From Spiroplasma taiwanense CT-1 (lineage in GTDB: Bacteria > Bacillota_I > Bacilli_A > Mycoplasmatales > Mycoplasmataceae): a stretch of 64,000 bases of DNA. Positions 1-64,000 of this stretch are shown here, piece by piece. The notes beneath the pieces are model-generated. The model searched no databases. It was not told the origin of the DNA and saw only the letters and a list, made by a program, of their open reading frames with translations. Location of the stretch: contig NC_021846.1 in assembly GCF_000439435.1 (NCBI RefSeq), positions 372,001-436,000 on the forward strand, read 5' to 3'. How positions within the stretch are numbered: the stretch's first letter is position 1; each line of letters begins with the position of its first letter. The position numbers and the translations under genes were made by a program.

Positions 1-140
1 TTTATTAATAGGAAAAATAAAAAAATCTAGATTTAGTAGGAAAATATTTTTTTAATATAAAAAGTTTTTATAAAATTAATAATTTCCTGTAATATTAGTT
101 AAAATTAAAAAAGAATAAAAAGTAGAGAAGAGTAAAAAAA

Positions 141-791
141 ATGAATATAAAAAATTTTAGTAATACTAAAAATTTGGGAAATAGTTTTTTAATAGAATAT
201 GAAGCAAAAAAAGCTATTTTAATTGATACTGCAATGAACTCAGAAGAAATATTAAGTTATTTAAGTCAAAATCAAATTGAATTGACAGATATTTTTATTA
301 CACATGGTCATTTTGATCACTTAATAGGTTTGGAAAAAATTTTAGAGAAATTTGAAAATGTAAATGTATACATTGGTCAAAAAGATGTAATGTGTTTGTA
401 TAACAGCAAAAAAAATTTATCAATGCTTAAAAAAAATAATTGAAAATTAGAAAAAGAAATAAAAAATGTAATTGCAGTTACGTATATTAAAGAGATTATA
501 ATAGGTAGTTTAGATATTTTTATTGAATGTGTTGGTGGTCATACCCCTGGATCAATTTTTATAAAAATTAAAAATTTTAATTGATTATTTGTTGGAGATA
601 CTTTATTTAAAGAGGGATTTGGTCTAAATGGAATATTCATGCCAAGATGTAGTCAAAATAGATTTAGACAATCAATTAAGAACATTTATCAAAATAATGA
701 TAAACATACACTTATTTTTCCAGGCCATAAAGATTTTGGAATGAAATTAGAGTCAATTAAAAATAAATATCACAAGTATTTAAAACAATAG
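141..791 (+). CDS. MBL-fold metallo-hydrolase
   Basis: This is a 216-residue metallo-beta-lactamase-fold hydrolase, probably a small cytosolic thioesterase of the glyoxalase II type. The metal-binding signature THGHFDH lies at residues 54-60, followed by a GHTPGS loop near residue 133, VGDT near 150 and FPGHKDFG near 193, which together supply the usual His and Asp zinc ligands in order. Two TGA codons read as Trp. The length matches the small single-domain YcbL/GloB-like group. It stands alone ahead of the nusA operon. The substrate cannot be told from sequence. The family call is firm and the reaction is inferred. Confidence 0.85.
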
Positions 792-844
792 CAAAATAAA
801 AAATATTTTATAATTTAAAAAATGCTTTTTTATTAAAAAAAGTT

Positions 845-850
845 TATAAT
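845..850 (+). promoter_or_regulatory. -10 box of the nusA operon
   Basis: A perfect TATAAT lies about 100 bases before nusA. No good -35 box is visible. Transcription would start near 857, just ahead of a strong hairpin. Confidence 0.5.
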
Positions 851-864
851 AATAATGTCATATT

Positions 865-892
865 AGAAAAGAAGAGGGAACTCTTCTTTTCT
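865..892 (+). promoter_or_regulatory. 5'-leader hairpin of nusA
   Basis: A perfect 12-bp stem (865-876 with 881-892) closes a GGAA tetraloop and begins a few bases after the predicted transcription start. No long T-run follows, so it resembles a stabilising or regulatory leader hairpin more than a terminator. It lies where rimP would be expected in related operons. Confidence 0.55.
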
Positions 893-946
893 ATTTGCAA
901 AATAAAATTAATGAGATTTTTATATAATATAGGAGGAAAAAATACC

Positions 947-2293
947 ATGATTGATGGTGCTCAGTTACTTGATGCAATTTATGAAATTGTTCAAGATAAA
1001 AAAATAGAAAAAAGTATAATTTTTGAAGGAATTAAAGAGGGTTTTCAAAAGGCATATGAAAAATTCTTTGATCCTGAAGCAATTGTAAGAGTTGATATTG
1101 ATGAAAATACAGGCCAAATTAAAGTTTTTAAAGAATTAACAGTTGTTCAAAAAATTGAAGATGAATGATTGGAAATAGGAATAAATGCTGCTAAAGAAAA
1201 ATATGGAGAAGATGTTTCAATTGGTAATAATGTATATGAACCTGTTGAATTTACATTAGATTTTTCAAAATTAGCAGTTATGCAAGTTGGACAGATTATT
1301 AAACAAAAAATTCGTGAAGGTGAAAAAAATAAAATTTATCAGGAATTTTTGGAAAAAAATCATGAAATTGTTGGTGGTTTTGTAAAGGATATTACAGAAA
1401 CAAGTTATTTAGTTGATATTGATGGTTCAATAGTGCCAATTTGATATAAAAAAATAATTCCAGGAGAAACTTTTGATATTGATCAGAGAATTTGTTTTTA
1501 TATTGAAGAAGTTTCAAAAGATAATAAACATTCTCAAATTCAAGCATCAAGAATACACCCTGAATTTTTAGCTAAACTAATTGAAATAGAAGTTCCAGAA
1601 ATACTTGAGGGAATTGTAGAAATTAAATCAGTTGCAAGAGAACCAGGAAATAGAGCAAAAATTGCTGTTTATTCTCATGAAGAAGGTGTAGACCCAATTG
1701 GTAGTTGTGTTGGAGCATCTGGAAGTAGAATTAAAAATGTTACAAAAGAATTAGCAGGAGAAAAAATAGATGTTGTTTTATATAGTGATGATAAAAAAAC
1801 ATTTTTAATGAATTCACTTGCACCTGTAAAAGTAATAAGTATTGAAATTGATGAAGAAAATAATGAAGGCTTTATTGTTGTTCCAAATGAACAGTTATCA
1901 TTGGCAATTGGTAAAAAGGGAATGGCTGCAAGACTTGTTGCGAATTTAGTTAACATGAAAATAAATATATTTTCATTAGAAAGTGCAAATGAAAGAAAAG
2001 TTGCAGTTCATTGAAATGGGAATATTACAGAAAGTGAGTTAAATAATCCCGAATTTATTAATAAAGTAAATAAAAGAAGAGAAAAAGCTTCAAGTAATAA
2101 CTTAAAAACAAATAGATTTCAAAAACCAAAAACTGAGAGTACTCAAGAAATTGATAATTCATTATTTGTAAAAGACTCTTCAATTGATGAAATTCAAGCA
2201 TCAATAGCTGCTTTTGAAAATTTAAGTAATAATGAAGCATCATCATTTGATGAAATTGATGACCAATATGATGATTATTACGAAAATAATTAA
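947..2293 (+). CDS. nusA: Transcription termination/antitermination factor NusA
   Basis: NusA (448 residues) binds RNA polymerase and nascent RNA and tunes pausing, termination and antitermination. The N-terminal polymerase-binding domain (about 1-125) is followed by an S1 domain (about 135-200) and two KH domains with GxxG-like loops near residues 254 (GASGSR) and 321 (IGKKGM). The C-terminal tail of about 90 residues is acidic and low in complexity. The ATG at 947 is chosen because a full AGGAGG site sits 10 bases upstream; an earlier in-frame ATG at 911 has no such site. Several TGA codons read as Trp. It is the first gene of nusA-rnpM-ylxQ-infB-rbfA. No rimP precedes it here. Confidence 0.96.
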
Positions 2294-2307
2294 AAAAATT
2301 TCAATTC

Positions 2308-2580
2308 ATGGAAAATAAATATATTAGTCTTAGAAAAGATGTTTCATCAAATAAAATGTTTCCCAAAATAGAGTTAATTAGAATCGTTAAAACAAAAGCA
2401 GGAGAAGTTTTTATTGATAATAGTAAAAAAGCAAATGGTAGAGGTGTTTATATTAGACCAACTATTGAAGCAATAAACAAAGTTAAAAAGACTAAATCTT
2501 TAGAAAGAGGTTTAAAAACTAATCTTGATGACTCAATTTATGATATGTTAATTAAAGAGGTAGAAACTAATTGGGATTAG
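2308..2580 (+). CDS. rnpM: YlxR-family RNA-binding protein (RnpM)
   Basis: This 90-residue protein is of the YlxR/DUF448 family, described in Bacillus as an RNase P modulator. The family pattern KxELIRIV appears near residues 21-27 and the loop NGRGVYI near 43-49. It always sits between nusA and infB in Firmicutes and Mollicutes, which supports the call. Its end overlaps the start of the next gene by 10 bases, so the two are probably translationally coupled. Confidence 0.85.
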   Translation: MENKYISLRKDVSSNKMFPKIELIRIVKTKAGEVFIDNSKKANGRGVYIRPTIEAINKVKKTKSLERGLKTNLDDSIYDMLIKEVETNWD

Positions 2581-2879
2581 ATGTACAAAAATTGCTAAAT
2601 TCATTAGGTTTAGCTTCTTCTGCAAGTAAATTAGTTTATGGAGAAAAGCTATTTGAAAATATTAAGCAAAAAAAAATTGGTTTAGTTTTAACAACATCCG
2701 ATATGGGAATAAGTCAGTTAAAAAAAATTAACAATAAATGTGTTTTTTATAAAATAAAAATTATAAATAATTTATTTAATTCAGAACAACTAAATCAAGC
2801 AATTGGTAAAAAAAATATTAAAAGTATTGGAATAAGTGATAGAAATTTTATAAAATTAGTTCTAAAAAATATTGAATAA
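2571..2879 (+). CDS. ylxQ: YlxQ, L7Ae-family ribosomal-associated protein
   Basis: This 102-residue protein belongs to the L7Ae/L30e RNA-binding family that accompanies infB. The segment around LGLASSASKLVYGEK (residues 11-25) and the later AIGKKNIKSIGISD are typical of the fold. The start is TTG at 2571, inside the end of rnpM. The ATG ten bases later is out of frame, and an AGAGG-like site lies about 10 bases before the TTG. It probably binds kink-turn RNA, but its exact cellular role is not established. Confidence 0.8.
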   Translation: MGLDVQKLLNSLGLASSASKLVYGEKLFENIKQKKIGLVLTTSDMGISQLKKINNKCVFYKIKIINNLFNSEQLNQAIGKKNIKSIGISDRNFIKLVLKNIE

Positions 2880-2901
2880 ATAAAGAAAAGGAGATGTAGA
2901 T

Positions 2902-4764
2902 ATGGCAAAAAAGGAAAAAAATAATAATCAAAAGCAAGTAGCCAAAAACAAATCCAAAGCTCATACTGCTAATCTAAAAAATCAGTTAAGAGAAACAAAA
3001 GAAACAGGTTTAATTGATGGTGTTTTTATATATACAGAACCACTTTCAATTGCAGATTTTGCAAAAAAATTAAACAAGGGGCCTGCTGAAATTGTAAAGT
3101 GATTTTTTACTAATGGAAGTATGGTAACTCAAAATCAAATTTTATCTGAAGAACAAATGGGTGAATTATGTTTAGAATTTGGATATTATTTTAAAAAGGA
3201 AATGTCTGTTACAAAAGAAAATATATTTGAAACTTTCGAACAAAAAGATGACCCAAAAGATTTAAAAACAAAACCACCTGTTGTTACAATAATGGGTCAT
3301 GTTGATCATGGTAAAACAACTTTGTTGGATTCGATAAGAGATGCAAATGTAACTGAGGGTGAATTTGGAGGAATTACGCAACATATTGGTGCTTATCAAA
3401 CATCAATAAAAGGTGAAAAAATAACATTTATTGATACTCCAGGTCATGAGGCTTTTACAGAAATGAGAGCAAGAGGGAGTGAAGTTACAGATATTGTTAT
3501 TTTAGTTGTAGCAGCTGATGATGGAGTTATGCCACAAACTGAAGAAGCAATAGACCATGCAAAAGCAGCTGATGTTCCAATAATTGTTTTTGTAAATAAA
3601 ATAGATAAACCAGATTCTGATCCAGAACGTGTAAAAATTGAATTAATGAAATTTGGTATTGTTGCAGAAGAATATGGTGGAGATATTCCATTTATTAATG
3701 GTTCAGCAAAAACTAAAATTGGATTAGATAGTCTTTTAGAAACTATTCTTTTAGTTTCAGAGTTAAAAGATTTAAAAGCAAATCCAAATAAATTTGCAAC
3801 AGGAACAGTAATTGAAGCTAAATTGGATAAGAATCGTGGACCTATTGCTACAATTTTAGTTCAAAATGGTTCATTAAATTTACGAGATATTTTAATTGCT
3901 GGTGCAACTTTTGGATCTATTAAAGATATTGAGAATGAAAATCAATCAAAAATCCAAAAGGTAAAACCAGGTCAACCTGCTTTAATTATTGGATTAAATG
4001 AAGTTCCAAAGGCTGGAGATAAATTTATTGTTGTTTCAGAAGAGAAAATTGCAAGAGATATTGCAAAAGCACAATTTGAAAAACAAACAAATGATGCAAG
4101 ACAAAAAAACAATAGTTTTACTCTTGATTCAATAAAAAATCAAATTGAAGCAGGAGAATTAAAATCAATTAATATTATTCTAAAAGCCGATGCTCAAGGA
4201 ACAGTTGAAGCAGTTAGAAATTCAATGTTAAAAATTAATATTGAAGGTGTAAAAATAAATGTAATTCGTGCAACTGTTGGAGCAATTTCTGTAAGTGATG
4301 TTACACTTGCAATGGCTTCAAACGCTCTAATTTATGGTTTTAATGTTAGACCAACTTCACAAGTTAGACAAAAAGCAGAAGATGATGGTGTGGAAATTAG
4401 ATTACATAATATTATTTATAAATTAATTGAAGAAATTGCTGAAGCAGCAACAGGAATGTTAGATCCAGTATTTGAGGAAAAAACTTTTGGTGAAGCAGAA
4501 GTTAGGCAATTGTTTAGACATTCACAAGTAGGAACAATTGCTGGATGTAGAATTATGAGTGGATTAGTTCCTAGAAACTCAAAAGTTCACATTTTAAGAG
4601 ATGGAATTGTTATTTATACAGGAGAGATATCTTCTTTAAAAAATAAAAAAGATGATATAAAAGAGGCAAAAGAAGGTCAGGAATGTGGAATTACAATTAA
4701 AAACTTTAATGATTTAAAAGAAAATGATATTATAGAAGCATATAAAATAGAAGAGGTGAAATAA
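2902..4764 (+). CDS. infB: Translation initiation factor IF-2
   Basis: IF-2 (620 residues) is the GTPase that places initiator tRNA on the 30S subunit and promotes subunit joining. The GTPase motifs are present: GHVDHGKT (about 132-139), DTPGHEAF (about 178) and NKID (about 232). The beta-barrel domain and C-terminal tRNA-binding region follow. The N-terminal part is short and Lys/Asn-rich, as usual in mollicutes. An internal TGA at 3100-3102 reads as Trp. The start has a strong AAGGAGATG site. It is followed 4 bases later by rbfA. Confidence 0.98.
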
Positions 4765-4768
4765 TTTT

Positions 4769-5113
4769 ATGTCAAAAGATATTAAAATAGAACGTACTCA
4801 ATCAACTATTTTGAGAGAATTGAATTTGATTTTACAAAGAGAATTCCCAGACAGTGAATATTTAAATTCTTTAATAATTCATGAAGTTAGACTTACAAAT
4901 GATATGAGTCATGCAAAAGTTTTCTATTCATTTTTAGATACTACAGCAAATGTTGAAGAAGTTGAAGATGAACTAAAACAAAATTTGAAGGAAATAAGAA
5001 AGTTACTTGCAAGTAAAGTTGAAATGAGAAGTGTACCAGAATTGAATTTTGAATTGGATAAAACATTAGAAAATGCAAATAAAATTGAAAAAATTTTAAA
5101 AGAAGTTAAATAA
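4769..5113 (+). CDS. rbfA: Ribosome-binding factor A
   Basis: RbfA (114 residues) is a KH-fold factor that matures the 5' end of 16S rRNA during 30S assembly. The start IKIERTQSTILRELNLIL, the internal VRLTNDMSHAKVFYS and the Pro-Glu-Leu near the C-terminus are typical. The ribosome-binding site (AGAGGTGA) lies within the end of infB. It closes the operon, directly before a strong terminator. Confidence 0.93.
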   Translation: MSKDIKIERTQSTILRELNLILQREFPDSEYLNSLIIHEVRLTNDMSHAKVFYSFLDTTANVEEVEDELKQNLKEIRKLLASKVEMRSVPELNFELDKTLENANKIEKILKEVK

Positions 5114-5143
5114 AAAAAGATTGCTTTAAAGCAATCTTTTTTT
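5112..5143. terminator. Bidirectional terminator, rbfA / ECF-type gene
   Basis: The palindrome GATTGCTTTAAAGCAATC is flanked by seven A on one side and seven T on the other, so it works in both directions between convergent genes. Confidence 0.9.
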
Positions 5144-5807
5144 ATTTTTGCAATCTGGATAAAATCTTTTGAATTCTACTTGTAGTGAGTGTGAATAATA
5201 TAATTGCAAATAAATCAAAAATCATAAAACTTAATCAAGCGTTGAAAAAGATTATAATTCCATAACCATTACCATATTCAATATATGTCCAAATATAATT
5301 CAATATTGCTGAGCTAAAAGGAGCAAAAATGAAAATTATCATACTGGCAAATGTTGAAGCAACAGCTTTACCGTATTTGTTTTCAATATTGTATATCCTA
5401 AAAACTTTTTCATATAGTAATCAAAATAAAACTACTCAAATCATCAATCCAATAGCAGATGTAAGCCTAAATAAAGGACTTAGACCTCAGATTAAAAATT
5501 GTAATAAACCATCTAACAAACCTAGAGTCATACCCCAGTATATACCGACTACTTGAAAGCTTATAGCTATAATATAATATTTTAAAGCAAATCCCACATT
5601 TACTGATGTAATAAATAAGGGAATGATAACATTAATAAAACTAACAGCTGTAGACATACTTAGTAACAAACTGACAAGAGCTATTTTTAGAGTCTCACTC
5701 TTAATTCTTGCACGTTTGTTTGTTTTGTTAAGTTTGCTGATTTCATACTCCAAGTCTATTGTATTTATAGCTACAATATCTTGATTTAATTCATCAGTTT
5801 TTTTCAT
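5142..5807 (-). CDS. ECF transporter S-component-like membrane protein
   Basis: This 221-residue membrane protein has a polar N-terminal tail of about 45 residues and then five or six hydrophobic segments. Segments such as IALVSLLLSMSTAVSF, GIYWGMTLGLLDGL and the C-terminal FDLFAIILFTL resemble substrate-binding (S) components of energy-coupling factor vitamin importers. No ATPase or EcfT gene is adjacent, consistent with group II ECF systems whose S components are scattered. Three TGA codons read as Trp. The start has an AGGAG site. The substrate (folate, pantothenate or another vitamin) cannot be deduced. Confidence 0.6.
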
Positions 5808-5913
5808 TGTAATTTTTTAAAATCTCCTATCTAAACAAACAAAAATTTGAATTCAAATTATATTCACCTCATTTAATATTATATTATAATTATTTTAGAT
5901 AATGAGGGAATTT

Positions 5914-6624
5914 ATGCATAATTACTTTACAGATAATTTAAAAGGAGATATTTTCGAATTAAGCGAAAAAAATTATCATCATTTAAAAAATGTTATTAAA
6001 ATTAATATAAATGAAAAAATAGTTTGTGTATATAATTCAAACAAGTATTTATGTAAAATAGTTGAAATCTCTAATGAAATTTATTATGCTAAAATTGAAA
6101 AAAAGCTGGAATTTGAAGAATCATATATAGAAATTAATTTAATTGTTGGTATTATAAGAGAACAAAAATGGGACTTTATTTTACAAAAAGCAACAGAATT
6201 AGGTGTAACAAAAATTGTTCCTGTTGAATTTAAAAGAAATGTTGTAAAAATTGATTTTAAAAAAGAAGAAAATAAAATATCTAGATGAACAAATATTTGT
6301 AAAAGTTCAGCTGAACAATCAAAAAGAAATTTTGTTCCCATAATTGAACCAGTTATTAGAAATTTAAATGAATTAGTAAAATATAAAGCTGATTTAAATT
6401 TAGTTTGTTGAGAAGAAGAAAAAAAATTAACTTTTAAAAAGGAATTAAAAAATAAATTTAGTTCAATAAGTATTGTAATTGGACCAGAAGGTGGTATTGA
6501 AAGGGATGAACTTGATCTTTTAAAAAAAATTGGTTATAAATCAATAACATTAGGAGAAAATATTATGAGAGCAGAAACTGTTCCATTATTCATTATAAGT
6601 TGTATAAAATATGAAAAAAGTTAA
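5914..6624 (+). CDS. rsmE: 16S rRNA m3U1498 methyltransferase RsmE
   Basis: RsmE (236 residues) is a SPOUT-fold SAM-dependent enzyme that methylates U1498 of 16S rRNA. The N-terminal PUA-like part is followed by the knot motifs IGPEGGIERDE (about 189) and LGENIMRAETVPLF (about 211-224), both diagnostic. The start at 5914 (MHNYF) is preferred over an in-frame ATG at 5902 because the family begins this way and GAGGG lies six bases before it. Three TGA codons read as Trp. The 3' end lies next to the following unknown gene, suggesting co-transcription. Confidence 0.92.
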
Positions 6625-6637
6625 TGAGGGAAAATTG

Positions 6638-7795
6638 ATGAAAAATGAAAAAAATGTCAATTTTATTATTGAAGATGTTAAATTGATTAATGATCAGTTA
6701 AAAAAAGTAGAATTAGATTATAACTTAAAAAAATTTATTGATAAAAATATTTATTTTATAAAAAAACAATTATCTGACTTTTTAATTGTAAAGAAACATG
6801 GAAGTTATGCAATAGATTCAATTTATAATTTTGATAAAAAAATTAATGTAGATTTACTAGCAATTAAATATGTCAGTAAAAAAATGTATAAAATTTATGA
6901 AAGTGAAATATCTACAAAGGAGCATTTTGCTGATTGTTGAATTTGTGAAATCAACCAATTAATTTTTAAAAAGTTGGTTAAAAAATATGAAATAAGTGAT
7001 AATGTTAAAGTTGAATGGAAAACTAAAAAATATAAATTATTGAATAATAAGGAACTATTTATTTTTAATGATTCAATTGAAATTAGTTTTTATAAAAATA
7101 ATTTAATTGGGTTTTCTATTATTATAAGAACAGTACTATTGCATAAAGATTATCCATTAATTATTTGTAGTAAAAATAAATATAAAAGAAGTTTTTCATT
7201 AGAATTTGTTAAAACATTTAGAATTTTAAATAAACTTTTAATGAAAAAAATGCAAATTTTATTTTATATTATTAAATTAAAAAATATAAATAAGAAGCAA
7301 CGTTTAATATTTAAAATAAATATTATGTCAGACATTCAATATCAACTTTTAAAAAATGAATATTTTAGAGTTTGATTAGATAAATCTTTTGCATTTAATT
7401 TTTCTTCCAAAAAAGATGTTGACAATTTATTAGAATCAAAACTTATTTATTATAAAAAAAACAAAAAAATTTCAAAGTTTTATAATTCTTTTAAATTAGT
7501 AAATTTAATTTGAGTTTTTAATAAAACACATACTGATACAAAAAAATTCTTAGATTTTTATTTAGATTTTTGTAAAAAAATTTGAAGTAATAAACCTAAT
7601 AAGATTTATTACTGATATGATACAGTAGCTTATTTAAAAAATATGCAAGGCACAACAAATATATCAATTAAAAAAAGTTCAAAAAAATATGATAATTTAG
7701 AAATGGAAATCATTTCAAGACCAATTTATCCTTTAAATAAAGAAAATGGTATATTTTTGGTTTTTTTGCAATATTATAATTTTGAGATTAATTAG
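6638..7795 (+). CDS. Unknown protein, degenerate nucleotidyltransferase-like N-terminus (paralog 1)
   Basis: This 385-residue protein is not a family I recognise. Residues about 50-75 contain KHGSYAIDSIYNFDKK followed by INVDLLAIKY. The spacing of the Gly-Ser turn and the later acidic strand recalls nucleotidyltransferase folds (hG-S ... DxD), but the first Asp is Asn here. The next gene shows the same arrangement, so the two are tandem paralogs. The rest is basic and rich in Ile, Asn and Lys, with no membrane segments or secretion signal. The ATG at 6638 is chosen because GAGGG lies just upstream. An earlier in-frame ATG at 6611 lies inside rsmE. Many TGA codons read as Trp. Confidence 0.6.
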
Positions 7796-7804
7796 GAGAT
7801 AATA

Positions 7805-9139
7805 ATGAAATTGAATTCAGAAATTTGAAAATTTAATATACAAGTCAAAAAGATTACTACTGAAAATATTGAATTTGCTAATAAAATAAATAGTTTTTTT
7901 AAATTATTAAAAAAATCTTTTAATGAGAAAAATATAAAACTACATAAAATAGGTGATTTCGCCTACAATTCATATAATGTTTTTAACAAAGTCTTAAATA
8001 TAGATTTGGCAGCATTAAGATATTTTTCAAAAATTAATTCTAAACCAGTTGATTTGCAAGAGGAAGTTTTGAATATATGTAAGGATTCAAAAATTATAAA
8101 TGAAATTCATACTGATAAAAATTATATAAATATTATTTTTAATTTTAAAAATATAATAATAAATTTTAGAATTATATCATTAATTTTTTTAAAAAAAGAT
8201 AAGACAAAATTCTATATTGCAAATGGAAATAAAAATTTACAAGAAGATTTAGCAATTCAATTAACAAGAGATTTTAAATATGCAAATAAATTAAGTTCAG
8301 GATTATTATTTTCATTAAAAAGATTAATAAATTATGTAATGAAAAATGAATTTTGTTACACCTATAATATTGATATTTTAATTTTAAGATGATTTTATGA
8401 ATTTATTTCAAAAACACTAGAAAATTTTATTCTGAATATTTATATTAATACTGAAAAAGAACTTGATATAAAAAAATTTTTATTAGTTAATAATTTTAAA
8501 TTATGAATTAAAAAAAATGTGAAATTTTATGATCTTATTACTTTTATTATTCATAAATTTAATCAAACAAATACTTATTATTTTAATAGTTTTAATTTTC
8601 AGAATGAAGAAATTTTTGAAAATATTTCAAGATACTCTATAAATACAAATTCAAATTTTAAAATGCCACTTGATTATTTAACAAATATTAATATTTTTGA
8701 TACAAATGATTATGATCAAAAAACATATATTCAAAATAATCTTTCAAATGTGGAAGGGCTTTCAGGAATTTCTTGAGATAAATTTAAAAATGAGGGACAT
8801 AGATATATTGTTTCTCCTCTAATAAAAACAGGAATAGCAAATATAGCAATGTTTCAAAAATGATTAACAAATAAGTCCAATGAGCTATATTCAAATTTAA
8901 AATCGGAGTTAAAAAGTGAAATAAAATCTACAAAACAAAGAGAAGCAATGGCGGAATTAAATAAAATAGCAAATAATTGATTAGTAAAATATCAAAGTAA
9001 ATTAAATTATCTAAAACCTTTTTTTGATAGAAAATATCCATTTGTATCATTATATAACCCTGAACAATTGGCTTCATTAATTGTTCAAACAATAGACAAA
9101 ATAGATCAATCACAGTGAATAATAAAAAATGATAACTAA
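7805..9139 (+). CDS. Unknown protein, degenerate nucleotidyltransferase-like N-terminus (paralog 2)
   Basis: This 444-residue protein has unknown function. It starts 9 bases after the previous gene with a clear TAGGAG site. Residues about 50-80 (KIGDFAYNSYNVFNKV, then LNIDLAALRYFSK) align with the upstream paralog, including Asn in place of the first Asp of a DxD. A middle helical region (LSSGLLFSLKRLINYV) and a C-terminal region of about 150 residues with no counterpart that I can see in paralog 1 follow. It is probably cytosolic. The pair may form a complex, but that is inference. A bidirectional terminator follows. Confidence 0.6.
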
Positions 9140-9154
9140 AATGTTATCATTTTT
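9125..9154. terminator. Bidirectional terminator
   Basis: A perfect stem (AAAAATGATAAC with GTTATCATTTTT, 6-base loop) separates convergent genes and overlaps both their stop regions. Confidence 0.85.
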
Positions 9155-9671
9155 CTTCATCTTTTTTTGATTTTAATATTTCAGTACGTTTTTTTACGTA
9201 ATCTTTTTCGACTTTTCCAATATGATGATATAAATCTCGACTTGCCTTAATCCTTAATTTTTTTAATTCTTCATCACAAAACACTCACGTTAACCAAACT
9301 ATATGGAAATGTCTTAAATATTTAATTTCTTTATCATTATACATTTCATAACTTAATTTTTGTGCTTCATTTTGTGCATAATCAATTCATTTTTGTGGGT
9401 CAATATCTTCATTAAATGAATCTCTTGCTAATTCTTGATAAGTTAGTGCTTTTTTAACAATAATATCTTCTAGTGATTGAAGAGTTGAAGCAATTTCTGT
9501 AACAATTGCTTGATCAAATTCAAGGTATGAATTGAATTGATGTTTTGATAAATAAAACATTTTAGTATTTAAGTTGTTGACTGGTGTGCCACCACTACCT
9601 AAATGTTCTTTTTCAGAAATAATCTTAAACTCAGCTTCTATTTCTTTATAAAAATCTGATTTAACAAGCAT
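9144..9671 (-). CDS. Conserved-looking protein of unknown function
   Basis: This soluble protein of 175 residues is predicted to be largely helical, with a charged C-terminal stretch rich in Lys and Glu. I do not recognise the family. The start is placed at MLVKSDF because the upstream in-frame extension would run into the promoter. A TATAAT preceded by TG at the right distance (an extended -10) lies on this strand near 9700. It shares its terminator with the gene opposite and seems to be a single-gene unit. Two TGA codons read as Trp. Confidence 0.6.
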
Positions 9672-9789
9672 AAAAACCACTTCACTTTCAATTTTTATTA
9701 TTATACCATAAAAATATTTCAAATTTAATTTGGAAGCAACTAGAAGGAATGTATAATAAATCTAGTACTATTTTCAGGAGATGATAATT

Positions 9790-10710
9790 ATGTTTCAAAA
9801 ATCAGGAGTTTTTTTAGTAAATAAACCATCGGGAATTACTTCAAATGATTTAATTCAAAAAATTAAGAAGAAATTTGATTTAAAAAAAATTGGTCATGCA
9901 GGTACTTTAGATCCATTAGCAAGTGGATTAATGGTTGTATTAGTAAATCAAGCAACTAAAATTTCAAATTATCTTTTAAGTAGCGATAAGAGTTATATAG
10001 TGACTATGAAATTGTTTTTACAAACTGATAGTCAAGACATAACTGGAAAAATAGTTGAAGAAGAAGAATATAAAAAAATTTCTAAGTCCTTAGTTAAAGA
10101 AATATTAAATAAATATGATGGATATATTTATGACCAATATCCACCAATGTATTCTGCAGTTAAAATTGAAGGAAAAAAACTTTATGAATATGCAAGAAAT
10201 AATCAAGAAATTTCAATTACTCCAAGAACAGTTACTATTAAAAAATGTAATTTAATAGATTTTAATCAAAAACAAGGAACGATTAAACTTTTTGTAAACT
10301 CTAGTAAAGGAACATATATTAGAAGTTTAGTAACAGATATTGCAAAAGGTTTAGGAACTAGTGCAACAGTTTTAGAGCTAGAAAGAATAGGTTCTGGAAA
10401 TTTTGAACTAAATCAAGCAAAAAACATTGAAGAAATTCAAGAAAGTGACTTATTAAGTATGTATGATTCTTTAATGCAAAATGAGCATGATTTAATAGAG
10501 TATCATAAAATAAAAGATATTAAACAAGGTAGAGCAATAAATTTACCAGGAATTAATGTTCCATTAATTTTTATAATTGATGATAATAAAGAGGTTATTG
10601 CAGTTTATAAACATATTGCACATGATTTATATAAATGTCAAAGAGGACTTTGAGAAGAATCACCGTGAGAAACTTTATCAGAGGCTGAAAGAGATAATAA
10701 AAATGGTTAA
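9790..10710 (+). CDS. truB: tRNA pseudouridine(55) synthase
   Basis: TruB (306 residues) makes pseudouridine 55 in the T-loop of tRNAs. The catalytic motif GHAGTLDPLASG lies near residues 37-48, with the nucleophilic Asp in TLDP. The KPSGITS start and the later YPPMYSAVKIEGKKLYEYAR and SSKGTYIRSL blocks are all present. The ATG at 9790 is used because the AGGAG site abuts an earlier ATG at 9781 too closely. Two TGA codons near the C-terminus read as Trp. Its last 8 bases overlap the start of ribF. Confidence 0.95.
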
Positions 10711-11449
10711 AATTAATTCAGATTTGAGTGATCATCAAAATTTTAACTTTGACAATACAAAAACTATTATTTGTATTGGTTTTTTTGATGGTTTTCATAA
10801 AATACATCAAAAAATAATTCAAAAGACAAAAACACTTGCAATTCAAGAAAATAAAAAGTCAATTGTTATAACTTTTTCTCAAAAAGTTAATGATTTTCTA
10901 AAAAAAATTAATAATAATATTCAATCACAAAAAATTAAATATAAATTAATTGAAGACAATGTAAATCCTGATTATTTACTTGAAATTCAAGTAAATAATC
11001 ATACTTTAATGATTTCTCCAAATGATTTTTGTAATTTTTTATTAAATAAACTTAATGCTTCAAAAATAATTGTTGGAAGTGATTTTAAGTTTGGATATAT
11101 GGGTAAGGGAAATGCAGATTTTTTAAAACAATATTTTGGAAGTGAAAATATTATAATTTTTAAAAGAAATAAAGATATTTCATCAACACAATTAAAAAAT
11201 TTATTTGAACAAGGTGAAATAAAAAAACTTAATAAGCTTTTAAATTATAACTTTCTTCTTGAGATTAAAAGAGAAAGTGACAATATTTATTTAATTGATA
11301 AAATATCAATTAAATTAGCAAATGGAAAATATAAAATTAATATTCTAAATCAAAGTTATATAGTTAATATTATCAATAACTCTATATTTTTTAATGAAAT
11401 AACTAATTTTAATAAAGAAATTATTGAAATTTTAGAAAAAATAGAATAA
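10703..11449 (+). CDS. ribF: FAD synthetase of the RibF family, reduced kinase domain
   Basis: This is a 248-residue member of the RibF family, which makes FMN and FAD from riboflavin. The N-terminal adenylyltransferase is recognisable by GFFDGFHKIHQ (about 26-36), GSDFKFGYMGKGN (about 130) and the SST motif before QLKNLFEQGEI. Bifunctional RibF is usually about 300 residues. Here only some 70 residues follow the SST block, and the usual riboflavin-kinase motif with its Thr-Ala-Asn is not visible. The protein may therefore be an FAD synthetase only, or carry a very diverged kinase domain. It overlaps truB by 8 bases, so the two are probably co-translated. Confidence 0.82.
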   Translation: MVKINSDLSDHQNFNFDNTKTIICIGFFDGFHKIHQKIIQKTKTLAIQENKKSIVITFSQKVNDFLKKINNNIQSQKIKYKLIEDNVNPDYLLEIQVNNHTLMISPNDFCNFLLNKLNASKIIVGSDFKFGYMGKGNADFLKQYFGSENIIIFKRNKDISSTQLKNLFEQGEIKKLNKLLNYNFLLEIKRESDNIYLIDKISIKLANGKYKINILNQSYIVNIINNSIFFNEITNFNKEIIEILEKIE

Positions 11450-11465
11450 AAGAGTTTTAATTTGT

Positions 11466-11570
11466 TATACTTAATAAGTATTGATGTTTTTACGTTGTTA
11501 TGATTTCCCTAAAATTATAACTTTGTTAAAACAATTTCAATCAAGAATTAATAGGGAGAATTTTAAAAGA
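11466..11570 (+). promoter_or_regulatory. rpsO promoter and leader
   Basis: A TATACT box near 11466 precedes a leader of about 95 bases. The segment TCCCT near 11506 could pair with AGGGA of the ribosome-binding site near 11552. S15 regulates its own translation in other bacteria, so this leader is a candidate for the same control, but the pairing is short. Confidence 0.35.
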
Positions 11571-11837
11571 ATGGTTTCAAAATCACAAATTGAGAAAATT
11601 GTAAAAGATTATGGTGATAATGGTAAAGATACTGGAAAAGCAGAAGTTCAAATTGCAATTTTAACAGTTGATATTCAAAACTTAACTGAACATTTAGCAA
11701 TTCATAAAAAAGATATCACTTCAAGAAGAAGTTTATTAAAAAAAGTTTCTCAAAGAAGACACTTATTGAACTTTTTACTAAGTAAAGATGTTAACAGATA
11801 TAAAACAATTATTGAAAAATTAGGATTAAGAAAATAG
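11571..11837 (+). CDS. rpsO: 30S ribosomal protein S15
   Basis: S15 (88 residues) binds the central domain of 16S rRNA early in 30S assembly. The whole protein fits the family, including [21 protein letters not shown] and [15 protein letters not shown]. The start at 11571 gives the standard length and has a GGGAG site. The open frame upstream is the leader and is not conserved. A strong terminator follows. Confidence 0.97.
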
Positions 11838-11845
11838 TAATTGTT

Positions 11846-11871
11846 AAAACTTCATTTTAATGAAGTTTTTT
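11846..11871 (+). terminator. Terminator of rpsO
   Basis: The stem AAAACTTCATT / AATGAAGTTTT ends in a T-run. Confidence 0.88.
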
Positions 11872-12021
11872 ATTTTTTAAGAAGTTTAGATTTATTTTTT
11901 TACTTATTTGTAAAAAAATAAATCTTTAATATAAAATATTATTGTATGGATATATTTGCCCTTGCAAAAAACATAATATGTTTAATTTTTACACCTTATA
12001 GATAAATTATTTTTTTTAATG

Positions 12022-12027
12022 TATAAT
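12022..12027 (+). promoter_or_regulatory. -10 box before the basic unknown gene
   Basis: A perfect TATAAT lies in a 230-base gap after the rpsO terminator and about 77 bases before the next start codon. The gap otherwise holds AT-rich DNA with no open frame. Confidence 0.45.
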
Positions 12028-12104
12028 ATAAACATATTTTGGTATCATAAGTAGATAAATATCAAAATTTATTAATTTTTTATTAGAAAGACGGTGTGAA
12101 ATAT

Positions 12105-12659
12105 ATGGCAAATTCAAAAAAAGGACCAGATAAAGTAGCTGTTAAGAAAGCAGCTTCAAATGCAAAAAGATCAGAACACATTCAAACAAGAAAAAAAGTA
12201 ACTGATCCAAAACCAACAAAAATAGTGGATAAATCAATTAAATTATCTGAAGGACAAGAAAAATTTATTTGAGAAAAAGCAGAACCAGTTTCAGCAACAA
12301 ATCAAACAATTTATAGACAAGATATTGCTGGAGCGTTAATTAAATCAAATGAATTTGGTTTAGAATCAGAATTTGGTTGAGTTTATGCTTTAATTGATCC
12401 TGAGGGTGAAACAGACGATGTAAATAACGTTGTTGCATTGCACTGATTAAATGCTAGGGTAAAACGTAAAGTAGATCAACCTTGAACAGCTGTTGTTACA
12501 GGTTCAAGAGATATTTCTGGACTATTTAATTTTAAAAAAGAAGTAAAAATTCATGGAAATGCTTTGAGCAAGACAAGAAAAACAGTTTTATTCCAATCAT
12601 CTGTTGTTGAACCAAAAAAAATCAATGTTGAAATAAGAACTATAACACCTAAGAAATAA
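12105..12659 (+). CDS. Lys-rich protein of unknown function
   Basis: This 184-residue protein has a strongly basic, disordered first 50 residues (many Lys, Ala and Thr) and a more ordered remainder containing GWVYALIDPEGETDD, VVALHWLNARV and a C-terminal beta-rich stretch. I do not recognise it. Five TGA codons read as Trp, so the gene is invisible under the standard code. It has its own promoter and terminator. The basic tail suggests nucleic-acid or ribosome contact, but that is only inference. Confidence 0.75.
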
Positions 12660-12660
12660 T

Positions 12661-12687
12661 AAAAAAATACCTGTTTAGGTATTTTTT
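12661..12687 (+). terminator. Terminator of the basic unknown gene
   Basis: The stem AAAAATACCT / AGGTATTTTT has a 4-base loop and a trailing T-run. Confidence 0.88.
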
Positions 12688-12691
12688 TATT

Positions 12692-12697
12692 ATATAA
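12692..12697 (+). promoter_or_regulatory. -10 box of a putative structured RNA
   Basis: A perfect TATAAT lies just after a terminator and before no open frame. It predicts a transcript starting near 12703. Confidence 0.5.
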
Positions 12698-12702
12698 TTA
12701 TC

Positions 12703-12824
12703 TTGTCCTTCGGGACGCCAAGAATATTTGTTATTCTTTATGTTTGTGTGAGACATTTAAGACCGCTCAATAAATAAGTATTTCCTATCTCATGCATTTT
12801 ATAGCGGGCGGAAATATTTTTTTT
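12703..12824 (+). ncRNA. Putative structured small RNA, about 120 nt
   Basis: Between two genes lies a stretch far richer in G and C than its surroundings, without an open frame. It has its own TATAAT and ends in eight T. Local helices are visible: GTCC-TTCG-GGAC (12704-12715), an 8-bp stem 12719-12726 with 12732-12739, an 8-bp stem with two G-T pairs 12746-12753 with 12788-12795, and CGCT (12764-12767) with AGCG (12803-12806), which would cross the previous stem as a pseudoknot. It lacks the SRP-RNA GGAA/AGCAG motif and RNase P or tmRNA features. Mycoplasmas have an abundant small RNA of about this size (MCS4), which is one candidate. A regulatory leader of miaA is another. Confidence 0.55.
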
Positions 12825-12860
12825 ATTATAAATTCTTTTAATTTTGGGGGAGTGTTTTGC

Positions 12861-13790
12861 TTGCAAAAAATCATTTTAATAGTCGGGCCAACTGCAAGTG
12901 GAAAAACAGATTTATCAATTAAAATTGCAAAAGAATTTAATGGTGAGTGTATTAATTCAGACTCAACACAAATATATAAAGGAACAGATATAGCAACTAA
13001 TAAAATAAACTCTGATGAAATGCAAGGAATAAAACACCATTTACTTTCTATTAGAGAAGTAAATGAAACTTATTCTGTTGCTGATTTTCAAAAAGAGGCT
13101 AGGGGTAAAATAAGGGATATTATATCAAGAAACAAAAATCCTATAATTGTTGGCGGAACTGGACTATATGTGAATGCTTTAATAATGGATTACAATTTTA
13201 CTTCAAAAGATCATATTAGTAATTTTAATAATAAATTTTTACATTTAAGTAATCAGGAATTATGAGATTTACTAGACAAAATTGATAATTTGGAAGCAAA
13301 AAAAATTCATCCTAATAATAGGAATAGAATTATTAGAGCATTAGAAATTAACAAATTAAATGATAACATTAAAAGCAATATCATTAAAAACAATAAAAAT
13401 TACATATATGATAATTTATTAATTATAGGCTTAATACCGAACAGAAGTGACTTATATAATAAGATAAATAATAGAGTATTACAATTAACTGACAGAGGAC
13501 TATTTGATGAAATAAGAAGTGCTTATATAAAAAATAATTTTAATAAATCTGCTCAGGCCTTAAAATGTATTGGAGGTCCTGAAATAATAAAATTTATTGA
13601 AAAGGAAATTGACTATGAGCAATGCATAGAGTTAATGCAAAAAAATAACAGGCACTATGCAAGAAGGCAAATAACTTGATTTAAAAATCAATTAAAGGGT
13701 GTAAACTGATTTGAACATGATTATTCAAACTTTGATGATGTTTGCAATGAAATAATTATTTTTATAAAACAAAAATATAATAATTATTAA
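12861..13790 (+). CDS. miaA: tRNA dimethylallyltransferase
   Basis: MiaA (309 residues) transfers a dimethylallyl group to A37 of tRNAs that read codons beginning with U. The P-loop GPTASGKT lies at residues 8-15, the catalytic Asp in NSDSTQIYKG near 34, and GGTGLYV near 96. The C-terminal RALEIN, ALKCIGGPE and NRHYARRQITW blocks are typical. The start is TTG at 12861 with GGGGGAG eight bases upstream. No in-frame ATG gives a family-like N-terminus. Three TGA codons read as Trp. Confidence 0.93.
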
Positions 13791-13815
13791 TATAAAGAGT
13801 TAGGAGACTTATTTT

Positions 13816-14571
13816 ATGTTATCTGTATATGAACGCGTAGAAAACTTAATTAAAGACAATAAGAATACAACTTTTAAGCTAATTGGAAAGCAAATATTAA
13901 CAGATTGAAATATTGGAGTATTCAAAACACAGAATGAAATTTCTGAAACTTGTTTTGTTTCTTTAGCAACTGTAACTCAATTTGCAAAAGCCTGCTTATG
14001 TGAAGGTTATAAAGAGTTAATAATTAGATTAAGAGTTGAATATGAAAATGTAATGCAAAATTCTGCAAAAGTAAATTTGGGAAGTTCAGAAAATAAAAAT
14101 CAAATGATTAATATAATTAATGATTGAGTTGAGCAAAATGACGAATTTATTTCAGATTTGGCAGCAAAAATTATGAAAGTTAAAAAATTATGAATTTGCC
14201 CATCATTTCAAGGAATGTATTCAGCAAAATTTTTGGAAGATGCATTAACAAATTTGGGAATTCAAGCTAAATTAATTGATTTATCAATTAATTTAGAAAT
14301 TGCAAAACATGTTGATTTCAGAAATGAATTAATAGTTGTTCTTTTAACAGGAAGAGACACTGAAACTACAATAAGAACTTTAGAATATTTAATTCAATTT
14401 AAAAATGAAGTTTTTATTATTACAACACCAAGTAATATTATTGAGTGACCAGAAATTCAGAATCAAAAACATATGTTAGTAAACTTTCAAGATAATAACT
14501 TCTTTTATAAATATAGAAGTTATGCGTTAATTACTTTATTTTTTTCTTTAACAGAAAAAATTTCAATTTAA
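13816..14571 (+). CDS. RpiR/MurR-family transcriptional regulator
   Basis: This 251-residue regulator has an N-terminal helix-turn-helix of the RpiR type (about 1-75; EISETCFVSLATVTQFAKACLCEGYKE fits it, seen in two parts) and a C-terminal SIS domain that normally senses a phosphosugar. In the SIS part, LWICPSFQGMYSAKFLED and VVLLTGRDTETT can be seen, though the usual Gly-Ser-Ser of sugar binding is not obvious. It starts 25 bases after miaA with a TAGGAG site. The regulated genes are not evident nearby. Confidence 0.75.
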
Positions 14572-14588
14572 TTTTTTGAAAAAAAGTA

Positions 14589-14617
14589 TTGACATATCAA
14601 AATCAATTATGTAGTAT
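14589..14617 (+). promoter_or_regulatory. Promoter of tRNA-Gly
   Basis: TTGACA (14589-14594) and TAGTAT (14612-14617) are separated by the ideal 17 bases. It is the best -35/-10 pair seen in the window. Confidence 0.8.
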
Positions 14618-14635
14618 TTAATATGTAATTGATTT

Positions 14636-14709
14636 GCGGGTGTAGTTTAATGGTAGAACTTCAGCCTTCCAAGCTGATTGTGAGGGTTCGATTCCCTTCA
14701 CCCGCTCCA
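14636..14709 (+). tRNA. trnG: tRNA-Gly (anticodon TCC)
   Basis: The cloverleaf is complete: acceptor GCGGGTG paired with CACCCGC, D-arm with GGT, anticodon stem TCAGC/GCTGA around CTTCCAA (anticodon TCC), T-arm GAGGG-TTCGATT-CCCTT, discriminator T and an encoded CCA. In mollicutes this single tRNA commonly reads all four GGN codons. Confidence 0.97.
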
Positions 14710-14720
14710 TTTAGAAAAGT

Positions 14721-14746
14721 AAACTCCTTTTAGGGAGTTTTTTATT
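14721..14746 (+). terminator. Terminator of tRNA-Gly
   Basis: AAACTCC and GGAGTTT flank a short loop and are followed by T-rich sequence. Confidence 0.8.
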
Positions 14747-14780
14747 TTTAAAATGGAGTAAAATAAAAAAAGAGGTTAAT

Positions 14781-15485
14781 ATGATAAAAAATTTTTTTGA
14801 TAATTTTAATCAAAATAGAACTCCATTTTTTATAAGTAGTTTTTTTCTTTTGGTTGAATCAATTATTCCAGGATTTGCAATTTGATTTTTAATTGGATTT
14901 GATTTTTCATTTTCAATGAACTTTAAGTTACCATCCCCAATTGGTTTATACATATTTTTTATTTGTTTGGGTTATTTTTTCTATACTTTTCTAATAACAT
15001 TAATTTTCTATAAGTTAAAATTACACAAAACGGATAATTTTATTTATTCTTTGACTATAAGTTTAATTTTTATAATTATTACATCGATTGGCTCTTTTTT
15101 AGAAAATGCAACTTGAATGATTATTGTTAAATTTTTAATAGTTACATTATTAGTAGTTTTTTTAATTCCTTTATTTGTATTTATTTCAATTTTTTTTAGA
15201 AATCAGGAATTAAGAAAGCAAGAGGATCTTGAAAAGATATATAATGCATTTAAAAATAATGAAATTATTCCTACAAAAGAACTTTTAAAAGCACAAAGAT
15301 ATGAAAAATATTTAATAAAAAAAATGAAAGAAAAGGAAGAATTAGCTCAGTTTAAATTAGAATTGGATGAAAAATTAGAAAAGGAATTAAATAAAAAGGA
15401 ATTATTGAAAAAAGAAAAATTTAAAAAAATTAATGAAAAATTAGATAAAAAAGAGCAAAAATTAAGAGATAAAGAAACTAAATAA
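14781..15485 (+). CDS. Membrane protein with C-terminal charged coiled coil
   Basis: This 234-residue protein has four hydrophobic segments (about 14-40, 55-75, 85-105 and 112-135) followed by a cytosolic helix of about 95 residues almost entirely Lys, Glu, Leu and Gln, with clear heptad character. I do not recognise the family. The shape suggests a membrane-anchored scaffold. Its last 8 bases overlap the end of the convergent choline-kinase-like gene. Several TGA codons read as Trp. Confidence 0.7.
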
Positions 15486-16263
15486 ATCTATTTTTTAATC
15501 TTAAGTATTTTTCTTGACAAATTATTTTATATATATTTTCATTTGTTTTTTCAAACATATAATTTGCTCACAAAGTTCATAATAAGTCTTGATACTCTAT
15601 AATTATTTTTAAATAATTAATGTCCTCTTTTTTAATTAATTTTTTTTCTATACATTTTTTTATAAAGGAGTTTATTAAAAGATTATTATCATTAAGTGTT
15701 TCTGTGATAAAACTTGCAATATCAAAAAAAATATTGTTTAACATTACAAAATCATAATCAATTAATTTAATTTTTTTGTTTTTTATTAGTATATTTCCAG
15801 GAACTAAATCATTGTGGCTAATAACTTGCTTTAAATTTTTAGTGAATGCAATCTTTTTAATTAGTTTTTCATATTCATTAGAAAAATCATATAAAAAATT
15901 ATCAATATTATTTTTAAAAATATCTAAATAATTACTATAATTAAATTTCTTTATTTTAGATTTAATTTTTATTTTATGAAATTTTTTTATTCCATAAATA
16001 ACTAAATCTAAAATATCATCAGTAATATCAATTTCATTTATTGATTTAAAATTCTTTAAAATTTTAAATTTTGAAATTAGTAACCCATCTTGAAAATAAA
16101 AATCAAAAGACTTAATCATTATTTTTTGATAATTTTGTTTAAATTCTTTTAAAATAATGAATTCATTTTTTTTATCTAAATATAATTTATTTACTGCTTT
16201 TTCTTTTTTTATAAGAATGTTTTTTTCTACAGTTATTTCATTTGTTAATCCTTTAAATTTCAT
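15478..16263 (-). CDS. Choline/ethanolamine-kinase-like phosphotransferase (LicA-like)
   Basis: This 261-residue kinase-like protein carries the aminoglycoside phosphotransferase/choline kinase catalytic region: SHNDLVPGNIL (catalytic Asp and Asn, about residue 167), KLIDYDFVMLNNIFFDIASF (metal-binding Asp). The N-terminal ATP-binding half is diverged. It probably phosphorylates choline or a related alcohol for lipid head groups, but the substrate is inferred from family only. The ATG at 16263 is preferred over a longer open frame because the extension would run through the divergent gene. Two TGA codons read as Trp. Confidence 0.7.
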
Positions 16264-16327
16264 TTTAACTACCTTAACCTTTATAATTATTATATTATTA
16301 TTTAGAACCAAAAGGAAAACAACTAAT

Positions 16328-16933
16328 ATGAAAACAATATGATTTGCTTCAAATAATGAAAACAAAATTAATGAAATGAAATATTTATTTCCAGAGATTG
16401 AAATAAAAAGTATTAAAAATTTTAATAGTAATATTGATATTCCAGAAAACGAGCCAACATTTGAAGGAAATTCATTATATAAGGCAAAATTTTTAGCTAA
16501 TCTAGTTGGTGAACCTGTTATTGCAGATGATTCAGGAATTTGTATTGAAGGTTTAAATAATTTTCCAGGCATTTATTCTGCACGTTGAGCAAAACCAGAA
16601 AAAGATTGGAATATTATAAATAAAATGGTTCTAGATAAAATGTTGGAAAATAATTTAATTAATCAAGAGGATAGAAAAGCATATTTTATTTCAGTAACTT
16701 CATTTGTGGATTTAAAAAATAATATTGAAGAAATATTTATAGGTAAAACAGAAGGGATTATTGTTAAAGAACAATTAGGAGAAAATGGCTTTGCTTATGA
16801 TAAAATTTTTAAACCTTTAAATTGTGAACTTACTTACGCTCAAATGTCAAAAGAAGAAAAATCTAAAATATCACATAGAAGAAAATCAATTGATCTTTTA
16901 AAAAAATTTTTAAAAGATCATAAATACTTATAA
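16328..16933 (+). CDS. rdgB: Non-canonical purine NTP pyrophosphatase (RdgB/HAM1 family)
   Basis: This 201-residue enzyme hydrolyses ITP, dITP and XTP to monophosphates and so keeps them out of DNA and RNA. Family blocks seen are FASNNENK at the start, [38 protein letters not shown] and GENGFAYDKIF, ending with SHR. Two TGA codons read as Trp. It is divergent from the choline-kinase-like gene, with overlapping promoter regions in the 64 bases between them. Confidence 0.9.
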
Positions 16934-16956
16934 TTTATAAAAGTAGGAGTTTTAAA

Positions 16957-17475
16957 ATGAGAAAAATTAATATAGTTTTATATCAACCAGAAATTGCAGA
17001 TAATGTTGGAGCTATTATGCGAACATGTGCTTTAATAAATGCAAAACTTCATTTAATTGAACCTTTTGGTTTTATCTTTGATAAAAGAAATTTTGTACGA
17101 AGTAGTGCCAATAATTTTGAAAGTTGTGAATATATAAGATATGATGATTGAAATAATTTTAAAGAATTAAATCAAAGTATTAAATTATTTTGTATGACAA
17201 GATATGGGAAAAAACCAATTAGTGATTTTAATTTTTCAAAAGAAAATGATGAAATATTTATAATGTTTGGAAAAGAATCAACAGGAATTGCAAAAGATAT
17301 TTTAAAAAAAAATATAAATTATTGTTTTAGAATTCCAATGGTGCCAACAGGAAGAAGTTTAAATATAGCAAATTCAGTTGGTATTGCAGCTTATGAAGTT
17401 TTAAGACAATGGGATTATCTTAATCTTTCAAAAGTTGAGGTTGAAAAGGGAGAAGATTTTTTAGAAAAAGATTAA
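16957..17475 (+). CDS. trmL: tRNA (cytidine(34)-2'-O)-methyltransferase
   Basis: TrmL (172 residues) is a small SPOUT methyltransferase that 2'-O-methylates the wobble base of tRNA-Leu species. The start INIVLYQPEIADNVGAIMRTCA, the middle FGKESTGI and the knot IPMVPTGRSLNIANSVGIAAYE are diagnostic. The single-domain length is standard. It lies 23 bases after rdgB and shares its direction with the helicase downstream. Confidence 0.93.
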
Positions 17476-17510
17476 TTACTATATAATTAGTTATATTATG
17501 GAGGTATGCT

Positions 17511-18878
17511 ATGAAATTTTCAGATTTTGGTTTTAAAAAATTTATTAATGATGCTTTAGAAGAAATTGATTTTATTTATCCTACATCTATTCAAGAAAAA
17601 GTTATACCTCTAATTAAAAAACATAAATCAGTTATTGCACAATCTCATACAGGTACAGGTAAAACGCATTCTTTTTTATTGCCAATTTTAAATAATATTA
17701 ACTATGAAGTTGATAATAAAATTCAATGTGTAATTATAACTCCAACAAGAGAATTGGCAAGGCAAATACTTGATAATACAAAAGATTTATTAAAATTTAA
17801 TTCAAATGGAAATGTTTCATTATTCATTGGTGGAGATGATATTGAAAAACAAAAAGACAATTTAAAAAACAAGCAGCCAATGATTGTTATTGGAACTCCA
17901 ACAAGATTAAAAAAACTTTATGAAGAAAATTTTCTTCAATTAACAACAACAAAATATTTAGTAATTGATGAATGTGATATGATTTTTGATTTAGGTTTTA
18001 TTGATGAAGTAGATTTTTTAATTTCAAAAATTAATAAGGATGTTAATATTTCATTATTTTCTGCAACAATTAATAATTCTATTAAGCCATTTTTAAGAAA
18101 ATATTTATCAAATTCAATTTTTATTGAAAATATAGATAAAAATCCTACAAATAAAAATATAGAACATGTTTTAATTTGAACAAGAAATAAAGAAAATAAA
18201 GAAATTTTAAATATTTTGGTAAATAAAATTAATCCATATGTTTGTATGATTTTTTTGAATAGAAAAGATAAAATTAAAGAAATAGTTTCTTGATTAAATG
18301 ATTTTGGAATAAAAAATGTGGGGGAATTACATGGTGGCTTAGATCCAAGACAAAGAAGCAATATGCAAAAAAGAATTCAAAATATGGAATTCAAATGAAT
18401 TGTTGCAAGTGATGTTGCTGCTAGGGGAATTGATATTGATGGAGTAAGCCAAATTATTTCAATTGATTTACCAAATGACCTTGATTATTATATTCACAGA
18501 AGTGGAAGAACAGGTAGAAAAGAATATTCTGGTCAAAGTTATGTTTTATTTAATTCAACAAATCAACATTTAGTAGATGAATTAAAATCGAAAAATATAA
18601 CTTTTACAAATTTTAAATTATCAAACAATGAATTGGTTGAAATCATTGATAAAACAAAGAAAAAAGAGTACATTGCAAGTTTACCTGTAAATGTTGAAAC
18701 AAATAAAATTGTTAATAAATATAAAAGTAAAAAAGTAAAACCTGGTTATAAGAAAAAGAGAAAAGCTGAAATTGAAAAAGTAAAAAAAGATATTAGAAGA
18801 AAACACATAAAAGAATCAATTGCAAAAATCAAAAAGGAAAAATACAAAAAACGTAGAGAAGAACTATTTGACAATTAA
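17511..18878 (+). CDS. DEAD-box RNA helicase (CshB-like)
   Basis: This 455-residue ATP-dependent RNA helicase shows all core motifs: Q-motif YPTSIQEKVIP, motif I SHTGTGKT, Ia PTRELA, motif II as DECD, motif III SAT, motif V ARGID and motif VI HRSGRTGR. The last 80 residues are a Lys/Arg-rich tail that should bind RNA. The DECD variant is an accepted form of motif II. It likely unwinds rRNA or mRNA in ribosome assembly or decay. The size and tail resemble CshB-type helicases, but orthology is not certain. Confidence 0.9.
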
Positions 18879-18947
18879 TCTTTGATAGGGTTTTAATTGT
18901 TATTTTAATGATTTATAATTATATTGTTTTAAAAGGGAGTTAAAAAA

Positions 18948-20486
18948 ATGGATATAACAGAAAGAATTAATAAGTTAATAGACCAAATTTCATATCAAGT
19001 TTATGAAAAGGAAACAATTTTTAGACTTGCTATGTTGGCTTTATTGGCAGAGGAATCAATATTTTTACTTGGTAAGCCTGGAATTGCAAAATCACTTATT
19101 TCTCGTAGAATGAAGTTTGCAATTAAAAATGGAACAAATTTTGAATATTTAATGAATAAATTTTCAACTCCAGAGGAAATCTATGGACCGGTTGATTTAA
19201 AGCTTCTAAAAGAAGGAAAATATATTAGAGTGGTTCAAGATTATCTTCCAAGTGCAAATGTTGGTTTTTTAGATGAAATTTGAAAAGCTGGACCAAGTAT
19301 TCAAAATACTTTATTAACAATTATTAATGAAAAAATTTTTAGAAATGGTGGAAAAGATATCAAGGTTCCACTAAAATTGTTAATTTCAGCTTCAAATGAG
19401 TTACCAGCAGAAGGTGAAGGTCTTGAAGCTTTATTTGACCGTTTCATAATTAGATTTATTGCAGAAGGATTGAAAGATGTAAATAATTTTGAACAATTAT
19501 TAGATGGTGAATCATCTTTAGATGTTGAAGTTGATCCAGAACTACAATTAACTCTTGACGAATTAAGTGTATGAAAAAAACAAATAAAAGATGTAAGAAT
19601 GAGTAGAAGAACTCTTGATTTTATTCATTATTTTAGAAAAAAAATGACTTTAGAAACAAATGGTGAAGGATATATTTCAGATAGACGTTGAAAAAAAATA
19701 TCAGGTCTTATTAAAACAAGTGCTTTTTATAATGGGAGAGCAAAAACAGATATTCCAGATTTATTTGTTATTCCATATTGCATATGAGATAATGAAGAGC
19801 AAGAAGAAAAATATTTTTCAATTTTTTATCAAGCATTTTTAGAACAATTTGGTTTAGAATGAAGAAATGAAAAAAGAAATTTGTTAAATCAGTTAGATTT
19901 AATAAATTCTCAAATTGGTCAAATTGAAGCCCAATACTTAAGATTAACTCCATATGATAATCCATTTAAACAAAAAATTAATCCAGGAACATATTATTTT
20001 ATTAACTTTACTGATGGTGGTGATGAGTATAAAGTTTGTTTAATCTCTGCAGCTGATTGAAATAAAGTTAGAAATTTACCAAGTGAAGAATTTGAAATTG
20101 AACTTCATTTTGGGCCAAATTTAAATAAATATGTTGGTAGTCAACTTACTTTAATAAAAGCATATAAATCAGATCAAGTTTTATTTGTAAAGGAAAATAG
20201 AAGATATCAAATTCAAAATGATAATGCAGCAGAATACAACAATCAAATGGTTAATTTAAGTCAAAAGATCACTGAAATTGAAACTTTAGTTAAAGAAGTT
20301 TCTGCAAAAATGTTTAAAGAGTATAAAAAATATACAAATATGAATTGTATTTTCTTTAAAGATATTTATGATGAAAAAATTGCAGAAGCATTTGATACAA
20401 AACCAAAAAATAAATTAAGTGATTCTTCACTAGCAGAAAATGAAGTTCAAGAATTTGAAGATTTAGATATTAATATGAAAGTTTAA
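18948..20486 (+). CDS. MoxR-type AAA+ ATPase (RavA-like)
   Basis: This 512-residue protein has an N-terminal MoxR AAA+ module: Walker A GKPGIAKS at 42-49, Walker B VGFLDEI near 106, and sensor 1 LISASNE near 146. The C-terminal 250 residues have no domain that I recognise, ending in an acidic tail. MoxR ATPases act as chaperones with a VWA partner, and the next gene is exactly that. The order and sizes match the RavA-ViaA pair. Several TGA codons read as Trp. The substrate in mollicutes is unknown. Confidence 0.88.
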
Positions 20487-20509
20487 TAAAAAAAGGGAGA
20501 AGGGCTATT

Positions 20510-22165
20510 ATGGAATTTGATCTACAAAAACCTGTAAATGAGATCAAAAATGAAATTGAAAAATTAAGAAAAAAAGACTTTCATAATAGTGATTTTCTTT
20601 TATTCAAAAAAAATCATGAATATGCTGCAGAACAATTAGATGATAAAATAAATAATTTTTATAGTGCATCAAATTTGTCAATAATTAAGCAAGTTAAAAT
20701 TCCTGAACCAATTAGAAAAGAAATTGTTTATTATAATTATATTTCAGAAAAATTTGATGAAGTTTCATTTTCTCAAAATTTAAATTTAATTCAATCAAAA
20801 CTTATTGAGTTTGATTCACCATTTTCAACATATATTGACACAATGAAATGGAAAATTGATAATGGTTATTTTGAGTTAAAAGGTAGAGAATGGTATACAG
20901 AATTTTTTAGAACTTGAACATTTATGTTAACAAAAAGAATAGTTGATTTTAGAATGAAAGCAGTAGAAGATTTGAGATATAACTATTTGGTTGAAATTTA
21001 TTCTATAATAAAAAATTATGGTAAATATGCAAAAATATATAAAACAATTTATGATGTTTTTGGTAAAATTGCAAATGTTGAAGATGAACTTAAAAATCAA
21101 AATATTGAATCAATTGCAAGATTTGCAGAATTTCTATATAAAGATCCCTCAATTTTAAGAATTGCAGAGTTGCTTGGTAGATTAAATGGTGAAGATGATT
21201 TAATGGAAGTTAATATTACAGAACAAATTGTTACTTACCCAACTGAAGTAAAATTACCATATAACCCAGAAGAAATTGTTGGTTTAACTGTATCTAAAGA
21301 TTTAGAAAGATTATTACTAATGGAATTTGCAAATCTATTTGATGAAGAATTGGAAGTAATTTTTTATAAAAAATATATTGAATCTCAACTACAAACATTT
21401 TTATTTGAATCAAATGAACAAATAATTGAACATGAAATTGAAGAAGTTGAATATGAAGCACCAATACCACTTGAACAAGGAAAATTTATAATTTGCATTG
21501 ACACTTCAACTTCAATGGAAGGTGCTGGAGAATATATTGCAAAAGCGCTTTCAATTGCTGTTGCAAAAGTAGCTTTAAAAGAAGAACGTGACTTAGTTTT
21601 TATTAATTTTGCAAACGAACATGTTGATGAATTTATAATTAATGCAAGAACTGTTAATGTCCAAAAAATGTTAGATTTTCTTGCAAAATCATTTTATGGT
21701 AAAACAAATGCAAGACCTGCTTTTCAAAAGGTAATTGAAAAAATGCATTCACAGGATTTTAAAAGAGCTGATTTATTAATGATTTCTGATTTTATGATGG
21801 ACTCAGTTTCAAATTCAATTAGAGTAAAAATTGCTGATTTAAAAGATAATTATAATAGATTTCATTCACTTGTTATTGGAACAATGCCAAATGTTGAAAC
21901 ACAAGATATTTTTGATAATGTCATGTATTATGATCCAAACGATCCATATGCAACAACTCAAATTGTTAAATCTCTTAATGAAACATTAAGAGATTTAAGA
22001 GAGTTAAAAGAAGAAGAACTTGCTTATAGAGATGAACAATTGGCAGAAATTAATACAATTAGAGATAAAAAAAGAATGCGTGAAGTACACAAAGATGATC
22101 CAAAATCAAAAAAACTTGAAAAGAAAAAACAACAATTAAGGAAATTGGAAAAACAAAACCAATAA
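20510..22165 (+). CDS. VWA-domain partner of MoxR ATPase (ViaA-like)
   Basis: This 551-residue protein has a helical N-terminal region and a C-terminal von Willebrand A domain (about 320-490). The metal-ion site is intact: IDTSTSMEG (DxSxS, about residue 330), a Thr in YGKTNARPAF and the Asp in MISDFMMDS. A charged coiled coil of about 50 residues ends the chain. It lies 23 bases after the MoxR gene with a GGGAG site, so they form one unit. By analogy with ViaA it recruits or stimulates the ATPase. Confidence 0.88.
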
Positions 22166-22182
22166 AAATAGATGAGGTAAGC

Positions 22183-22545
22183 ATGATAGTAAATGAAAAA
22201 TCAAATTTATTAATAGTATATTTTGAAACAGGTGAAGAGGTTATTAATCAAATTAGTAATATCATACGTGAATATAAATTAATTGATGCAAAAATTTCAG
22301 GTTATGGTTATTTGGAAAGAATTGAATATGGGGTTTTATCTCAAATTGATCCATTTTTTTTATCAAAGCATCTTCAAGAAGGTTTAATTACAGTTACAGA
22401 TTTTTTAGGAATGATTGAAAATAGAGAATTTAATATTATGGTAAGCAGTGTGGACTCAAATTTTCTAAGACATCAAGGTAAATTAATTAGTGGTATTGTA
22501 ATTAATTCTTTTACTTTAATTTTAGAAATTCTAACAACAGAATAA
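22183..22545 (+). CDS. PPC/DUF296-domain-like protein
   Basis: This 120-residue protein seems to be a stand-alone PPC (DUF296) domain: an N-terminal strand NLLIVYFETGEEV, a helix, a GYGYLERIEYGVL segment and a C-terminal ending SFTLILEI typical of the fold. Such domains form trimers, and in other bacteria their function is poorly known. It is the third gene of the MoxR-VWA unit, 17 bases after the second, which suggests a linked role. The family call is moderate. Confidence 0.55.
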   Translation: MIVNEKSNLLIVYFETGEEVINQISNIIREYKLIDAKISGYGYLERIEYGVLSQIDPFFLSKHLQEGLITVTDFLGMIENREFNIMVSSVDSNFLRHQGKLISGIVINSFTLILEILTTE

Positions 22546-22580
22546 AAAGTAGTTTATATTTTATATACAAACTGCTTTTA
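22545..22580. terminator. Bidirectional terminator
   Basis: AAAAGTAGTTT pairs with AAACTGCTTTT (one G-T pair) between convergent units. It ends in T on both strands. Confidence 0.75.
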
Positions 22581-22890
22581 TTATTTTTCTAGAAGTTTAT
22601 TAATTCGACTAATAAAACTTTCTCAAATAGATATCATTCTTGTAAGTTCTCTTTTTCCTAAAAGTGTTATTTTATAATATTTTCTTGCTGGTCCTTGTTC
22701 AGAGTTAATTAAATAATAATCACAAAATTTATTATTTAATTAACTTTTTGAAAATTGCATAAGCTGTTGACTCATTGATTTGAACAAATTCGCTAATTGC
22801 TTTATTTAATTCATATGTATAATAATCTTTTTTATTTAAAAAATATAATACTATCATTTCTAAAATCCCTTTTTTTAACTGAATATCCAA
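22581..22890 (-). pseudogene. PadR-family regulator, frameshifted
   Basis: Reading from a TTG at 22890, the product begins DIQLKKGILEMIVLYFL and continues through NESTAYAIFKKLI, a PadR winged-helix domain. It meets TAA at 22732-22734. The rest of the domain (KFCDYYLINSEQGPARKYYKITLLGK and a C-terminal helix, described in parts) follows in another frame to 22581. A 1-nt change in the AT-rich run near 22735 would restore about 103 residues, the normal PadR length. It starts right after the preceding gene with no good ribosome-binding site. It would normally repress the HAAS cassette upstream. Confidence 0.7.
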
Positions 22891-22891
22891 A

Positions 22892-23374
22892 TTAATTAAA
22901 ATTGAAACTGAATTGCAATTGTTCAGGTTTTCAATTCATTATTGAGTTATATCATTCTAAATTAGGGATTACTATAGAAATATTTTTTATTTTATTTTCT
23001 TCTTGAGTAACATTAAAAATAATTTTTCCATTAATAATATATTTTTCTTGTAAATTATAATTTCTTTTTATATTAAAATTAAAAGTATTTTGATTTTCAT
23101 CGTTTTGATCAATAAAATCAAAATCTCTTCATTCATTAGAATTTTGCTTAAATCAAGATGTTTGATTTATTTCTTGAAAATAGTGCATTAATTTTTCTTT
23201 GTTAATTTTATTTTCATCAATAAAATTATTATCTAAGTTTATTTTTTCAATAAATTCTTCTTGATTATTAAAATTTATTAATTCTTGAGATTTTTTGTAT
23301 CTATTATGAACTATATAATCAATGTATCCATTTTTATATGCAAACCCCATTGTAAACTCTAAAATAATTGCCAT
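22892..23374 (-). CDS. Unknown protein linked to HAAS/PadR cassette
   Basis: This reading frame of 160 residues starts 26 bases after the HAAS gene and ends 2 bases before padR. It has a short hydrophobic start and then a charged, Asn-rich region with a C-terminal beta-rich part (NLQEKYIINGKIIFNVTQEE). No clear ribosome-binding site precedes the ATG at 23374, and the frame stays open for only a few codons upstream. It may be a genuine small protein or a trimmed remnant. Four TGA codons read as Trp. I do not recognise it. Confidence 0.45.
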
Positions 23375-23400
23375 AACAACTTCTGAAACAATTATTTAAA

Positions 23401-24024
23401 TTATTCAAATTTTATAGAAAATTGTTTTTGGTTTTTTCTAATTTTAAAAAAATTTGATAATTTTAAACTTGATTTATATAAAATAGTTGTTAAGAAAAAA
23501 ACTAATACAGTTGCAAAAGGAACAATTGCAATTAGAAGTAATGAGATACTGGTTCCAAAATATGGGTCGTAGTTTATATAAGACATTGCTACTGCAACTA
23601 TTAATGAAATTGGTGTAATAATTGCAGTTATTGCAAATGCAATTGTTAGTGTTCAGCTAACTAAACTAATCATAAAACTCAAGATTGCTGCAAAAATTTT
23701 TGAAAAACTTCATCTAGACTTTTCTTGATTATTTTCATTATCAGTTATTTCTACTTTCATAATATTTTTCTTAATTTTTTCCTTTCTTTTTGAAGAATCT
23801 TCTATATTGAATTCTTCATAAATTTCTTTAACAATTATTGGAATTGGTCTTAAATTAATTAAAATTGATTCTGGACTTTTTCCTTCACTTACTTCTTCAC
23901 TAAATTGTTCTGTATAACTTAGTAAAATATCATCTCTATCTTCAATCTCTAATTTAGATAAACCATTTTTTAAAAAAAGTATTCACTTTTTAATTTTTTT
24001 TGGCAATAAAATTTTTTCTGTCAT
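23401..24024 (-). CDS. HAAS/DUF1700-family membrane protein
   Basis: This 207-residue protein begins with a helical domain of about 80 residues (KKWILFLKNGLSKLEIEDRDDI and SYTEQFSEEVSEGKSPESIL, seen in parts), the HAAS (DUF1700) signature usually genetically linked to PadR. Two strong membrane segments follow (about 118-145 and 155-185), with a basic tail. A TAGGAG site precedes the ATG at 24024. Together with padR downstream it forms a PadR-HAAS cassette, thought to control membrane or stress functions. Three TGA codons read as Trp. Confidence 0.7.
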
Positions 24025-24183
24025 ATTAATTTTCTCCTAGATTTAAACTAAACAAAGTATTCTATAATAACAAGTAGTAAAATAAAGTTAAAAATAATTT
24101 ATAAAATTTAAAAGAAAATATTTTCAATTAAAAATTTTCTTATTTTTTGACTTAAAAAAATAGTGTTTTGTATAGTTTTTTAG

Positions 24184-24189
24184 TATAAT
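24184..24189 (+). promoter_or_regulatory. -10 box of the nucleosidase-like gene
   Basis: A perfect TATAAT lies 73 bases before the start codon. The leader holds a small hairpin (TATGC/GCATA near 24207-24223). Confidence 0.45.
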
Positions 24190-24262
24190 TAAAATAATCT
24201 TTATCTATGCTAATAAAGCATAAATTGAGGTAGAAAAGAAAATATAAGAGGTGACCTAAAAA

Positions 24263-25804
24263 ATGATTGGTATTATTTCAACAGCTTATTTTACAGTTAG
24301 AGATCGTGAAGGAATTAAAACTGTAAGAAAATATTGATGAAGAAATATGGTAATTCAACATGTTAAGTACAGAGGAAAATTTTTTGTAATTGCAACTATT
24401 GGATATGGTAAAGCGAATGCAGCCATGGCAATTACTTACTTAATGGAAGAATACCCAACTTTAGAAACAGTTCTAAACGTTGACTTAGCTTTATCAACAA
24501 ATGATAAATTCGACACAACAGATACAGTTATGGCTACAAAATTTATATACAGAGATGCAGACCTAACAGTATTTAAAGATATTAAATATGGACAAATCGT
24601 TCATGAACCAGAAGCATTTGCTTTTAATACAGAACTTGAAACACAAGTTAAAAACTTTAAATTAGGAGTTTCAGATGGAATTATTGGTACAGCTGATATG
24701 TTAATTTACAACTCAAAACAATTTAAAGAAATGGTTGATAAATATGGACAAACAATTGATGTTATTGATTCAGAAGCTGGAGCACTAGCTCAAGTTGCTA
24801 AAAAATCAAGTGTTAACTTTGTAGCAATGAAAATTATGTATAATAATGCATTATCTCCATGAGATAATGATCCGTTACATAAATTTAAAATTTATGAAAC
24901 AACAAATACATTAAAATATTTAGTAGCAAGATTATTTAATCTATTATCATCAAAATTATTTATTGATTTTTCAAAAAGCACTATTGATGAATTAGATGTT
25001 ATTAATGAATTATTTGAAATGGAACATGATGCTTGAACAAAACGTTTCAAAAAAAATGTTTCTTCATTACTTTCAGGATTCGGACCTTCATTGATGTTGG
25101 TTGATAGTAAAGCAGCAACTCCAGAAGCAGTTGATATTGTTGAAGTTATGAAAACAAAAATTGAAGATGAAGGACCAAGTAAAATCATTTTAGGTGAAGA
25201 TGAATGAAAAAATGCACCAAAAAAATGATTACGTAAATTAATGTTCTTACAAAATGTTCATGTAAATGATGATGAACTGTTATGAAATAAATCAGCAAAA
25301 TATGATACTAGATCACATAAAATTAATTCAATTGAAGATGTTGCAAAAGCAATTTCAAAAGCAATTTCAGATCGCTCACAAGATAAATCATCATATACTT
25401 ATGATGGTGCAACAGTTGCTAAAAAACACTTATTAGTAACAGTTGATGCTGCAATTTCATTCTATATTACAAATAATTCAACACATGAATTTGTAGAAGA
25501 ACCAAAATATGGTTCAAAATTAGTTGCAAATGAATTTACAAAATTCTTAAATGAACAATTAGCAGAGGTTGATTCACCATTTGAAAAAATAATAGTGTAT
25601 ATTAAAATTCCTGCAATTGGAGCTTCAAAATTACCTGTATTTATTCAAACAAAATCAAAAGCAAATACTCCAATTGTTTTTGGTGGATATTCAGCAAAAG
25701 AACAAAAAACTTATACAGTTGTAGATATTACAAGAAATGATTATGACCCATTAAAAGTTGGTTCATTCAAAGTAACTATTCGTTTGAAAAATGAATTAAA
25801 ATAG
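24263..25804 (+). CDS. MTA/SAH-nucleosidase-like protein with long C-terminal extension
   Basis: This 513-residue protein is a fusion. Residues about 1-225 resemble the MTA/SAH nucleosidase fold: IGIIST at the start, GYGKANAAMAITYL near 49, and IDSEAGALAQVA with FVAMKI near 172-192. The region equivalent to the catalytic Asp of (RAI)SD reads KIMYNN, so the general acid seems replaced by Asn. The Glu near residue 12 of true enzymes is also not seen. The last 285 residues have no domain that I recognise. It may have lost hydrolase activity and serve another role. Eight or more TGA codons read as Trp. It is monocistronic, with its own promoter and terminator. Confidence 0.6.
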
Positions 25805-25819
25805 TAAAACAAATAAATG

Positions 25820-25857
25820 AAAATCACGTTGATCAATATTTCAAGGTGATTTTTTTA
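25820..25857 (+). terminator. Terminator of the nucleosidase-like gene
   Basis: AAAATCACGTTGA and TCAAGGTGATTTT pair with one mismatch and end in seven T. Confidence 0.8.
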
Positions 25858-25859
25858 TT

Positions 25860-25903
25860 AATGATTTTATAATATAAAAATCATTTTATATTATAAAATC
25901 ATT
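25860..25903. repeat. 19-bp perfect inverted repeat
   Basis: Positions 25860-25878 pair perfectly with 25885-25903 around a 6-base loop. The arms are wholly AT except for one G or C near each outer end. It lies between two genes and could be a second terminator or a cruciform. Confidence 0.85.
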
Positions 25904-25935
25904 TTTATATTCCTTAATTTAAAATTAATTTATAG

Positions 25936-25957
25936 TTGTCTAAAATATTTTAGACAA
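25936..25957. promoter_or_regulatory. 22-bp perfect palindrome before the GDSL lipoprotein gene
   Basis: The arm TTGTCTAAAAT is followed at once by its exact reverse complement and then a T-run, ending 12 bases before the AAGGAG site. It could be an operator, a 5' hairpin or an attenuating terminator. Confidence 0.7.
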
Positions 25958-25980
25958 TTTTTAAAATATAAGGAGTTAAA

Positions 25981-27324
25981 ATGAAAAGAATACTATCGTT
26001 TTTAATGTCAAGTACATTAGTAATTACTTCAACAAGTCAAATAATTGCCTGTACAAATCCATTAAACTCAGAAAATTCAAAAAGTAATATAGATTATTTA
26101 AACATAGGAAAAGATATAGATACGAAATATGCATATAATGATGGAGTTAATTCAGAAGAACATGAAGGTTTTACAAATTATTATATAATTGGTGATAGTT
26201 TAAGTGACATGGATGGTTTAACTACATTTTTTAGTGATTATCTTGGAGAAACAGGAAAAACTAAGCAATCTTCAAATAAAATTAAAGAATTTAATTTAAA
26301 ATTTAAAGGTGGTTATGGATTTGATGAAAATGAAAAAAGAAGAAATCCATTTACAAATGGTGAACCAGCAGGTTATGTAATTGCTAAGGAATTACATTTT
26401 GATAATCTAGAAGCAAGTAATTATTATAAAAAAATAGATTTAGATATAAAAACTGATTATGGAAATAATTATGCAGTTGGAGGAGCAACGGCTGCAAAAT
26501 TTGATTCACCAACTTCAAAACTTTTATTTAATAATTTTATAATTGTTGAACAAACAAAGGCACTAATTGAACAACACAAAATTGGTGCAAATGATTTTAC
26601 ATTATTTCAAATCGGTCCAAATGATTTATTTGCAATAAATGAAATGACAGATGATAAAGATATCGATAAGTCAATTCAAGATGTTATGGATGCAATTACA
26701 TATTCATTTTTTAGCTTATTAAATAATGGAGTAAAAAATGTTTTATTTATGACACCCCCAACACTAGATACAATTCCTCTTTACAACTCATATTCTGAAG
26801 AGCAAATAAATAAAATAAAAGAAATTGGAGAAAAATTTAATACAAATTTAATAAAAGTTATTAATCTTGTTATGAAATTCTATCCAGAAAATGTTCAATA
26901 TTATGATTTATATAAAGATTTTGAAAATGTAAAAAGAGAGTATAAAGATTCAGATTTAAATACTTCTGAAAATAGTAATAAATTAATTTTGGATAAAGGA
27001 TATTCAAAGGAAAAACAGCTATTACTAACAACACCAGATAAAAAACAAAATGGACAAGATTATAAATTTGAAATTAATTCATTTGATGTTAATGACTTAA
27101 CTGAATTTTTACAAGAAGTTTCTAAAATTTCAGAAGAATTAAAAGGTAAATCAATTGATATTAATGGAACAATGACAATGGCGTATAATTCTGAAAACGG
27201 AGACGAAAATATAGAAAATTACTTTTTTGTAGATGATGTTCATCCTTCAAAAGGTGTTCATAAATATGTTGCAATGAAAAAAATTTTGCCAATTATTAAA
27301 GATAAGTTTATAAAAAAATCTTAG
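25981..27324 (+). CDS. GDSL/SGNH-family lipase or esterase lipoprotein
   Basis: This 447-residue surface lipoprotein has a signal peptide of about 23 residues ending in the lipobox-like IIAC. The mature part carries SGNH hydrolase blocks in order: GDSLSD (about 71, nucleophile Ser), YGNNYAVGGATA (block II Gly), QIGPNDLF (block III Asn) and DDVHPS near the C-terminus (catalytic Asp and His). It probably hydrolyses host or membrane lipids outside the cell. No TGA codon is used. It has its own leader with two palindromes and looks monocistronic. Confidence 0.88.
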   Translation: MKRILSFLMSSTLVITSTSQIIACTNPLNSENSKSNIDYLNIGKDIDTKYAYNDGVNSEEHEGFTNYYIIGDSLSDMDGLTTFFSDYLGETGKTKQSSNKIKEFNLKFKGGYGFDENEKRRNPFTNGEPAGYVIAKELHFDNLEASNYYKKIDLDIKTDYGNNYAVGGATAAKFDSPTSKLLFNNFIIVEQTKALIEQHKIGANDFTLFQIGPNDLFAINEMTDDKDIDKSIQDVMDAITYSFFSLLNNGVKNVLFMTPPTLDTIPLYNSYSEEQINKIKEIGEKFNTNLIKVINLVMKFYPENVQYYDLYKDFENVKREYKDSDLNTSENSNKLILDKGYSKEKQLLLTTPDKKQNGQDYKFEINSFDVNDLTEFLQEVSKISEELKGKSIDINGTMTMAYNSENGDENIENYFFVDDVHPSKGVHKYVAMKKILPIIKDKFIKKS

Positions 27325-27407
27325 TCAATCATTTTATAATATCAATTAGTATTTTAATGATTTTTTAAGGAAATTATTTTATACTATTTATATATAGAGG
27401 TGATTCT

Positions 27408-27845
27408 ATGACCAAGAGAAAACTTACCAGAGATGAAATTGAAAAAAGTATAGAACTTGCTTTTCAAGAATTACTAGAACTATCAACAATGGATTTAGAA
27501 AATAATTCATTTCAATTAGAAGAAGATAAACAGAAATTCAAAAAAAATATTAAAGAAAACCCAATTAAAAGTAATTCAATTGAAAAAGTAAATTCAATTC
27601 AAAAAAATTCTAAACAAACTGATTTAAAAGCAATTATAAGTTTGGCAAAACAAAAGGGTAAAGAAATAAATACTGGTAAATGAAAAGATTATGATTCAAG
27701 TAGAGAAGATGAAGTTCTTTTAAAAGCAAAAAAAGAAGGTAAATCAGCATATGATTCAGATGTTTTGAGAGAATTAATCCTGGAAAGACAAAAACAAAAA
27801 AGAAAAACAAATGATGTTAATGAAATTATTTATAAAAAAAAGTAG
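27408..27845 (+). CDS. Charged unknown protein
   Basis: This 145-residue, highly charged protein has no membrane segment. The N-terminal helix (RDEIEKSIELAFQELLELS) is followed by an Asn/Lys-rich linker and a basic C-terminus (LRELILERQKQKRK). I do not recognise the family. A GAGGTGAT site precedes the ATG, and a strong hairpin terminator follows. One TGA codon reads as Trp. Confidence 0.6.
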
Positions 27846-27860
27846 TATTTTTTAAGATTT

Positions 27861-27893
27861 AAGATATTTTTTTCAAAAAATATCTTTTTTTTG
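27861..27893 (+). terminator. Terminator of the charged unknown gene
   Basis: AAGATATTTTTT pairs with AAAAAATATCTT around a tiny loop, with T-rich sequence after it. Confidence 0.85.
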
Positions 27894-27942
27894 AATTAAT
27901 TATAATATTATAATTCTATTGATAAAAAAAGAGAGATTTTAA

Positions 27943-29571
27943 ATGGAAACAAAAGATTTGGTTAACAAACAATTAGCAGATGAATTAGAAACTACTTTAG
28001 AAGCTGTTGAAGAATATAATGATGAATTTTATTCATCTGATGAAAAAAAAGCAATTAAGAAAAAAGCAAAAGAACTTTCAAGAAATCATACAGAATATTT
28101 AAATACAATTGAAAATAAATTACTTTCAAAAAGAGAACAAACATTACTAGTTCAAGAATATTTTAAAACTAAATTTCTAAAAGAATTAAGAAATGTCGCA
28201 TTAGCAGCACTTTTTATTACTATCGCTTTTGACTATTTTATTACAACAACTGGAAGATCGGGATTATTTCCTGCAGGTTTGGGGGCACTTGCAAGATTTT
28301 TTGCTATTTTAACTTTTCCTGACGATAGTCAATTGCAAAGTTCTTTTTACTTTATTTATTATTTTGCTTTAAATGTTCCATTAATTATTTTTGGTTACAT
28401 AAAACTGGGTAAAAAATTTACTTTTATTACTTTATTATTTATTATTCTTCAAATTGGTTTTGACCAAATTATTCAAAATCTACCAGTAATAAATCCAACT
28501 GATTTTCATATAATTATTAACTATAAACTTCTTCAACAAATGCCTAATTCTTGAAATATATCTATTTGATTATTTATTTTTGGTTCACTTGGTGGATTGC
28601 TTTTAGGTTCTTCATATTCATTAGTTTATAAAATTGGTTCATCAACAGGTGGACTTGATTTTATGACAATCTACTATTCAAAAATAAAAAATAAACCAAT
28701 TGGTTCAATTAATAGAAATGTAAATTTAATAATTTTGGCAACAGTTATAACTTTAAATACAATAATTTTACCTGCAGGACTAATTAACAGTGATATAAAG
28801 ATAAATGTTCTAAATAATCTAGGAGTAGATAATGCATATAAACACTTTTTAAGTGATGGTAAATCAATTGTACAATCAATGTGAGATTTTGCAGCTAATG
28901 ATGCAAAATATGATGGAAATTGAGCTTTGTGATTTAAAGATCAAACAGATTGAAATAATTTATCAAAAGAACAATATGAATTTTTAGTTCAATTTGTATC
29001 TCAAAGAGGATATGGGGATGATTTAAGTTTAAATATTATTGTTAAAATGAAATTTATGTTTTTATTTGGACCTTCATTATTTGCCTCAATTGTTCTTGTA
29101 CTTTGTTCTTCTGTTGCAACAAACTTTTTCTACCCAAAATATAAAGTTAGAACTTACTTAATTACAACAAATCATCCAAAAGAAGTTAATTCTCTTTTAT
29201 TAGAAAATGGTTTTCAAAATGATATTTTAACTTGAGATGGAACAAATAGAGTAAATGGCAACTATTTACATAGAAGTCTTATAATGGTTGCAATGTCTGT
29301 AATGGATTGAGATAAATTAGAGAAGCAACTATTTTTAGCAGATCCTCAAGCCAAAATAAATATAATAAAAACAAAAAGTGTAAAAGGTTTATTTAATTAT
29401 GAAATTAAAAAGAATGATGATAGAGATATAATTCATGACAAAATTTCATCTGATGAAATGGAACTTGAGAAAATAAGACAAATTGCTATTGTTAGATTTA
29501 ATAAAGAAAATGAAAAACTAACGAAAAAAATTAAAAGAAAAATAAAAACACCTTCAAAAAGTAATGAATAA
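27943..29571 (+). CDS. YitT-family membrane protein
   Basis: This 542-residue membrane protein has a charged helical start of about 75 residues, then five or six hydrophobic segments of the YitT (DUF161) type, with FPAGLGALARF and SSTGGLDFMTIYYS as family-like loops. The cytosolic C-terminal domain (about 400-480; KVRTYLITTNHPKEVN, then NGFQNDILTWDG) matches DUF2179. A loop of about 70 residues rich in Trp and Asp before the last membrane segment is unusual for the family. Its transport role is unproven. Many TGA codons read as Trp. Confidence 0.8.
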
Positions 29572-29676
29572 TTACTGAAAAATTAGTTAAAAAATAGTTA
29601 TTTTATTGAATTTATAATAAAAAAAGTGTTTTTATTATAATTTTTTGTTTATAATTAATTGAGTAGTGGTGATTTA

Positions 29677-29952
29677 ATGAATAAAAATTCTCTAGAAAAA
29701 ATAATTTATAAAATGCTTGATTTAAAACTTTTAGAAGTTAAAAGAGAAATCAAGAATATCTCCTTTAATGATTTATATGGTTATTTAATGGATGTAATCT
29801 TAAAGAAAAATTCTGTAAAGGATCTCAATGATATATCATTTTATATAATGAATATAAAAATAAATAAATTATTTGAATATATGAATTTAGTAGAAATTAC
29901 CCAAAAAAATGACACAGTGATAAATGATTTAAAAAGTATCTTAGAAGGATAA
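29677..29952 (+). CDS. Small helical protein upstream of secDF
   Basis: This 91-residue protein is predicted to be helical and has no membrane segment or recognised domain. The ATG at 29677 is preferred over a TTG at 29659 because GTGGTGAT lies just before it. It ends 8 bases before secDF, so the two are likely co-transcribed. A link to secretion is suggested only by position. Confidence 0.6.
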   Translation: MNKNSLEKIIYKMLDLKLLEVKREIKNISFNDLYGYLMDVILKKNSVKDLNDISFYIMNIKINKLFEYMNLVEITQKNDTVINDLKSILEG

Positions 29953-29960
29953 GTGATTCA

Positions 29961-32900
29961 ATGTCTAACAATCAAGAAATTAAAACAAAAAAGAAAAAAA
30001 TATCTTTTTTTAGATTTTTTGGAATTTTTACAATATTTATATCACTTGTTATTGGAATAGTATTCTCATCATGAAGTTTTGCTGATGGTTATAAATTAGG
30101 TTCAGATTTTAAAGGTTATTATTCTGCATTAGTTGCAGTTGACAATTTAAATTCAGAAGCAACCACTAATGGTCAACCAAATGGAGATTCTGAAGAGGGA
30201 GCAAAAGCTTTAAATAATAGATTAAATCCAATGGGAAATAATCAAATAATAATTGAAACAGCGGGGAAAAACTATTTAAAAGTTTTATCACCCGTTGATG
30301 CATATGAAAATGAAACTATTTTTAAAAATCAAATTCAAAGAAATGGTGGAATAGTTCTTTTAAGTGGTGGTTCAACTGATACTCCATTTAAAGATTTGCA
30401 AATAACAGGAGAAGGTTCTTCAATTACAAGAAAAGGAATTAATGATTACTTTTCTTCTGCTGTTTCTTCAGCAGTAACAGGTTCAAATCAGAAAGTTCCT
30501 GCAATTAATTATGACTTAAATGGAGATACATTTAAATCATTATTAACAGCTGGACAAACTGAAGAACAACAAGGAAGTGGAAGTCTAGATTTAACTATTT
30601 TGTTAGATGCTGATGGATTTTATAATGATATTAGAAACTATTATAATATAGTTTCTGGTGATGATTTTGACCAAAAAATTGAAGATTTTTATGCAAATGT
30701 TCTAGAATATTTTAAAAATATTTATAGAAGTTCAACAGATCAAGTAGTTAAAGATGCTTTATATGACTTATTTTATGGAAGATGAATAGTAAGAACACAA
30801 GGAAGTGGTATTGAAATACCGCAATATGGTTCTTTAATTGCTCCAAGAAGTGATGCAAAGATTGCAACTGCAGATGGTTTTAAAGAAATTGCTAACTCAT
30901 TTACTTATATGTCAGAAACATCAAAATATGTTTATGATTCAAATGCTGTAACAGAGGACTTTACAGATGAAAATGGAAAATATTCATCAAATGTAGAACT
31001 TTATAAAGAAAGCAGTAGTTCAAGTACTCAACCTTCTGTAAGAGTAGATAAACTATTTAATAGTTTAAATCCAGAAATGATTAAATTCTTTTCAGATAAA
31101 AGTCAAGGTTCTATTGAATCAACTTTTATTGATCACTTAAGAAGTAATTACTTTTTATTTAGTGGGAGTGTTTCAGAAACTGAATCTCAAACTTCAGCTG
31201 GTTATATTAAAGACAATAGTTTAGTAACAAAAGTTGAAACTTATACTAAAGCTCAAGTTGGTGCTTCACTATTTAATGCATCAGGAAAAGGTTTTGTATT
31301 TACAGTTAATAGCATTGCGACTTTAAGTGGTCAGGTTACAAATGTAATGTTAATGATTGGAATAATCTTTATGGCAATTGTAACAATATGCATAATGATT
31401 TATATGATATTCTTCTATAGATTATTAGGATTATTTTCAATGGTTATAACATTAGCAATTATAGGTTTAACTTTGTTATCAACAGTTTGATTTGGTTTAA
31501 CAATTGGTCCAGAAACTATAATTTCAATGTTTATAATAATTGCTTTAAATGTAGAAATTTTTTCACTAATTTTTGAAAATATGAAACAAAGTGTTTTTGA
31601 TAAACAACGTGGCTTAAAAACAAGTTTTAATATTTCTATTAAGGAAAATTTAGGTCTAGTTTTAGATCTTGTTGTCTCATTAATAATTCCTGGTATTTGC
31701 ATGTTTTGATTATCTTCAAATGCAATTCGTTCAATGGCAATTGTTTTATCAATGGGTTCTTTATTTACACTTGCTTTTTCAATGATTATTGGAATGATAG
31801 CATTTAAAATTATTGTTAATGCTAAGTTTTTTACAAAAAATATAAAATTATTTGCTTTGGATACAAGTTTTTCAAAAGAAGGAAATTTTTTATTAACTTA
31901 TAAAATTAGTAAAATAAAAAATAAAATTCAAAAATTAAATAGTAAAGATTTAAATAATAAAGTTAAACCTTTAGAAGAAAAACTTTTATCTTTAAATAAT
32001 AAATTAGAAATTATTAAAGATAAAAAGTTAAAAAAACTTGAACTAAAAAATAATAAGATTCAACAAAAACTTACTTTAAAAATTGAGAAACTTAATAAAA
32101 AAATTTCAATATTAGATTCAGAAAAAAATGCAAATAAAATTCAAAAATTAAATTTTAGAATTAATGAAATAAATTATTTATTAACTGATCAAACACAAGA
32201 AATAATAGAAGCTGAAAGCATAATTGTTACTTCAAAACAAGAAAAAGTAAAAGTGAAAACAGTTGAAAAAAATATTTATCATGGTTTAAAAACTATTTCA
32301 ATATTTGGAATAATTATGATTTTATTATCAGTTGGGATTTCATTTATATTTGGTATGAACTTTGATTATACTTTTGGTGGACGTACAGATTATACTTTTT
32401 GAGGGGAAACTGTAGATAATTTTTATAATGAAATGGATACATTTGCAGAGGATGAAGATGCAATAAATCAAAACCCTGATTTAAAACCTCTTTATGACTA
32501 TGCAAATGTATTAATTGATGAAGTAAATAATTTGCCAATTGGTACAAGTGATACAGATAAAACTTTAAAAAGAACTGAATCTGTTTATAAATTTATTGAT
32601 TTATCATTTTCAAATGATATATATTTAAACTATTTTGCAACAGCTTCAAATGTTAAATCATATCAAAAACATAAATTTTCTGTTTCATTTGGAGAAAACT
32701 ATAATTTTAGTTCTTCTGCAAATCAATCATCAAATATTGCAAATTGAATTACATTAACAGTTTATACAACTGATAATAATCAATCAGCATTTGTAAAAAG
32801 ATATTTTACAACCTTTGGTGTAAGTAAAGATACAGAAATAACTTCTGTTAATGGTTTTATTTCAAAAAGAATTAGACCAGCAACAATGCAATGAGCACTA

Positions 32901-33719
32901 ATTGAAATTGGATATTCATTATTGGCAATTATTCTTGCTTTAATTATTTATATTTTAATTAGATTTAAATGAACATACTATATTGCAATGGTTGTTGCAA
33001 TCGTTTTGGCACCAACAATAACAGCAGCAATCATAATTACATTACAAATTCCATTAGGAAATTCTGCAATTATTGGAATTGTTGCAACAATTGTATTTGC
33101 TTCAGTCTCTGCATTTGTAATTTTTGGAAAAGCAAGAAGTTTTATTTCTTCAAGAAATGAAAAATCATTAATTAATTTCTTTAAAAAAGAAATTGAAATA
33201 TTAAATGATATTAAATTAGCTAAAAAAAGAATTAAGGATGAATTATTTTTTGCAAGATCAGATTTAAAATTATTATTTAAATCAAATGATTTTGATCTTG
33301 CAGAAAAAAGAAAAAAAATTCTTGATTTTAGAGAATTAAGACATCAAAAGAAATTAGAGTATAAAAATATTAAAAAAGAAAATAAAATAAAAATTAATAG
33401 AGTATCAAAAGAAAATAACTATCTATCTGAAGTTTTAGTAGAAACTTTTAGATTTGGAGTTAAAAGATCAATTTTATTATCAGTCTTTTATATAAGTATT
33501 GCATTATTAATTTCATTTGCTATTGCACCAATTATTTCTTTTGGTATTACAACAGCAGTTGGAGTTTTAATTGCAAACTTAGTAATTTTATTTGTAGCAT
33601 TACCAATTTGAATTGTTTTTGAACAAATCAGAATTAGAAATCATTTAGCAAGAAAACGTTTTATAAATAGTTTAAAAGTAACAAATGAAGAACAAATCAT
33701 TGAAGGAATAAATGATTAA
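29961..33719 (+). CDS. secDF: SecDF fusion with coiled-coil insertions
   Basis: This 1252-residue fused SecDF is the RND-type membrane pair that uses ion flow to help Sec-dependent secretion. The SecD half has one N-terminal membrane helix (about 17-40), a large extracellular domain and five helices near 440-630. The SecF half starts near 775 (FGIIMILLSVGISFIFGMNFDYTFGG in parts) and ends with a second helix bundle. A cytosolic stretch of about 130 residues rich in Lys, Leu, Asn and Glu joins the two halves, and another of about 90 residues interrupts the SecF bundle (33110-33460). Both look like coiled coils. Ordinary bacterial SecDF is about 740 residues. Many TGA codons read as Trp. Confidence 0.88.
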
Positions 33720-33737
33720 AATTATTGAGGTAACTAT

Positions 33738-34250
33738 ATGGATTTAAAAAAATTTATTTGAGATGTAAAGGACTTTCCTATTAGTGGGGTTGTATTTAAA
33801 GATATAACACCACTTTTAAATGATAAAAATGCATTTAAATATGCTGTTAATAAATTAGTCGAATATGTAAAAACCAAAAAAGCACAAGTTATTGTTGCAC
33901 CCGAAGCAAGAGGTTTCTTATTTGCAAGTGCAGTTGCTTATGCTGCAAATTGTAGATTTGTTTTGGTAAGAAAGCCTGGGAAATTACCAAGAGAAGTTTA
34001 TGATGTTGAATATGAACTTGAATATGGAAAAGGACATATACAAATGCATATTGGTGATTTAAAAGAAAATGATCAAGTTGTTATTGTTGATGATGTATTG
34101 GCAACTGGGGGAACAATGAAAGCTATTGTTAAATTAGTTGAAGATTCAAAGGCAAATATTAATGGAATTGTTTTCGTAGCAGACCTTTCTTTTCTACATG
34201 ACAGTGAGTTATTTGCAAAATATGATCCAAGTAGCTTAGTTACATACTAA
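33738..34250 (+). CDS. apt: Adenine phosphoribosyltransferase
   Basis: Apt (170 residues) salvages adenine to AMP using PRPP. The start KDFPISGVVFKDITPLL, the PEARGF motif and the PRPP loop VIVDDVLATGGTM (about 115) are diagnostic. Purine salvage is essential in mollicutes, which cannot make purines. It lies 18 bases after secDF with a TGAGGT site, and upstream of rel. A strong terminator follows. Confidence 0.95.
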
Positions 34251-34268
34251 TATAAGAATTAAATTAAG

Positions 34269-34340
34269 CATCTATTATAAAAATTAATTTATAAGTAAAA
34301 ACAAAAATTACTTATAATTATTTATAATAGATGTTTTTAT
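34269..34340 (+). terminator. Long-stem terminator of apt
   Basis: CATCTATTATAAA and TATAAGTAA pair with TTACTTATA and TTTATAATAGATG across a bulge, followed by a T-rich tail. It is a longer stem than the other terminators here. Confidence 0.75.
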
Positions 34341-34361
34341 TTTTTTAAAATGATAATGTTA

Positions 34362-34367
34362 TATAAT
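34362..34367 (+). promoter_or_regulatory. -10 box of rel
   Basis: A perfect TATAAT lies 38 bases before the start codon, and an AAAGGAGG site follows. Confidence 0.5.
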
Positions 34368-34405
34368 AGTATTAACTATTTTCTTAAATAAAAGGAGGAT
34401 TTTTT

Positions 34406-36715
34406 ATGCATAATCAGGAAAAAAATGATTTTCTTTTTGTTGAATGTCGTGATGTTGAAGTTCTTATAAATGAAATGAAAAAATATATTAAAAATAAAAA
34501 AATTATTGAAGAAGTTAAAAGAGCTTATTATTATGCTGAAGATAAACACAGAAATCAAAAAAGGAAAAGTGGAGATCCATTTATTATTCACCCACTTTCA
34601 ACAGCATATTATTTAGCACAATGAAGAATGGGGCCAAAAACAATTATTGCAGGTCTTTTGCATGATGTAATTGAAGATTCACCAGTAACATTTTCAGAAA
34701 TTGATGAACTTTGAGGAAATGAAGTTGCCGATATTGTTGAAGCAGTTACAAAAGTAAGTTATTTCACTAAAGAAAACCGAGAACAAATGAAAGCAAATTA
34801 TTTAAGAAAGTTATTTTTATCAATGATTCGTGATATTAGAGTAATTATTGTTAAAATTGCAGATAGAATGCATAATTTATTAACTTTAGGTTTTATGACT
34901 CTTGAAAAACAAAAAATAATTGCAAAAGAAACATTAGAAATTTATTCAACAATTGCTCATAGAATTGGTATGAAATCTGCAAAAAATATCTTAGAGGATT
35001 ATAGTTTTGAATTTTTAGATCCAACAGAGTATCAAAAAATTAAAAATTTATTAGAAGAAGATAAAGAATCAAGAAATGAAATAATTTATGACATGATTGA
35101 AGATATTAATAAAAGACTGAAAAATGAAGGATTAGCAAATAGTACATCAGTTTTTGGTAGATGTAAAACTATTTATTCAATTTACAGAAAAATATCACAA
35201 TTTGGAAAATCATTTACAGATATAAATGATATCTTAGCAATAAGAATAATTACTTCCAGAGTAGAGGATTGTTATCGTGTTTTGGGATGAATTCACCAGA
35301 TGTATACACCGCTTTCTGGAAGGTTTAAAGATTATATTGCAACTCCAAAAAATAATTTATATCAATCTTTACACACAACACTTGCAAATAAGGATGGTGT
35401 AATTTTTGAAGTACAAATTAGAACAAAAGAAATGGATGATGTTGCTGAACATGGTGCTGCTGCTCATTGAAAATATAAAGAAGGTGAGCATAATGTTGAT
35501 ATTGCAGAAAAACAAAAAGAAATTGATGAAAAAGTAGATATGTTCACAAGGTTAATGAATCTTGAAAAATTAGCATCAGAAGGTGTAGAAGTTGAATATG
35601 AAGAAAATCAACTTTTGGATTTTGAAAATGAAGTAGAAGAAACTTTTAAATCAGATTATCTTGCACCATTAATATATATATTAACTCCTGATGGAAATGT
35701 TGTAACACTTCCATTTGGTTCTACTGTTATAGATTTTGCATATAAAATTCATACAGAAGTTGGGAATAAAACAATTGGTGCAAAAATAAATGGAGTTTTC
35801 TCACCATATAATACAACTTTAAATTCAGGAGAAATGGTTGAGGTTCAAACTTCAAAAGAAGCAGTACCAAATGAAAAATGATTAAGATTTGCAAGAACTA
35901 GTGTTGCAAAAAAAGCGATTGAGCAATACTTATCTGAAGTAAGAAAAAAAGAACTTGAAAAGGAAAAAATTACAAATCAAAAAATTATACGAAATACAAA
36001 AAGAGAAATTGATAGATATATAATTGCAAATAATCTTAAGTGACAAGTAAAATCAATTGATGAAATTCAATTAAAGTTAAAAGTTTTAGATTATAAAAAT
36101 GTTGATGAATTTTTATTATCAGTAGGAAATGGAGATTTTTCAATTCCTGAGGCTGTTGATGTTGTTTATGTTTCAAAAGAAGAATTAAAAGATATTGAAG
36201 TTATCAATGATATGAAAACTAGAAAATATAAATCAGTAAAAGGAAGAGATGATTTAAAAATAAATGGTATAGATAAAGTTAATTGTACATTAGCACAATG
36301 TTGTTTTCCAATTCCAACTGAGCCAGTAACTAGTTTTATGTCAAAAACTAAAGGTATTCAAGTTCATAGAAGTGAATGTTCAAATATATTAAATATTAGA
36401 AAAGTTAAAAACTTATTAAAAACAGAATGAATTGTCAAAAAAATTAAAAATAAAACTTATAATACAAAATTAAGAATAACAACATATGATAGACCAGGAT
36501 TATTTTTAGATATTGTAACTGTTTTTGCTTCACAAAGAATAAATATTGTAGAAACAAAATTAATTTCAAATGAAGAAGATTATAGTGGTAAGGGAAGTAT
36601 AATAGTTAGTATAACAAATTCAGAACAATTAAATTATGTTTTAAAAAATTTAAGTGAAATACCAGGAGTCATAAAAGTATCAAGAGCAACAACTTCTGGA
36701 GATGATTTTAATTAA
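34406..36715 (+). CDS. rel: Bifunctional (p)ppGpp synthetase/hydrolase
   Basis: Rel (769 residues) makes and degrades (p)ppGpp, the stringent-response alarmone. The N-terminal HD hydrolase has LLHDVIEDS (about 83-91). The synthetase domain carries GRFKDYIATPKNNLYQSLH; its RxKD motif is the type found in bifunctional or hydrolase-competent enzymes rather than ExDD. TGS (about 425-485), a Cys-rich stretch (NCTLAQCCFPIP) and a C-terminal ACT domain follow. Many TGA codons read as Trp. It is monocistronic. Confidence 0.95.
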
Positions 36716-36773
36716 TTTACAATTATTTTACACCCATTGTTTAAGGCAAATATTATTTTAATTTTAAGTATGA

Positions 36774-36779
36774 TATAAT
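36774..36779 (+). promoter_or_regulatory. Extended -10 promoter
   Basis: TGATATAAT matches an extended -10 box, 23 bases before the GGGGG-containing start region of the next gene. Confidence 0.5.
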
Positions 36780-36802
36780 AATTAATATATTTGGGGGTTT
36801 TT

Positions 36803-37627
36803 ATGAAAAAAGAGATGGTCAATCTATCTATTTTAGAATTTGTTGAAGCTAATTTAGATTTTAATATTGCTTCAAATAGAAAAGAATCAGAATATGATTT
36901 TAATTTTACTAGATGAAAAACAATGATTTTTTCAAGTCAAAAGTTAAAATTTATTTTAAAATATGTTCAGTCTGTTTTTCAATGATTAAGTAAAGTTGTA
37001 AATGTTCAAAACTTTACAGTTTCAATTGATACAACAACAGTAGATAGATTTAATTTATCAGTTTATGAATTCGAAACACATATTTTTAATTGTTCATTAT
37101 TTACAAATTTTTATCTAATTCCAGAAGGTGATTGGTCTTCAAAAATTTTTGAAATGCATTTTTCCAAATATGATTTAATAAATGGCGATTTAATTATAAA
37201 AGAAGAAACAAACTTTTGAAAAGGTGAAGATGGTTTTGAAAAGTTTGTCAATATTCTTTATTTAATTATAAAAGAACCATATAAATTTGAAAAAAACTTA
37301 CCAGTACAATGACAAATTGACTTTAAAGATAAAAAATTGTCAAGTTCTCAAATTAGAATGCAACTTGCATCATTGGTTCAAACAGGAATTCGTCCAGAGG
37401 ATCCATATTTGACAATTGAACAAGCAATGAAAATTGAACAAGGTGCAAATCCTGAAACCATTGCACAAGAGCAAAAAGAGGTAAATTTATCAAAAGAAGT
37501 TATTAATCCAATTTGAGATGAAGCAATAGAACAAGAAAATAAATATAATGATTTGAATTTTGCAATGGCAAAATCTAGAGGTTTAATCCCTTTTGAAAAT
37601 AAGAAAAGAAATAAAAAAAATAAATAA
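36803..37627 (+). CDS. Unknown soluble protein
   Basis: This 274-residue protein has no membrane segment or signal peptide. The N-terminal 180 residues are mixed alpha/beta. The C-terminal part holds a helical DPYLTIEQAMKIEQGANPETIAQEQ segment and a Lys-rich end. I do not recognise the family. It has its own extended -10 promoter and a GGGGG site before ATG 36803. Six or more TGA codons read as Trp. Confidence 0.6.
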
Positions 37628-37744
37628 TTTTATAAAAAGTAAAAAATATTTTTAAATTATTAGAAAATATTTTTTTTAAAGTATAATAAATTTACTTATT
37701 ATTTAAAACTATATAATACTAACTAATTATAGGAGAGAAATTAG

Positions 37745-39592
37745 ATGAAAAATTATTAACTTTATTGGCTAGTGCTACTTTAATAACAAGTACTAGTGTA
37801 ACAGTTATTGCTTGTGGAGATAATGACCTGAGTAACCCAGAACCAGAAAAACCAGAATCTGGTTTTCAAGAATTAATTAACGATTTTAAAAAAGATCTTA
37901 CTACAATTAAAGATGAGTATTGAAGAGAAAAAACAGATAATTTCTTTTCATTAGTTGAATTTAATGAAGAAATATTTTATTTCTTAACAAAAGAAAAATA
38001 ACAACTTTAGTTGATAAAAATCAAAACCAACCCGTTACAAGTATTAACGAAGATGATAAATTTCTATTAAAAACTGATATTGAAAAAATAATTAAAATCG
38101 ATGAGTTGAAAGAAAAAATAAATTCATCAATTGATAAGGAAAAATATGGAATTTTAATTAATGGAAATAATTTTTTTTCAGGAATAGATTTAAATTGATC
38201 AACATTAGAAATTAATTATTCTAATGATAATTTAGAAAATCAAAAAGCAGGAGAAAACTTCATTTCTTATGTAAAAGTTGATTTAAATTTACAGTTTAAA
38301 TATAAAGATGAAAATCAAGAGGAAAAAAATTTAGATATAAATCAAAATTTTGTTTATATACTTACATCAAATCAAGCATTAATCGACGCAATTAAAGATT
38401 TAGAAAAAAATGTAAGTAGAAGTTTCTTTTTATCCGGAAGTGAATTTAGTTTTCTGGATAAAGAGGACTTTCAAATTGATTTAAATGAAACTTAAGAGTC
38501 AATATTTGGAGAAGATTTAAATTTTAAAAAAATTTATGAAAGTGAAGAATTTAGAGAATCAATTTTAGAGTTTATGTAGACTAAATATTTTTCAAGTTTT
38601 TCAAATTTACCATTAAAATTTAAAAACACTAACACATTTAGTGAAATTATTTTGCAAAAAACATTAGTTCAAAATGAGAAAAAATTGAAAAATGCTCTTG
38701 AAAATTATCAAGATGAATTATTATTTAATTCTATTTTTAACAAAATTACAGAAAATGATGAAGCTTTAATATTTGAGAAAAGTAATAAAAATATTAATTC
38801 TCCAATTTATAAAGAGATTAGTTCATCATTTATGAACGTTAATAATGAGTATGAAAAACAATTTGCAAGTGAAATAACTAATTTTGAAGCTTTGACAGGT
38901 GATAAACTTGATGATTCAGTAAAAGCAGTTGTAAATAATTCAATTAAATATTATGAAGTAAAATTAAAAAATCTTTCAATAAAAATTGGAACAGCTTATG
39001 AAAATCCAATTAATAATTTATCATTTTTTTCATCGTTGCAGTTACAAATGATGAAACTGCAGAAAATAGAGAAAATATTACAAAATCTAATTTATTTGGA
39101 GCAATGTATTACAACGTAATTTCAGGAATTAAATCATATCAAAATATTTTTGGAATTCTTGATAGTAATGAAAGCGAAGGAATACCAATCGCTAGTTTTA
39201 CAGGTATGTCAGCAAACTCAGAAAATGAATTAGAAAATCTTTGAAATATGTTTAAAGATCCATGACCTAATAATACTGCAGAATTACTTAATGAAAACTT
39301 ATCTTTAACATATGAAGGTTTAAACAAAAGTAGAAAAAGATTACTAAATGAAGGATTTCAAACTAAATTTAAATGAGGTTTATATAATGGAGGGCTTTCT
39401 GAAGAAGCACATAAAAATGTTATTTACATGATATCAAAAAAAGGATTAGAAGTTCTAGAATTACAAGATCCTCCTGGTCCTGTACTTCCTTCAATTGGTT
39501 TTTCACTTAACTTTATAGATATTAATTTTGAAATTAATAATAATGATTTAATAACAAAAAATACAACAATAATTAAAAGAGTTAATATTTAA
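37745..39592 (+). pseudogene. Lipoprotein gene, copy A (decayed)
   Basis: This is the dead copy of the lipoprotein found intact at 44921. After the ATG, an A-run of five where the paralogs have six or seven shifts the frame, so the signal peptide (LLASATLITSTSVTVIAC) is read in another frame. A further 1-nt loss near 38000, TAA and TAG codons near 38493 and 38578, and another shift near 39045 break it again. Pieces such as DFKKDLTTIKDEYW, INNLSFF and GAMYYNVISGIKS still match the paralogs closely. No permease or ATPase copy follows it. Confidence 0.85.
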
Positions 39593-40213
39593 TTTTGTTA
39601 GTATAAATTTTTAAATAAGAATAAACAACCTTAAAGAGACTAAAGTTTTGTAAAAGGTTTTTTTTAGAAAAATAGAGGAAAAGTAATTAAAATAACAATT
39701 AAAAAGTATATAAAGGGCAAAAAGTTAAAAATATAGTAAAAGATTTAAATTTAAAATTTAGTTCTCAATTACTAAAATGGTGCAATCCTTTTTGTATAAA
39801 GATGAAAGAAAATTAGACTATTTTGAAAATAACATGAAAGTTAAAAAAAAGAGTACTTACTTTCATATACAAGATTAGAAGTTGCAAATTTCTTACATAC
39901 CAATAAAAATGTTATGTTTTAAATATACCAAAACATTCATATTATAATGAATTAACTTATTTATAAAAAAAATTGTTACCTCTATTTATCTAATATTAAT
40001 TAAAAAAATATTATTAGTTCAAAATGAATTATCTATTTTAAATAAAAATAAAATAATATTTAAAAATATGAAAAAATCGAAGTTCAATTTTATTGATTCT
40101 AATTAAGAATTAAACTTTAATTTAAACAGCAATATTTTTTAACCCTTTTTTTAAAGTATAGTAATTAATACTTATTCATTAAAAATATTAAACGTTCTAT
40201 AAGGAGTATTAAC
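39593..40213 (+). other. Non-coding stretch with possible decayed transposase or gene remnants
   Basis: No open frame of useful size is present in 620 bases. A short segment near 39716-39780 reads KGQKVKNIVKDLNLKFSSQLLKW, here given as KGQKVKNIVKDL and LNLKFSSQLLKW. It vaguely resembles the helix-turn-helix start of IS3-type transposases. The rest is AT-rich with many stops, and the promoter of the next lipoprotein copy lies at its end. Confidence 0.3.
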
Positions 40214-42043
40214 ATGAAAAAATTGTTATGTTTTTTAGGAAGTTTTACTATATTGACAAGCACATCAATTAGTGTTATTGCTTGTAATTCAGATTTAAAA
40301 GATTTAGATGAAAATAATCAATTTGATTTTCAAAAATTAGTAGAAGATTTTTTAAAAGATCTTACTACAATTAAAAATAAATTTTGAAATGAAAAAAATG
40401 ATAGTTTTTTTGCTTTAACTGAATTTAATGAGCAAGAGTTTGCTTTTTTGGAAAAAGAAAATATAATAAAATTAGTTAATCAAAATAATAATAAACCTGT
40501 TGACAATTTAAGTGAATCGGATAAAACTTTGCTAATTCAAGATATCAAAAAGTTACTTTCGGAAGATGAATTAAAAAGTAAATTTGATTCCTTATTAAAT
40601 AAGGAAAAATATTCGCTTTTAATTAGTAATTCAAATTATTTTTTGAGTTTTGATTTTGATTGAAGCACATTAGAAATTAATTATACAACTCAACAATTAG
40701 CAAATAAAAATTTTGAAAAAAATGAATCGTTTATTTCCTATGTAAAAATTGATACAATATTGCATTTTAAATATTATGATAATAATTTTGAGCAAAAATT
40801 TTTTGACTTAAATCAAAAATTTGTTTTTACATTGACAACAGATGGATCATTTATGGAATCAATAAAGAATTTTGAAAAAAATATCAAATATAATTATTTT
40901 TTAAGTGGTCAAAAATATAGTTTTCTGGATAAAGATAATTTTGGAATTGAACTAGATAAAAATTCTGATGATATATTTGATAAAAAAATAAATTTTAGAA
41001 ATGTTTATGAAAATCAAGAATTTAAAAATAACATAATTAATTTTATTAAAAAAAAATATTTCCAAAATTTTGAAAATATTCCTTTAATTTTTAAAGAGAG
41101 TAATATTTTTGGAGAATTCATTTTATTAGAAGAATTTTAAACTTATCAAGATTCTATTTATGAAGTTCCAATTGAAATGGAGTCTGAAAAATTATATGAT
41201 TCTATTTTTAATAGAATCACTTAAGAAGACTCAAAAATGATTTTTAATACTAATTCATCACAAATTAACTTATTTATATATAATGAATTAAATTCAATAT
41301 ATATAAAAAATTATGAAGTTTATACTGAAAAATTAAATAAACTTGTTATTGAATTACAAGAAGCTTCAAATATTTTTTTATCTGAAGCTGCAAAAGATTT
41401 TTTATAAAATTCAATTAAAATTAGTGAAGTTAAATTAAATAATCTTTCAATTAAAATTGGTTCTTTATATGAACACCCACTAAATAATTTGTCTTTTTAT
41501 ACGTCAATTGCAGTTACAAATGATGAAACAGAGGATAGTAGAGAAAATCCTGTTAGGTCTAATTTGTTTGGAGCAGTGTATTATAATACAATAACAGGAA
41601 TTAAATCATTTCAAGATGTTTTTGGAATAGTGGATAGAAAAAAGAATGAAACATTCTCACCATTAGCAATTTTTACTGGTAAAACTAATGATTTCTCTGA
41701 AAACTTATGAAATAATATTTTTTTTGAATTATCTAATGCTGAAATAAATAAGTGATTGTCTTTAAATAAAGAAGAATGAATAAAGCCTAAAGAAATATTA
41801 TTAGATAATGAAAGACAAAGTAAATTTTCATGAAATATTTTAAATAAAGTTGATTCTTTTTGAAATGAAAATAGAGCGGTTTATTGAAAACAAGATTCAA
41901 CAGGAATTAGAATAAAACAAAGTTTTGAGCAAATAGAAAGTCAAGTAATATCTATAGAATTTAATTTTATTAAAATAAAATTTAAAATAGTAGATGTTTT
42001 TTGAAAACAAGAAGAAAAATTGATTTTTCAAAGAAAAATATAA
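40214..42043 (+). pseudogene. Lipoprotein gene, copy B (three premature TAA codons)
   Basis: This copy keeps one reading frame over 609 codons with an intact signal peptide and lipobox (SISVIAC) and an AAGGAG site. It contains TAA at 41138, 41222 and 41405. The segments between the stops still align with the intact copy (for example LSFYTSIAVTNDETE and GAVYYNTITGIKS). The absence of frameshifts and the three separate nonsense changes suggest recent loss. A truncated protein of about 308 residues could still be made and exported. Confidence 0.85.
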
Positions 42044-42051
42044 AATATAAA

Positions 42052-43761
42052 AAATAAATTTCCTTTACACAACTCAATTCCTTTTATGATTTTATTACTA
42101 TTTAATATTAAGTTCTTTAGCTTTTGGAATTATTACTAGTTTTACTAACTCTCAAGCTTCTGTTATTAAGTACTTTAATTTTTATGTTTTATTTTATATA
42201 TCTTGCTTATTATTTATTTTAATTCTAAGAATGGTTCAATTCTTTTTTCATAATAAAATTAAAGATAAAACCATTTTTATTGCACTATCAAATCAAGTCT
42301 CAAGATTAAAATTATTTATAAGTATTTGAGTATTAATGTTAATTGTAGCAATTTCAAATTTCGTTATAACATTCTTGTTAATTAATTCTTTAAATTTTTT
42401 ATCATCTAGTTTTATATTTAATGAACTTCTTTTTAAAATAACATTGACTTTTTTAATTTATGTGTTTTATCTAGTATATTTTTAGTAAATTTCATAATAT
42501 TTTTAATTTTTGTTTTTTCTTTACAAACTACAACAGTAATTTGTACTTTATTATTATCTGTTTCTTTTATTGCAAATTTACCAATGAGTTTTCAACAAGC
42601 AAATGAAAAAAAATTAACTATTAATTTTAAAAAAAATGGAAGTGAAATTCAAATAAGACTTCCTGAACTTTATGATTCGTTTTATTTGCAAAAATATGTA
42701 AATGAGGAAAAAATGAAATATAAAAATATTTCAAAATGAATTAATGATATTTTTATTGAAAATCAATATTATTTAAATGATTTTTCTTCCGATAATTCAT
42801 TTATTCACAACGAAAGAATTGATGCAGTTTTAAAAGAATTGGGTGCTATAAATACTTCTTCAAAAGTAATTAAAGCAAATAACTTAGAAATTAGAACTTT
42901 AACCTCAATAAATTCAAATATTCCAGTTAAATGATCAAAGGGCGATAAAGTAGATGTTGAATTAACTCTTAACAATACATTTATTTCTATTGAGCAACTT
43001 GAACAAAAAATTTTAAATGAATTAAATGAAGTTAAAAAGCAAATATTACAAGATCTATATGATTTTGCACTTTATATTAGAAAAGAATTTTTTGATTTTC
43101 AAAAAGAAAAAACTGATTTATTTGATAAATATATATTTTTAATAAATGAAAATAATGAAAGTAAAATGATAAATACATCAAAAGATTATTCCGAAATTAC
43201 TTTTAAAAAAGAATATTTAAAATCAATTTATAATTATAGATTAGATGGAAGTTATAATGGTGATTACTTTACATTTACAGATAATAGTGTAACTAATTTA
43301 GTAAGAAACGACTTGAATTTTGAATTAATGATAGTAGCTCTAATACTTGAACAATATTTTATTAAATATACTAGCAATTATTTAAATGCTATAAATAACT
43401 CAGTTTCTATTTCTTCAGGAGACTTTGAAAATATATAAATTCAAGAAATAGTTTAAATATACTTTCATATATAAACTTATATAGTGGTATGTGATCTGCA
43501 TATACACTATACTCTGGTTTTTCATATGAAGATTTCTGATTTTTATCTTCATCTGATTCTAAAATTGCTTTTGATGAACAAAAAAACATGTTTCTTGGCT
43601 ATACAGAATTTTCTTTTAAAATTGATGATGGCAACAAAATTATTGGAGATTCCTACAATAATTATATTAATCCATTAATTTATGTTTTTATACTCATAAT
43701 TTTTTCAATGATAATATTTATTTTTGAAATTATAAAATTTCAGAAAAAAGATTTAAGCTAA
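42052..43761 (+). pseudogene. Large-ectodomain permease gene, copy B (decayed)
   Basis: This is the broken counterpart of the permease at 46818. The first 60 bases after the expected start are shortened, with a shift near 42110. Another break lies near 42480, where the frame changes after FLIYVFYLVYF. The ectodomain is readable (NTSKDYSEITFKKEYLKSIY) until TAA at 43436, followed by a shift and an intact last membrane helix. The DNA matches the live copy closely around FSLQTTTVICTLLLS. Confidence 0.8.
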
Positions 43762-43768
43762 AGGGGGT

Positions 43769-44745
43769 GTATTAAAATTAATAATAAAAAAAAATGAATT
43801 AAATTATATAATTGAAGTTAAAAATTTTAATAAAAAATTTAAAAAGAATTTAGTTGGTAAATTTTCTTTCAAAATAAGAAAAGGCGAAATTACAGCTTTG
43901 CTTGGTGTTAGTGGTAGTGGAAAGTCAGTTTTAATTAATTCTATTGTAGGATGTTATAAAAAGTATTCAGAAGATATTAAAATAAATAAAAAATCCATTA
44001 AAAGTCAAGGTGGTTATAAACAAAATATAAATATTGGATTTTATACTCAAATTGATTTTTTCTTCAAACTCTTACTTTAAATAAATATTTAATGAATATG
44101 TCATTAATAATGGGAATTAGAAAAAAAGAAGTAAAAGCGAAAATTAAATATTGAATTGATTTTTTTGAATTAACAAATTCAAAAGATAAAAAAATTAGTA
44201 ATTTTTCATGAGGAATGAAAAATAGAGTAAATCTAATTTTAGGCCTTTTAAAAGAACCAGAAATTTTAATACTTGATGAACCTGGTGCAAACTTGGATTC
44301 ATATTGAAGAAATAAAATTAAAAATTTATTAATTCAATATAAAAATGAAGGTAAAACAATAATTTCAACTTCACATAATATTGATGAAGTTAGTGAAATT
44401 ATAGATAATTTCTTAGTTATTGAAAATGGGAAATTATTATTTGATGGATCAACAACAGATTTAAATATTTATTCTAAATATAAGATATTTACTACTGAAA
44501 AATATGATGTTGACGAATTTAGAAAATTTTTAGAAAATAAGTCAATTAAATCTTTTAAATTCGATGAGCAAGAAAACTCTATTACAATTGCAATTGATTA
44601 TTACAGAGAATTAAATTATATATTTCTATATTTAATTAAAAATAACTTACCTTTTAGCAATTTATTAAAATTACCAATAAATATGAAATCAATAAATAAA
44701 GTCCTAGAAAGTAAAGTAAAACCTGGTTATAAAGAAAATAAATAG
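43769..44745 (+). pseudogene. ABC ATPase gene, copy B (frameshifted)
   Basis: The ATPase counterpart has an intact Walker A (GVSGSGKS), signature (FSWGMKNR) and Walker B (ILILDEP), but the frame shifts at a T-run near 44058 (after FYTQIDFF). It also lacks a good start codon: the expected ATG lies behind a nine-A run out of frame. After the shift, the frame is open to TAG at 44743. Confidence 0.8.
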
Positions 44746-44780
44746 AATTTTATTAACCAAAATATTAAAACATAATTATA

Positions 44781-44810
44781 AAAAACCTTAAAAATATTTT
44801 TAAGGTTTTT
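44781..44810 (+). terminator. Terminator after copy B module
   Basis: AAAAACCTTAAAAA and TTTTTAAGGTTTTT form a stem with a 2-base loop. Confidence 0.85.
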
Positions 44811-44846
44811 TACGTTATATAAAAATATTTTATATAACGTAAAAAA
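44806..44846. repeat. 19-bp inverted repeat overlapping the terminator
   Basis: Positions 44806-44824 pair perfectly with 44828-44846 around a 3-base loop. It shares its T-run with the preceding terminator and lies directly before the -10 box (TATAAT at 44853-44858) of the intact lipoprotein. Confidence 0.85.
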
Positions 44847-44920
44847 ATGTTATATAATTAAAATAGATTTACAAATTTCAAATTTATTTGTATTATCTGA
44901 TTAGTAAAGGTGAAAATAAT

Positions 44921-46804
44921 ATGAAAAAATTATTAAATTTATTGGCAACAACAAGTTTAGTTGCAAGCACATCATTAACAGTAATAGCATGTGGGAATAA
45001 TTCAAATTCAAATGAAACTGTTCCAGATCCAAATGAAAAAGAACCAGAACCAGAAGTGGTATATGAAGACGTTTTAAGGGATTTTGAAAGTGATTTAACT
45101 TCATTTAAAGATACTTATTGAAATTCAAAAAAATCTAATTTTTTTGCATCAACAACAGGTTCAGAATCTAAACAATTTTTTATTGAAGAAGATATTAAAA
45201 AAATTGTTGATAAAGCAAAAGAACCTGGAGCTGAGACTAATATATATGATATATTAACTACTCCACAAAAAGGTGCATTAAAAACAGATATTGAAAATAC
45301 ATTAGCAGCTTCTGAATTAACATCTTATTTTAGTAATAATATCGATAAAGAGAAATATTCAATTTTATTAGATGGTAGTGATCTTGGTCCAACTTTGGAT
45401 TATGATTGAAATACGCTTACAATGGACTATACAAATGATGCTCTTGGTGGTGAAACATCAAACTTTATTTCTTATACTTCAGTAGATGTAAAATTTGTTT
45501 TTAATTATAAAGATAAAATTGGAGAAACACAAAAATTTGAAATAACTCAAAAATACATTTTTACATTGACATCTGATAATTACTTAATTCAAGCAATTCA
45601 AGAGATGGAAAATAAAATTCAGACTGATTATTTTTTAGCAAATGAAAAATATAGTATTTTAGATAATTCAAATTTTGATTTAAAAGACGAAAACTTAGGA
45701 AATATTTTTGGAACATCAAATGATGATATGAAAACTGCATTTGAAAAAACTTATTCAAGTGATGATTTTAAAAATAATATTACTTCATTTATTACAACAA
45801 ATTACTTTGAAAATTTACAAAATATTCCATTGGAATTTGCTCCTGGTTCACTTATCTTCCAAAGTTATAGTGAAACAGATTATTTAAAAACAGATACTTC
45901 TTATAACAAACAACTAAGCACACCTGCAGGATTAAATATTTATAATAATATTTTTAATAATATGAAAACAGAAGGAAGCACTACTTTAATGGGTGCAACT
46001 GTAAATAATGTAAATAATATAATTCATGCGGATTTAAGAAGTAATTATACAAATTATTTAAGTAGCTTTAATACTAAAATTAATAATTTTGTAGAAACTT
46101 TAAAAAATAGCAGTGAAATAGTACCAACAGAAACTTTTAGTGAAAACTTAAGTAATTCATTTTCATATGGAATAGTGAAATTAAAAGGATTAGAAATTAT
46201 TTCAGGAGATTATCACCACCCAATTAATGAATTATCAATTTACACTTCATTAGCAGTTAAAAAAGATGAAACAAAAGAAAATAGAGAGGCAGCTACTGTA
46301 TCTAATATTTTTGCTGCAATGTATTATAATACAATTGCTGGAATTAAAAAATTTCAAGAAATTTTTGGAATAGTTGATAGAACTGATACTGGAGAAGTAT
46401 CCCCACTAGTTAGATTTACAGGTACAAGACAAGGAACAGAGTATGATTCAAATCAAAATATTTGGTCTCAAGGATTTACAGCTGATAATAATCAATATTT
46501 GAATAAATTAAAACAAAGTATGAGTTTAACTACTACAAACTTAAAAAAATTTAGAGATTATATACTTAATGAAAGTAATCAAAGAATATTTAATTGAGCT
46601 CTTTATAAAGAAAATTTTTCAACAACATCAAATATTGGTCTCTCAAAAAATACAAAAGGTATTTATATAAAATATAAATATTATAATGGTGAACCGTCAT
46701 TAAATATTCATTTTGAACAAAATTTTGTTAACTATTACTTTAATGTAGCTGAAATTTGAACTTCAAGTGGAACAGTTGTAATAGAAACAATGCCCACAGT
46801 ATAA
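44921..46804 (+). CDS. Lipoprotein of ABC module, copy C (intact)
   Basis: This 627-residue lipoprotein has a signal peptide and lipobox (SLTVIAC, lipidated Cys near residue 26), then a Pro/Glu-rich linker (PDPNEKEPEPEVV). The mature part is Asn/Thr-rich. Conserved blocks shared with copies A and B are FLANEKYSILDN, INELSIYTSLAV and AAMYYNTIAGIKKFQEIFGIVD. I do not recognise a domain. ATG 44921 is chosen because AAAGGTGA lies before it and the paralogs start MKKLL. It is the first gene of a three-gene unit with a permease (13 bases on) and an ATPase. It probably acts as an external partner of the transporter. Confidence 0.85.
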
Positions 46805-46817
46805 TTCGATAATTTAA

Positions 46818-48581
46818 ATGAACAAAAAATTATTCTTATATAAATCAATTCCATTTAGAGTTTTGCTACTTTTTAATATCAAAAATATATTTCATGAATT
46901 AGTATTTTTAATATTGAATACATTATTAATTTTTAGCTCATTAGTCTTTGGAATTATTTCAAGATTTTTTGATACACAAGTTTCACTATTAGTTGCATTT
47001 AATTTTTATATATTATTTTTTATATCTTGTTTATTATTTATTTTAATTTTGAGAATGGTTCAATTCTTTTTTCATAATAAAATTGAAGATAAAACTACTT
47101 TTATTACACTTTCTAACCAAGTATCTAGAACAAAGTTATTTCTTAGTACTTGATTTTTAATGGTTATAGTTTGTATATTTAATTTCTTATTATCTTTTAT
47201 ATTTATAAATTTTTTAAACTTTTCATTAAATAAATTTAAATTAAATGAATTGCTATTAAATATTACTTTAGTATTTTTGATTTATGGAAGTATTTGCAGT
47301 ATTTTATTAGTAAACTTTATAATATTTTTGATTTTTGTATTTTCTTTGCAAACAACAACAGTAATTTGTACTTTATTATTGTCACTAAATTTTCTTGCAA
47401 ATTTGCCAACAAGTTTTCAAACTGCAAATGAAAAAGATATGACAATATATATTGAAAAAAATAGTACACCAATTGCAATTAAATTAACAGATATTCAGGA
47501 TGCATTTTCATTACAAAAATATGTAAATGAAGGAAAAATTAAATATAGTCACTTATCAAAATGAATTAATGATAAGTTTCTTGAAGCTGAATATTATGAA
47601 AATAATTTTACTACAAATGAACAAAACAATAGAATTAGATTGGAAAATGTTTGACAACCATTAGGTATAATCAAGTCTAATCCAGATCTAATTGAAAGAA
47701 AAAATTTAAAACTTTATACAGTTCCTTCTACAGATTCAGCAATTGATACTTCTATTTGAAAAGCCGGAGATACTATCGATATTGATTTGCAATTAGACTA
47801 TTCATTTGTAAATATTGATGAATTAAATAGAATGGCAAATGAGGAAAGTGACTTAGAAATAAAATTAATATTAGAAGATTTATTTAATTTTGCAAATTAC
47901 ATAAAAAAACAATTTGCATCTGATCTTCAAATTGAAAAATATAATTTATTTTCAGATTTTATTTTTGTAAATTCAAATAGTAAAATTATAAATAAGAGCA
48001 AAAACAATGTGACAATTCCAATTAAAAAAGATTATTTAAAAACAATTTTTGAATTTTATTTAAAAGGAAATTATTCTAGTGGATATTTAACATTAGATCC
48101 AACTACAGCAAGGCAATTTGTTACAAATGATTTAAATTTTGAATTACTGTTTATAACTAGAATATTGGAGAATTACTTTATAAAATATACAAGTCATTAT
48201 TTAAATACAGTAAATTATAAATTACTATTAAATTCTGGAGATTGAACTAAATATGAAGAATCAAGAAAAAAATTAAATCTTTTTTCATATTTTAATGTTT
48301 TTAATGGTTTATGAACAAACTATACATTTAATTCAGGATTTTCATATGAGGATTTCTGATTTTTACCAAGTTCAGAATCAAAAATTAATTTTGCTGAACA
48401 AAAAAATTTATTTTTAGGATATTCTGACTTTACCCTTAAAAGAAATGAATATGATAAAATTGATCAATATTCATATAATAACTATATTAAGCCATACTAT
48501 TATTTGATCGCTTTGTTAATTTTTTCATTAATTACTTTTATATTTGTAATATACAAATTTCAAAAAATAGATTTAAAATAA
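46818..48581 (+). CDS. ABC permease with large extracellular domain, copy C
   Basis: This 587-residue membrane protein has about five hydrophobic segments in the first 200 residues (the last ends FSLQTTTVICTLLLS), an ectodomain of about 340 residues, and one C-terminal helix (about 558-580) with a short basic tail. The gene between a lipoprotein and an ATPase, with this topology, fits the permease subunit of an ABC exporter or lipoprotein-handling system. No known permease family signature is visible. Nine or more TGA codons read as Trp. It is the live copy; copy B is broken. Confidence 0.75.
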
Positions 48582-48597
48582 AAGTTAGGTGATGAAT

Positions 48598-49542
48598 ATG
48601 AGTACAATTATTGAGGTAAGTAAATATAATAAAAAGTTTAAAAAAAATTCAGTTGGAGAATTTTCTTTTATGATTAAAAAGGGAGAAATTACAGCTTTGC
48701 TTGGTGTTAGTGGTAGTGGAAAGTCAGTTTTAATTAATTCAATAGTTAGTTGTTATAAAAAATTCTCAGGTAATATTAAAATTAATGAAAAATCAATTAA
48801 AAAAGCTGGGGGCTTTAAGCAAAATATGCTTGTAGGTTTTTATACTCAGATTGATTTTTCATTACAAAGTTTTTCGCTTATTCAATTTCTTTTAAATATG
48901 TCTATGATAATGGGTTTGAAGAAGAAAGATGCGAAGGAAAGAATAAATTATTGAATTGATTTTTTTGAACTAACTGATTCTGCAACAAAAAAAGTTAAAA
49001 ATTTTTCATGGGGAATGAAAAATAGAGTTAATTTAATTTTAGGTTTTTTAAAAGAACCAGAAATTTTAATACTTGATGAACCTGGAGCAAACTTAGATTC
49101 ATATTGAAGAAATAAAATTAAAAATTTGTTAATTCAATATAAAAGTCAGGGTAAAACAATTATTATTACATCTCACAATATTGATGAAATTAGTGAAATT
49201 ATTGATAATTATTTAGTTATTGAAAATGGTAAATTACTATTTGAAGGAACTACAAAACAATTAAATATTTATACTAAATATAAAATTTATGTAAAAGAAG
49301 AATACGAAGTAGAAAATTTTAGAGAGTTTTTAAATCAAAGAAATATTAAATCATTTAAATATGATAACATTGAAAATTCGTTAACTATTGCAATTGCAAA
49401 TTATAAAGAGTTAAATTATATATTCTTATATTTAATTAAAAATAATTTACCAATGAAAAATTTAGTAAAATTGCCAACAAATATGGAATCAATTCATAAA
49501 GCTTTAGAGGATAGTGCTGCAAAGGAAAAAAATAATAAATAA
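48598..49542 (+). CDS. ABC transporter ATP-binding protein, copy C
   Basis: This 314-residue ATPase has Walker A GVSGSGKS (36-43), a signature FSWGMKN (about 137) where LSGGQ is usual, Walker B ILILDEP (about 156) and the H-loop His in TSHNID (about 191). The last 90 residues form an extra domain (VENFREFLNQRNIKSFKYD and later) seen in exporter-type ATPases. The non-standard signature is shared with copy B. The start ATG 48598 has AGGTG six bases before it; earlier GTG and ATG are too close. It powers the permease upstream. Confidence 0.9.
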
Positions 49543-49669
49543 TTTATAATTATTTATTTAAAAATACAATTTTTATTAAATTACTATATAATAAATAAAG
49601 CGTTATTAAAACGCCTCTTTTGATGTAAGTTTTTTTACCTTATAAGAGTTTTAGAAAGGTGGAAATACT

Positions 49670-49849
49670 ATGGCATTTGAAAATAATAGAGATAGAGACA
49701 GAAGTAGAGATAGAAATAGATCTGGTTTTTCAGGTAATAGAAGTCAAGGTTCACAAAATAATGGTAGAATCGAAAACTTTGAGAAACCTTTAATTCAATT
49801 ATTAAAAGAAATTAATGAAAAGCTAGATATTTTAATTGAAAAAAAATAA
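49670..49849 (+). CDS. Arg/Asp/Ser-rich small protein
   Basis: This 59-residue protein has a disordered first half made of RDRDRSRDRNRS-type repeats with Gly and Asn, and a C-terminal amphipathic helix (FEKPLIQLLKEINEKLDILIEK). It has a strong AAAGGTGG site, its own TATAAT near 49584 and a clean terminator. RD/RS-rich tails usually bind RNA, and the helix could mediate dimers. The role is unknown. A leader with two short hairpins precedes it. Confidence 0.75.
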   Translation: MAFENNRDRDRSRDRNRSGFSGNRSQGSQNNGRIENFEKPLIQLLKEINEKLDILIEKK

Positions 49850-49850
49850 T

Positions 49851-49897
49851 AAAATAACTTATAAACTTTAAAATTATGTTTATAAGTTATTTTTTTT
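49851..49897 (+). terminator. Terminator of the small Arg-rich gene
   Basis: AAAATAACTTATAAAC pairs perfectly with GTTTATAAGTTATTTT around an 11-base loop. Confidence 0.9.
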
Positions 49898-49902
49898 ATT
49901 AT

Positions 49903-49950
49903 TTTTTGGTTGTTTTTGGTTGTTTTTTATCATTTTTGGTTTATTATAAT
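49903..49950 (+). promoter_or_regulatory. Phased TTTTTGGTT repeats and promoter of the fructose operon
   Basis: TTTTTGGTT occurs three times with GGTT at 49908, 49918 and 49938, so spacing is 10 and 20 bases and faces one side of the helix. A perfect -10 box (TATAAT, 49945-49950) follows the last repeat. This fits a DeoR-type operator over the promoter of fruR. Confidence 0.6.
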
Positions 49951-49964
49951 AATGAGGTGAAAAA

Positions 49965-50669
49965 ATGCTACGTGAAGAAAGATTGAAATTAATTTTGGAT
50001 TTTGTCAATGAAAGAGGATATTGTACAAATGAATTAATTTCAAAAGAACTTGCTATCCCATTCACCACTCTAAGAAGAGATTTGACAGATTTACATGACG
50101 ATTCAAAATTAAAAAGAGTTCATGGTGGTGCAAAATCTATTAGAGAAAAATCTATTTTAGAGGCTAAATTAGATGAAAAACTTGTCTTAAATATAGAAGC
50201 AAAAAAAATAATTGCTAAAAAAGCATTTGATTGTATTAAACCATTCGAAACAATTTTTTTGGATGCAGGTTCAAGTACATATTTTTTAGCAGAATTAATT
50301 AAACCAGATTACAATAATAAAGTTTATACAAATTCAGTTATTAATGCCCAAGTTTTGGCAAATAACTCAATTTGCAATATTTATCTATTACCTGGTAAAT
50401 TAAAATTATCTACTGGTGCAATATGTGGGGTTGAAACTATTCAAGCTCTTTCAAAATATAATTTTGATCTTGCATTTCTTGGAATTAACGCTGTAGATAA
50501 TACATTTAATTTCTATACAACAGATGAAGATGAGGCTGAAGTAAAAAAAATGGCTATTGAATATTCACAATTTGCTTTTGGTTTAGCAGATAATTCAAAA
50601 ATGAATTCTAAATCATTTGTAAAATTTAGTGATAAATCACAAATAGCACTTATAAATGAAGAGGTTTAA
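49965..50669 (+). CDS. fruR: DeoR-family regulator of fructose operon
   Basis: This 234-residue DeoR/GlpR regulator has an N-terminal winged helix (REERLKLILDFVNERGYCTN, then STTLRRDLTDLH-like, seen as FTTLRRDLTDL) followed by VHGGAKS and a sensor domain with LDAGSSTYFLAELI and LGINAV. It normally represses fruK and fruA and responds to fructose 1-phosphate. The order fruR-fruK-fruA is the usual one. ATG 49965 has GAGGTGA before it. Confidence 0.88.
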   Translation: MLREERLKLILDFVNERGYCTNELISKELAIPFTTLRRDLTDLHDDSKLKRVHGGAKSIREKSILEAKLDEKLVLNIEAKKIIAKKAFDCIKPFETIFLDAGSSTYFLAELIKPDYNNKVYTNSVINAQVLANNSICNIYLLPGKLKLSTGAICGVETIQALSKYNFDLAFLGINAVDNTFNFYTTDEDEAEVKKMAIEYSQFAFGLADNSKMNSKSFVKFSDKSQIALINEEV

Positions 50670-50671
50670 AA

Positions 50672-51610
50672 ATGATTTATACATTAACATTAAACCCAGC
50701 AGTAGATCACATTATTTTAACTGATAAAAAAATTGAACTTTGCATTACCAATTATTACCATGATGAATATAAAGTAGTTGGTGGTAAAGGGATTAATGCT
50801 GGGATTATTTTAAAAAATCTCGATACTGAAATAATGGTTATTGGAATTTTGGGAGAACAAAATAAAGAAATTTTTACTAATAAATTTAGTGAAATAAATT
50901 TAAATAATAAATTTTTCTTAAATAATGGTTTGACAAGGGTTAACTATAAAATTAAAAATTTAAATTCAAAACAAGAAACAGAATTAAATGGTCTTGGTTT
51001 TGAAACACAAGATGAAGTTCTAAAAGAATTAATTTCTTTTTTAGAAGATAATCTTAAAAAAGAAGATATTGTTCTTTTAACAGGAAGTGTGGCAAGAGGA
51101 ATATCAAAAAATATATATCAAAAAATAGGCCAAATTGTAAATGATAAGCAAGCAATCCTAATATGTGATGCAACTAATGAATTATTATTAAATGTTTTAA
51201 AAGAAAAACCATTTTTAATAAAACCTAACTTAGAAGAAATTTGTTCAACTCTGAATTTAGAATATAAAGAAAATATTAGTTTTGATGAAATTAAAAAATT
51301 AATTATTGAATTGCAAAAATTGGGAGCACAAAATATTCTTTTAAGTATGGGTTCAAATGGAAGTATTTATTTTGATTCAAAAAATAATATTTATAAAGTT
51401 GGAATTGCAAAAGGTAATCTTGTAAATTCAGTTGGAGCTGGAGATAGTATGCTGGCAGGTTTTATATATGGTTTATATAAAAAATTAAATATAGAAAAGA
51501 CACTACAATATGCAGCAGCAAGTGGAGCTGCAACAGCATTTACTGAATGACTTGCTTCAAAAGAACAAATTGAAAATTTAGTAGAAAAAATAAGCATTGA
51601 AAAAATATAG
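50672..51610 (+). CDS. fruK: 1-phosphofructokinase
   Basis: FruK (312 residues) phosphorylates fructose 1-phosphate to fructose 1,6-bisphosphate. It is a PfkB-family kinase: LTLNPAVDH at the start, VVGGKGINAGIIL near 36-48, LLTGSVARG near 137, and the catalytic NSVGAGDSMLAGF near 251 with its Asp. It starts 2 bases after fruR ends, so translation is coupled. It feeds glycolysis from the PTS product. One TGA codon reads as Trp. Confidence 0.94.
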
Positions 51611-51619
51611 GAGGTTCTA

Positions 51620-53755
51620 ATGGAACTAAAAGATTTATTTAGTAAACAAATTAGTTTCTTTGAAGAAGATTTAAATTCAAAAGATGAAGTAATTGAATTT
51701 TTATCAAAAAAACTTCAAGAACAAAAATTTGTAAAATCTGCAGAAGACTTTAAAGCAGCAGTATATAAACGTGAATCTGAAGGTTCAACAGGTGTTGGAG
51801 ACGGAATAGGTATTCCACATGTGTTAAACAAAACAGTTTTAAAATCAGCAATTGCTTTTGTAAAATTAAAAAATAAAATTGATTGACAATCACTTGATGA
51901 TCAACCAGTTGACTTAGTTTTTATGATTATGACAAATGGAGTTGATAGTGATGAACATTTAACTGCTTTAGCTGAATTATCTGGTTTTTTAATGAAATCA
52001 GAAATTCAAACAAAATTAAGAAATGCAAAATCAATTAAAGATATTGAAACTGCATTTACTAAAAAAGAAGTTAAAGAAGTTAAAACTTCAAAAAATGGAC
52101 ATTTTGATGTTATTGGTATAACAGCTTGTCCTACAGGAATTGCACATACTTATATGGCAGCAGAAAAATTAGAAGAGTATGCAAAGTCATTAAATATGAG
52201 TGTAAAAATTGAAACTCAAGGTAGACGTGGAACTGAAAATAAACTTACTGATGAAGATATAAAAAATGCTAAAGTAATTATTTTAGCACATGATAAAGCA
52301 CTTCAAGGTATGTCAAGATTCAATGGTGTTGAAGTAATTGATACACATACAAAAGAGGCAATTTTTAAAGGAAAAGAATTAATTTCGGGGTTTTCAAGAA
52401 ATCCTGATAAAAAAGTTATTAATGTAGCAGATGATGGAAGTTCATCAAATGATGAATTTTCATTAAGAAAATTCTTAGACTTTAAAGGTAATTTATTAGC
52501 TGGAGTATCAAGAATGTTACCATTTGTTGTTGCTGGGGGAATCATATTGGGAATTGCATTCCTAATAGACTTTATAGCAGGAACTCCTGGTGGTAAAGAT
52601 TTTGGTACAGTAAATGAAGCAGCTGGATGATTTGCTGCAATTGGTAAAACAGCAATGTCAATTATGGTACCAGTGTTAGCTGGATATATTGCATATACAA
52701 TTGTAGGACCACAAGGATTAATGCCAGGATTTGTTGCTGGACTACTTGCTGATGGAAGTGGTTTTGCATATGGTGGAGTTGGTTCTTGAAGTGGACTATG
52801 AATAAAATTATTCCCAAATCAAGATATTCCAATGGTTTCTGGATTTATTGGAGGAATGGTTGGTGCATATGTTGCTGCCTTAATTATATTTGGATTGATG
52901 AAATTATTTAGTAAATTTACTAAATCATTCCATGGTGTTCGTGATATTGTTTTAGTACCAGTGTTATCACTATTATTAACAGCTTTAGCAATGTTTGTAT
53001 TAAACATTCCTTTAGGATATACAATGTGAGGAATAAAAGAAGGTTTATTATTCCTAACAAAAACAAAAGAACTATTACCATTATTAGGAATGATTATTGC
53101 TCTAATGATGTGTGTTGATATGGGTGGTCCAATTAACAAAATTGCCTATACTTTAGGAACTTTAAGTGTTGGGGGAGGATTAGGAGATGATCCTAAACTA
53201 ACAATTATTATGGCAGCTTCAATGGCTGGGGGAATGATTCCACCATTGGGAATTGCTTTATGTAATGTATTATTTTCAAAAGTTTGAACTTCAAAAGAAC
53301 GTGATGCAGCAAAAGCCAACTGATTAATGGGAGCATTCTTTATTACAGAAGGTGCAATTCCATTTATGATTACTGATGCAAAAAGAATTTCAATTTCAGC
53401 ATTAATTTCTGGAGCAATTACTGGTGTATTAGTTGGGCTATTTGGAATTACTTTAGGAGCTCCACATGGTGGGGTTGCAGTATTTCCATTACTTGAATTT
53501 ACAGCATTTGATGTAGCTTCAGGAACAGCATTAGCTAAAGGACTTGGAGTAAGTTTATATATACTATCAATTATTATTGGTACTGTTATAATGGCTTTAA
53601 TTTTAGGATTCTGAAAAACAGCAGATGTTAAAAAAGGAAAATTAGTTTTAGCTTCTTCAAATGGTGTTAAAGAAAATATTGAATTTAAAATTAAAAAAAT
53701 TAATGAAAATAAAAACATTTCAAATGCAAAAAAAAAAAAAAATTATCAGTTTTAA
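51620..53755 (+). CDS. fruA: PTS fructose-specific IIABC, C-terminus cut at a poly-A tract
   Basis: This 711-residue PTS permease imports and phosphorylates fructose to fructose 1-phosphate. IIA comes first, with the phosphorylated His in GIGIPH (about 67). IIB has the active Cys in [14 protein letters not shown] (about 169). IIC follows from about 285, with many membrane helices and GAPHGG near 615. A run of 15 A at 53728-53742 puts the last codons in a frame ending NYQF and stop. The -1 frame past the run continues as [14 protein letters not shown] to 53868 (a charged coiled-coil tail of about 42 residues). Sixteen A would give the long form. Confidence 0.93.
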
Positions 53756-53875
53756 ATAATAAATTAGAAAAATATAAAAACTTTGAACTTGAATTAAATC
53801 AAAAACAAAATGCTTATCAACAAAAAATAGCAGAACATGCTAAAAGAAAAGCAACTTATTCTAAGTAAAAAATAT

Positions 53876-53905
53876 AAAAAAATCTTATAATTATAAGATT
53901 TTTTT
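53876..53905 (+). terminator. Terminator of the fructose operon
   Basis: AAAAAAATCTTATAA and its complement form a perfect stem with a T-run. Confidence 0.9.
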
Positions 53906-53968
53906 ATATTTTTATGAAATTTTATAAAAAAATATTATATAATTATGCTAATTAATAGGAGGCTTAGT

Positions 53969-54034
53969 ATGAATTTTACAAATTTTTTATGAAATACTTT
54001 TGAAATTCATTGTAAGCAAATTCGAAAACTTTAG
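53969..54034 (+). CDS. 21-residue leader peptide
   Basis: A full AGGAGG site (53957-53962) precedes this 22-codon frame, which is too well placed to be chance in such AT-rich DNA. The peptide is MNFTNFLWNTFEIHCKQIRKL, given here as MNFTNFLWNTF and EIHCKQIRKL; it has three Phe and one TGA-encoded Trp. Its stop overlaps the left arm of the terminator at 54033. It lies ahead of an amino-acid permease, so a regulatory leader is likely. No function as a peptide is implied. Confidence 0.65.
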
Positions 54035-54081
54035 CACTTAATACTCTATTTTCTGTTATTGAGTATTTTTTGTGCTTTTTT
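54033..54081 (+). terminator. Attenuator-like terminator before the amino-acid permease
   Basis: AGCAC (54033-54037) pairs with GTGCT (54072-54076) and AATACTC (54040-54046) with GAGTATT (54061-54067), followed by T. The right arm can alternatively pair with AAATACTT (53992-53999) inside the leader ORF. Confidence 0.7.
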
Positions 54082-54158
54082 ATCTAAAATAATTTTTTTA
54101 ATAATAAAATATTATTTTTCTTTTTAACAGAAATAGAAATTAAAAGGAAATTTTAAAT

Positions 54159-55751
54159 ATGTCATCGAGAGTAAAATCGTTAACAAAATTCACGATTATC
54201 TTTATGAGTTTTGTTACAATTTTTGGTTTTAGAAACATTGTTAATAATCAAAATCAATTTGGTTTATTAGCGTGTATTTTATTTTTAATTGGGGGAGCAA
54301 TTTATGCACTACCAATGGTGTTTATTTCTTCTGAATTAGGAAGTGTTAAAAAATTAAAAGATCAGGAAGCTGGTCTTGGTAGTTTTTGTGTATTTACATT
54401 AGGGCAAAAAAATGGTTTTATTGCAGCCTGAGCAAGCTATTTTGGAAATTTATTTTTCTTTGCAACTCTTGCACCATTTACTGTAATTGCACTTAGTTTT
54501 TTCTTTTATGGTGCAAATGGATTTGATAAAATGGCTGAAATATTTTCAGAACAAGGATTATCTGAAAATAATGCAACAAGAGCGAGTGCTTGTATTTTAT
54601 CACTTTGTGCAATATTAATATTTTGAGGGGCTTCATTTGTATCAAAAAAAGGTCCAAAATGAATTGGAAAATTAACAACAATTGGGGGAGCTGCTAGTTT
54701 AATTTTGGGTTTAGGTTTTATAGTAATTGCATTAGTATTTACTTTACCTGTGCTTGGAGTACAATCTGACTTTAATTCTCAACAATTAGATCCATTAAAT
54801 GATCCATCAATGTTTGATGGAGATTGATGAAGTTTTATTTCAGCTGTACCTTGATTAATTTTTGCATATGTTGGAATTGAAACAATGTGTGTTTTTATAA
54901 AAGATACAAAAGGTGGAGCAAAAACTTTTAAAGTTGCTACATTTATAGGAATGATTATTGTAATAGCGTTAATGGTTTTGGGAAGTTTATTACTAAGTTT
55001 AACTATTTCTCAAAATGCTATTAATAAATGAGGAATTTCTAATGCTTATTATTTAGTTTTTCCAAAATTAATGGGTCTTGAAATTGATTCAACAGCAGGA
55101 AAAGTGATTATTCATATAGTTGGTTTAGTTACAGCATTTAATGGATTAGGTTCATTATTCTTTTGAATAGCTGGACCTTCAAAAGTATTTTTTTCAGAAA
55201 TACCCCCAAAAGCAATGGGAAAATGAATTGCAAAAACAGATAATAATGGTATGCCAGTAAATGCTTTATTTATACAAGCAGTTATTGTTTCAATTATTTT
55301 AATGATTGTTGGTGCAACAACAACAGGAACTCTTGGTCAAGGATCAAGTGTATTTTTAGAAAAAATAATGCAAGCAACAACTTCAACAGCAATTATTCAA
55401 ATGCTATATTTATTTGTTGGTTATATTAAAATGAGAATAAAAGATAATGATGTTGAAAGAGATTATATTTGATTAAAAAATCATAGGAATATAGTTATAG
55501 CTATTTCTTCGGTTACTGTCATTTTACTTGGTGTTGCATTTATTTTTGGAACCATTCCAAGTCCAGAAAAATGAAAAACTGATTGATTAAATGCTTTAAT
55601 TGATTTCTTATTTATATTTGGTGGGTTTATCTTCTTTATGGCTTTTGGATATATTATTTGATGAATTAACATTGAAAGACCATTGAAAAAAATAAATAAA
55701 TCAGAAAATTTAGAAGTAAAAACTAAAAAAGTAGTAAAAGAAAATGAATAG
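54159..55751 (+). CDS. APC-family amino-acid permease
   Basis: This 530-residue membrane protein has about 12 hydrophobic segments in the amino acid-polyamine-organocation (APC) pattern. The start FTIIFMSFVTIFGFRNIVNN and the WLIFAYVGIETMCVFIKD block (in parts) mark an APC transporter of the glutamate/GABA-antiporter-like group. The tail is Lys-rich. Substrate cannot be told from sequence. Many TGA codons read as Trp. Its last 8 bases overlap tag. Expression may be set by the leader upstream. Confidence 0.88.
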
Positions 55752-56298
55752 ATGTCAATGAGCAGAAGGCAATGAAATTTTAAAGCAATATCATGATATT
55801 GAATGAGGAGTTTGTGTATATGATGATGTTAAGTTATTTGAAATTTTAAATTTAGAGTGTATGCAAGCTGGTTTGAGTTGATTGATAGTTTTAAAAAAAA
55901 GAAATTCATATAAAATTGCTTTTGATCATTGAAATTATAAATTAATTGAAAAATATGATGAAAATAAGATTTCATTATTAATGAATAATGTTGAAATAAT
56001 TAGAAGTTTAAATAAAATTAAAGCTATAATAATGAATGCAAAAGCATTCATAGAAATTCAAAATGAATTTGAAACATTTAGTAATTACATTTGACAATTT
56101 GTAAATAATAAACAAATTGTCAATAATTACGAAACAATAAATCAAGTTCCTGCATATAGTGATTTATCAAATAAAATTAGTTTAGATTTAAAAAAGAGAG
56201 GTTTTAAATATACAGGAAAAACTAGAATTTATTCTTTTTTACAAGCTTGTGGAATAATTAATGATCATATTGATAAATGTGATTTTAAAATAAAATAG
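55744..56298 (+). CDS. tag: DNA-3-methyladenine glycosylase I
   Basis: Tag (184 residues) removes 3-methyladenine from alkylated DNA. Typical blocks are RCQWAEGNEILKQYHDIEWGV (in parts, first zinc-site Cys and YHD.EWG), LECMQAGLSWLIVLKKR and, at the end, GFKYTGKTRIYSFLQACGIINDH (in parts) with the last Cys. ATG 55744 lies inside the permease end, so it is translationally coupled. The TGA codons read as Trp at conserved positions. Confidence 0.93.
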
Positions 56299-56394
56299 AA
56301 AAAAGGATTTTGTCTTTTTTTTATTTTTACTAATTACTTTTTTCAAAGTCTACTTTAAAAAAAGTGTAAAATAATAAGGTTGGAGGTTTAAAAA

Positions 56395-57630
56395 ATGATT
56401 CAAAAACCAAGAGGAACAGAGGATTTAATTGATTTAAAAGCAAAAGAATTTTTTGCATTAGAAATGATTATCAGAAATATTGTTGATTTATTTAATTTTA
56501 ATGAAATTAAAACTCCAATTTTTGAGAGTTCGGATTTATTTAAAAGAGGAGTTGGAGAACAAACAGATATTGTTTCAAAAGAAATGTATTCTTTTTTAGA
56601 TAAAAAAAACAGGGAGTTAACCTTACGTCCTGAAGGAACAGCACCAATTGTAAGAGCAGTAATAGAAAATAAATTATATATAAATGAAAATTTACCGTTA
56701 AAATTTTTTTATTTTGGTTCAATGTTTAGATATGAAAGACCACAAAATGGAAGAACCAGACAATTTAATCAATTTGGAGTTGAAGCATTTGGTCCAAAAT
56801 CTGCTGAAATGGATAATGAAATTATTTGTTTAGCATCAACAATTTTAAATACTATTGGAATTGAAAAATATACAATTCACTTAAATTATTTAGTTAATGG
56901 AGAAGAAAGAAAAAAATACATTGAAGATTTAAAAAAATATTTAGCAACAAAAAAATTATGTGATGATTGTAATAGAAAATTAAATACAAACCCGTTACGA
57001 ATTTTGGATTGTAAAATTGATTCACCAAATTTTAAAGATGTAATTGATATGAAAGACTATTTATCAAGCGATGATAAAAATTATTTTGAAGAATTAATTT
57101 TCAATTTAAAAAATATAGGAATCAATCCTGTTATTGATAAAATGCTTGTTAGAGGATTGGATTACTATACAGGATTTGTTTTTGAAATAAAAGATGCAAA
57201 TAATTTAACTTTGTTGGGGGGAGGAAGATATGATAATCTTGTTAACCAATTGGGTGAAATAGATTTACCAGCAGTTGGTTTTGGATTTGGTCTTGAAAGA
57301 ATTTTACTTTCTTTAAGCGATATAAATGCTTCTCTTTCTCAACCTACATATTTAGATGTATATATAATTGGTTTATCAAAAAAGGCAAAACAATTTTCAA
57401 GTATTCTGTTACTAATGATAAGAACAGCAGGTTTAAAAGCAGATTTTGATTTTATGAACAGAAGTATGAAATCTGCTTTTAAACAATCTGAGAAATTAAA
57501 TTCAAAAAATATAATTATAATTGGAGATAACGAATTAAAAGAAAATGTTGTTATTATTAAAAAACAAGAAACTAAAAAAGAACAAAAAGTAACTTTTGAA
57601 AAAATTGTAGAAACTTTAATGAAAGGATAA
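56395..57630 (+). CDS. hisS: Histidyl-tRNA synthetase
   Basis: HisRS (411 residues) is a class II synthetase that charges tRNA-His. Motif 1 region TPIFESSDLFKRGVGE, motif 2 FRYERPQNGRTRQFNQFG, and the His-specific LVRGLDYYTGFVFE are present, with motif 3 AVGFGFGLERI. A C-terminal anticodon-binding domain follows. No TGA codon is used. It is followed 5 bases later by aspS, the usual pair. Confidence 0.97.
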   Translation: MIQKPRGTEDLIDLKAKEFFALEMIIRNIVDLFNFNEIKTPIFESSDLFKRGVGEQTDIVSKEMYSFLDKKNRELTLRPEGTAPIVRAVIENKLYINENLPLKFFYFGSMFRYERPQNGRTRQFNQFGVEAFGPKSAEMDNEIICLASTILNTIGIEKYTIHLNYLVNGEERKKYIEDLKKYLATKKLCDDCNRKLNTNPLRILDCKIDSPNFKDVIDMKDYLSSDDKNYFEELIFNLKNIGINPVIDKMLVRGLDYYTGFVFEIKDANNLTLLGGGRYDNLVNQLGEIDLPAVGFGFGLERILLSLSDINASLSQPTYLDVYIIGLSKKAKQFSSILLLMIRTAGLKADFDFMNRSMKSAFKQSEKLNSKNIIIIGDNELKENVVIIKKQETKKEQKVTFEKIVETLMKG

Positions 57631-57635
57631 AAAAT

Positions 57636-59354
57636 ATGAAAAGAACACATACATGTGGGCAATTAACTTTAAAAAATGTAAATCAAAATGTTATTCTTCA
57701 GGGTTGAGTTGCAAAAATTAGAAAAATGGGAGCAATGACTTTTGTTGATTTAAGAGATAGATATGGAATAACGCAACTTGTTCTTGATGATTCAATAAAT
57801 TTAGAAAATATTAAAAGTGAATATGTAATTGAAGTAACTGGAATTGTAATTGAAAGAAAATCAAAGAATTTGGAAATTTCAACAGGAGAAATAGAAATTA
57901 AAGTTAGTGAAATTAACCTAATTAATAAATCAGAATTAACTCCTTTTGAAATTAAAAATAATATTGATTCACAAGAAGAAACAAGATTAACTTATAGATA
58001 TTTAGATTTAAGAAGACCTGAGATTCAACAAAAAATAATTACAAGAAGCAAAATGAATCATGTAATTAGAAACTTTTTTATTGAAAATGATTTTATTGAA
58101 ATAGAAACTCCAATATTTGGTAAATCAACTCCAGAAGGTGCTAGAGACTTTTTAGTTCCTTCAAGGTTAAATGAAAATAAATTTTATGCTTTACCTCAAT
58201 CACCTCAACTTTATAAGCAATTATTTATGATTTCAGGATTTGATAGATATTTTCAAATTGTTAAATGTTTTAGAGATGAAGATTTAAGAATTGATAGACA
58301 ACCTGAATTTACACAAATAGATATGGAAATGGCTTTTGCAGACAAAGAAGATGTTATGCAAATAATGGAAGATTTAATAAAAAAAGTAATTTTAGAAATT
58401 AAAAGAATAGAAATAAAGGATTCAATTCAAAGAATAACTTGAAAAGAATCAATTGATAAATATGGAAATGATAAACCAGATTTAAGATTTAATTTAGAAA
58501 TTGAAACATTAAACCATTTATTTAAAAATACACAAATACCTTTATTTTCAAATTTAGAAAATAAAGCAATAAGAGCAATTTGTGTTAATTCTACTTTAAA
58601 TAAAAAAGAATTAGAAGAATTAACACAAACTGCTTTTCAAAATAGTGTAAATATTTTAGGATTTGCAAAATATGATTTAAATGATTGAACAGGTTCAATT
58701 GGATCAAAATTAAGTGAATCAGAAAAAAAAGATTTAATTAAACATTTTTCAATAACTAATAATTCAACAATTTTATTTGTTGTAGAAGAATATTTTAAAG
58801 CAAGTCAAGCAATGGGAGCAATTAGAAATCATGTTGCAAAACTAGAAAATTTAATAAATAATGATGAAATGAAGTTACTTTGAGTAGTTGATTTTCCTTT
58901 ATTTGAATTTTCAGAAGAAGAGAATAGATTTGTAGCAGCACACCATCCCTTTACAATGCCTTCAAAATCTTCATTACAAAATTTTGAAGAAGAAAAAGCT
59001 TCTGCATTAGCAGAAGCATATGATTTAGTTTTAAATGGTTTTGAAATTGGGGGAGGAAGTCAAAGAATAACAGATCCCATTATACAACAGAAAATGTTTG
59101 ATGCAATTGGCTTAACTCAATCACAAGTTGAACAAAATTTTGGTTGATTTATAAATGCATATAAATATGGTGCTCCAAATCATGCAGGGTGTGCTTTGGG
59201 ATTGGATAGAATTTGTATGATATTAACTTCAAGTAATAATATACGTGAAGTTATTGCCTTTCCAAAAAATTCATCAGGAGTTGATTCAATGACAAATGCA
59301 CCTGATATTGTAACTCAAGAACAATTGGATGAATTATCAATTAAGTTAAAATAG
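57636..59354 (+). CDS. aspS: Aspartyl-tRNA synthetase
   Basis: AspRS (572 residues) charges tRNA-Asp. The N-terminal OB-fold (GWVAKIRKMGAMTFVDLRD) is followed by TRLTYRYLDLRRPE, motif 2 FRDEDLRIDRQPEFTQID, the bacterial GAD insertion domain and motif 3 GLDRICM. The length is standard for the bacterial type. Several TGA codons read as Trp. A terminator follows at 59358. Confidence 0.97.
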
Positions 59355-59357
59355 TTT

Positions 59358-59381
59358 AAAGGAAATTTATTTCCTTTTTTG
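59358..59381 (+). terminator. Terminator of hisS-aspS
   Basis: AAAGGAAA and TTTCCTTT flank TTTA and end in T. Confidence 0.88.
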
Positions 59382-59406
59382 TTTTTGATTTTTTCCATAT
59401 ATTGGC

Positions 59407-60312
59407 ATGAATGATGAAAATATGAATTGATTTTTTAGTTTTCACAATAATACAGATAATCCTCATATTCACTTAGCTTTTTTTGAAAAGAAAGCAACAT
59501 ATCCTAAAAAATATAGTAAGACTGAATTTAATTATCGCTATAAATATAATTTAGATAAAGGAACACAAGCTGAAATTAACAAAAATGGTTCTATAAATTT
59601 AGAATATGATAGAAAAAGTGATTTTAAATTAAATTTGGAAAAAGAAATTAAATTAAATTCTTTAAATTTAAAAATTAATAATGAAATTAGAGATAATCTT
59701 ATTTTTCATTTTAAAGATAATATTAATTGACATGCAATGAAACAAAATATTAATTCTTGAAATACAGATCAATTAATATATAATGAAATTCGAAATAATT
59801 ATCATGATATTGTTGATAAAATACTTGATTTTAATCAAAAAATAAAAATGAAAACAAATAAATTTCAAAATCGTCTTTTTTATAATTCCAAAGATAACAG
59901 TAAATCATTTAAAACAATGATTGATAAGTTAACTAATTTTTTAATAGAACAAAGTCCTGAATTAAAATATGTTTTTGATGAATATATTACCGAAATTAAT
60001 CAATATCAAGAAGGATTAAATCAAATTAATGAAACTAATAGCGAAGATTATGTTCATAATGCACTATATGGAAATGACGGACTCTATTCAAGACTAGGAA
60101 ATCATATATTAAAAACAATTTATAAACTAAAAAGTGCAGAAGAAAATTTGTCTTTATTTTCAGACCAGTTAGATAAACAAAAAATGTCAATTATTGAAAA
60201 ATTACTTTATATGATTAAGGGATTTTTATATAAAGAATATCATTTAACTAAAAAAATGAGAGAAAGAACATGAATGATTGTCAATCAAAGAGAGAAAAAA
60301 CGAAAGGAATAA
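59407..60312 (+). pseudogene. Relaxase/Mob-like gene remnant, N-terminally truncated
   Basis: This open frame of 301 residues starts mid-domain. The segment WFFSFHNNTDNPHIHLAFFEKK (given as WFFSFHNN and TDNPHIHLAFFEK) holds the His-x-His of HUH relaxases, the DNA-nicking enzymes of plasmid and ICE mobilisation. The N-terminal part with the catalytic Tyr is missing. The frame runs upstream into the aspS terminator, and no ribosome-binding site is seen. The rest is Asn/Lys-rich. It is most likely the 3' part of a mobilisation gene left by deletion. Confidence 0.6.
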
Positions 60313-60341
60313 TAATATGGTTCAACAAATAATTAGTGTAA

Positions 60342-60710
60342 TATACTATTGAAAATACAAGAAATAATTTAGCTAAATCAGTACTTACAAATTATAATTT
60401 AACAGCAGATGGAGACGTATTATTCTCAAAAATTGGTGCAACACCAATGATTGGAGTAAATGATACAGTTTGAGGTGTATTTACACTTGAAGATGCAAAA
60501 GAATTATATAACTATGCACATTCTGTAGGTCTTGCTTATTTATCAATGTGATCAATGAACGATGATAGAGGTAAAGATATTTACAGTGGTAAACCAATTA
60601 ATAAATCATTATTAACTCATGGTTTAGGTTATTTAAGAGAGTATGACTTTGCAAGAGCATTTAATGGTCAATGAGATGATGGAGTTAAAAATCCAGAAAA
60701 ATCAAATTAA
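60342..60710 (+). pseudogene. Chitinase (GH18) C-terminal remnant
   Basis: The frame reads ENTRNNLAKSVLTNYN, then GATPMIGVNDTVWGVFTLEDAK, YAHSVGLAYLSMWSMNDDRG and LTHGLGYLREYDFARAF (all in parts), matching the end of glycosyl hydrolase family 18 chitinases. It has no start codon, and upstream stops close the frame. GC is visibly higher than in its neighbours. Chitinase is known in insect-associated mollicutes. This is a tail fused after the relaxase remnant. Confidence 0.7.
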
Positions 60711-61756
60711 TTTATAATAAAATAAAAAGTAAAATTAAATATTGAAGTTAAACAATATTTTAATAAACTTATTTTATATTTCTATTTTTTAACTACTATA
60801 ATGAACTTTCTAAAGATTTCTTGGATTAATTATTACAATCTAAAAAAGAAAATTTATTAATTCTCATTCAAAAACATTAAAAAGTAATTTTTTATTAAAG
60901 CTAATTTTAAAATAATTTTAACAATGTTTTATAAAGTACTGTTTTTTTTTACTTTAATTAAAGATATGAAAAAAATATTCATAATCTTTTAATATTTTCT
61001 TAAAAAATGTTAAAAAAGGCAGTATTTTTTTCAACATTTTTTAAGAATTTTATCTTTAAAAGCCAATATTTATTTCTTCTAAAAATAAACATTGGCTTTT
61101 TAAAAATAATCAAATTTAAAAAGACATTAATATCTATTTTTAATGAAAAAAAATTTTACAAAAAAAATTAAAAAACTAATACATATATTTGCTATTTTTT
61201 TAAATAAAAAAACACCATAAATAGTGTTTTTAATAAGATAAAAATAATTTAAAAAATATAAAATGTAAAAATAAATTTTGTATGTTTTTTTAGTTTTAGT
61301 ACTATAATGAAAAAACTTAAATGTAAGTTTAAGTGGGATGGTGGGTGGGGAACTAATTTAATTTTTTAAATAAAATTAGTTAAATTTTATGTACTATGAA
61401 GTTTACATGTTTGTATATTTTTATTACTATTCCTTTAAAACAATACTATGTAAAGTTTATATATAATATTTATTTCAAATAATTTCACCAAATTCCTTAT
61501 TTTTTTATAATTTGTATTCAGCTTAATAAAAAGTTTATATTTTCTATTTACTATTTTTAAAATAATTTTACGTGCTAATTTTTTGTTAACTTTTTATTTT
61601 TTTTCAAAGTTGAATAAAATTTAAATAAAATTTCTCTTATTTCAGGTGAGCATTATTTAAAAAATAATAACTCTAAATATTTAGTCCTATTTATGAGTTA
61701 AACTTTTATTTTTTAACAAAATTCTACTTTTAATAGAATTTTGTTTTTTTTTATTT
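60711..61756. other. 1-kb non-coding stretch with hairpins and a G-rich island
   Basis: No gene is seen. It holds a 13-bp stem (60999-61011 with 61033-61045), a 10-bp stem (61058-61067 with 61091-61100) and a G-rich island at 61335-61350 with a TATAAT-like box near 61300. The rest is very AT-rich. Confidence 0.6.
61335..61350 (+). other. G-quadruplex-like island
   Basis: Twelve of 16 bases are G (runs of 3, 2, 3 and 4 G). In DNA of about a quarter G+C such a cluster is rare. It fits a two-layer quadruplex. Confidence 0.5.
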
Positions 61757-62452
61757 TTAGTAGATACTTTCAAAAAATATTGATCCAAAATTTGAAAATG
61801 ATAATGCAAATATTATTAATTCTATTGTACTTACACTTATGCCTATAAATTCATCTTCTGTAATTTTATTTTTTTTCTTTAAAATTTTTGCATATTTTAA
61901 TATATTTCTACAAACGATATCAATTCTGAGAATAAAATTTTTTGGTATAAATACTCTTTCAAACAGTATTTTTATATAGTCATCTTCTTTTAAAATATTA
62001 AATATTTCTTTTTTATAAATTTCGAAATTTTTAAAAATAATACTATTAAGTAATAGAAGTGCGTACTCTTTTTTATTTGAAATTTCTTTTTTTTGAATGT
62101 CATTCAAAAAAGAACAAATAAACTCAATAAAATTAGTTCAACCCAATAATGAAACATAATCTCCGATTAATTTATAAAATTTTCTTAAAATTTTAATATT
62201 TGATTTTATTAAGTTAATTTTTTGATTATAAAAATGAATTCAATTATCAATTTCTTTAAATAATTGATTATATTGATCATAATTTACAGGAAAATTTATT
62301 TTAAAATCTTCAGGGTTTTTTTTAAATTTAATTAATCAATTTTTTAATTTTTTAATTAATTTATTAACATTTTTATTTCAGAAAGGATTAATATTTTTCA
62401 AGTTTTGAATATCTTCTTTTGAAATATTAAAAGACTTATAATTTCTTATCAT
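61757..62452 (-). CDS. Unknown helical protein (divergent pair, left)
   Basis: This 231-residue protein is predicted to be all-helical and soluble, with an Ile/Lys/Asn-rich composition. I do not recognise it. The ATG at 62452 has a GAAAGA site. It is divergent from a gene of exactly the same length, separated by 67 bases. Both begin with a Met and a Tyr at residue 5, and both end in a hydrophobic helix with SFSxF. Three TGA codons read as Trp. They may be distant paralogs. Confidence 0.5.
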
Positions 62453-62519
62453 TTTATCAATCTTTCTATGAAAAACTATTTTTATTATATATGATAAATA
62501 TAGAAAAAAGGTAGTTAAA

Positions 62520-63215
62520 ATGCTAGGTAAATATGATTTTAATGATAACGATATTAAAAAAATAATGAAATTCTTTGAACCATCATTACATACAATTAAA
62601 GTTTTATTAGAAGAAACTAAAATTGATTTACAAAAATTTAATCTTTTAAATGATAACTTTTTAAAAATTTATCATAATTTTGAAAATTTAGTTTTCTTTG
62701 ATAACTTTTTAGAATTTAAGGATAGTTTCATTTATTTTTATGAATATATATTAAATACTTTAATTATTAAAAATAAAACAGAAATTATTGATCGACATAT
62801 TGTAATGCCAAATATTGTTCAATTATTAGAAATAGTGCTATTAGTAGATTATTTAATTAAAAAGTCTTTTGAAAATGTAAGAAATAATAATAATGTACTT
62901 GATATTAAAGAAATAAAAATAATAATTTTAGAAAAAATTAATACTTATTATTTTCAATTAACTGAACTTAATAAAAATTATTCACAAATGTTTTGTCAAC
63001 AAATAAAAGATTTACTTCTATTTTTAGAAAAAAAAGATGATTTTAAAATATGAGAACAATCTTGTGAATTAATGCTTGCACTACTTGAGGATATTAGTTT
63101 ATTAAATGAGAAAATTCATGATATCTTTGAAGAAGGATCCAATATATATTGAAAAGTTTTTAATTATTTGAATAAAATTTTTATATTATCTAGTTTTTCT
63201 ATTTTTCTAGAATAA
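62520..63215 (+). CDS. Unknown helical protein (divergent pair, right)
   Basis: This 231-residue protein is predicted to be all-helical and acidic compared with its divergent neighbour. Features include LLEETKIDLQKFNLLND and a long central helix bundle, and the last helix ends in a hydrophobic segment. I do not recognise the family. An AAGGTAG site precedes the ATG. Two TGA codons read as Trp. The matched lengths suggest two subunits or paralogs. Confidence 0.55.
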
Positions 63216-63365
63216 AATTAATTTATAAAATATAGTTTTTGGCAAAAGTTTAATGGTAGATGGTTGTTGATTTTTAAAAAAATAAAATAAAATCTAACAA
63301 AATTTAATAATAAAAAAACTATGATATTATTAAGAAATGAGGAGTATTTGAAGGAGAAATAAGGT

Positions 63366-63557
63366 ATGGAAAGTTTTTTAATTACTTTAGGAGCATTCTT
63401 TATGGTTTTACCTTTTTTTATTTGATCGGGAATGGCATTTTACTCAAGAAAAAATAGAAAACCTATTAATAATTTTACAAAAATAGTACTTCTATTAATT
63501 ATTATTGGTTTTATTCTTGGAATTTGTTGCATTGTTATGGTAGTATTTTTATTTTAG
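63366..63557 (+). CDS. Small two-helix membrane protein
   Basis: This 63-residue protein has two membrane segments (about 5-24 and 40-62) around a basic loop (YSRKNRKPINN). An AAGG site precedes the ATG. It lies 18 bases before the next, broken gene. Small proteins of this kind can be holin- or toxin-like or transporter accessory; nothing decides between these. Confidence 0.55.
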
Positions 63558-63575
63558 AAAAGTGAGATTTATAAT

Positions 63576-64000
63576 ATGAAATATGATTTAAAAGATAAGG
63601 CTATTATTAGTGATGAAAATGAAATAAAAAATTTAAATAGTGAATTTGAAAAATTAAATGAAAAATTTAGAGAAAAAAACATGCTTCATTAACAGAAGAA
63701 ATGCATAGAACAATTAGTACTAATCTTAAAGCAGTTTTAAATTATAATGTAGAAACTGTTTTTAATAAATTTTTACAATTAGCAGCAAAAGACATTAATA
63801 GAAATTTAACAAATGATGATTTAATTGAAGATGCGTATTTTTATTCAAAAAGGGGTGGAAAACAAATATTATTGTTAAGTGAATTAACAAAAAATGAGTC
63901 TATTACAATTGAATGATTTGCAAATGATCATAAATTTACAAGAAAAGTAGAATTTAGAAAAAAAGGAATTGAAAAGACAAAAATTAAATTTTTTGATTCT
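63576..64000 (+). pseudogene. Unknown gene, frameshifted at a seven-A run, runs off the window
   Basis: The frame from ATG 63576 reads MKYDLKDKAIISDENEIKNL and stops at TAA near 63690, just after seven A (63673-63679). Without the shift it continues as HASLTEEMHRTISTNLKAVL and on to the window end (KRGGKQILLLSEL, then WFANDHKFTRKVEFR). One more or fewer A there would join the two. The protein is unknown to me. The 3' end is outside the window. Confidence 0.55.

Follow-up and report, generated by a model that had tools for sequence, protein, structure and literature searches.

A mollicute genome of 1.086 Mb carries genes for a lipoprotein, a permease and an ABC ATPase in tandem, intact in one place and decayed in others, which raises the question of what this module does and how it came to be repeated. 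In the original prediction, made from the letters alone, the window (the whole stretch analysed, 64,000 nucleotides, G000:C2:372001-436000, translated in code 4) held three copies, A to C, at graded stages of decay. The module was taken for a surface export or lipoprotein-handling system under repeated duplication and loss, perhaps for antigenic variation or host contact.

Copies in the window and in related genomes

The only complete set of genes in the window is copy C, whose three frames are open from 44921 to 49542, with gaps of 13 bp between lipoprotein and permease and 10 bp between permease and ATPase (Table 1). Terminator-like hairpins occur at three sites in the region (0.4 expected), one of them downstream of this copy. 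As predicted, all three genes of copy B are broken, each in a different way. The copy B permease (49 to 68% identity to P0002 by tblastn) also lacks about 15 codons after residue 22, and in the ATPase Walker A (43904) and the signature FSWGM (44203) remain legible.

Table 1. Features of the module in the window (positions counted from its first nucleotide)
Feature	Position	Strand	Remarks
Copy A lipoprotein gene, decayed	37783..39574	+	Three frames; tblastn of P0001 (copy C lipoprotein)
Copy B lipoprotein gene, decayed	40214..42043	+	One frame; in-frame stops at codons 309, 337 and 398
Copy B permease gene, decayed	42056..43761	+	Pieces (42056-43686) in three frames, frameshifts; tblastn of P0002 (copy C permease)
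Copy B ATPase gene, decayed	43799..44745	+	Frameshift at about 44057, between Walker A and signature
Copy C lipoprotein gene, intact	44921..46804	+	627 aa; lipobox Cys at residue 24-25
Copy C permease gene, intact	46818..48581	+	587 aa; hydropathy, structure model and family alignment
Copy C ABC ATPase gene, intact	48592..49542	+	316 aa; catalytic motifs all present
Terminator-like hairpin	49597..49617	. (scored on both strands)	Downstream of copy C

As had been said, copy A consists of a single dead lipoprotein gene, with no permease or ATPase remnant beside it at E ≤ 1e-3 (tblastn). However, it does not stand up as a module of its own. Because it is closer to copy B (45% identity) than to copy C (36%), and because one locus of a relative (L072 in G042) has the order lipoprotein-lipoprotein-permease-ATPase, copy A is probably the second lipoprotein gene of module B, and the window would hold two modules rather than three. 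Direct repeats of 250 to 300 nt, with 71 to 81% identity and in constant register, are far above chance. A transposase remnant suspected by eye between copies A and B (39.6-40.2 kb) was unconfirmed on checking.

Three more clusters lie outside the window: two are decayed (512-519 kb and 532-539 kb) and one, on the minus strand at 728-732 kb, is intact, so that the whole genome has only two intact clusters, copy C and this distant paralogue at 728 kb. In a permease tree, for which the pieces of each broken copy were joined, copy B pairs with the 532-539-kb copy (support 100/96) and copy C is adjacent to that pair (100/99). The 512-kb copy belongs loosely with this group, and the 728-kb copy branches deeply elsewhere, together with copies from the relative G035. 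This placement implies at least two duplications in the source lineage, and means that the nearest kin of copy B is not its neighbour copy C. The block from A to C is flanked by a conserved gene for a 271-aa protein and by deoR. In most relatives these two genes adjoin (L106 and L107 have about 93 bp between them), and as the module is absent from this site in each of 19 relatives, the block is an insertion in the source lineage.

The module forms a large uncharacterised gene family across genomes of the Spiroplasma-Mesoplasma type. Of 60 genomes in the family, 44 have the permease, as do 56 of 248 in the order, a few of the latter being weak N-terminal matches. There are up to 18 matches per genome, some of them split, and the copy numbers in G042 and G044, which come from fragments, are upper bounds for intact genes. 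Together with the graded decay, this breadth bears out repeated duplication and loss of a three-gene surface module. As a rule, with exceptions, genomes in the genus of the window have lipoprotein-permease-ATPase on the same strand, and across the family the permease mostly occurs in this order. The source genome probably belongs to an apis-type Spiroplasma. Named members are Mesoplasma seiffertii and M. grammopterae; Mesoplasma loci have the order ATPase-lipoprotein-permease-lipoprotein. In the g9 genomes examined (L046, L047, L088) permease and ATPase have no adjoining lipoprotein, so a lipoprotein is possibly not obligatory. No relatives were found among viral contigs, nor was anything found in literature searches on the module.

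Permease and ATPase

Hydropathy places five helices (TM1-5) of the copy C permease within residues 25 to 193 and a sixth at 557 to 585 (the structure model is of low confidence), with a domain of about 355 residues (about 203 to 557) between TM5 and TM6. As the N-terminus is predicted inside and is followed by five helices, the large domain would be outside. The prediction of an extracellular domain (put at about 340 residues) and one further helix was thus close, but the C-terminal helix is not peculiar: it would be the ordinary TM6 of an ABC-2 permease. We infer that the copy C permease is an ABC-2 exporter subunit with an enlarged TM5-TM6 loop.

That no family could be recognised for the permease is literally true of the libraries. 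P0002 has no Pfam or NCBIfam match, and the ABC-2 Pfam models matched neither P0002 nor 19 of 20 aligned relatives at E ≤ 1, the single match having E 0.49. It is not true of more distant permeases: a deep member of the family (L090) matches ABC2_membrane_4 (8e-5), and a distant neighbour in another mollicute family (L092) matches ABC2_membrane_2 (1.6e-7, above cut-off). Profiles over the N-terminal helices also link the family (hhalign probability 33 to 94%) to permeases of other mollicute families, which mostly have five helices, a domain and one helix, and lie beside an ATPase.

The structure models (pLDDT 61 for the permease, and 52) are weak because the alignments, of 6 and 10 rows, were restricted to sequences from the window, L049 and L050. 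For the permease model neither Foldseek nor VIA-align gave a credible relative, middling Z values falling on helical stretches, and Foldseek gave none for the weak lipoprotein model. Homology between lipoprotein and permease was undetectable (hhalign probability 0.3%).

The copy C ATPase has a full set of motifs between 48703 and 49179: Walker A GVSGSGKS, signature FSWGM (49003-49017), Walker B ILILDE, D-loop GANLD and H-loop TSHN. It matches PF00005 (5e-23) and the DrrA model TIGR01188 (4.6e-38, below the curated cut-off of that model). Its nearest PDB relative is ABCA1, and it is closest to ABCA1/3/4 proteins. The reading of FSWGM in place of LSGGQ was correct, but the motif is not special to copy C, as FSWGM or YSWGM occurs in 25 of 40 legible signatures of permease-adjacent ATPases, and FSSGM, YSSGM, FSLGM and FSYGM are found in deep branches. 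FSWGM is normal in this ATPase family and was rejected as the mark of a dead or odd ATPase. A role in defence was likewise rejected, PADLOC matches being confined to generic ATPase regions.

Surface export, as originally proposed, would fit an ATPase nearest DrrA and ABCA proteins and distant permeases that match ABC-2 models. The predicted topology of the permease (N-terminus inside, five helices, outer loop, TM6) is also that of ABC-2 exporters (DrrA/B, NatA/B, ABCA-like; type V fold). However, the module differs from these in the size of its TM5-TM6 domain, its dedicated lipoprotein, the W at the third position of the signature and the lack of a Pfam match for the copy C permease. A large outer domain is shared with the BceAB peptide transporters. 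However, BceB has ten helices and a domain of 200 to 250 residues between TM7 and TM8 (PMC5786555), whereas the module permease has six predicted helices and its domain between TM5 and TM6, so it falls outside the BceAB definition.

Lipoprotein divergence and candidate functions

The copy C lipoprotein has a lipobox and matches NCBIfam NF038029 (LP_plasma) above cut-off. Apart from this signal-peptide model no family match was found, and profile libraries gave no homology to binding proteins or peptide-binding proteins. P0001 and ten neighbour proteins, mostly homologues, likewise matched signal-peptide models only and no named lipoprotein family; a spiralin match was limited to the signal region and far below cut-off.

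A new finding is that the lipoprotein is the fastest-evolving part of the module, chiefly in its C-terminal third, and that permease and ATPase are conserved. Of 190 comparisons between complete triads, 188 show identity rising from lipoprotein to permease to ATPase. All figures for selection come from relatives, comparisons of copy C with its orthologs being near saturation. Among recent duplicate triads within G042 and G044, dN/dS was 0.08 to 0.16 for the permease, 0 to 0.09 for the ATPase and 0.36 to 0.78 for the lipoprotein. Strong purifying selection acts on both permease and ATPase in these relatives.

In 13 independent recent pairs, variability of the lipoprotein peaks at positions equivalent to 480-599 of P0001 (pN 0.12 to 0.18, against 0.04 to 0.10 elsewhere). 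Two pairs from G044 have dN above dS within this block (0.116 against 0.057 and 0.281 against 0.126), and in both the nonsynonymous/synonymous ratio inside the block departs from that outside it (Fisher p 3e-4 and 3e-3). The block was picked after the clusters of differences had been viewed, which makes the Fisher and binomial p values optimistic and the 13-pair profile the firmer evidence. Because the synonymous changes behind them are few, ratios above 1 are no more than suggestive, and in two further G044 pairs the ratio is near 0.5. In the L075 pair the N-terminal half of the lipoprotein is almost identical and the C-terminal half has diverged with high pS, and such block-like divergence with raised pS indicates recombination. 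Hypervariability of the C-terminal third would fit the predicted host contact, or contact with a ligand.

There is about an even chance that copy C is an ABC-2 (type V-like) exporter with an external lipoprotein that faces a ligand or the host. Besides the resemblances of permease and ATPase, the exporter reading draws on the gene order kept in many relatives, on the contrast in dN/dS between the lipoprotein and its two partners, on the variability peak of the lipoprotein and on a coil-rich protein that lies beside the ATPase even where the permeases are elsewhere (G032, G038, G046). What speaks against it is the missing ABC-2 Pfam match of P0002 and nearly all aligned relatives, the weak structure models and the g9 loci that have no adjoining lipoprotein. 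We infer that the permease would act as a dimer, each subunit contributing five helices, the outer domain and TM6, and that the ATPase, with its complete catalytic motifs, would power outward transport. The lipoprotein, exported by Sec to the outer face, may dock onto the permease outer domain through its conserved N-terminal part, and its fast-changing C-terminal third would touch the ligand or host. Use of ATP would expel the ligand caught by the lipoprotein, or act on it from outside, the most plausible ligand being a membrane-active peptide or lipid. In many species the coil-rich protein, presumably cytosolic, would act together with the ATPase. The module is a concrete candidate for the handling, at the membrane, of molecules from hosts or competitors in these wall-less insect- and plant-associated bacteria.

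By analogy with LanI and LanFEG, the lipoprotein might bind an antimicrobial peptide from the host or a competitor and the pump eject it from the membrane, a reading which is unlikely. The module lipoprotein is much larger than LanI. The ATPase matches the lantibiotic-protection model TIGR03740 (4.9e-32, below its curated cut-off), and expansion with diversification on the ligand-facing side would suit varied host peptides. A lipoprotein with an ABC pump against membrane-inserted peptides is an established arrangement, as in LanI/LanFEG and CprABC (PMC5786555), and LanI/LanFEG is the nearest functional analogue. However, those pumps are heteromers of two different six-helix permeases of about 27 to 29 kDa (PMC5786555), whereas each module has a single permease of 587 residues that includes the 355-residue domain, which places it outside the LanFEG/CprABC definition. 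Moreover, no two-component regulator was noticed next to the clusters inspected, and the missing homology to peptide-binding proteins does not favour this role.

In line with the lipoprotein handling originally proposed, the pump could also have the lipoprotein as its cargo, moving or displaying it after Sec export. The constant linkage of the two, the excess of lipoprotein genes over transporters in some genomes (for example, G035) and the lone lipoprotein pairs (L102, L103) are in keeping with this. It is nevertheless improbable, as the lipoprotein has its own Sec and lipobox signal, mollicutes have no outer membrane as a destination and many orphan lipoproteins are far from any pump.

Antigenic variation, with decayed copies as a silent archive recombining into an expressed lipoprotein, might account for the several decayed copies in the source genome and for block-wise divergence in otherwise near-identical genes such as the L075 pair. 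This part of the original prediction is highly improbable: decayed lipoproteins in or near the window are 35 to 38% identical to copy C, too distant for homologous conversion, and permease and ATPase decay alongside them. Among the repeats no invertible or homopolymer switch was identified, and nothing recognisable as an expression switch, a silent donor cassette or a phase-variable tract came to light. Although lipoprotein, permease and ATPase superficially resemble an uptake operon, an importer with a classical solute-binding lipoprotein is also highly improbable, given a lipoprotein that matches no binding-protein family and varies unlike a nutrient receptor, and an ATPase and distant permeases of exporter type.

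ATPase sharing and a coil-rich partner

A further new feature of the family, as judged from gene content, is the apparent sharing of ATPases by permeases, with a coil-rich partner that is either an adjoining protein or a tail of the ATPase. Counting family ATPases at E ≤ 1e-60, the ratio of permeases to ATPases is 5:1 in G032, 7:1 in G046 and 2:1 in G037 and G038, and it is roughly one to one in G042, G044, G035 and G029. In the first four genomes a single family ATPase would have to serve between two and seven permeases, unless a more distant ATPase helps.

In group II ECF systems one ATPase is common to several transporters. The module resembles them in its shared ATPase, but its parts are of exporter type and its permeases are mostly paired with lipoproteins. 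In an exporter counterpart of ECF systems, possibly linked to the cytoskeleton, an ATPase tied to a coil-rich cytosolic scaffold, either a separate protein or a fused tail, could energise several interchangeable permease-lipoprotein heads, with the outer ends of the lipoproteins diversifying rapidly. Such a modular surface machine is rather doubtful, but the module offers a test case of ATPase sharing among exporters.

The adjoining coil-rich protein, the fourth protein of the system, begins with a domain of about 45 residues, continues with a stretch that is of low complexity or rich in coils, and has the motif 'EINNFIxKLEE' at its C-terminal end. A whole-genome search found it in 15 of 20 genomes of the genus, with weaker local matches in G032 and G046. 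It often adjoins the ATPase, and in G032, G038 and G046 both lie in a relA-deoR block far from the permeases. In Mesoplasma a tail of up to about 600 charged, Gly/Pro-poor residues is part of the ATPase, whereas in M. seiffertii the ATPase is shorter and a coil-rich protein of 465 aa is encoded separately. Homology of this last protein (g11) to the fourth protein was unsupported (hhalign 1.5%); the parallel between these coil-rich parts lies in their architecture. For the fourth protein the source genome keeps one intact gene, at 519 kb, next to a decayed cluster.

Flanks of the intact module

The block in which the copies lie (Table) is present in most genomes of the genus, with minor interruptions. 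In the relatives G032, G038, G046, G029 and G036, module pieces (ATPase with the fourth, coil-rich protein; lipoproteins) lie inside or adjoin it. The palindrome beside copy C is a possible operator or terminator. The small open frame has an RD-rich start and an amphipathic-looking end, and its sole match elsewhere is partial (L107:15337-15423).

Features around copy C and in a relative
Feature	Position	Location
relA, conserved 271-aa gene, deoR, fruK and fructose PTS	Window	34406-53755
A/T-rich palindrome (ACGTTATATAAAA...TATTTTATATAACGT), directly upstream of copy C	Window	44813-44845
Unlisted 59-aa open frame, between copy C and deoR	Window	49670-49849
Coil-rich protein (465 aa), between permease and lipoprotein	Mesoplasma seiffertii	L049:6503-7900

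Neighbours of module clusters in relatives

A protein similar to the coil-rich one of M. seiffertii is encoded in G055 (L030). Some module clusters have recurrent neighbours (loci L018:12764-18001, L083 and L084): a protein of ~310 aa with predicted terminal helices, additional lipoproteins and secreted-looking proteins of ~700-990 aa; these may constitute a second surface system.

Lipoprotein pairs lacking the pump

In G035, lipoproteins are paired in tandem without the pump at L102 and L103. Since both pairs adjoin the same two-gene transposase-like pair, this suggests that mobile elements assisted lipoprotein spread.
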